Source of the DNA: Tubulanus polymorphus
Taxonomy: Eukaryota; Nemertea; Palaeonemertea; Tubulaniformes; Tubulanidae
Direction: 5' to 3'
NCBI RefSeq assembly: GCF_964204645.1
Contig: NC_134029.1
Coordinates: 6,023,001 to 6,087,000 of the forward strand
DNA length: 64,000 bases
In this document: one piece after another, positions 1 to 64,000 of the stretch
How the letters are laid out: each line of letters opens with the position of its first letter
How positions within the stretch are numbered: the stretch's first letter is position 1
Notes under the pieces: generated by a model
Told to the model about the DNA's origin: nothing
Seen by the model: only the letters and a program-made list of their open reading frames with translations
Database searches by the model: none
Position numbers and translations under genes: made by a program

Positions 1-2169
1 CGAACCCAGAGATAAATCGCGCACATGAGAAGTGTGCCTTAATTTAATAGAATTGTCGGTCTATTAGTTTTTCCGACGACTGATCTTCGCTTTCGGATGT
101 TCTGTTGAAATGTGACCGGAGTACATGAGCATTTGAATGCTTTCCGCGTCCATGTTATTGACAGTGACGTATTGGGTATAGCCATAACTGTTCTGTAGTT
201 TGCATACCGTATGTTGCTCTACCGGCGAGGAACGCGTTTATATACCGCTTTAGGGTTGTCCGAGTAGCCGCGCACATTTTTCAGCAGCATTATCATTCAT
301 ACCACATCCATCAAGCCTTTATCTGTAATTTCCTTCTTTTATTACTTAAATCTAAAAAATAATAAGTGGCAAATTTGCGTGTCGAATGTAGATTCTTTTC
401 AGCGTCACTAGTTGCCGCAGGGTCTTCGTGTAAAAGATCAGATGGAATAAAAGCGAGTTCATATATTTCATGAGCTTTTAACTTTCTGGATTATATTCTA
501 TCGAACGCCGGCATCACTGGCAAACGAAACAGCGCTTTAAAAACTACGACCGCGGTGTCAATGTATCGTTGATGACTAAATATCAGGCCACACTGTCTAA
601 GTATTTTCTGATGATTCTGAAAACCCGATATGTATCATAGATAACACAGTTTTGACTGCTTACCCCTTGCGTATGTATATAACAGATATCATCGGTGAAC
701 GAAGGGACGCGGTTAATGTAATTGAACAAAGTCATTCACTTTCCACAAATCTTACTTTTCCACAAGTCTCAAATATGGAATCCCTATAATGATGTCAGAA
801 TTTTCTGACGAAAGTAGCGGATGCAGTATATGAATTGCTTTTATTAGGATGTAGTAACGCAGCGACCGAGAGTGTACATTTTTTTACACAGGACAAAATA
901 TTTGGTCAATGCTATTCTAGTTTAGCTAAACTGAGAAGTATAGTCGACTCAGCTCTAGTTGGACCTTTTGGGCCCGTAAAAATGTGGCCGACTTGATATT
1001 CGAGTTGGATGCTATGTATTTCTTAAAGAGTGTCACAAAAATATATTTTTAGAAACGTCTTGAACGGTTATCCGGGTTGATCGGACCCGACTCGACAGGA
1101 GTCTATTGTAGTGTATACTACTTGATGAGGGATTTGATAGAAAAATCGCCCTCCTAGTATCAGTATATATTCTCAGTACTGAGTTATCGTTCGTATAATT
1201 TGCACTGGTCATCGTGCATAATTAACAAGCGAGACATAGAGAGACACGTCATTAAGCACTAAATATGATACGACAAAGATATGGAAATGGACATCCGGCT
1301 AATGATAAATTTATGGCGAATGTTCGCAAAGCTAACCGGTGACGACACGCCCAGAGGACAGTTATTGTTTCTTATCCTCTCCAGATTTACGATAACTTGT
1401 TTACTTACGAAATATGGAGTGAAGCTTTATTTTCACGTTAAAAAATGAATACATAACTACAATGTATTTCATTTGGAAAATTAGTGTCATTCTTATTGTT
1501 TGTATTTCGATCGTTAGTGTCAAATACATCAGCTAGGCCTACGCGTGTATATTCGTACGAATTTACGATAAATGTATTAAGAAAAGGTGACATTACTTTT
1601 CGAATTACTAATCGTTGTTATATAAATCATCCGAGTAAAGTAGATGTTCATTGAAATTGATGGATAGCATATAAGTCTAAACATTAGTTAGCCATAAAGT
1701 TTCGGCATATGCGCCATGCACTCCATTTTTAAAACGCTCACGACAAAATGCTCAATCATCACGCTCGGTTATTTTGCAACCTTGTCGGAAGTATCATCTG
1801 CTAAATAATTCATTTCGGTTTTCTCATTTTGGTGACGAATAATCGTTAGAGCCGGACATCTCGTATCATTCAACTCGCGTAATAGTCCCTTGTTTGCGTT
1901 CGTTACGACCCGCAATCGTATGCTACGTACGAACTAGTAAGTCGTCTACCCGACGAAACATCTGGATGTATTTTTTTAGCGCAAATATAGATTATTGAAA
2001 TAACACGACCATTGATTAGCTATTAGAGCAATAATGCTAGTTGTGGAACTGGCTGAATTACATACGGTGATTACATAGGGTGAAATATAGCCTCAGTGTT
2101 CGTGATGAAACATCTACTTCTTCTGGGACAAGACGATTTTTCTTTTTGGACACCGTAAAAACCGTTTCG
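1..2169. other. AT-rich non-coding sequence
   Basis: I see no long open frame, no recognisable protein motif and no RNA gene here. The sequence is AT-rich with scattered short repeats. It could be intergenic, or part of a long intron of a gene outside the window. Confidence 0.5.
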
Positions 2170-2340
2170 ATAGTGTTTATACACATTGATCCCTAGCATG
2201 CGTTATCCAAGGGGTTCTGCGCGAGTCGAAGTGCACTACGTCATCAATATTGGCGTTTCAAAATAACATTTACAATTGTGAATTTTGGTGTTTAATTTGT
2301 AAATAAGCATATTCTATATAACTCATATTCTATTATTGAT
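2170..2340 (-). repeat. dispersed repeat, copy 1 (inverted)
   Basis: On the minus strand this matches the two plus-strand copies at about 7325-7610 and 7830-8155. The best-conserved core reads TATTGATGACGTAGTGCAC on the minus strand, flanked by a shared TTATTTTGAAACGCCAAT tract and ending in a shared ATCAATGT-ATAAACA tract. It is a decayed interspersed element of unknown family. Confidence 0.7.
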
Positions 2341-4774
2341 AAAAATCTAATAGTCATTTCTGATAGAATACGCTCTACGTCACTAATAAAATCGGCGCTA
2401 AGCTGGTTGCCTGTCAATTCAATTCAATAATCGATATGTTCAAATCCAAAATAATTTCCTACCCGGTATATTTTTGTCGACAGTATCAAGCTTTATTTGC
2501 ATTATTTTTAAGGTGTCATTAGACTTTCAAATTAGTTTTCTTAGTTCAATAATTAATTCTTTTATCATTTGACAACCAGTAATTAAGATACGGTTGTCCC
2601 AAATTTTTGATATTTTTTAAAAATTGAATTTTGTATAATATTGATAGATGCAATGGAGATATACATGATAGTGTGAAAATTGGCCATCAAGCCAAGAAAC
2701 TTCATATGTTGATACGTCAAACTGAATATAGATATCTGTGAAACAGTAATGATGAATGCTGACAGCAGTTTTTACTGAAAAAATATTCGAAATTACAAAA
2801 CGGTGCTGGCAATTTCATATCGAAACTGACAATCGCCGCAGCATTGGAAAAGTCAATAAATATATTTGATGTAGTGATGTCGTGACAATGAACTTGTCAA
2901 TCACTTGACGTTGAAAATCACAAGTGGTATCTAGTGACAGGTGCACCTAATGACAGATGAACCAGTCAATATCAATGGTTTATATACATTATGTATTGTC
3001 TATCGTCTTTCGATAAAATTTCCTATCTAAAATCTAATTTGTTGGCAAAACGTCGCTTAGGACGAACAGTCGTAGTAGTAAAGACACTACTAACCGTATA
3101 AATCCTATAAATTTTACTTAAGCTTTATTGTCAGTTAAGAAAGTTTTTACACATTCATAAAGATGGTAGCAACACTTTACAGTCGAATCAACAGCACACG
3201 ATATCATACAGCTAATAATCGAGTTGTCCTCAGGATTTCCATAACTTAAAAATCTAGAAATGTTTTGAACATAATTTTCTAAACAAATGGGGTAATTTTC
3301 GGAAATATTTAAGAATGAGCTTAGGTGAAAACTTATCAGAAGTTGCTCAATGGGTTGACGTAATTGAAATCATTCTGATTCTTTTAAACGTTTCGCTTTA
3401 ACCATTTATATTGATTTGGTGGTTGTATTTGATTCTAGCAATTTGTCCACATGCTCGTCAGCATTCAGCAATGGATTCCTGGTTATTTGGTCGAATCTAT
3501 CAGAAATCCTGGGATCGTAATAACCAAGAATACGCAATTACATCATCGTAAATCTGTAAAGGTGCTAGATAAGCCTGATGAAACTCCGGGATAAGATATG
3601 TTCGTTCTAATTCGCCGGATGTTTCGTTTGATTGTTACCGTAGCATGTTCCTTAATTCTCGTGTCAGAGATAAAACTCGTAAGATCATTACGGTAATTAT
3701 CAAGGAAAAGAGAAACATGTGCATTCTCTTTACTATCCCCTCTTTAGAGGTCTATACTTACAGTGTGTGCAAGAGAGAGTGGTGTTAGTCAGCGCTCACC
3801 AGCTGGACGTATAACCTTCAACACCTTCAAGACAACGCACGTATATACCAATTCACCCCTGCGCCCCCTTAATTGACTGGCATTTATGTTAGGGTTTCTT
3901 AAATATTCAATTTCAAATATTTAGAATCAGCATAACATATTTGGTTAGATAATGGGTCGTATGCAACCGCAGCACGAAAGATTTGTCGATGTTAAAATCT
4001 TCGGTTTCTAATGAACTGCATGTATACGTATCTTTTCATTACGTTATTGTGTTCAACTATATTTATTGGATTAGATTGTTTTTCACCGAATGTTCGTAGC
4101 AAATCACTACTTTCCTCTTTCGAATCCACGTCATGCGCAGCGCGCATAGTCGGCGAATTTCTCGTATAAACAGCCAAAATAATCACTTCAATTCGACGCT
4201 AACTGTGCACTCGACCAATAACCAACATAACTACCACTAGACGATGCTGCCGGGATGCAAAGATTAGCTTAGATTAGTCCGGAGTCTTATACTGCTACTG
4301 ATAGTTCAGTAGGATATGTAAGCATTAGCCCCATTTGCGTCATGCGAGCACTATTCGTTTCGTAATAGAGTGTCTTGACAAACTCCTTCATTGCCATATA
4401 TCGCTTTCAACTACCTGATGGACGTCTTTCATTCGGTATCAATCTGTACAATGGCTGAGTGTTCGGTCTAGCGAGACACAACTCAATAGTTAGTTTGAAA
4501 TCTTGAGATTGGTCTATTAAGTTGTTATAATCAATTGCTCGATTGGCTATTGAAACATGATAGGTTTAGACTGGTCTTAAAGTCTAAGCTTTGACTGGAA
4601 CTGGACCGAGAGTCCAACTCTGTAGTGAATTCACCCCAGAGATGGTTTTAGACTCGCCCTAAATTCAAGTCTTGGCTGTGTAACTTCTGGGATCGTACTT
4701 ATACCTCGTGCATGTAATAGGATATTCAGATGTATCCCTTTTCGTGAACGATAGTCTTGGAATGGTTAAAGATC
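2341..4774. other. non-coding, nothing recognised
   Basis: AT-rich sequence with only short chance open frames. No domain-like translation was seen in either strand. Confidence 0.45.
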
Positions 4775-4778
4775 ATAC

Positions 4779-4830
4779 AAACATTTGTCTAATGACATTT
4801 GTCTAAACATTTGTCTAATGACATTTGATA
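4779..4830. repeat. short tandem duplication, 26-bp unit, two copies
   Basis: The unit AACATTTGTCTAATGACATT with a TGTCTA or TGATAA end occurs twice in direct tandem. Each unit itself contains two ACATTTGTCTAA-like halves, so this is probably replication slippage in non-coding DNA. Confidence 0.7.
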
Positions 4831-5757
4831 AATATCTAATAAGAATGAAAGAATGATATTGAATTAATGCACTGGTAGCCTCGTACAAAATATTCTTAAC
4901 GAATAGATGGAAAAAGAGCAGTCGTCAATCGCGATCTAACTCTCTGAAATTAATGAGAGTACTTCAACATATAATCGGTCAAAGCGAATCGATATCTATG
5001 TAAAATGCCATACTATCGGATTTGTTGACCTGAAAATTTCGATGATCAATTAAACTCGATCTTTATACTTGTGCCGAATTCACATTTGAAATTAACGATC
5101 ACGCACAACATCTGCGTGCATATAGTACTGTTATGAATTACGGAAACGATTTCACAAGGGCAGAAAATCTCAGATATCGTTTGAAATAGTATATTTTTTG
5201 AATATTATCATATCTCAGACTAGATATACGTGGCAAAACTAATGAAATGCTATACTTCATAGCTCAAACACGCAGGAAAGTAGCTCGATTTTCTGTTGCA
5301 AAACGGACGAGTTGTGTTGATAGTGCGTCCGCCGCGGCACTGCCCTCCGTTAGGAGAGTTCAGCACCGTGTCGGTACGGCACTTTCTATAGGGAGTCATT
5401 CGTGGCTTTCTGACGATCAGCCGTTCTGTATCTTGAGATGCAATCAGTCCATACACACCGAATGATCTCAATTGATTCATCTATGACATAGCTAATACCG
5501 GTAACGATGTCAATTCGTCCTTTATAATTGCCATCAGGAAATAGATATATCATACGTACTACATAACTCCGCACTTCCTCTAGTTGTGGGGCGCGTACGT
5601 ATTTATTTAGCACTCGGTAAATAAGTCAAGAACTCGAGAATTTAATCAAATATTCTTCGGTTACATGGTCGATTAAAAACAAAAATGGTATATCAAATCG
5701 AATCATAAGTACGTACATTAATAATGAATAGTACATGGGAAGTACATAGGTTTTCGT

Positions 5758-5888
5758 ATGGTGGCTGATTCGGGCCATACTAAAAAAACTATCTACGGCT
5801 AGAGGCACGATTATGTAACAATTGTGTTTTTTATTGTGCTTTTAGCGGTACAGACATTTTCTTTAGTATGGCCCGAATCAGCCGCCAT
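5758..5888. repeat. inverted repeat / hairpin, probable MITE remnant
   Basis: The arm at 5758-5784 is the reverse complement of the arm at 5862-5888 with one mismatch in 27 bp (core GGCTGATTCGGGCCATAC). Pairing continues less perfectly inwards for about 15-20 bp, leaving a short AT-rich loop. No flanking target duplication is obvious. A short non-autonomous foldback element is the simplest reading. Confidence 0.7.
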
Positions 5889-7324
5889 AGTTGTCATGTA
5901 ATTCTATTTCAACGAAACTGACTAAATTGCATTTCGCTCGTTGTTTAGTTACGTTTTTAAAAGCCGTTCTTCTTTCGTACGGCAGCAGGCGGATCACCAA
6001 GAAGCACTTTCCAGGTGCTGGTTTACGCGCGATCGATGATATTTTCCAAAGGAAATATAGATGAATCCTCTGCACCGGCGCGGTATTGTATTGCCAATTA
6101 CAGGTTTGCGACGTTGGAGCGAAACATATACAATTTTACGCCGAAAAAGTCGATTAATGTTTCTGCTAATATCTCATCCAATAATCCACCAAATAGAAGC
6201 CCGTGGCTGCGTTTATTGAATGCATTTTATACCGTTTCTTAATATCGTGTAATAATGGATCCCCGTTTGCATAAATTATATACTTTCTTTATCAAAGAAC
6301 GTCGATATAGCAACAGCGGCATTGTTACACGCCGTTTTGTTCTTTTTCGTCAGACGGTAAAGACTTTACCGGAGCTTTTAGTATCTGTTGAAAGGTTTTG
6401 CAAAAATCGCTAAAACGCATACGCGTCCAAATCCCAAAGTTTTCCCGAATAAGAAGCGCATGCCAAAGCGCACGAAAGGCTGAATAGAAAACATGACATC
6501 ACAGACATCGAAAAAATGATATCATCACCAGTGTAGAGTGCCAGTGTTTAATGCATTTTATATCTGCATTGACTTTCAACGAGTCTAGTAATATCCGTTG
6601 TCCTGAAATTGGTTCAAGGGGGACACCTGGCAATTTAGTCAAAACAAATATGGATAATCAGAATTTTTATTTGTGTCATGTTACTCATATTCATACCATA
6701 TATAATTTCTACGTACATATTTAAGGCATAACAAATGTTAATTAAAATGGCTATGTCAATGGCTATGTTTCCGGAGAAATCATTATCTTGACGTGAAAAG
6801 ATTAGACACCAAAAGTAAAGTAGTAGATATAAATGGTTCCATGGGAGAGTAGAGAAACTGGGCGCGTAGGAACTGTTTCAACCATTTTTTCTGACTTATC
6901 GAATTTGCAGATCAGGTAAGACGAAAAAAGTCTTAGCGATACAGGCGCGGGAAGCATACGTCATTAGCATATACAGGATAGATAAGCCACGTCTGAGTTT
7001 ACGATAAACTGATCCACAAGCCCCGTCTTAATTGACTCATTAAAGCTGCTATTCGCTCTGGTTTTATTAGATCACGATACCCGTCATCGTGTGTAATTTT
7101 CGGATTCGGCTTTAGTCGTGTTTCGCCATTCACCGAACGGTTTAATTCGATTAAGTCGACGGAGAGGTCGCAGACGAGGTGACGCGCATATCAAACAGCC
7201 CTATACCGCCCGAAAAGATCGTGCTGGCTTCGAACCTTCTTTTGGCTTTAGAGTAATGAGAAAACTCACTTGTGTATTTATTGATGCTTTGAATAAAAAT
7301 AAAACTTACATATGTTACCTAATA
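5889..7324. other. non-coding, nothing recognised
   Basis: Only short open frames without family signatures. No tRNA, rRNA or conserved exon recognised. Confidence 0.45.
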
Positions 7325-7610
7325 TTATCGATGATGAATAAGATAGTATGATATTAAGATCAATAAATTATTTCTAATTTGAATATATCGACAATCGAAA
7401 TGAATTGACCAGCAACCAGTAACATCCACTCAAAACTCATTATAAAAAAGACTTGAAAATTCATTAGATAAATGAGAGCCATGCAAAATGAACGCGAAAA
7501 TTCACAAATGTAATTGTTATTTTGAAACGCCAATATTGATGACGTAGTGCACATCGACTTAAACCGTACTCTTAGATAACCCAAGTAGCTGTCAATGTAT
7601 AAAACATAAT
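7325..7610 (+). repeat. dispersed repeat, copy 2
   Basis: This shares a long gapped similarity with 7830-8155 (direct) and 2170-2340 (inverted). Shared blocks include TTGAATATATCGA, GAATTGACC-GCAAC, AAATTCACAA and GATGACGTAG-GCACATCGAC. Copies 2 and 3 lie in tandem about 220 bp apart, which suggests local duplication after insertion. Confidence 0.7.
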
Positions 7611-7829
7611 CGCAACGATTTTACGGCGTCATAAATGTATTGGGTTATTGGCGTGACATTGTATACGTTTCAACTATACTATGATGTGTCACAGTTGACA
7701 ACCAGGATGACGCGTGTAACGTGTCTACTACCAAGACGTCGATGCAAAACTTCATAGAAACAAGAAATCTTAGTTTGAAGTTTATTGGCGCCTTAAAAAA
7801 TGTGACACAAATATATTGCTTTATATTGT

Positions 7830-8155
7830 TGATAATAAATAAAATAATATGAATTGTATAATTTCAAGGATCGATGAAGTTATTTTGCATTTGAATATAT
7901 CGATAATTGAATTGACCGGCAACTAGTCCAGCCTCAATATATTGATGACGTAGTGAACCTCCTCTCAAAAATGATCATTAAAATCTATCATAAATGAATG
8001 AAATAAGAGTTATGAAATATATCAAATTACAAAATAAACGCTGAAATTCACAATTGTAATTGTCATTTCGAAACGCACATAGTGATGACGTAGCGCACAT
8101 CGACCCCTTGAATAACGCACACTAGGTATCAATGTATATAAACATTATTGTCAAA
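7830..8155 (+). repeat. dispersed repeat, copy 3
   Basis: Direct relative of copy 2. It contains the GATGACGTAG core twice (near 7945 and 8088), so it may carry an internal partial duplication. The right end matches copy 1 over the AATAACGCA and ATCAATGT tracts. Confidence 0.7.
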
Positions 8156-9456
8156 AGAGATGATAGTTACGCTGATGATTAGGGCTTTTATTTTCAGAAA
8201 CCATTTGGATACCACTTTGTGACTTGCTAATTTATTTACAGTACCGATATTACGGTCCAGGAATGTACGTCATATCATATACTGGAACAAAACAAACTTG
8301 TAACAATCAACGACAAAATATCCCGACGTTTCAGGTCAAATATTGGAATTTGACGACTGTCGAAAGGAAGCCAAGTATTGCAGCATGTACTTAAAGATGG
8401 CTGTTAGCCCAGACACTTAAACGAGTATATGTAAATAGATGTTCGGATGTGAGCGCATTCTAATTGATTTGTTATCATCGCCTTGTATATAAAGAATCTT
8501 CATCGATATCAAATATCGATTTTCTTGAATTTCTTTAAAGTGTCAATTCTAAAAAATATAGCAACAGAAAGAGAATCCCAGATGAAAAAAGTCAGAAAAT
8601 GTTTCCTTGAGTTTCGAGTTTAATAGTTACCTTTAGGGATACTAGATGACTATTTGGATATAGTCGAAACGTTGAATAAACTACCAGCTCAAGGAATCAT
8701 TTCGGACTTTGATTTTTCGTCATTATTGTCGGATTCTCTTTATATGATCATCGCAACACTGATAAAGTGTCTTATCAATCATGATTTAAATATTGTAATT
8801 TACATGAACTATCCTTACACCACGAAGTGTTCCCGAAAATTAGGAAGGTCTCGACGACAACAGTAGTCGGAAAGTACGTTCAATCATAGCGAAAACTGCG
8901 ACAGACGTCGGTTCATTAGCGCCTGGATTCGTCGATGTAATGTCTCAAGTGCGCGAAAAAAAACAACTCTCAGAGAGCGTGCATCGATTGTCGAGAGAGA
9001 CAAGAAACAAAGAAAAACGTTTCACAATCACAGTACCGTTTCCATTAAAAAGTACAGTTATAAGCATAATAACCGGTTGGAAGAGAAAAAGTCATCCGCG
9101 TAGCTAGAGACAAGAGAAATTGGATACCCGATGAAATACACTCTCTTACAAGTCTTTTACGATGACGGTAAGCCTATTCCCTTACCGGATGCTTATTTCA
9201 CTTTTTCTCCACTGGCTAATGGAGCGACGTATAATCCTCTGTTATTTGCTAACAAAGAGGATTTAAAACTTTCTTCAAAATACTTCGCGATAAAGCTTTT
9301 ACGATGCATTGCCACTAAACGGTCTGCTGATTTTTCGTGTTATTTTGATATAGCTTTGCTTTGGGATTGTGATTTTCGATTCCTTTTTCGTCGTCGAGAT
9401 CGGCGTTTGCGACATCTGGGGGAGGAGCGATTGATGATATTCAATGATACAAGAGT
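8156..9456. other. non-coding, nothing recognised
   Basis: No supported gene. A short ATG frame at 9131 runs into a good-looking donor (GACG|GTAAGC near 9168) but encodes only 12 non-hydrophobic residues, so I do not call it. Confidence 0.4.
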
Positions 9457-9592
9457 AGGGCCGTATTTAGCGGGGGCGGGGTGTGATTGCCGATATTTTA
9501 GGAAAGTGCACTTTTTGCAAATATCATTGTTTTATCCTATAGCGCTGCCCTTTTTCGGGTTTCTCTGCCCCCAAATATCATAAGATAGATAT
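9457..9592 (+). repeat. dispersed repeat (GGGCCGTA family), copy A
   Basis: This starts AGGGCCGTATTTAGCGGGGG and aligns over about 135 bp with 44706-44845, sharing the GTGC-TTTTTGCAAATAT and TTCCC/CTGCC-TTTTTTCG tracts. Such G-rich elements are scattered in the window. It has no coding content, and the open frame crossing it is probably chance. Confidence 0.6.
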
Positions 9593-12590
9593 GGCCCTGA
9601 TTTTCCACCTTCCCGTAGATTTCATATCTACAAATGATGGTATTTTCGAGATGGTATTTTCAGACATGATCATGTTGCTTAATTACCTCACCAACTTTAA
9701 TGGATCATTCGTCAGCTGTATACGCATAATATCCGTATCTTACAATGTTGTGAATCAGGGGAAAATAAAAAATGGATAAATTTCCTTGAGTTGACTGGTA
9801 CACGATACGTGTACCTGTATGGAAGTGTATTTCAATAAACGCTCTCCCTTCCCTGTTCAGTAGAATCAATAAACCACGAGAATATACTCATGGAAATTAA
9901 TTTTATACCTAATAAATACTTGAATACTTGTATTCAAGCTTTCCGTAGAATGAACTTACGATGCTCTCGGTGGTATTTTACGGTGTACAATACTAGCGGA
10001 AAATCACACTGAATTACTCATGACGGTATCATATTCAGTAAAATTTCATGAATTCTATCGAATGTGATAGTACACGAGCAGGCGGCCCAATCAGCGACGG
10101 AGATGTATCTACCGAAAGCATCTTGGCGTTAAGATATTTTGTCTTGTGCGAAGCCCGTAACGAAATATTTTCCGATTGCAGACGATTTCCATATGAACGG
10201 AATAATAAACAACGACGCAGAACGTTTTTACTCTCATTTGCCGCCGACCGAATATCCTTTAAGCGTAGCTGAAGAGGTTTTCAGGAGACATTCAGCATCG
10301 AAATCAATTCATACACGTACTTCTGAATTATATGGAAGGGATCGTACTGCGACGCGACGCACATATTAGAAATAATTGACGAGCCGAAAACCGTTCTCAC
10401 TGCGGGGAATGTTACGAGGACTATTCATTTACATTTCACAAGCCCATCTGGCATGTTCTGCGTATACACGAGTCTAGAACTTATAGTTTTGAGTTGATGG
10501 TAAATATATGCGTATATATCAAGGTTATGGGATGAAATGGTGTCCACTAGGAATAGCCAGCTAGTTAGTTCTGCTTGTTGAACTGAAATTACATTACGCC
10601 CACTACTCGCCCCAATTTTGCCCAGACTCTGTGGTCGCAGCAAATACCAAAGACTCACGTACTTTAAGATCGCCTGTGTATGTTGTAACGACGTCCGCTG
10701 AACGGCAGATTGTTCCTAATTGCAACTTCATTAATCGTCTTTAGTAATTTGCATCGACTAAATAGGTTCGGACGTTTCGATGGCCGGAATAATTCGGGCT
10801 AATTGATTCTCATTCGGGATTCATTTCAAGGTCTGAAGAATGTCTAATCTTGTTCATAATGATGTCGTAATACTCGATTTACTACCGCGCGAGATGCATA
10901 ATTCCTGATATCTACGCGCTGATGATATTCGAAAGTGACGCTTCTCCTACAAAACTGTGATATAGGTTTAGACAACAGGCGAGAAATCGATGTTTAACAT
11001 TAATTATCGGTTATTAAACAGAAAACACGCCGATGTTTTTCAAATAGCTGCCATCCTGTTTATACACTTCCATTATACTCGCATGGCTCAGTATCATTTG
11101 ATTAGGCAACATTCTCACTGGATTATACGATCGGGGAGACTATTCATCAAACCTCTTGGATGTTCTGTAAATAGGAATGGTTCAATCGAAATTGAACTCA
11201 TTAATTTGTGTATAGCTAAACGGACTATTGCTTGTTAAATTCAATTTCACACGAGGTTAAAGTTCAATGTATTTTGTGATGTGGCATATATCAGGCATTA
11301 CAGCATGCGATGACGCCGCGGCTTCGATAGGTTATAGCAGTACCAATTGTGCGTTGCCCTCTCGGTGATTGCTGCCCGACGGGACAGAACTAAATTATAT
11401 CGACAGACGATTCTCATGGTAAACAGAACGAGTTCATCCCTCGCTCACAACTCTTCACGGTCTGTGGTCGACTAATCCGTTTGAAAAACAGCGGATCACA
11501 AACATTTGATCCGTAGATGTGGTTCGTCACTCAGTTTGGTCTCAGCGTCGCGACGGTCTCCAACTAGTGGGTCTATCTATTTGTGTGCGCGTGTGTATAA
11601 AAATATATCAATTATCGGGAATTCGTCTCAGATGCAATAATTGCTTTTGACTAATGGTACGTCGTGATAAGGAGCAAGATTCCCGAAAATGAAGTATATA
11701 TAAACAATTTAAGCAGCGATGCGTTTTGCATTAAGTGACGCTGGCTTTACATAGAATCAACAAATCATTCCGGTCTCAATACTTCTTCGTATTACTTTTC
11801 TGTCACGACGATATTCATTCGGGGATGTTACTTTTTTAACCATTTTCAGAATCTTTCACCGAACCGAAATATGGAGAAGATAATCTTAATGGCAAAAATC
11901 GATCGTTTGTATGATCATATACTGCGATTATTTTTCGCGCACTTCACGTGTTCTGTATAATCGTCTGCGAAATTCATATTCGCGTCACGACTCCACGCAT
12001 CTGCGTGCGTCGCAAGGTGAAGATTACGTTACCACCCGACACTCTTCCGATCGCTCTATTCATCGGGTATATGGGTAACAATCTAGTAATTGGAGGTGTC
12101 GGATTGAATGCTATAACCTGACGTTGTCAATAATACTTCAACTACTCGGGTGCTCAGCGGTAAAACGACATCGAATAGGCCTCTTCGATCCTGTTAACGC
12201 GATCTGTGCATGGAAAGAATGCCTGGATCAATACGAGAAACTGGTGATTTAACAATTTCCCCTAAGCTTCCGGATTATTTGCTTTATACACAATCTAATT
12301 CTGGCTAGATTTCACCGTGTCATCCATTTACCCGGCGCGGAGCTCAGTCTCTCGCGCGTGCGCATTTTCTGATTCATGCGGTTTGAATTAGGCGTTTGAC
12401 CGTGTGACATTTCAACGCAATAATGTGCCGTCAAAGGTTTAATGTTAACAATTGTTAATATCTGACATTTTTGAGTGACTGGATGCTGGATTTAGAACAT
12501 TTATATTCATTTCTTTCATAGAGAAGTTTTTTCCTAACGACTCCTTACGTATTTTGGTGGATGCAGTGGAGATGGTGCTGATGGTATCCA
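9593..12590. other. non-coding, nothing recognised
   Basis: Several short overlapping open frames on both strands without conserved motifs. No splice-flanked exon of a known family was seen. Confidence 0.4.
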
Positions 12591-12895
12591 CTCAACCAGT
12601 TGACCAGTCGTTCAGTCACCCAGTCGACTAGTCAACTAGCCAACTAGTCGATGAGTGTCCAGTCCTCTAGTCGGCCAGCCGACGAGTCGTCCAGTCATCC
12701 AGTTGGCTAGTCATGAGTCGTCCAGTCATCCAGTCGGCTAGTCGATGAGTCGTCCAGTCATCCAGTCGGCTAGTCGATGAGTCGTCCAGTCATCCAGTCG
12801 GCTAGTCGACGAGTCGTCCAATCATCCAGTCGGCTAGTCGACGAGTTGTCCAGTCATCCAGTTGTCCAATCGTCCATTTTACCCAGTCGCCCAGT
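12591..12895. repeat. minisatellite, 32-bp unit built from an 8-bp motif
   Basis: From about 12690 to 12860 there are roughly five or six copies of a 32-bp unit, TCATCCAGTCGGCTAGTCGA followed by TGAGTCGTCCAG. The flanks (12591-12690 and 12860-12895) hold degenerate copies of the underlying (C/T)(C/T)AGTCN(N) submotif. Copies differ by a few substitutions and one single-base deletion. Open frames through it are repeat artefacts. Confidence 0.9.
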
Positions 12896-15800
12896 ATATC
12901 TTGTTGTCGTGCAGCAGGCACCCCGAGTTTTCAACCGTAAATATACGTTAACGAATAAAACTCTGGAATTGCGATGCACGATCAAAAGAGAACGCGAAAC
13001 GTGTACATAAGAACATTTCCATGTGAGCAACAATGGATCCCAAATCAAACACAAAGCGTATTTGTAAAATACAGCGCCGGCGCAGTCGTTCAATATTGAC
13101 TGATGGTAACTATTAACAGCGTGGCCGCCGTCACGTTGCGGGTAACTGCCGTATATTGGCAGCTCTTTATTTATTCCCAAAGCATGCTTTGATTTTTATG
13201 TACTAGGACATTACATGCAATTACTGCAGCCGAAATTCGCATTACATTCTACACTTGAGTCGGTTCGAACGATGTAATATATTACTCCTTGAATTACAAA
13301 TTGTATTTTCCGACCGTGTATAGACGAGCACAGACGACTTGGCTGATAGATAAATCACTAACTACTCAACGAAAAGGCTCGTCAGTGCTTCTCGAGGAGT
13401 GCATTCGTATAGACATTTAAAAGAAAATGTATTACATTCGTTAAGTCAATATTACCCACTCATTGCGGATAATTGTCTGTTTTCTGGGATTGTAAACACT
13501 CATTTATCCTACACATTCTAATATGCGTCACAGTTCCTGGTGATGATGTAGGAGATTTGAGCTGCGCCGTAAGCCGAATATAGTCATTGTGCCAGGACTG
13601 GAAATGTCATGAAAAATAATTAGCTAACTGCGCGGCCAAATTGGTGCACAATAAGCACTGATCTTCGATGAAAATTAAAGATAGGTCTTAGAGATTGATG
13701 CAGCCTTAAGAGAAGCTACTAACGATTTTACAACCTGTACTCACTCGGAATCTAGAAAATAAACGATAAATATGATCCAGCTGTGATTCGGAGACAAAAC
13801 CTTTAGTTTATTCGGCCAAAAGCTGAATTAAAAACTGACCCGAATGCTGGTCAAAGGATCTACCTATATACTGTATATTTGCACTAGGATATGACTGTAT
13901 GGGTCCTATGGTTTGAAATCGGTTATCCACTCATTTGCACATTTTCGTGGAATTGCGGGTGCGTCGTGTCCGCAATGATCGTGCTCGTACTCGTTGTAAC
14001 GCCGATAGTTACATTTCTCGCGGGATCTCTTGAATACACACACTGGAGACAGCACTGCTTTATAGTATCGGTCAGAATATACAAGTTATAGCCGCCCCTT
14101 GTGGTTTCTCCATCCGCTGTCTACGTCACGTATATCACTGAATTCGTCTCAGTAGAGTCAATAATTACTATCAGTTTGACAATGACTGATTTGCCGAAAC
14201 GATGATTCAAAGATGACTCTGCGTTCTTCATTCTTTTGTGGGCGTGACGACTATCGCTGTTCGCAAATGTACCTAGCGAACGTGTTCGGAGAATGGAGGC
14301 CATCGTTATCCTTGCTGAAAAACATCTTGGGCAACATGATAGTGTACATGAATAAGTCGATATGGAAGTCAACAAGTTCGGAATTCATGAAATGTCATTT
14401 CCCATGTGATAGGTTACTTTCACTGGTTAAAGCGCGCGAATACTATTATAGACATCCGCCGCCTCATACGATAGCTGCTGATGATGATGCGTAATTGTTT
14501 GTAAAATTTGAAGATTATATCGTCCTCACTAGTCTCGGAAACCGTCTGCGGTCCTCGCTTCCTATCGCGTTTACCGTGCAAGTCAGTAATTGATTTGAAA
14601 ATCTGAGTTAAGTGGCTTTTATCATCAGTTCTACCACTAATAGAATGCCACTCAAGACCTGATGGAAATATTCACTCCACGCAAAGTCACCAACACACGA
14701 AAATATTGGATGTTGTTATGAGAATTCTCCTTGAGGGCCCTTTTGTGTCGGTCGATACGGATATCCCCCATCTTCGGAAAACTTATCCACCAAAAGTTTG
14801 CGAAATGATCTTATGTAGAATTTTCCGAGTTATACTTAGATGATATACGACCCAATTTCTCATTTGATTACTAGGTGAATTAAATATAGGGCTCGCTGCG
14901 ACCGCTGAAACCCCCTGGTGTAGCAGGGAGATTGCTGTGCACAATGACCCGAAGTGGGGCCGTGGTCACTGGCGATCACTCCCGGCCGCAATCACCGAGA
15001 TAAATTAATTCAGCGACACCCGACCACGCCATTCATCAATCATGACGACAGAGATCAATATATGTTTGGTTCTAATTGATCATTTTCCCCATTCTTGCGA
15101 CGATATAAACCCAGCCTCCGACTGCGATAACTACAGATTTCTATTTGCTTCTCTTTTTTTGCGTCAGCCTTCCCTTTAACATTTCATTTCATTGAGCATA
15201 ATGCCTATTCTATATGTAAAATCTGTATGCCCTATGGATGAAATTGGCTTCTTATCCTTGATTTGTATTCCTTCGCCTTAGTGCCATGAATTCGTTGACT
15301 GCTCTTGATATTTTTGTTAAGTCGAACGGAAAATTTCTGCCATAAACTTTATCAACTGAATAACGTCATCGTAAAGTCGTAATTGATGTCATTACAATAT
15401 AGCCATTAAGTCGTAAGGTGTCAGTCAATGGGAATTACTGTCAGGCATGGAAACCGCGCGTCGATTTCACAATTAAAATGTAAATCGAATCTTTGTGTGA
15501 CGTGAACGTAATGGGCCGCTTATATTCTATCTGTTTTGTGCAATTCTCGCGTGTTTTCCTCGCGAAGCCTTAGGCAACTATTTGAAATGAATACCGTGCG
15601 AGTGCGTACGATGCGGCTACAACAGTCCTGACAAAACTGCGTTTCCAACATCTGTGTTATTCGTGCATATTTCGCCACGAAAGCATTTTAATGTGAAATA
15701 AATCTATAATTTCTCGTAATTGTTACTATTGAGTGTACGGCTCAGCCGCCATTACCGTGTCCTTCGTCGTGTTTTCTTCTCGCACGTTCCTGTCGAGCAA

Positions 15801-18667
15801 AACGAGCAGATCTATCAATGTCATACGCCCTCGCAGGGATTCGAACCTGATGGCGGCATCCCAAGAGGGGCATCATGTCAATATTCTGACGACAATGTGT
15901 AGATATATAGGTTTTTTTCTCTCTGAAAAACTGGAAAACGTATCTACACTCTGCTGATGTAGTAAAAACGAAGCCATATGTGATTTTGAGATATTCGGCG
16001 TCGACAACTCAGACTTATGGCGTTCGCGTATAGATGTATGTAACAGGAAAGCTTTATGAATTCGATTTCCTAACAATCCGGATATCCGTCTGTCGATACG
16101 ACTTATTATTCCAGTTCCCATGACGGTAATATCGCCGATTGAAAAAAGCACCACCACATACTCGACTTGTCAACCGGCATTTGATATTATTAACAATAGG
16201 CGCGCGACTGGCGAAGGGAAGCCGAATAACGGATAATTCAAATGCAACCGACGTGATGAGTTATGCCATTTGACTTTTTCTCGTTGACGGCCTTGTCCGG
16301 CTGTGATTGAAAATATTTCACCCCGTGGTATTTTATGGTCGAATCGAAGGTAATTGAGGAGATACTTATGGAGCACATAATGTCTAGTGATCGTATTCGC
16401 AATGTTAACAACAGCTCCACCTATTTTTCATGTATATGTTACCTCATTAAAAACCACTTCCGGTTGCAGAAGCATCCATCATTCGTCTCATTTGCCGCTA
16501 ATTCGCCCATCGCAATTCTAAAAGTTTCTATCATTTCGATCTGAGATAATCGGACCTAAATTATATATATCTTTACGAAATATGTTTACCAAAATGATGG
16601 TACTCTTTACAAATATAATCGTAACCGAACGAATCCACGTGAATGGCAGGGACAGGGGTGGATACAGCATTTTGAAAGGGGGAGGGCGCAAATAAAAGCA
16701 ATAACCCACTATAAATTGCGCAGTTAACTAGTTTATTGCATATTATAGCGTCTTGAAAATATTCTTCGCTCGGCATAAATAGGGATAGAGGCACACACCG
16801 TCTGGATCCGCCCTTGAGGGAGATAGGTTCTCTTGTCTACTAATGTTGGAGGCATCACTACGAGAAGGAAAACTGAGACACGGTGTATGAGATATAGAGA
16901 AAGCTGATGCTAGTTTAGCTGGCTAACACCACACGGGAGTCGCGCATCAAGCCCACCAGTTTTTATTGGACCGTTCCGCAGCTCGACTCGTATCTCGTAA
17001 CTCGGCGGTGTTCATTGATTCGTGCCGTTTGATAAATGTAATTAGATCGACGATGCTCGTCGTTCTCTTGCTAAACTCCAGTTTTCCATTTGTCTTCCTT
17101 GACTTGTTTGATTTTGTGAAACTGGCTGTGGAGAAATTCATTCTGCGATAAGAGACGACACAATCGATCGATAGCGAGTTGCAAACTGCGGAAAGAATCT
17201 TAGTTTTTAATCGCCGTCTTATTCCAGCGGTGTATGCGTACGCATTCAAACATTCCAAGAATTGCAAACATTGAAAAAAGAACTGCTCTGTGTCGCCAGC
17301 TTAGCCGATCCAACGCGGGTGGAACCCCACGCATTCTGGCAGGCATCTCCCGCCAGCCTTCATTGAACATTGGCGAGAAACGAGAAAAAACTGATAGCAA
17401 AAAACATTCAACAACTTTTACCGAATATGACACGACTGTATCTCGTCTCCTCGAAACAAATGTCAAAGTTCCAATCGCATAAATTTCTGCTTTTTTCCCT
17501 CAATAACGAAACGCATCAGGTTCAGGGAAAATGTCTATTCGGGGACACAGTAAATATTCGTACACATATTTATCAACCTTGTTTTTTTTCTATCTGCGTG
17601 CTCGCTTCAGCGGCCTTGCTTAGTCGTCAGAGAAATTAGAAAATGATCAACGTACTCCAAATTTATGTTCCCTAATACATCGTATACGTTTGAATTGAAT
17701 AAAACTTTGTCCAAATAGACTGTATTTTAATTAATACTTTGTACATATCTTTTTCTTTTCTTAAATTAACTTGAACTGGAGGTCACCTCTTTTGTAGTAG
17801 GATACGTGGCTGTTTGTTTCTCTGTCCGGTAAATTGATTCGACCAATCAACAAGGGCGTATTATGAGGCGCTATATGAACTAAGATGAACCGATGATTCA
17901 ATGTCTTATTGTCGCACGAACGCGCAGGAAATACACTTGTGTCAACAACGACGAAAAGTTCATTTGCAACTTAGTTCATTTTTCAAACAACCGTCGTTGA
18001 GACGCTATTGTGTAACGGTATTCCTCATCAAGCTTTCAAGTACTTCCATACGCCAGATTCATTCTCATTTCGAAATGGATGCCATCTTTTTCGCGATCTA
18101 CTCAATGTTTAACAGTTGTTTCGGATACCATCGACGAAATGTCTTTTTCCGTTTTAATGAACGCTGATCGATGTTTATAACGAAAAAAGTTTCGTCTTCC
18201 ATCTCAGAATATAGATTCACTTTTGTAGGCGATTATGTTGTTTATTCACTCGGGTTCCAGCTGTTTTTAAAATCATTATTTTCTAAAGGAACTCATAATT
18301 ACTCGCCAATGGCAATATGCGGTGACACAGTATAATTAATAGTTGATAAGGTATCAAAGCAGTATGCGTTATGTCGATGGAATAGAAGCTAGGGTTTATA
18401 GATTGAGATTTTGTTTTCTATATTACGAAAATCCACGCCTGATTGGTCTCAGACACGGCATCTCTCCAATCAACCAATCGGAACTGATGTCGAATGTGAG
18501 CTGGCTCGCAATCGACCAATCAGGTGATCGGTAGTGAATTGAAAATGCTATCTAGGCTCAAGGACGTGTAACCTAGTTGCGTCCGTGTTAAGGCTCCATC
18601 ATGTTAATCCCGAAATAGCGTCGTATGAAATATGCTTTGATCAACTCTCAGTGTTGAGAGTGTTCTT
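12896..18667. other. non-coding, nothing firmly recognised
   Basis: No gene model can be supported. A perfect Pol III B-box sequence occurs on the minus strand near 15838-15848 (GGTTCGAATCC) without a matching A box or tRNA fold. A G-rich repeat scrap (CAGGGGTGGATACAGC) lies near 16653. Several hydrophobic short frames (for example at 13978 and 17052) lack usable splice donors. Confidence 0.4.
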
Positions 18668-18694
18668 AGTGCAAATGATTCTATCATTTGCACT
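18668..18694. repeat. perfect 11-bp-stem hairpin
   Basis: AGTGCAAATGA and TCATTTGCACT flank a 5-base loop. A second small stem (CTCTCA / TGAGAG) lies about 15 bp upstream. No run of T follows, so a terminator function is not suggested. Confidence 0.6.
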
Positions 18695-19437
18695 GTGTCT
18701 CTAATGAAGGTTTAATTAATAACATACAGCAGAGATACCGTCGCACCTGTTGCATCATCGTGAATCGTGTCGCAGGTGTTCGGGTTCGAGCGAGATGGGC
18801 GATATCCTTAATGACTTTCCTTGGCTATCTCCTTCGCGTTCCGATGCAGCTATACGATAGCCAAGAGATGGACATTAATTCAGCACGACAAGGACAATCG
18901 GACATCGGATCGACGTGCATTCAATGTCAAGCGAATTCCAGGCTTTATTCACGCCGAAGCTTCTATCAAACACGACGCTGGCTTGTTATTAAAAACATCC
19001 CGCATTTTGTGTCGTGCTCGCGGCAGTTCTCATTAATAAACCATCTCTACAGCTGCAGAGAAGCTCCGTGTTATTCATCGTCTTTCGAATTGTATATCTC
19101 GGTTTTCTTCTCATATATACGTGATCGAAACGATACTCACCATGGTCTCCTATTTCATTATTCACCTATGTTACGTTATCCTGAAATCCGGCGCCGCGAG
19201 TCCGAGAATCATGAAAACGGCGATGTATATTCAGCACCATGCCGCTTGTTGTCTTGCGAACATATTTCCACAGCCATCAACATTAGCCGAAGCAAATATT
19301 GGCAATATTTCAGTCAGTGGACAATAATTGCGTGTGCCTGTTACGCTATTTATGAAAACATACCGCGTACGGTGGCATTTTGTAAGTGGAGGTTGATATT
19401 GATAATTAACAGTATCCGTAACGATGAAATACGATGA
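18688..19437 (+). CDS. unexplained 249-codon open reading frame
   Basis: This is an ATG-to-stop frame of 249 codons in an otherwise stop-rich region. I recognise no domain. The translation is rich in Ser, Arg, Ile, Tyr and Cys and has no clear signal peptide, TM pattern or repeat. The two other plus-strand frames across the same interval also have fairly long open stretches (71 and 68 codons), which points to a local shortage of stop codons rather than selection on one frame. The local GC content is higher than in the flanks. It may be a chance frame, a decayed coding fragment, or a lineage-specific gene. I see no strong promoter or splice signal to help decide. Confidence 0.2.
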   Translation: MHCVSNEGLINNIQQRYRRTCCIIVNRVAGVRVRARWAISLMTFLGYLLRVPMQLYDSQEMDINSARQGQSDIGSTCIQCQANSRLYSRRSFYQTRRWLVIKNIPHFVSCSRQFSLINHLYSCREAPCYSSSFELYISVFFSYIRDRNDTHHGLLFHYSPMLRYPEIRRRESENHENGDVYSAPCRLLSCEHISTAINISRSKYWQYFSQWTIIACACYAIYENIPRTVAFCKWRLILIINSIRNDEIR

Positions 19438-20207
19438 AATATTGAATAAGGTATCCCCGTATAACAGTTCTTACAGCCTATAATGAATCTGTTTTGTTTT
19501 TAGCCAATTTTTCCCCATACCAGCATACCAAAAAGCAATCGATTTCTTAGTGCATAAGAAAAATTTGGAGGATGGCGGGGATTGGTAAACCCATTTTTTA
19601 ATGGAGAAAGCAATTCCTCGGTAGCTGGTTGACCTTAGACTCTTCAAATACCTAGATCCCAATATCATGTACGCGACGAAAGAGATGCTGAACTGTTAAC
19701 GCCTCGAAATACCCGACACGTTTTATCGATGACCTCGGAAGCGAGTATAATCAACACAAATCATTCGGGTCCAGTTGAACGTGGTCGTCAAATGTCGCTA
19801 CACTGATTCTAGCCTGAAACCTAACCGGCGATCAACACCCTAGTCGCTACTTAAACGCGATCTTGGCCCATAATTATGTAGCCGTGCCGCGTATATTTAT
19901 GGCCAGTCGAAGTCATGTCACTCGGTACGTGCGAAATCGACGACGAGTTATTTTGTCTGGATGAATTATCACTGTTCGTTCGTTACTTCCGGCACTCCAA
20001 ACGACACTTTCTCTATATACTTGTAACTAGAACTGACCAATGGCGAGAAGCCACATTTCTACTAATATGTAACTGTGATAACAAACTTAAAATTCGAAAC
20101 TCTGAATCGAATCCTGTAAATGTGATGATGAATTATACATAAATGATTTTGACGTTGATGAGCATTTTAGGAAATTTGCCAAATGCACTAAATCAATCTA
20201 GGAATAT

Positions 20208-20465
20208 GGCAGGGGTGGTTCCAAGCGGTGGGTGCAGGGATGCACACCCCCTCCTAAAGATATCAAATTGCCCTTACATTTTACGCGTGTATGGTTAATA
20301 GAAAATATCAAAGCTGATATACTTAGAAATATTCATGAGCTTGTTCGCTGTATTTCCAAGATGAGTAATATTTCTCACGAGCTTTCTTTTTCGATGCCCT
20401 TTTTATTATGTAATGCCCTCTTTTGGGGATGTACCTCGCCCTGAATCAGACCCTAGATCCGCTCC
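20208..20465 (-). repeat. G-rich dispersed repeat fragment(s)
   Basis: One end is GCAGGGGTGGTTCCAAGCGG near 20209. The other end, read on the minus strand, begins GGAGCGGATCTAGGGTCTGA near 20463. Both resemble the termini of short interspersed elements seen elsewhere in the window (16653, 44706, 51961). Boundaries are approximate. Confidence 0.45.
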
Positions 20466-22184
20466 TGCTGCTTGCATAAGAAATGATCGAATCGCTATCG
20501 TACATACATAACACCTATGCCCGTAGAGCAAACACGCGAAATCAAAAGATGCTCAATATTCAGACATCGTCCGGCACAGCTGTGCTTCATATTCCCGTCG
20601 GACGATTCTCGAATTTGGACGTGATAACGGATGCGTCGATGAAATAGGATTTTCCCCCCATATCAATAATGTGTCGCTTATGAAATGTCCATGTAGGTCT
20701 GGCTATATTATTGTCGATGAAACATGGATGAGAGTAGAATATACTTGCACTAAAGATTGATAAATTTCATATGTACGAAAATGTTGAATAATACGCCCCC
20801 CTTATCAAAAGTGTTGATATTTTACAAAACGAACATTTGATAAAACGAAAAAATAGAATAATCTCGGAAATGACACAGTTTGTGAGTCACGTTCAATCGA
20901 TCGACGAACAAAATGACGTCGCGGCCGTAAGGAGAGGATGTTTAACCTCTCCCCGTGGAGTTCTGATTTACGAAGCGTTTCGAACGTTAACTTGTCAAAA
21001 CACGAAATGTACGTTTCGGCTTGAACGGTTTCGGTTTCATCGATCGTTATTACGGTGAATTTCGGATTTTCCGATTCGATTCCGGCACGTTCATTCCAAG
21101 TGTGTACGTCAACATAGCTCGATGAAGTTTACAAAATGATTTGAGACAAAAAAGGAAAAACAACCTAATTCGAGTGTGGGTCGTGAAAAGGCCCATTTAT
21201 TCAGCGCCAGTCTCGAGGGCTTTAATATCTTTTTCAGTGATTTTACCAAGAATCAAATTTAATCTTTTGAAATGGATCCTTGTTCCTATACTTGCATTTC
21301 TACTCAATCGAGTGCCGAATGAAGATAATAATCAGTAGTTCAATATTTCGAATGATTGGAATGTTTACGAACATTAGAAAAATCGTAGAAATTTGCGTCA
21401 TGCATTTTGTTGGAAGTGTGTGTTATTAGAAAATAATTCAAAGCCTCTGCGGGTGATCTATCATATTTTTTTGAAAAAGAAAAAAGGCGAATCGTTGTAG
21501 ACAACTGAGGTGGAAAATCGCTATTTAATAGATCGAATGAAAATCGCTTCATTTTTGTTATTGAATATCCTTTGTGTTGCGGCATCAACAGTTCGACAGA
21601 GAACGCGCCAAGTCGCAAATTTAATAAAGTGCTTATTCCTTCCGCCGTTAGTTTTATCATTTAGGCAATTTTGACACATTTGTGGCTGATACGATTGACT
21701 TTCGATATTTGCGCGGTTCGCCCCGGCGTACGCAGATCGTTTTTCTAATTTATCAGCTTCGATTCCGATCTATCATTCGTCTCGGCGGCAGTGGCGGCGC
21801 CGCGAGTTCAGAACGAACGAATCGACGGTTCGGTATCGACGATTGATGTCGCATTCACGATTTGTGATTTATGAACACCCGACAGCCGGGCTAATTTCTT
21901 TGCGCGGCCGCAACAATAAAATAACAACCAACAGTTACTCACCATCTATATCATCATCTATTATATCCACTGTGTTTGTACAGAAAACCTGTTTAGACCA
22001 ATTCCTATTACAAGTCAGTGTAAATCAATGTATATCAAATCAAAGTGTCAGTGTATATCAAATCATCGATACCACGTTACCTACATCGGTGTCTCTTAAA
22101 AATTTATAAAAATTCATATCATAAAATACGGTATTTAGTCGTTCTAACGAAACAAGCTACCGAATAGGGAGCCCAACGCACACG

Positions 22185-22340
22185 AAGTAGGACAACAGGG
22201 GAAACACGGAAATACAGAAACACGGAATCAAACAAGTTCAATTTCGGAAACATTGTTTCCCGGAACTACGTTTCTCGTAAACGCACACGATACAGGGAAA
22301 ATGTTTCTGTCTCCTGTTTCCGTATTTCCCTGTGTCGTCT
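22185..22340. repeat. imperfect inverted repeat with GGAAATACGGAAACA-like arms
   Basis: The purine-rich arm near 22195-22230 (GGGGAAACACGGAAATACAG) is the approximate reverse complement of the arm near 22300-22337 (TGTTTCCGTATTTCCCTG). The centre contains the short palindrome GGAAACATTGTTTCC. Direct GGAAACAC repeats within each arm make the exact pairing register uncertain. Confidence 0.5.
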
Positions 22341-22355
22341 GCATTTGGCTTTACG

Positions 22356-22395
22356 ATGGTTAGGTCCTATATACGATGGTTAGGTCCTATATACA
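22356..22395. repeat. 20-bp tandem duplication
   Basis: GATGGTTAGGTCCTATATAC occurs twice in perfect direct tandem immediately before a T-rich tract. Confidence 0.9.
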
Positions 22396-24164
22396 ATTTT
22401 TTGTTCTTCATATTTCATATCTTCTTCATATCGTTGTGAATTTGCTAATTTTCAAAATAACCCAGTCGTTCGCTGTTCTAATCGTATCTCAGAATAGAAA
22501 TGAAATGAAGGGTGAAAATCCTTACTAACTGTCATTCTGAGATTACGAGTTCCGTCTCCGTGATTTAACGATACCTAATTTGGCAGTAGTTTTTGAAGAT
22601 GTCTCGCGTATCTTATCCACTCAGCCTGTTTAATTTCGTCGAATATAAGAAAATCGATGAGACATCAAGAATCGTTGATATCGATAGTTGTTAATGACTT
22701 AACGCGTCTCAGGGTTTTCTGATGTCGATACCTCGTGTCCGTTGCGCTGGCTAAATAGACGAAACCAATGTGGCGAAATTAACGTACGGCTCATCGACAC
22801 GTTTTCAACCGCGTTATTCAAGATAGCTTATTTAGAAGGAAGGAGGTAACCGAAAAACTTTTGCCTATTTCTGATCGCCCAGTCACTTAAACTCTGTATA
22901 CGCAGTAACAATCAAGTAGTACTCCAGATTACTCTTTGTCGGTGTGTCTTTCTTGGAAGTAGCTGAAGGACAACATAATATAAATGTAAGCGATTACTTC
23001 GCTTCGGTAGGTAAAGCAGAACGATGAAACATATAGGGGTAGTCATGGCGATGTCGTATATTCTTCAATTTGTTTACAATAGAAAAAGTCTTATTTGGCT
23101 ACGATTTTCCCGATCGCTAAACGCTGACCGTCGTAAACATTCCAAGATTGTGAACCAATTAGCGCGTGAGCGACTGCGAAATGGCTTCGTTTACGGTAAT
23201 GCAGGAGGATCGAAACTCATGAAATGCTATAATGAAAATAAAAAGCGTCTGAAATGTTTGTTCTGCGTCCGCTACGAAATGACAGTGGTATACGCATTAA
23301 ATCTGACGCACAGTTCCGGTTACTGTTCGTCATTGCAGTTATTTCATCTCAATCCGATACTCGCCGCGCGGGAACCACAAAATGGACGCGGGCTCCTTCT
23401 CGTACGGAGCAATAAATCTTTCTTGTAAGTGTACCGGTGGGAATTGTGAACGTATGCACGATTGAAACTTATAATCACCCCGGTGACGAGTCACTTTTAC
23501 CGCGAGTAAATCAACTGGAATTTTCCTTTAGCGGGCTGTGTTTAGTAAATTCACTCGTGCTGAAACGAGAGTCCCTTCACTCGATTTCACATCGCCGTAG
23601 TTGAGGATTTTGTTATTGTGATTCGCCGGGTTTCGTTTTGCGGTAGTCGCAGAATATTGATGTGTTGTGCCGATGGTCGTCTTTCGACAGCCGCGTTTGC
23701 GAACGGAATGAACAAAAATCGACCATTGGAAAATTCGCGATACGCGTGTACATAAAAATCGTCTGCGCAGAAATTGGGTCTTTCTTTTGACCTTAAACGA
23801 TGAATTGAAAACTATCGACCTGTCATAATGAGAAGATAAAATTTACTACAAATAAATATAATATGAAACGTCGTTATTTTCTCATTCTTAAAGTTCTATT
23901 TTTGTTCGCATTTATTGACCACACAGGTATCAGCATTCAAGTTTGCTTAGTTAAGAATAGTTAGAAAAAGCTTTGACAGGAATCGAGTAAAACATGTCCT
24001 ATTTTATGTATTACGTAATTCTCTTATAACGTGTGAGTTCTCCCAGCAGCCCTCGAATGAGCGGTCCGTCAACAAAAATTTCGGTGACGAACAAAAGACG
24101 GTGGCACAATGATACGTACGAAAAATATGAATTTTACTCAGACATCTCTGTTTTTATATTACAG

Positions 24165-41844
<17,680 letters not shown>

Positions 41845-44705
41845 GCGTTTATTTATACGTCGTATATTGGATTCAATGTATCGGTAACCATTATATGGAT
41901 TGTGTACGTTCACTATGAGATAGATGCAATGTTTTAAGAGTAAACTGGCAGCGGCGAATTTCTCGTAACGTATAGTCGTCGAGTGAACGCGTTTGATTTC
42001 GTCGTATGGTTTGAACAACGTTGTGATATACGTATATGATGATAATGATGGGTGAGGATGGTAGTGTGGGAAAAATGAAGGAGTTTAAGTTCTTCTGATT
42101 CCGAAAAACTGGACTTGGATTATTTTTCAGTTCTATCGAAAAAGAGCGGAGTGTTCTACGTGTTGTACGAGTATTTTTACTTTTATCGGTGGAATCCACT
42201 GAAATAAGCTGCCTATATTAAGCATAGTGGCGCTTTATATAATATGAAATATCGATTGCATCAATGATATTATAGTTTAGACGCCCTCTTGTAAGAAGGG
42301 AGTGTTCTGAGATTTAAATCATATGAAATACGCACACTCCACTCGCAAATAGTTCAGATACTTAAAAGACTAACGATATCAGTTGACGTACTGTATAATA
42401 ATGATAATGACTGTGTTGTCGTGTTCTAAGAACTATAAACTGCGGAAAGACTGGACGCCGCCATGTTTTTACTAAAGCATACAGTTCTTTGATAGTTTTC
42501 CCCTGTAGTATATACTTCCCTAGGTAGTTTTCCATCTATCAAAAAAGAACAAGCAAAATCTGTCGGTACAGTTGGCTATAAAGTATAGTAGTATGTCTCG
42601 AATATTGGTGTCACATTGTAATGTATTGCATAATTGATATTGTTACACTTAACCGGTGTGTTATCTATCATTAAGAATAAGTTTGACGGTATAGATCGAT
42701 AATCTTCATATATATTCGCTTATTATGCTATGTGTAATATATGAATATGTGACTTAACACGTGGTGTGATTGATGATTAGGTTATTTGTTGATAAATTCG
42801 GTTAGATTTTCTATTGCAAACGACGGATGAAAGAAACTAAACTTGATTTCGGGGAACAAGTCAAAGTTATTGTGATCGCACCAGTGTTGCTGTATGGTCA
42901 TTCAGATAGACACGTGCCTTTTTAGATATTTTATATACATTCGGGTAAAAATGGCCACTCGTAGTGAAGATAATAACTGTATTTCAATAATTATGAGTTT
43001 ACTATTGTTCAGTGTTGGTGATATGGTGATTGTTTAAGTATATAACATAGATACATTGAAACAAACGTAGGAGAATAGTAGAGCTATACAATGGCTGTAC
43101 ATTGATAAAAATTGAAATACCACGGCGACCACATCCGTAATTTAACCGACGCAGACATGGTACAAAAGATCACACATGGTACAAAACAAGCGCCATCTAT
43201 TGCGTGCTTTGGGATGTTCTCATGTCATCATAACACGAATTTATTTCGGGTCTGGATGGGAAATCCAAATAATGTTAGGTCTACACCATTAAAGACATTA
43301 CTTGAATATTTGCCAAATTCGCTGTGTGTTTCAAAGTACGTACGTATTACAATATGACACTAAAATTAACTACTTCTATGGTGAAGACGTAATTAAACGT
43401 TTTAATCTTTTGACGGAATGTTTGTTTGTTCTTTTATGGTTTGTATTTTCATATTTTTTCTGTAAAGATCTGCGATCTCGGTGCATTATTTTGTGTTTGC
43501 TCAATCATGATGTCGCATTATAGTTCGCACTACATATACTGATGTACTCACTATCTTGCTGCTGGGGAAAGTGATATTTTTCGACATCATCGTTGCATAG
43601 AAAAAACCACAAATTCTAAAATCGAGACCGATCATGACATTGTGTTGCTTAAACCTTAAAAAAAAACTCCTCGTCACCTGGAATCCTGTTCTTTGTAATA
43701 TCATCATTATTTATTATCAATTCCATAATGCAAGAAAATTCCAATATGTCTCCCTTCAAAATTCCATTTCATTGCGTATATTTTCTATATTTTGCGTGAC
43801 GAGTTTTTAATTTACGAACTAAGCTACCGAGAAGCCGAAATAGATATAAGGGCTTCCAACCGCGTTGCTTCCCATGAAGACTTAACAATATGTAACGTTT
43901 ATATAAGCTTGATCTTCATTTACGCAGTAATTTCTTAGCGTATCCAGTCCAGCTTAATCGAATAATGATTTTATAACATATTTAGATGATTCTTAACTTA
44001 AAAACATTTATTATTTAATATACATCTATATTTTCTGTAAACAGAGGTCATATACGGAAATAGTGATGTTGATGTTAACCCCTGCCAAATAACCAATCAG
44101 ATATCGAATTCGAAAGAAAGGTACCAAAATAAACAATTCAGTTAGATTGATTATAAAAGACCAAAATAAACAATTCAGTGAGATTGATCATGAAAGACTA
44201 GAACAAATTGATTTCAGTTTCATTTTGGCAAGAATTCAATTTTGTTACGAAAACGATATACTTTTTCCTGAGGCCTTATATATACATTTGGTCGCACAAG
44301 CAAGCAACAGTATTTTCTATTGTATTACTAGATTGAGGGCGAACTAGTTTTCTCCACTGCCATATCAGCGCAGCTTTTGGGACACCAGTTGATCTTAGAA
44401 TATATATATCTCACATTAGAATTTGTTTCATCGTAGTATATACATCATAACTTGGTTTTTGATTTTATTCATCGCTGTCTGATAGAGTATTGAAAATGCT
44501 GTATACGTAATGACTCGTTCATAACGGCCTCAAAAAATCGGAATCTACAAAATTAGAAAATTTAGTACAACCATATCTATTAGTTGTAAGATGAACAAAA
44601 CAATACTGCCAACAAGAGACATTTGATTTTAGCGATTTTATGGTGTTTTACAGTTTAGTAACTCAAAAACGATTTGAATTCCTGTACGTGTATGTGGCGA
44701 AAGCA
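41845..44705. other. receptor 3' UTR and intergenic DNA
   Basis: The receptor's 3' UTR must begin here. I see no coding exon. The 102-codon minus-strand frame at 41891-42199 is antisense to this UTR and has no recognisable features. Confidence 0.5.
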
Positions 44706-44845
44706 GGGCCGTACCTAGAGGGGGAAGGGGCAGTCGACCCCCTAGAAAATTTAGAGAAGTGCCGTTTTTGCAAATATTGTTGTCATAACCGATAGAACTT
44801 CCCTTTTTTCGAGATTATCTACCCTCAAATCGCAAGATATATTAT
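44706..44845 (+). repeat. dispersed repeat (GGGCCGTA family), copy B
   Basis: Begins AGGGCCGTACCTAGAGGGGG and aligns with 9457-9592 over about 135 bp. Boundaries are approximate. Confidence 0.6.
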
Positions 44846-45515
44846 CAACATAGAATTTGAGTATGTTAAAACGAGTAACGGTTAAAACTTTAAACTACCG
44901 TACCGTATTTACCCATCCTATACCCCGTGTGATGTCATATGGTTCTATAGAGGTTTTGGTTTTGGATATTTCTAAGAGAGTTATTTATTGAAAATAATGG
45001 ATATAATAATCATGTGTTTATTAACTAACTACGTATGCTTATGAGAAACGAATGGTTGATGTATGATTTTGTTATTTCACAGTCATAACAATTGATTTAT
45101 TTTGTAACCGAATTTTCATTCAATAATGTTTTGATTTTCGTTGCACTCAAGTTAAATGTCACGTGCGTTACGTCACTCGTTGTTATGTTTGTCACGTGTC
45201 ATTATAAATGGTCACGAGGTACTTGTCCTTGTTCCTTTTGAATCAGTGACGTTCCTATTAAAATTGTCTTTTTCAACAAAACTGACCGCTTTCGTGTTGT
45301 CGATTTTTTCTCACTGCTGACGATAGGTTTTCGAGGGAGGCAATTTGGACTGCATGATTGCTGTGGTATCCCACACCGAAATCACTACATTACTACGCTA
45401 TGCAGATTGTAGATAATTAGTGAATTAAAACCTAGACATTTTGATATATTGTTGCGATATAAAATCCCGATCAACGATAAAAACAGAGGATGTTTGACCG
45501 ATTTATTGCAGACAT
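44846..45515. other. intergenic spacer downstream of the ADAMTS/lectin gene
   Basis: Nothing recognised apart from possible 3' UTR sequence of the minus-strand gene that ends at 45516. Confidence 0.5.
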
Positions 45516-45532
45516 TTATTGGTCTGTTGCCT
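45516..45532 (-). CDS. pseudo-ADAMTS exon 15 (stop)
   Basis: Acceptor TTTTGTTTTCAG, then two bases completing a Glu codon, ATDQ and TAA. An AATAAA hexamer overlaps the stop codon (45515-45520, minus strand) and another lies about 13 bases beyond. Confidence 0.75.
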
Positions 45533-48500
45533 CTGAAAACAAAAATGCATTGTATTAAGAAAAAACGGTGTTTTTGAGTGATTAAATGATTTGACTTAGT
45601 CTCACCTCTACTGCAAATGATGAAATCTGATTGGAATTCACATGGCATAGGCAGCCATTTGCCAGCATTATCACCGCTAGTCCATCCAGCTATAACTGTG
45701 CACTTATCCCCGTTCCATTCATATTTTCCAAGCATTTTGTCACCTGGCCAACGTCCCCAATTTAAAAATGACCTGCAACCCGATTTTTAACCAAGGGAAC
45801 GTGATATTTTGCAGTTTATGTATTAGTAGTGAAATGATTCCTTACCTGCGCTCGTCGCTGTACACCTGAGTACCATCAAGCCATTGGAGCGCACCCCATA
45901 CAGCGCCGTTTGGACCGGGTACTGTCCAACGCACTCCGATGTGAGCTAACTTTTTATCGTCTGGACTTTTCGACCCTGTATTAAGCATTCTGAAACGTAG
46001 TTTCGTGCCGAAGGTTTATCGTACGCCAGGTTACGAAAATCGGTGGCAAACAAACAATAGCTTTTCGATACAGGCGATACATTACCTGAGAACAACATCA
46101 TTTTGTTTTTGGTTCATTATTTGCGCGGTAAGCCCGCCGCGAGCCTGGCAGAACAAATCAGTCATATATCCGTCAATGTTTCCGTTTCGAGGCCATCCTC
46201 TGTAGCAGAATTTACCTTCACGCGTCCAGCCAACAGGACAACCTAATCGAATACTGATTGCAATTAATCGATCAGATACCAACTACTTAGTATGCAATTT
46301 ACACAAAATAATCGCTCGTTACCGGATCTATCTGGCGTTGTGTCCGACTCCAGATCCTTTGTACAGAATGCCACATCAGCCAGCTGACATTTCTCGACTG
46401 ACCTTGGTTTTGATAGATACTTTTCACATTCACTATCTGGCAAATCCTTTAATGAAATCCGGATTTAACAAACATCAAATGTCACAAGAAGATGTGGATT
46501 TATTATACAATACATGCATACCTTATTTCCTTTAGCGCACTTAATCGTTCGTGTTTTTGTCGCTTCACCGCAGCAATCCGCCCATTTTCCAATGCGCCAC
46601 CTATTGTAATAAACGAACGGATTACTGGTTTCTCGTGATGATATTAGAGATAGTTATCTCTTGATATTCTACCTTGGATTGGATGCAATTTCTACTTTTT
46701 TCGTCGTCTTTTTGTCATCGTTCACACACGCACCGGAATTACAAACCTAAATGAAAGAGCATTTTGCACAACGAATCTGAGAACAAAATAAAGCAAATGC
46801 AGGAGTATACATAAGTCCAACGCAAATCCAACCCACTTTGTTGTTGGCACATAGTGAGCCTTCTAGAGCTGACATTCTACGATCGTGCGACTCGACGACT
46901 GTGTGCGGCCACGTTTTATCGCGACGTATACACCTGAGAGCTTGACAGATATCCGGTCTTTTCAAACTAGCGCTAAGAACGGCCTACAGCATAATGAAAA
47001 AATACGCGACATTATTCTTAGATCCTTTAGAGATAGAAAAATATTAGATATACCGTACATTAAACAAAGCTTCTTTTGGGCTTTGGTTGTAAAATTATAC
47101 AGGCTTTGGTCATGAAATTAGAATAGCCCATTCTCTACTGAGGAGTCCGTAAAATCTCGGTAAGATTAAATATTCGGTTATTGACGGAATGCGTGAGTGT
47201 TTGTTACCTCGAAATCGTTACCGTACGAGCTTCGACATTGCTCAATCGGATTGATCAGGTGACCGGGCTCCGCTTCAAAAATTGGACTCGCATCAATCTT
47301 AGGCTGATCTCGAATACAAGGCATTCTGTCTACTCTATATGAGATATCTATGTCCAATGAAACTGTATGAATATTTCTAAAGTTTTTGTTGTAACTCAAA
47401 TACTATTAATACCTGTCTATCCATTTCTTTACAAATTCAAGGGAACAGTCGGTCCAAAAATATTTAGGGACTTCGGTGTGACTCAACGCCCAGTGCTGAC
47501 CCATTATACTGCCTATCGTCGATGCGGCTTGGCATTTCATATTTTTCGATGTTTCGTCTTGTGGCATCCCGAACCTTAAACAGAAAGGTTATTCATTCCT
47601 ATTCGATAACTGTTCAGATTTAACATTTTAGCACCGTACGAAAAAGACAAATAACGTACGTAGCCGCAATCAAACTCGCCAACTCGACTGCGGATGCAAA
47701 TCCTTCGTCACGAATGACACCATTGCTGCTAGGACCACAAAGGAAGCCGTTTGCTTGCACATTATTCATTCTATGGCTAGAGTCAGAAAAATCTGCGTCG
47801 TAACATTTGCAATCTAACGAAGACCGAGTGTTCCAGATATTGCGATGGTTTACCGTGTTAAAAGGATAGCCGTATCGAAATGTTCGCTGGGTTTTTTATT
47901 TCTGCTTATATATTCATCGAAAGCCAGTTTCAATTCGTACGTCAGATCGAAAGATTGGATATCGAGATCCTTCTACAAAATTACATCGTAAAGCTGCTTA
48001 CTTATAATTACCATTTGAATATTTATAGCACAATTTCATTCACAAACGCCACAATTACAGTTCACGCAAATGCTTACTGGATTTTCCTTCATTATTTCAA
48101 TATTTGCCAATGCAATGTTGACGGGAAATCCAAGCTTTCCTTCCTCAAAGTGAGATTGTGTCTATATTTGTAAAATATTCATATACATAAATCATATACA
48201 ATCACGATAAAACGTAATATTTACCGAACCATCAAAATATCGGAAATACCTAAAACTATTAATACAGCTGTAATAAGCTGCTCGTAAATGCGATATGAAA
48301 TTATTTCATTCAAAAATAACGTTCACTCGAACGTTACTCACGGAATAGAACAATTCGACGATATATGACTGTAGTCGATCACCGTAGAAATCAAACATGG
48401 TTTTGTCAGCCACTAATTTCACTTCTACATGGATATTTCCAGCCGAAGAAAATATAACTACAATGGATTTTCATTTATAGGTTTCAGATATGCACAAAAA

Positions 48501-48616
48501 TGTCACACTAATCTTGAAGCTGCTGGTTTCAAAATTTCGAAAAGTAATTGTTAAAGTATCTTATTACCAGAAGTTGATAATGCCAGTAGGCATAACCGAG
48601 CGACAACAGGGAGCAT
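45516..48616 (-). CDS. secreted pseudo-metalloprotease of the ADAMTS type with a C-terminal C-type lectin domain (gene span, 15 exons)
   Basis: Fifteen exons, all flanked by GT-AG sites and in matching phase, give 540 residues. Order: signal peptide (1 to about 17); reprolysin/ADAMTS-like metalloprotease domain (18-199); disintegrin-like and Cys-rich segments (200-311); thrombospondin-like Cys module (312-379); C-type lectin-like domain (380-536); tail ATDQ. The fold-defining blocks are clear: VKLVADKTMFDFYGDRLQSY, HFDTAILLTR, the GFLCGP...DEGF lead-in, FGMPQD and an IMG Met-turn. The zinc motif HExxHxxGxxH is replaced without any gap by SLIAATFGMPQ (140-150), so all three His ligands and the catalytic Glu are lost. 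The signal exon joins the protease domain directly across a 143-bp intron, leaving no room for a prodomain. Introns are 72-224 bp. The inferred role is an extracellular binding protein, not an enzyme. Confidence 0.88.
45606..45772 (-). CDS. pseudo-ADAMTS exon 14 (C-type lectin domain, part 3)
   Basis: Acceptor GTTGCAG, donor AGAG|GTGAGA, phase 2 to 1. It encodes FLNWGRWPGDKM, GDKCTVIAGWTSGDNAGKWL and PCEFQSDFIICSR, the last CTLD strands with their paired Cys. The EPN/QPD and WND calcium-site motifs are not present in recognisable form. Confidence 0.9.
45846..45989 (-). CDS. pseudo-ADAMTS exon 13 (C-type lectin domain, part 2)
   Basis: Acceptor GTTTCAG, donor CGCAG|GTAAGG, phase 2 to 2. It encodes KLAHIGVRW (WIGL-like strand) and WLDGTQVYSDER. 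Confidence 0.9.
46086..46242 (-). CDS. pseudo-ADAMTS exon 12 (C-type lectin domain, part 1)
   Basis: Acceptor TCGATTAG, donor CTCAG|GTAATG, phase 1 to 2. It encodes GCPVGWTREGKFCYRGW, the long-form CTLD start, and the FCQARGGLTAQIMNQ helix. Confidence 0.9.
46323..46446 (-). CDS. pseudo-ADAMTS exon 11 (thrombospondin-like, second half)
   Basis: Acceptor TCATTAAAG, donor TCCG|GTAACG, phase 0 to 1. It encodes DLPDSECEKYLSKPRSVEKC and then QLADVAFCTKDLESD. It supplies the remaining Cys residues of the TSP1-like module and a linker to the lectin domain. Confidence 0.8.
46522..46600 (-). CDS. pseudo-ADAMTS exon 10 (thrombospondin-like, first half)
   Basis: Acceptor TACAATAG, donor AATAAG|GTATGC, phase 2 to 0. 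It encodes RWRIGKWADCCGEATKTRTI then KCAKGNK, resembling a TSP1 repeat (WxxGxWxxCxxxCG...R.xxC). Confidence 0.85.
46673..46746 (-). CDS. pseudo-ADAMTS exon 9
   Basis: Acceptor TTCATTTAG, donor CCAAG|GTAGAA, phase 0 to 2. It encodes VCNSGACVNDDKK, the KWCxxGxCV element that closes the ADAMTS disintegrin-like region. Confidence 0.87.
46837..46983 (-). CDS. pseudo-ADAMTS exon 8 (disintegrin/Cys-rich)
   Basis: Acceptor TTATGCTGTAG, donor AACAAA|GTGGGT, phase 0-0, 49 codons. It encodes DICQALRCIRRDK and SALEGSLCANNK, the CxxLxC ... AxxGTxC pattern of ADAMTS proteins. Confidence 0.87.
47208..47325 (-). CDS. pseudo-ADAMTS exon 7 (disintegrin-like)
   Basis: Acceptor GTAGACAG, donor TTCGAG|GTAACA, phase 2 to 0. 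It encodes MPCIRDQPK and PGHLINPIEQCRSSYG, matching the CLxDxP and DEQCRxxFG blocks of the ADAMTS disintegrin-like domain. Confidence 0.88.
47413..47574 (-). CDS. pseudo-ADAMTS exon 6 (third zinc position and Met-turn)
   Basis: Acceptor TTTAAG, donor GACAG|GTATTA, phase 2 to 2. It encodes TFGMPQDETSKN (Gln in place of the third zinc His), then STIGSIMGQ (Met-turn) and FWTDCSLEFVKKWIDR, the WSxCS block of ADAMTS domains. Confidence 0.88.
47660..47776 (-). CDS. pseudo-ADAMTS exon 5 (disabled active-site helix)
   Basis: Acceptor GACTCTAG, donor GGCTAC|GTACGT, phase 2 to 2. It encodes HRMNNVQANGFLCGPSSNGV and IRDEGFASAVELASLIAA. The last residues take the place of the A-H-E-L-G-H helix of active enzymes. 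Confidence 0.85.
47854..47972 (-). CDS. pseudo-ADAMTS exon 4
   Basis: Acceptor TTTTGTAG, donor ACACG|GTAAAC, phase 0 to 2. It ends KPSEHFDTAILLTR, the highly conserved strand that precedes the active-site helix in ADAM/ADAMTS proteins. Confidence 0.9.
48078..48143 (-). CDS. pseudo-ADAMTS exon 3
   Basis: 66 bp, phase 0-0, acceptor CTTTGAG, donor CCA|GTAAGC. It encodes EGKLGFPVNIALANIEIMKE, the second strand of the protease domain. Confidence 0.85.
48342..48424 (-). CDS. pseudo-ADAMTS exon 2 (start of protease domain)
   Basis: Acceptor CCATGTAG, donor TTCC|GTGAGT, phase 1 to 0. It encodes the first strand and helix, VKLVADKTMFDFYGDRLQSY, matching the VETLVVADxxM opening of ADAM/ADAMTS catalytic domains. 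Confidence 0.85.
48568..48616 (-). CDS. pseudo-ADAMTS exon 1 (signal peptide)
   Basis: ATG at 48616-48614, then MLPVVARLCLLALSTS and one base before donor TCTG|GTAATA. The frame is open further upstream (an alternative Met would add MVNRALSLVRVGK), but the shorter start gives a textbook signal peptide. Confidence 0.75.
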
Positions 48617-51600
48617 CTTTCCGACACGTACGAGTGACAAAGCACGATTTACCATTTCAGCATCGATGTCAACTTTAGTCATTGTATAAATATATATAAA
48701 TATATAACACTGCGATGAGTTCCCAAGAACAGAAAATATGATTGATTGTGCAAATATTTGGCCTGTTTTATCATTGGCATTGTTTGAAATTACAAATGTT
48801 GTCACGATGTGTGATGAGTATTAATCGATGTATGTGAACTCGACCTTGCGAACATGAAATTCGGTTGGATATTCGTTTCAAATAATTACCGATATAAAAG
48901 TGTATTCGTAGCAATTAGATTTTGAAATATATATCTTGCACCACGGGATATCGGGAATGTGACTAAATTTCTTTGCTTTAAGAGACTAATTTAGTTAATT
49001 AGTTGTATTTTGCTGAACTATAAGCGCCCTTCATTTGTACACTCTGCTCCACAAATCTGCATTTTCACGTATCTGTTATGTGAAACACTCTGAAACGCTG
49101 AATCCGACGACCTAGCAGACGTGAAAATCCATTCCGTAGTTCGTCTGCCGCGTAACTATGGAAACTGCATCCCGTACTGGTTTCATGTCATCAGCATATC
49201 GATGCGGCTGATTCATGTCACCAATAAAACGCTAAAATATGTACCAGGAGACACTGCGTCGTATACTAGTTAATATGTAAACGGCTCGGAGAGCAGGATT
49301 CTGATGGGTAAGTAATGTTATGATGTGCAGGTTTGGGTAAGGTTTATGTTATTTTGCAGACGTCTGACGCTGATGGTAAAGGAATGAGGATACGTAGACG
49401 CAGTTGGTGTCATTTCAATTTTAATCAGGATGAACTTCTGGGAAATTAGCTATTTCAGCAATCTGCAGCGCCTATTCTAAATCTTTCTTTATAAATGCCA
49501 ACAAAATCAACTAATTGAAGATTCAACTTCATTTTGACCATTACGAAATGTAGTACAAAGCGGCATTGGGAAGCGGCATTGTAAAGGTGGCATTGGAAGT
49601 AAACAACGCATGCAATTCAGGAGCAGAAGGTGCTATGTCGAATGCATGGATAGAACGGATAATAATTTGTCCTCATCTTATATTTTCCGGATACAAAAAC
49701 TACATTGTACCAAACGTTAGATTTAGCAGGGAGAAGATTAACGGCCTGTCATAAAGATTGTTGCGCATGGAATATTTTATGTTCATTAATGCAGTAGTAA
49801 TCAGATATATTGATCGGTAGGATCGATGACTTCGGATATCGTAATATCCTGATGAGCTTGTTAAGTCTGTTCTTATGTTGTTAGTTGGTCACCTTTCCCG
49901 CATACAATATTCCCGTTTTCGTCTGCTGATTCAAAGGAAACTACAACCAACCTACTCCCTCCCGTCAAAAAAAATAAACCCGACTGAAGCACTCTTAAAT
50001 CTTGAGAAAGTGGAAATCTATACGCCTAGCTCCATGGGTGTTAGCTCTTCCTAGATTCAGGAATAGCCGAAGCGATGACTGAAAATTTTCTTTCTTCAAA
50101 TGAATGGATTTTTAAAACCGCACGTATGACTCAGATGTTGAGTCTGGATCTATTGTTACCTGCTTACAGTAACCGGTTCTGCGATAGCGCATTGGTGATT
50201 TTCTCACCATCAGCTATAATACTAGAGTATAACTGCTGTACACGTTGCGCAGTCTAGTATGGATTCTGCCTTATATGGAAACCGGCAAGATGGACGCCCC
50301 GGCATTGCTGCGATGTAAGTAATTATTGCAATTTTCATTCATCAGGAACAATCATCTTACGAGGATGTATTTCGATGATACCACGTTTTAAATCTCATTA
50401 CTTAGATGAATGCCAAGAAGGTTGTTACGGATATTTGAATTAAGGTCAGGAGCAATGACATTTCATTTGTCCACACAACGAATACTCAACTATGTACACA
50501 TTTAGCACGAACAAGGTCTGCATTTAACAGGACTGCGAATGAAAGCAAGTTAATTCTCAAACAAATAAACATTTTATTGAGTATTTTCAAAGGATTAACT
50601 GCAATTCACACTTAATTTGGTGCTTTCAATTACTTTAGACGCAGAACTGTCAAATGTTTAATCTTAAAGACAGACAATAGACTATATTGTACTTGAAGGT
50701 CTATAAGTGATATAGCCAGAGATCACGTTTACGTTTATTTCAACATGAAAATCTTAGTTCTGATAAATCATAATTCATTTCTATAAATAGTAAATAATTT
50801 TACAACATGTAGCCTATACGACTGTACATGGTAATCGTTTCATCAGAGACTAACGCCTTATAAGCTCAGATAATCCAAACTCGGCGCTACACTGGGTTCG
50901 TTAAGCACCGATTTGAAAACGTAGCCAAACACACTCGGACAACACTTCAGTCTGAACGTATTTTGCTTGGAGAGCCACGCTCCTCCAAATTTGCTTGATA
51001 ATGATGTCGAAAATAATTATGTCAAGATGAACACGACATTCGAGTATTATTCCGTATGAAGTTCTGTAATTGAGCAATATTTTTTCGTACTGTTTAAATG
51101 TCATACCAGATATTTAGAATTCAAGGCACGCATTTTCTCCCTGTGTTTTCGCGTTTTTCAATCGGAATCTCAATTTCAATGTATTCTCTTACATTTCTAA
51201 ACTGTCGAAATTTACACCGACGCCTATATTTGCATACTTCATTCAAACGGCCTCGACAAAGGTAAGTGCTTTTAAAACGGACTAAACACTTATATTTGCA
51301 TCGATATACATAATATTACGGGGCACTTCGCGGCCTTACTTCGTCGCGCCGCGCAGGCTGACGCCGGCTCAGCTCTTTCTGGCTACAGTGAACAATTTTC
51401 GAAAAACGAATTAAATTTTCGCCGTGAACAGAAAACAACACGAGCTTTAACCAGATTATAGTTTATTCTAACGAGCATCGTATGCGTTTAATATGGAGAA
51501 GAGAGGTATTATGTATATATGATATAAAGTGGCGCAGATGTTAGGAGCAGTCAGGCTTACACTTCGTCAGCGCGTTCGAAACAACTATCAATATCGGCTC

Positions 51601-52668
51601 CTACTTATCAGCGAGGGTTAAAAACAACGAGACCGTTTGCCCGGATAACGAGTTCATAAGTTCAGTCGTTTATATCCCATGCACATATTATGTGCATTTT
51701 GCGTATTCTACGGATGGAACAATAGGCAGTTAACAGTAATTGTATATTCTACATCTCAAAATGGAACCGAAACCAAGGCAATCGTTATATTCAATAAGAT
51801 CGTGGTTGGAAACGGTAAGTCCTGGGAGAATAATGTAGCGCGAGGAATAGAAGAGACTCCGGTTTGGTGACGGCAAGGATTCATGTCTAATGTGCTATAT
51901 GAACTAGGGACTGGGTTCCAACTTAATTGTGGTTTTTCATGAATTTACTTCGATAATATTCAGGGGCGGATATTTGAGCAACGATGGCTTATCATGCGCA
52001 GTGTTTTCCCAAATATATTTTTTTCGTATTTCGATGAAAAATGCATTCGTAAAAATGTGTGCAGACAGTAATTTCTAGCAGGCACCGAAACAGCAATCAG
52101 TAAAGATTTGAAATGTGGTTAGTTTCATCATTAATATGATTGATATGACTATCAGAAAACTTTCGAACACGGAGCGGGGGTTCGAGACTCCCTAAACCCT
52201 ACCCCCCTAGTTCTTGGGCGATAGTGTTTGTGCGGCTGCTCAAAGAAAACCAACCTATCTTATGCATTGTATATGTTAAATGCAATATATAGATATGTAG
52301 ACTAGAAGGGAATAATTGAAACATTGGCGTGACGCGTGTGTGTTTATGCTTATTACGGTATCTATCATGATATGTATTTATATATTCCGATATCATGAAA
52401 TTCATATTTGTTTTACAATTCTTGTCATGGAAACATTTAAAGGTCAATGATGGCCCAATCCAGTGGCAAATAAGCTTCAATTTACGGAAAACAATTAAAC
52501 GTTCTTAGAATGACTTGCTTCGAATACATTCTCGGAGTATAGCGTCGCATAAAGTTTTCGTACATGCTAGCTATACTTGAACTCTATAAATGAACATCCT
52601 TGTTTCCCATAAGAATACATAAGATACCGATTTATTCTCTTAGGGTATCAAATTTCATTTCATTGCAG
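48617..52668. other. divergent intergenic region between the pseudo-ADAMTS gene and the TRIM gene
   Basis: Promoters of both genes should lie here. A GC-richer patch near 51320-51400 and a perfect donor (ACAAAG|GTAAGT, exon end about 51261) could mark a 5' non-coding exon of the TRIM gene, which has a clear acceptor just before its start codon. G-rich repeat scraps occur near 51961 and 52168. No coding exon is recognised. Confidence 0.4.
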
Positions 52669-52683
52669 ATTACCGAATCAACG

Positions 52684-54897
52684 ATGGCTAATCAGAGCAA
52701 GTCAGATGCATCATTTTCTTCAAACTCGGCGACAAACACTTGCTTGAACTGTACTATTTGCTGCCAGACTTATAAAAGACCGAAAGTTCTTCCTTGCTTG
52801 CACACGTTCTGTGAACAGTGCTTGAACGACTACATTCCGGCGGAAAGTATTTCGGTCACTTGTCCGATTTGTAAGCACCAGTCGATCATACCGGTCGATG
52901 GGGTTTCCGCATTGCAGAGGAACAGCTACATCGAAGGCATAATGAACAGTATGGCTACTCAGCACAGCGACGAAAAGTCGACTTGTTCGACTTGCAAAGA
53001 ACAGGAAATCGTCACTCAGAAATGTGTTCAGTGCTCGACGACATTTTGCGATGGGTGTTCGTCTGCTCATAAACAAAACGAATTAACAAACACGCACGAT
53101 ATCGTAAATATTGATAACGGTCTAGTTGGAAATGGCAATGCTCCATCAGAGGATATCAAATGCCCTATGCACGATGGACAAGCGTTTCATTTCTATTGTA
53201 CATCTTGCGAAACGGCCATATGCGAAAGCTGTTCACAACTCGAACACCAAGAACACGCTTTTATCCCCCTGAAAGAGGCCATCGCAGAACACAAGGCGAC
53301 CTTGGAGTCGCTCTTAACTAATGCAAAGGCCAAAGCTCCTGCAATAAACGCTGCTATCGCAACTGTCGATAATATCTGTAAATCATTGACGAACTCGTTC
53401 AAAACTGCTGAAAACGATACCAACACGTGGTTTGATACGATGTCACAACTGCTTACGCAACGAAAAGCGATGTTGCTGGAAGACTTGAAGTCGGCGTACG
53501 GTGGAAAGGTCGCCGTGTTAAAAAATCAGAAAGACGATCTGTATAAGCTCCTGAATACGATAGACAGTTGTTGCGAGCTGACTACGAACGCTTTAGAACA
53601 CGGCAACGACACGGAAATTATCCTAATCAAAAAAGAAATGGCCGAAAAACTACAAATTTTGGCGACGTCGACCAACAAGAAATTCTTACCGGAGGAAAAT
53701 GATATGTTAATGTTTACCGACACGGATACCGATGACGTCAAGGCCAGTATATCGACGTTCGGTCGCGTGCAGACGAACAGCGCTGTAGCTTTCCAGACGA
53801 CGGCTAGCGGGGATGGGCTGAAACGTTGTTTTACAAATATACAAACGGTTATTACGGTAACAACGAAGGACCGAAACGGGACTTTAGTAGCCGACGGTAG
53901 TGCGGATATCGACGCTGAACTGGTGAGTAACAATGGGGACGTTGTTCCTATAGAAATTGCCGATAATTTGAATGGTACGTATGACATAACGTTTCGTACC
54001 AAAACGGATGGGCGATACCATTTGGATGTGAAATTGTTCGGCCAACCGATACGCGCTTCGCCGTTTAGAATTAAATCTATGCCAATACCGGAGGGTTACC
54101 AAAAAGATCGGTCACCGACTAAGATCCCGCGATCTAGTAGTAGCGTAGCTAAACGAAGTTCGAAAAGGATGTCCAGTTCTGGTCGTTCGCACGGCTCGAA
54201 CCATCGCAAGAGCAACCCGATCGAAGACGACCTCATCGACCGCATCGGTACGAAAGGTCGAAACAAGGGCGAGTTTACAAATCCGCAAGGACTTTGCGCA
54301 TCCGCTGGAAGAATTCTCGTAGCCGATAGTAATAACCAAAATATACAAGTATTCTGCAATAAGGGCGATTTCAAATTTCGTTTCGGTATAAGAGGCCGAA
54401 ACGCCGGTCAGATGCAAAGGCCAACGGGCGTGTTCGTTACTATGTATGGGAACTATGTAGTAGCCGATTACGACAATCGGTGGGTGAGTATTTATAGCCC
54501 GGACGGAAAATACCTAAACAAAATCGGTCAGGGAAAGCTGCTTGGACCTAAAGGAATAACGGTAGACAGGAATGGTCATATCATTGTCGTAGACAATAAA
54601 GCTAGTTGTATTTGCGTGTTCCAATCGAATGGAAAAATGCTGCATAAATTTGGGACGCGCGGCAATGGCGAAAGTCAACTGGCCGGACCACATTACGTAG
54701 CCGTCAATTCGAACAATGATATCATAGTATCTGACTTCCATAACCACTGCATAAAGGTATTCGACAGCGAAGGGAAATTTTTATTTAGTTTCGGTTCCAA
54801 TGGCGAAGGTAACGGTCAGTTCAATGCACCGACAGGGGTCGCTGTGGATTCGCATGGAAATATACTCGTTGCTGATTGGGGGAACTCTAGGATACAG
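52684..54897 (+). CDS. TRIM2/3-like coding exon 1
   Basis: 738 codons ending in phase 0 at GGATACAG|GTATCG. It covers the RING through most of the NHL propeller ([58 protein letters not shown]). Intron retention would add only Val-Ser before a stop and remove the last NHL blade. Confidence 0.95.
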
Positions 54898-55183
54898 GTA
54901 TCGTAAACATTAGTCGTTAATAAAAAAATCCATTAAATTTGGGTCTTGAAGAGGACTGCGGGTAGATAAATATTTTGATTTGTGTCATTTTAAGACAAAC
55001 ACTTAAACAGAAATTGTTTTTATGTTGCAGATTTTTGACAGCTGCGGTTCATTTCTGTCGTATATAAATTCATCTGTCGACCCGTTGTACGGACCGCAGG
55101 GACTAGCCGTGACGTCAGATGGAAATGTCGTAGTCGCCGACTCCGGCAATCATTGTCTTAAAGTTTATAAATATCTGCAATGA
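52684..55183 (+). CDS. TRIM2/TRIM3-like E3 ubiquitin ligase (RING, two B-boxes, coiled coil, filamin, NHL; gene span)
   Basis: Two coding exons (52684-54897 and 55031-55183) give about 788 residues. Order: C3HC4 RING (about 23-64, [20 protein letters not shown]); B-box1-like zinc motif (about 98-135); B-box2 (about 158-200, [13 protein letters not shown]); coiled coil (about 200-330); filamin/ABP280 repeat (about 375-480); a basic Ser-rich linker; and six NHL propeller blades (about 525-788). The C-terminus [13 protein letters not shown]...VYKYLQ closely resembles TRIM2/TRIM3, which act in the cytoplasm, including in neurons, as ubiquitin ligases and cargo adaptors. I chose the ATG at 52684 because a strong acceptor (TTTCATTGCAG, ending 52668) lies just upstream, so the open frame before it is intron. 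A B-box1 is unusual for TRIM2/3. Confidence 0.95.
55031..55183 (+). CDS. TRIM2/3-like coding exon 2
   Basis: Acceptor TATGTTGCAG, 50 codons then TGA. It encodes [20 protein letters not shown] and the last NHL blade [18 protein letters not shown], which closes the propeller. Confidence 0.95.
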
Positions 55184-55655
55184 ATTCCATCAACGGACGG
55201 GGGCTTATGCAACAATACTAGATATATTAGGGATTTTCATAAAAGACTTCATCGAAAAGAATGGAAAGGAAACGCGCGATACGTAGGAATAAGATAACGT
55301 GTGGGCTTCAATGATGTAGTGGGTGAGATGGACTTTAACGAGTGACATTTTTCTAGTCAAAAGGGCTTTCGTCTGGTCAGTACATTACGTACGTCCTTCA
55401 AATGGCTTTTGTAATGCAGATGGAACACTTATTCCACGAATAACTGATTCCATAGTTCGTTGATTAATTCATACATGCTACCTAAATCATACAACAATTT
55501 GTTATCAACTTTGTCTTTTATCTGGCTACGTCTTGACTTTGTATCCGATAGACTGCACTACCAAACATAACCGGTCGTTTCTTCTTACCCGTCGAATTAT
55601 TACGTGAAGTAGTTAAATATATATGAACAAAAGACCGTTCTATTTTTGATAAGGG

Positions 55656-55661
55656 AATAAA
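55656..55661 (+). promoter_or_regulatory. candidate polyadenylation signal of the TRIM gene
   Basis: AATAAA about 470 bp after the stop codon, on the coding strand. Assigned by position only. Confidence 0.4.
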
Positions 55662-56879
55662 GATAGTACGCTATGAATGATAGATGTGCTTATTCAACAA
55701 GAGAAACGTTCACCGTGATTTACGCTGTATAAATGAAATCCATGTATTGATAACGATAATCACTATATATATGCCAAACTTTGCTGCTTCTTATGAAATG
55801 TTGTGATATCTGTGTCAGTACGTCCATTGAAGCTATATGATGGACTACACTTTACTTATTAATTTGTCTTACCACGGAGCTCATCCTTGGTCTTATATAT
55901 GCAAATTTGTGTGTTGTGTTTGCAGTGTGAATGGTTTATCGGACCAAAAGTTCAGGAGTCGCAGAATCGGTGTGTCAACGATCACACCACACCAGGGAAA
56001 TGATATTATCAGCTGGGTATTTCACCACTGATATGATAAGTGGGTTACATCGATTTACACAATCATTATGATGGCTGTGATACCGTTTATTGCTGCTTTA
56101 TCAAATATCTTTTGACGTTGATTAAGTAGAAATCTGATAACCCTCTTGAGCAATTCCCTACCGTATCTAAAAGGATAAAGTTCATGTATCTAAAACCATT
56201 CGCCGTTGAGGTTAAGTAACGGTGGCAGCGTTTGCGTCTTAAGATGTTTTGAACTTGATAGTTTTGTATAAGACCCACTATGTGTAGATCCAATTCAATT
56301 GAATTCAATTCAACAAAAAAACGCCGACTGCAATTCAATCTTATTCAACATACAAATCATTTAGTCAAAGGAAAAATAAATTGACCTGGAGTACAGTGTA
56401 TTCGATCCTACTATTTGACCGTCTGTGTTATTTGAAGAACTATTGTACTGTGACAATTAAAATTGAAGTGCTGTGTTTAGTGTATCTCTGCGGAAGATTT
56501 AGAATCTCTATGGAACTCTGCATCGATGTCAAATACTGTGGGTCTTTTATATACACTATATACGACAAATCTAATGATGATACGAACTTGATTGTACTCA
56601 ATTTGATAATGAACCGATATTTTCTGTGTGTATTATCGATACCGGTAAGGCTGTAGACCTAATCGGTAACTGGTTGATGGTGTATAGTCTACTTAAACAT
56701 GAATGTATGCGTGTAATTCGTTATTTCTGAATTAATGTAAAATGATTTGTAAAAGCATCCATTTCTTCCTTTCATTTGACGTCGGGGTTTTTAGGGATGA
56801 ATTCAAGATGATATATAAGAAATTACCTTTTTTTCTTAGAAAATAACTTTATTTAAGATCGGCCCGACACTTCATTTAT
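55662..56879. other. intergenic DNA between convergent genes
   Basis: No exon recognised. A small palindromic run (CAATTCAATTGAATTCAATT) lies near 56291. Confidence 0.5.
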
Positions 56880-57241
56880 TTACAAGGAAGAATCAGATCT
56901 TCTCGGTGATCCTAAAGCCGCCATCAATGGGTTGGATTTCTTCGGCGACACGTACGCTTTCATACGCTCGTAAAACGATGGTGGAGCGTCGCCAAGGTCA
57001 AGCTGTAGTTCAGAGTTGGTGACCTGTGTATCGGCATCAGTCAGCGAAGTCGAATCAGTTTGTGTGGTCGATACTGAAGTCGAACATGGATATGTATTAC
57101 TGGATGCCTCCGACAGTGCTACGTGAATGGTTTCGGTGAATACCGTATTGACCTCAGGACCGACTTGAACCTCTTCCGAATGAACCTTTTTTATTTCAGT
57201 TTGCGATGACGTACTGACCTTACTTAAAGAGCCATTTAGTT
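56880..57241 (-). CDS. small membrane protein, exon 3 (cytoplasmic tail and stop)
   Basis: Acceptor TTTTTCAG, phase 1, 119 codons then TAA, with an AATAAA hexamer (56875-56880) directly at the stop. The tail carries TNTVFTETIHVALSE and DLGDAPPSFYERMK, followed by basic and Ser-rich residues. Confidence 0.65.
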
Positions 57242-57629
57242 CTGAAAAATGATGTACAATATCGCGGATAACTTCGGATCAAAACAAATGGTTTTTTTAT
57301 ACAATTCTAGGGACTTCTAATTTGTTTACCTGCCCTCTGTTTTTCCAGGAAGGCGACGATGAATCCCGTACAAACTAAGACCACAAAAAGGTCATCTAAT
57401 GCAGTCGATGCCCACGAAAAACACGTAACCATGAAAGATGATATAAGTCTGTGAAAATAATAAGTTCGCATCATGACTAATGCCACATAAATATTATATA
57501 CATGCATCTCTTTTGCCAATCTAATCCGTCCGGAGATTATGATTCGCCAAAATCGACCGTTTTAGAAATGCACGAGTCTATTTACCCGATAATTCCACAT
57601 CCAGCTTCATCATCGACGGATGACACCAT
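56880..57629 (-). CDS. probable small membrane protein with Ser/Thr-rich tail (3 exons), or alternative 3' end of the TNF-receptor gene
   Basis: Three minus-strand exons in matching phase: 57586-57690 (ATG at 57629 in good context, AAAATGG), 57330-57448 and 56880-57241. The model gives about 174 residues: MVSSVDDEAGCGIIG, a hydrophobic stretch ending FMVTCFSW, a TM-like segment LDDLFVVLVCTGFIVAFLEK, then a roughly 120-residue tail rich in Ser, Thr and acidic residues, with PPSFYERMKAYVSPKK near its end. I recognise no family. It lies just downstream of, and on the same strand as, the TNF receptor. The phases do not allow its first exon to join the receptor's last ectodomain exon, although a weak internal acceptor (CATTAG|AT near 57389) would. 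It could be an independent gene or an alternative transmembrane and tail cassette. Confidence 0.5.
57330..57448 (-). CDS. small membrane protein, exon 2 (TM segment)
   Basis: A strong acceptor (TTATTATTTTCACAG) and donor GGCAG|GTAAAC, phase 2 to 1. It encodes LISSFMVTCFSWASTALDDL then FVVLVCTGFIVAFLEKQRA. Confidence 0.6.
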
Positions 57630-57690
57630 TTTGCTTGCCGATACGAATAAAACAGATGTAATTGTTGGATTGTCGTGGGTTGTTAGGTGT
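57586..57690 (-). CDS. small membrane protein, exon 1 (possible start exon)
   Basis: Open across 34 codons, HLTTHDNPTITSVLFVSASK before the Met. Donor ATCGG|GTAAAT, phase 2. The acceptor GGAAACAG is weak, so this may instead be a true first exon with translation from 57629. Confidence 0.4.
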
Positions 57691-57984
57691 CTGTTTCCGA
57701 GGTTATTGATATACACCAACCAAAATTGTATGATGTTATAATCTTTTCTTGTTTAATTCTTTCATATACATGAAATATGTAATTTGAAACAGCTTTAACA
57801 AGGTTCTACAACATCACACTGAAGGGTTTATGTACATCCGATATCTGATTTCAAAGAGATATTCAAAGGAATCGCCTTAAAACCATTTGGTCATAAATTT
57901 TATTTTTAAAAAAGCACGAAAATAACAATAAACATCAAATTTTTACTTTATAATACACGCACTAAAGAAATGATTCTGGTTATT

Positions 57985-58226
57985 TTATACCATACGCAAA
58001 TCATTGCCGTTTGGATCAACTATCTTCGATTTAGCCGATTCGAAATCGTTGCGCTGCTGCATTTTTGTAGTCCGACTTTTCACATTTACAGTTTGCAATG
58101 AATGTCCGTGTAGGATCTTAACGAGAAGCAAAAAAGTAACGCATACGACCATTGTTCCAAGCGCAACACTTCCGGTGATAAATATTTCCGAAACAAAATA
58201 CACCTTTGGATATTCCGACGTCGTAC
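57985..58226 (-). CDS. TNF receptor exon 3 (TM, short tail, stop)
   Basis: Acceptor ATAATGTAG, phase 1, 79 codons then TAA. It encodes TTSEYPKVYFVSEI, a hydrophobic TM ending in LLLVKILHG and a mostly polar tail ending NGNDLRMV. An AATAAA hexamer lies on this strand at 57899-57904. Confidence 0.8.
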
Positions 58227-60898
58227 CTACATTATACACGTTGAATATCAATTAGACTTACAATCATCAAAACAAAAAGGGCTCCGGAATTTCGGTTGAC
58301 GAGTGACTGTAGTGACGGCGCACTAACCCTACTAACTATCGTCCATGCGCGAGACATCATCCAAGTTCGAATCAATGTGTAGCCTAACCTCTCTCGCCAC
58401 ATAGATGAATGTAATATAGATGCAGATTGTATTTGTATTTGAATGTGTATTGCAATTGCCTTTTAAGGTATCTTTAAGAGATTATCATAATCACTATCAT
58501 ATACGTACCGGTATTCATTGCAAGGAAATTGTATTCATTGTCGATAGCAAGGGAAAATGTACTTACTGATTGTATATCCGAGTGTTGGGATGGCTTCTGC
58601 CGCGACGGTCCATTTCCAGTCTTTGCAGTGATGTTTATAGGGTACATTGTCGACGTAACATTTTGTCACATTGAAGCGACTAGCGTCGTTTACCGGACAC
58701 TGTTGACAACGTCTGCACATAAACGCTTCGTTCTCGTAGTATCCTGAAAATGTATTCCTAAGTTGTACTTAGATCCCCGAAAGTTCTTTTTTCGATTTCC
58801 ACTCATTCAAACAAGGGGTACCGGCACTGCTACTGCGGCAATCGAGTATTCCATTTATGGCAGGCGAGGATCCGCCAGGTTCGCTAGTGGTTACTCAGTC
58901 ACCGCGCTCCAATTTCTTCTACATTTCAATGAAATTCGAATCAACTTTTCGCATTGGCAAATCATTTTTGAGTGAAACAATATCATACACTCATTGGGTA
59001 AGTCAATTTTATATCTATTTGATGGTTTGTTTAAAAAATATTTTAATTTGGGAGCCTTAAAATCCAGTTCAAAATTCATTGAAAACGAACTGATTTTCAG
59101 TACCTATAACCGAGTGCATTGTTGCGCCATCTGGTGTGTGCCGGTACCCAAAGCACTTCTGTAAAAATCATGGAATTTGAAATACTAAGAAGAGTCAATA
59201 TGCCAATTACGTTTAGATTTATATTCGTGACTTGAAATATACATTGGTAATCGCTTATCTGGCGACAGATGAGGGAAATTTTAAGGTTTTCATGCATATT
59301 AGTCAGCATGGACATCCGCATGCACTTACGCGCATATCTTTATTACGAGGGGAATCCTATGGCGACTGATAAAAGGCCATACGAATATTTCTCGACAGAA
59401 AAATAATTGCGTCATAACAGATGAATTTCCATCGAAGTGAAAATAAACCTCGTTCAAAATATATATTACACCTAAAATCATTTCGTTATGAAAAAAATCA
59501 ATATTTGCGTCAGTAAAAGTATTCCCGCAATAGAAAATAAACCGCCTTCCTTCAACATCCGGTGACTAAGATATTTTTGCAGTGTAAAAAATGATTTGGG
59601 TTTTTCCGCTGTTGCACGCGTTGCACGTTGTCGATTGCGCAGTACTATGCTGTGGTAACGGCAGGCCTACCGCAACAGCCCTAAGTATATGGACGTTTCG
59701 CATTCTAGATATCGTACTACGCGGCGCGGGGCTGACGCAATTTCAATACCCACCTCATATATACGCGTGAATCAGGGTGACCCAGGTGCGAGCTTTGGTT
59801 TTGGATCCCAAAATAGAAATACGTAGAAATAGATATTTTTGGGTACGACCTAGTTTAATAGCCAAGCCTTACACCTAACAGTCAAACTACCAATCCTGGA
59901 CTACCGTAGATTAATAGAAGGGCCAAAAATAACGGAAACAAGTTGCTTTAGCCGTAGGATAAAAACGAAGACATCTTTTAGTTGATATCCCGTTCACCAC
60001 TCTTCAACATAAACACTATACCGTCCCCCTAGATTTAGTGCATTCAAGCGCCGCAAATGGGGAAACCCGAAATTATTTTTACAGCTAAGAAATCTAAGAC
60101 ATACGAAAACATTTCGACGGAGATGGAATTATTTTTGAAATATATTTCGAAAGCGACTTACTTTTAAATATACCGAAATCATTTTCACTTACGAATTTGA
60201 ATGGAATTATTTATTTGTTATTGAGATTATATTCATATTCACGTAGATATTTTGAAGGCGCTTATTTTGCATAACGAAATCATTTTCGGGTACTGACATA
60301 TTTTGAATGCGATTCTGTTTTCAGAGCGGAATCATTTTCACTTTCGAAAATTTTTCGATGGAATCTATTTCTTATGAAGGAATAATTTTTACTTTACGCA
60401 TATATTTTGATGGGAATTTATTTGTTTTGAAATTGTTTTCGTCAAGAAATGTTTTATGGCCCTTATCAGCCTCCATAGAGTGCCTATGTGCATAAATTTG
60501 TTTGGTTACTAAAAATATAGCTCATATCGTTCTATTGTGGGAGAATGAAACTATTATATGAGAGTCAGATAACAACATACCAGTCGAACAGTCGCCGCAG
60601 ATGGAATTTCGAGTAACCGCGCAGTTTCGCTTGTATCGACGATTCGGGCAGAAACTGCACGGTTTGCACATTTCGTCAGTTGACCACGTGTCCGAGTAGA
60701 AGCCATCGGCGCAGCGTTCGCAATAGGTGTCCGAGAACGGGCCGCACTGTCTCCGTTTCCCGAAGCCTGGCTCGCATATGGTGCACCAGCGGCACGATAG
60801 TGTATTATTATCGTAGAACATATCATCACTAGGACAGGAGTGTTCATTGCCAAAACTACCAGAAATCTGGTCATGATAATTAGATGCATGTAGATCAT
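57985..60898 (-). CDS. TNF-receptor superfamily member without death domain (gene span, 3 exons)
   Basis: This is a type I membrane receptor. Exon 1 (60581-60898) has a signal peptide MIYMHLIIMTRFLVVLA and then TNFR cysteine-rich repeats: CPSDDMFYDNNTLSCRWC, CGPFSDTYCERCADGFYSD and CKPCSFCPNRRYKRNC. Exon 2 (58567-58743) continues with CSTGYYENEAFMCRRCQQCP to the membrane. Exon 3 (57985-58226) holds the TM (FITGSVALGTMVVCVTFLLL) and a tail of about 40 residues. The cysteine spacing matches TNFR16/TROY/EDAR-type repeats. No death domain or clear TRAF-binding motif is visible. The signal peptide and the repeats lie in different frames, offset by one base near 60848. Restoring the frame would put the Ala of the signal peptide directly before NEHSCPSDD. 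This is either an assembly deletion, a broken allele, or a hidden first exon elsewhere. Confidence 0.8.
58567..58743 (-). CDS. TNF receptor exon 2 (last cysteine repeat and stalk)
   Basis: Acceptor TTTTCAG, donor ATCA|GTAAGT, phase 1 to 1, 177 bp. It encodes YYENEAFMCRRCQQCPVN, CYVDNVPYKHHCKDWKW and the juxtamembrane TVAAEAIPTLGYTI. Confidence 0.85.
58744..60580. other. TNF receptor intron 1
   Basis: About 1.8 kb with no further cysteine-repeat exon seen. The flanking exon phases already match. Confidence 0.6.
60581..60898 (-). CDS. TNF receptor exon 1 (signal peptide and first cysteine repeats; apparent frameshift)
   Basis: Donor TCGACTG|GTATGT, phase 1. The cysteine-repeat frame is open upstream to a stop near 60912. 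The signal-peptide frame starts at the ATG 60898-60896. The frames switch at GGCAATGAAC, around 60848. An alternative is an acceptor CATGACCAG at about 60868 with the signal peptide in an unseen upstream exon. Confidence 0.7.
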
Positions 60899-60962
60899 TC
60901 GACTTTTTTCAAGTACGAAATAAATGAGTGCAAAGTGACTACGAATACGTTGTAAGTTAAAT

Positions 60963-61099
60963 CACAGGGGCTCGTGTCAGAGTTGTAGGTACTGTAAAAA
61001 CGATAATCTGTTAATCTAGTGTCTTCAATGTATTGACAGACTCTGGATTAATAGATTATAGTTTTTACAGTACCTTCAACCTTGATACGAGCCCTTGTG
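60963..61099. mobile_element. foldback (near-palindromic) element
   Basis: The arms 60963-61024 and 61038-61099 are reverse complements at nearly 90 percent of positions (core GGTACTGTAAAAAC, ends CACAGGGGCTCG / CACAAGGGCTCG). The centre TCAATGTATTGA also pairs, so almost the whole 137 bp forms one hairpin. It is flanked by AGTTAAAT and AGTTAGAT, a possible 8-bp target duplication with one mismatch. It lies 65 bp upstream of the TNF receptor start codon. Confidence 0.8.
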
Positions 61100-61107
61100 A
61101 GTTAGAT

Positions 61108-62526
61108 GGTTTGAAAGTGAAATAATAATGCTAAATTTAGACATTAGAAACATTGCGGCGTCCTCTTTTGACGTTCTGATGAACTACGGAGGGATTTATC
61201 TTAAATCTTGATCAGAATTGGATCGTGGGATTCGTACCAATACGTCAACATCTGAAATCTTACTTACCAAAACGCAACAGAAGATGCACAAGTCTCCCGC
61301 TATCACGACTATTCCGACCATGATTGAACGATATAAACTCATGGGGAAAACCCAATATGCGTTGCACGCTATTCTTCGATTTGGAAAAATCCCAGTTTCG
61401 TTTCGTTGCTTGCATTAACCAAACGAACCTTATCATCCGAATCCTTTAAATCTTAGATTCTATTGGGTTTAAAAAAAACCATCGCCATTCATAGAAAATA
61501 TCAAATACCGTTGTTAACAAAAAACAAGTCGATTTATTTTTCTTTCATCACATGTGACTTTTTACATAGCAAATTGATACAATAAAAATCAATACATGTA
61601 TAATATATTCACATACATATTGTGTAGATTGTGTAATACTACCGGGAAGAACAAGATATTTTGAGTTAACAAATGTATATCGTATTATTAATAAAACCTC
61701 ATACCCTAAATTAGTAAATTAAAAATAAATTCTCAAACTAATCAAATCAACTAACAAACTTCGCTTAGTACGCACCACTCATTCGGCAGTCGGTTATCAT
61801 TCCAATCAGCGATTTACTGAAATTACCTCACAATCTCAACTTAGTAGTTACAAACTGTCAATTGTTCAATGCTGACCTCTCTTACTTATATACCAATTTT
61901 TTGAGGTGCTAGACAGAACAATGGATAATTGTGCGCAGCAACGTTCTAAAAAGTGCACTAATACGAATAAAGTGTACGCAAACACGTATATAATTCATGC
62001 ATTTTAGTTACTATCTAATTGAAAGGTTTCGTCTTTGTTTAGATACGATCATATTTTACATTCGTATTGCTCCACGCTTGAAACGCAGTGGCGACATCCG
62101 TTTACATGTTGGTGCTGACATACGCAGGCGCCATCTCGTTGACATTCGTTGCAGTTGCGAAGATCGTCCGACTAATCCGGAACGTACGCGCGACGTCGTG
62201 CCTTATATGCATCAAATAAGTCAGGAGGTTTTCTTGTGTTTTTAAGGTCAGTGTTTTTAACGTGTATTAGCTACGAGTGTTATTATTTATTATGCACACT
62301 ACAGCAGAATCCATTTGCCAATTCACTTTAAGCGTTATTCATGCAGTTTTTCAGTTCATTTTTCTGAAATGAAACGGATTGAGTGAATACAACCACCGGC
62401 CACGTGACTAAAGCAACAACATGATCCATCGCAAAATGCAACACGGAAAATATTATGTATCATATCATGTGCGATTGATTCTAGTTTAATTTGGAAATAA
62501 GGTGACAAATTCAAAGGACTAGGTGA
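61108..62526. other. non-coding, nothing recognised
   Basis: AT-rich sequence with short open frames only. Confidence 0.5.
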
Positions 62527-62852
62527 TGTTTTGCCGCCTCCTCGTTTGCCAGGGTTTGATTGCCTCTAACACAAACTCTGGCCGCGAACTCTTCGTTAAT
62601 TGCCCAAGATTTCTTAGGACAGGTTGCCGCTCAGCGGTCACCAGTCTATATATTTAGCCACAAAGATGCGTTGTTTTTCACCGGCAGATTCTTTCCATCA
62701 ATACCACGCATCCGATTGGCTAGATTTATCGACTGACGGTCGATGAGCGGCAAGCAATCTTGGGCGGTGTAATAGACCAATGAAGGGGCTGCAGCACAGG
62801 GTTGTGCTGGTGGTGGCAATCAAACCCTAGCAAACGAAGGTGTGTTTTGCCG
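62527..62852. mobile_element. 306-bp inverted-repeat DNA element with perfect 10-bp target duplication
   Basis: The element 62537-62842 is flanked by TGTTTTGCCG on both sides (62527-62536 and 62843-62852). Its ends, CCTCCTCGTTTGCCAGGG and the reverse complement of the right end CACCTTCGTTTGCTAGGG, run on into a shared TTTGATTGCC. The interior is also palindromic: GCCCAAGATT, TTGCCGCTCA and the TTTAGCC/TCTAGCC blocks recur on the opposite arm. The long terminal inverted repeats and 9-10 bp duplication fit a Mutator-like non-autonomous element. It has no coding content. Confidence 0.85.
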
Positions 62853-64000
62853 GCAATTCATATTCGATATTTGAGTGAGCTTGATCTCAATCGGATAGAA
62901 TGTGTGTCTTTAAAGTAAATAGACTGGAAAGTTATAGTTGGAGGTGCCATTCATCATGCATTAAATGCCATAATTAAACCATCAAAAATATTGTGCATTC
63001 CCTTGGAGAAAATATAAAACTCTTATGTAGTCCTTTTATTTACCTGAACAAAAAGTCAAGTAAATACCTTCGATTAATTGCAAACTCTCTCAAATCAATG
63101 TATTCAGTAAAGTAATACTATTTAAAATGTCCGTCTGAAAAATCTACATACGTCATAGAAGCATAGCGGTGTGTTCTCCTCTTCTGCCCGAACAGTTTTA
63201 TGTGCTACTATGATGTCCTTATAAATGAAAAATTCAGAAACACAACAACATGAAAAATATGAAAAGAAAACAAATTTAAGAAAAGTTAACCATTCAAAGA
63301 GGTGTAATGATTACGAGAATTACATATAACCAGCAAACATAGCAAGCGCCCATACATGCCGCAATATCATGATTTATCATGCTTATGCTTTTCAAGAAGG
63401 AAAAAAATACTCCAAGAAATCCCGTATAGAAACATCGTATTTATTTCTGACTAGAATAACAAAAATAGGTTTTAAACATTTCAAAATGAGATTTGATTCA
63501 TTCCGAAATTCCGTATACAGAATTACAAGAACAATGATAATAATTGAACTCAGGGCGCGCGCACACTTTCCTGTCTTTTCCGCCTGTGTCCTATACGCTG
63601 AAAATCTGGGCCACGAACTGGCCTTGTATTTTCAATCATATTTCAGCAGCCCGGTTTAGTCAGCGGCTATTTTTCTGAATTATAACCTCAGTAATCACGC
63701 TATAACTGGGAAAGTGCACGGCGGCTTTATCTTCTAAAACGTTTCACGCTTCGTGCCATCAGTAATGTGATAGGGTATTTACTCAAACTTGGTTCATTTA
63801 AATGCTATACTAGAAATGCTACGTACCCAGACTCAAACTGTGATGCGACATACAAAATAGGTACACCAAAAAACTACCCGCATTGCCCGAAAATATCTAA
63901 TATAAATATGTGGCCCCCGACACGTATTTTGAGTTCTTGGAGTATAATCAGCAATTAGTGACGACAATATCTAAAAGTTCAAAAACCACTTCGTTGTAAA
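62853..64000. other. non-coding, nothing recognised
   Basis: No exon with a recognisable family signature. Two short plus-strand open frames (63369 and 63767) carry no motif. Confidence 0.45.

Follow-up and report, generated by a model that had tools for sequence, protein, structure and literature searches.

A gene on the minus strand of the window, a 64,000-nucleotide stretch of a Tubulanus polymorphus (ribbon worm) contig of chromosome scale, raises the question of what is encoded when an ADAMTS-type metalloprotease scaffold is followed by a C-terminal C-type lectin domain (CTLD): an enzyme, a binding protein, or two genes joined by error. The gene extends from 48682 to 45516 and comprises 15 exons that form a single frame of 582 residues; the spliced frame (1749 nt, 582 codons) is intact and closes with a TAA stop at 45516. 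All 14 introns have GT-AG boundaries and are 72-224 nt long. The fifteen in-phase exons and the intron lengths given in the initial annotation are thereby reproduced, and its protein length of 540 residues is replaced by 560 aa from its own start (ATG 48616) or 582 aa from the start of the NCBI model (ATG 48682). A 16-exon model with an additional exon at 48277-48225 was rejected: on omission of this exon the ADAMTS-5 match increases to 63.7 bits, as compared with 47.8 bits when it is included, and Reprolysin gains 9.5 bits; the NCBI protein skips the exon as well. The 16- and 15-exon models further differ in 22 N-terminal residues and in three residues at the exon-7 acceptor.

The inferred domain order starts with a signal-like peptide (assigned by eye) and an M12B metalloprotease domain, continues with the disintegrin-like D* domain of ADAMTS type and a single TSP1 repeat, and ends in a divergent CTLD of the long form. 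Exon 1 (48568..48682), with a GT donor and a start identical to that of the NCBI predicted product P0001, encodes the hydrophobic signal-like peptide, which runs straight into the metalloprotease domain in both the NCBI model and our own; this domain begins in exon 2 (48342..48457; NIHVEVKLVADKTM...), where the ADAMTS-5 alignment starts from chain residue 7. It continues, according to the ADAMTS-5 match and the spliced frame, through exons 3 (48078..48161) and 4 (47854..47972), then through the active-site exon 5 (47660..47776, alternative acceptor 47770) and exon 6 (47413..47574), and ends in exon 7 (47208..47334, alternative acceptor 47325). The D* domain starts in the same exon, occupies exon 8 (46837..46983) and terminates, followed by a linker, in exon 9 (46673..46746); the TSP1 repeat is divided between exon 10 (46522..46600) and exon 11 (46323..46446), the latter also carrying a linker and ending in phase 1. 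In the whole protein, Reprolysin is detected with an E-value of 1.8e-9 (38.3 bits against the Pfam cut-off of 20.8), which assigns the domain to M12B by sequence; ADAMTS_CR_2 (PF17771; E 1.5e-9, 38.6 bits, residues 261-337) and TSP1_ADAMTS (PF19030; E 2.5e-6, 28.1 bits, residues 355-402) also exceed their Pfam cut-offs. Thus, the reprolysin-like and TSP1-like modules noted earlier are both recovered, and the D* domain is followed by a central TSP1 as in ADAMTS proteases; the closest solved relatives are ADAMTS-5, -1, and -4 (E from 1.1e-16 for ADAMTS-5 to 1.4e-12).

The ancillary part of the protein is reduced. The initial annotation had assigned a combined ADAMTS disintegrin/Cys-rich module, of which the disintegrin-like portion stands, since the PF17771 match corresponds to D*, and the Cys-rich portion does not: only about 20 residues separate the end of the TSP1 match (402) from the first CTLD cysteine (423), versus more than 100 residues in a Cys-rich region. 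The Cys-rich and spacer domains gave no Pfam match up to E 10 in the whole-protein scan, which missed the CTLD too. A prodomain (PF01562) was not detected near the window, by a weak test that matched just 4 places genome-wide.

The metalloprotease domain has lost its zinc site. In the ADAMTS-5 alignment the active-site segment reads SLIAATFGMPQD against HEIGHLLGLSHD, and HExxH...H is represented by SLIAA...Q, so that none of the three zinc-binding histidines remains and the catalytic glutamate is likewise substituted, as also judged against the paralogues; the ADAMTS zinc-site pattern HEXXHXBG(/N/S)BXHD described in PMC4448532 does not occur there. The third histidine is substituted by the glutamine of FGMPQD in exon 6, and a methionine lies 19 residues further on, within the Met-turn spacing of 14-20 residues given in the same source. 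The phase-2 donor (inferred intron) that follows SLIAA in exon 5 occurs at the identical codon position in all eight other ADAMTS-type loci found in this genome, including L024, every one of which keeps HExxH, whereas the two ADAM-type loci compared (L031 and L033) read through this position with no intron. Since this shared intron anchors the codon position, SLIAA is aligned to HExxH. As read from the sequence, the protease is dead, its whole zinc active site being lost.

The CTLD is encoded by exon 12 (46086..46242; GCPVGW..., entered in phase 1), exon 13 (45846..45989), and exon 14 (45606..45772; KWLPMPC...FIICSR, left in phase 1), and exon 15 (45516..45532) adds the final residues EATDQ and the stop codon. 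A search of the spliced protein for Reprolysin, ADAM_CR and Lectin_C, as suggested in the initial annotation, was successful for Reprolysin and ADAMTS_CR_2; with the whole protein as query Lectin_C did not appear even at a limit of E 10, and on the CTLD segment alone it scored 22.4 bits (E 2.2e-4, profile positions 10-105 of 107), just under the cut-off of 22.6. For comparison, the CTLD of L003, a control from this genome, scored 52.4 bits. A profile built from three CTLDs of this genome gave the segment 22.8 bits, a score reached by none of 2000 shuffled sequences (1877 of which returned any score), the best having 13.3 bits. Of its eight PDB matches, seven are to CTLDs, each of them weak (E 0.095-8.3), and the eighth is to a hydrogenase (E 1.1). 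Cysteines 423, 434, 453, 546, and 566 align with cysteines in at least two of the three genomic CTLDs, and Cys 575 with L003 only. These constitute the six-cysteine pattern of long-form CTLDs such as codakine and the snaclecs, with which the domain also shares a WIGL-like and WLDG core and the C-terminal C...C (by eye). The Ca2+-dependent sugar-binding C-type lectins carry the motifs EPN or QPD and WND; here, in contrast, the EPN place is taken by WPGD and the WND place by WLP (by eye), with no recognisable EPN or WND, whereas L003 does carry WND. A single-sequence AlphaFold model of P0001 was useless (pLDDT 33.6).

The exon structure suggests how this domain was acquired. Phase-1 introns border the CTLD on both sides, and its phase-1 entry together with a phase-2 internal intron is shared with two of the three CTLDs inspected (one each in L004 and L008); the remaining one, the first in L004, has a different exon layout. 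Because of the phase-1 flanks and the common entry junction, exon shuffling is the likely origin of the CTLD.

With function deduced from architecture alone, the product is probably a secreted, proteolytically inactive ADAMTS-family protein that serves as a non-catalytic adaptor, with the CTLD binding protein or matrix. The initial proposal that the protein is secreted and acts by binding agrees with this reading, the biomineral, immune, and gamete roles named there being candidates only; since the whole zinc site is lost, a binding protein is the probable role rather than an enzyme. In the proposed scenario, an ADAMTS gene would have become non-catalytic and shed its prodomain, and a CTLD module of the 1-1 type would have been shuffled in behind the first TSP1, replacing the Cys-rich/spacer ancillary region and giving an extracellular binder devoid of enzyme activity. 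The dead protease/D*/TSP1 part may act as a matrix- or substrate-binding platform, and the CTLD ligand is proposed to be a protein or matrix component, rather than a sugar bound in the classical calcium-dependent mode, because recognisable EPN/WND sugar/calcium motifs are absent. The protein could then compete with active ADAMTSs, act as a decoy for them, or serve as their adaptor. If expressed, it would provide a clear case of exon shuffling adding a recognition domain to a dead protease, with the phase-1 module borders still readable.

Several known systems resemble this gene in part. ADAMTS-1, -4, and -5 have the same order of metalloprotease, D*, and TSP1, and the ADAMTS-type loci of the genome share its active-site intron; unlike these proteases, the gene lacks HExxHxxGxxH, the Cys-rich domain, and the spacer, its prodomain was not found, and it ends with a CTLD. 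The proteinase-inactive ADAMs (such as ADAM2, 22, and 23) likewise have a dead M12B domain; ADAMs, however, are membrane proteins and are not known to carry TSP1 or a CTLD. Some of the proteinase-inactive members are described as functioning in adhesion (PMC4885070). The ADAMTSL/papilin proteins are non-catalytic, ADAMTS-related, and secreted, and ADAMTSLs are described as similar to the ancillary region with no catalytic domain (PMC4448532); the present gene, contrary to the ADAMTSL definition, keeps a (dead) protease domain and is missing most of the ancillary region. No ADAMTS-CTLD protein appeared in titles and abstract openings of the open-licence literature, among the matches listed.

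Instead of a matrix adaptor, the product might be a toxin-like component of mucus or proboscis secretions that acts by binding, comparable, but as a single chain, to the metalloproteinase-snaclec complexes of snake venom; we regard this as rather improbable, though the best placed of the alternatives. In RVV-X and the snaclecs the chains are separate, the protease is active, and TSP1 is absent, whereas here the catalytic site is gone and the D* and TSP1 modules of ADAMTS point to matrix proteins. The likeness is one of architecture only, M12B being combined with CTLD in both, and does not imply homology as a system. This alternative draws on reports that nemertean secretions contain M12B metalloproteinases and, as distinct proteins, C-type lectins, and that T. 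polymorphus has M12B transcripts (PMC7460313, PMC9415933), as well as on the P-IIId metalloproteinase RVV-X, described as a metalloproteinase chain joined with snaclec light chains whose C-type-lectin-like domains bind proteins, not sugar (PMC4885070). Beyond the preferred reading of an inactive binding protein, we tentatively suggest that the gene may be the founding example of a ribbon-worm ADAMTS-CTLD class, in which a dead protease platform carries a shuffled-in, non-sugar-binding CTLD for an ancillary domain, as a single-chain, non-enzymatic counterpart of the separately evolved viper pairing.

The lost active site and low domain scores would also suit an ADAMTS fusion gene that is decaying into a pseudogene, as would the failure of exact-word protein searches to find homologues elsewhere. 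Their sole match was P0001, the gene itself; these searches need exact shared words and returned no standard ADAMTS either, and their outcome is therefore no evidence that relatives are lacking. Decay is unlikely given that the gene is intact over all 582 codons and 14 introns and that NCBI annotates the gene as coding, with an isoform number (X2) implying a second isoform. The cysteines also argue against it: the TSP1 region and the CTLD have six each, and the protease-D* part has 10 where the aligned positions of ADAMTS-5 have 16, the six losses presumably removing three whole disulfides and leaving five whole. This deduction uses only the order of pairs in the ADAMTS-5 pairing that we assume; the assumed disulfide numbers fit for 8 of 8 in D* at offset 249 and for 6 of 8 in the protease domain at offset 261 (by hand), thus not at one constant offset. 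Under this assumed pairing, there are 8008 ways in which 6 of 16 cysteines could be lost at random, of which 56, by hand calculation, leave three pairs completely empty.

It is very unlikely that neighbouring ADAMTS-like and CTLD genes were wrongly merged, although such fused models do occur and both parts are common in this genome, with at least 63 Lectin_C matches and, from the ADAMTS_CR_2 and Reprolysin searches, at least eight other ADAMTS-type loci. These counts are lower bounds because the window's own gene was unlisted in each search, probably as it is split over exons. Exons 11 and 12 are only 80 nt apart, too short a distance to hold a stop codon, a 3' end, a promoter, a start codon, and a signal peptide, and are joined by canonical splice sites with phase 1 on both sides. 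The junction is also spanned by P0001 ("ADAMTS 8-like isoform X2"), possibly an automatic prediction, whose 522 residues equal residues 1-522 of our frame; it ends in exon 13 by reading through the donor (AGG TAA) and omits the last CTLD exons, and hence the CTLD is cut short in one predicted product. The location of both halves in a single gene is thus supported by the sequence, the fusion looks real, and the earlier view that a chance join is unlikely gains weight. Comparison of 12 other ADAM/ADAMTS loci with the window's CTLD gave two weak matches, the better of which (E 0.56) lay on the other strand from the ADAMTS concerned, in an insensitive search that placed one of eight control CTLD loci (L001-L008) below E 0.01 and left four unlisted. 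Given this insensitivity and the lower-bound counts, we make no claim that the gene is the only such fusion or the only dead ADAMTS in the genome.

That the product is an active ADAMTS protease targeted by its lectin tail, as the clear ADAMTS-5/-1/-4 homology and the Met-turn distance might suggest, is contradicted by replacement of every zinc histidine and the catalytic glutamate, accords poorly with the undetected prodomain, and is extremely improbable. The NCBI name "ADAMTS 8-like" could wrongly suggest an enzyme to users.

We examined the 268-Mb assembly (77 contigs) of the palaeonemertean ribbon worm Tubulanus polymorphus, in which the window occupies 6023001-6087000 of contig C5 (24,873,478 bases). 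The spliced model of the ADAMTS-CTLD gene runs on the minus strand from 48682 to 45516 and comprises 15 exons, whose 1749 nt encode 582 residues; all 14 introns, 72-224 nt in size, have GT-AG borders. Thus, the exon number and intron sizes of the initial annotation are retained, whereas its length of 540 residues is not. A 16th exon in the first model was dropped, the ADAMTS-5 score being 63.7 bits without it and 47.8 bits with it. Residues 1-522 are identical to P0001, the NCBI-predicted "ADAMTS 8-like isoform X2", the end of which is explained by read-through of the exon 13 donor (AGG TAA); its name implies a second isoform, and P0001 itself may have been predicted automatically. Exons 11 and 12 (TSP1 to CTLD) are 80 nt apart, which is not enough space for two distinct genes; this spacing and the match to P0001 support the proposal of a single gene and not a chance join of neighbours.

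A Pfam scan of the 582-residue protein detected Reprolysin (residues 49-249, 38.3 bits), ADAMTS_CR_2 (PF17771; residues 261-337, 38.6 bits), and TSP1_ADAMTS (residues 355-402, 28.1 bits), all above cut-off. The structures of ADAMTS-5, -1, and -4 align with the protein over the protease domain, beginning at its N-terminal end, and on through D*; since these entries are given as MD* in PMC4885070, the PF17771 match in this protein represents disintegrin-like D*. Between the TSP1 match and the first CTLD Cys there are about 20 residues, into which the Cys-rich and spacer domains of ADAMTS proteins could not fit. The reprolysin-like domain proposed initially is confirmed, as are the disintegrin and TSP1-like modules, but the Cys-rich module is not.

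Judged from its sequence, the protease active site is dead: HEIGHLLGLSHD of ADAMTS-5 is replaced by SLIAATFGMPQD at the aligned positions. Gene structure, as well as sequence, backs the active-site alignment: in all eight ADAMTS-type loci found elsewhere by PF17771 (L023-L030, introns inferred from sequence), the exon runs two bases past the second His codon to a GT donor (phase 2), which is also where exon 5 of the window gene ends. The codons before this donor are GCG GCT in the window gene, GGN/GCN CAY in seven ADAMTS-type loci, and TTT CAT in L024, and the intron is not present in the two ADAM-type loci inspected (L031 and L033). HExxH is kept in 8/8 ADAMTS-type loci, seven of them with HE[LIVMF][GA]H; among the four reprolysin-only loci (L031-L034), it is kept in L031 and L033, and none was seen in the 10 kb examined at each of L032 and L034. 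The window protein has a Met 19 residues past the third-His position, inside the Met-turn range of 14-20 given in PMC4448532. L024 (8635-8979, minus strand) has HELFH instead of HELGH, its active-site Gly being replaced.

The gene shows signs of use, not decay. Its protease-D* part has ten Cys, compared with 16 at the aligned positions of ADAMTS-5, and the six lost Cys presumably represent three whole disulfides in the ADAMTS-5 pairing order; six Cys each occur in the TSP1 region and the CTLD. The protein sequence contains no N-glycosylation sequons. A signal-like peptide, judged by eye, directly precedes the M domain. The prodomain PF01562 has four matches in all, three of them ~5-11 kb upstream of L026, L027, and L031, and none near the window, a weak test as most ADAMTS-type loci likewise lack a match.

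By weak but consistent evidence, residues 422 onward form a CTLD. Against Lectin_C this segment scored 22.4 bits (E 2.2e-4; cut-off 22.6 bits), and of its eight PDB matches seven represent CTLDs (snaclecs, codakine, and aggrecan, at E 0.095 to 8.3) and one a hydrogenase (E 1.1). An HMM built from three same-genome CTLDs gave 22.8, compared with 13.3 for the best of 2000 shuffles. Lectin_C was absent from the whole-protein Pfam scan. The source annotation of P0001 carries no Lectin_C label, and P0001 lacks the last CTLD exon. CTLD exons 12-14 are phase 1 at entry and exit; in PMC8001218, symmetric class 1-1 modules are described as the hallmark of exon shuffling among the extracellular proteins of animals. 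In one CTLD each of the control loci L004 and L008, the start junction is likewise phase 1 (G|GT TGT), with a phase-2 intron at about the same point inside the domain; the second L004 CTLD differs in exon layout. Elsewhere in the genome, eight Lectin_C matches are clustered in 18 kb of contig C2 (3824576-3842438) and probably belong to one multi-CTLD gene or to a tandem family.

Gene anatomy, dead site, and module borders are shown by the sequence. The product is probably secreted and works by binding: affinity for matrix or substrate would come from its ADAMTS half, and its CTLD, which lacks EPN and WND, would bind protein or matrix. Such a non-enzymatic role has a parallel in proteinase-inactive ADAMs, some of which act in adhesion, and the protease-CTLD pairing has one in RVV-X, a metalloproteinase joined with snaclecs (both in PMC4885070); likewise, ADAMTSL proteins, which lack a catalytic domain, may modulate ADAMTSs (PMC4448532). 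A role in mucus is a real rival explanation, because M12B proteases and lectins are reported in nemertean secretions, as separate proteins, in PMC7460313 and PMC9415933. No ADAMTS-CTLD protein occurs among the literature matches listed.

Around the gene, a TRIM-NHL-type protein with RING, B-box, filamin repeat, and NHL repeats is encoded by one long open frame (52594-54903, plus strand) ~4 kb upstream on the opposite strand, and a C-terminal portion of a ligand-gated ion channel, recognised by Neur_chan_memb (41407-41841, plus strand), lies ~3.7 kb past the 3' end. The window also contains an open frame with two stretches of TNFR/NGFR cysteine-rich repeats (PF00020; 60525-60908, minus strand) and a long simple repeat read as a YIYIYI open frame (35319-35783, minus strand).
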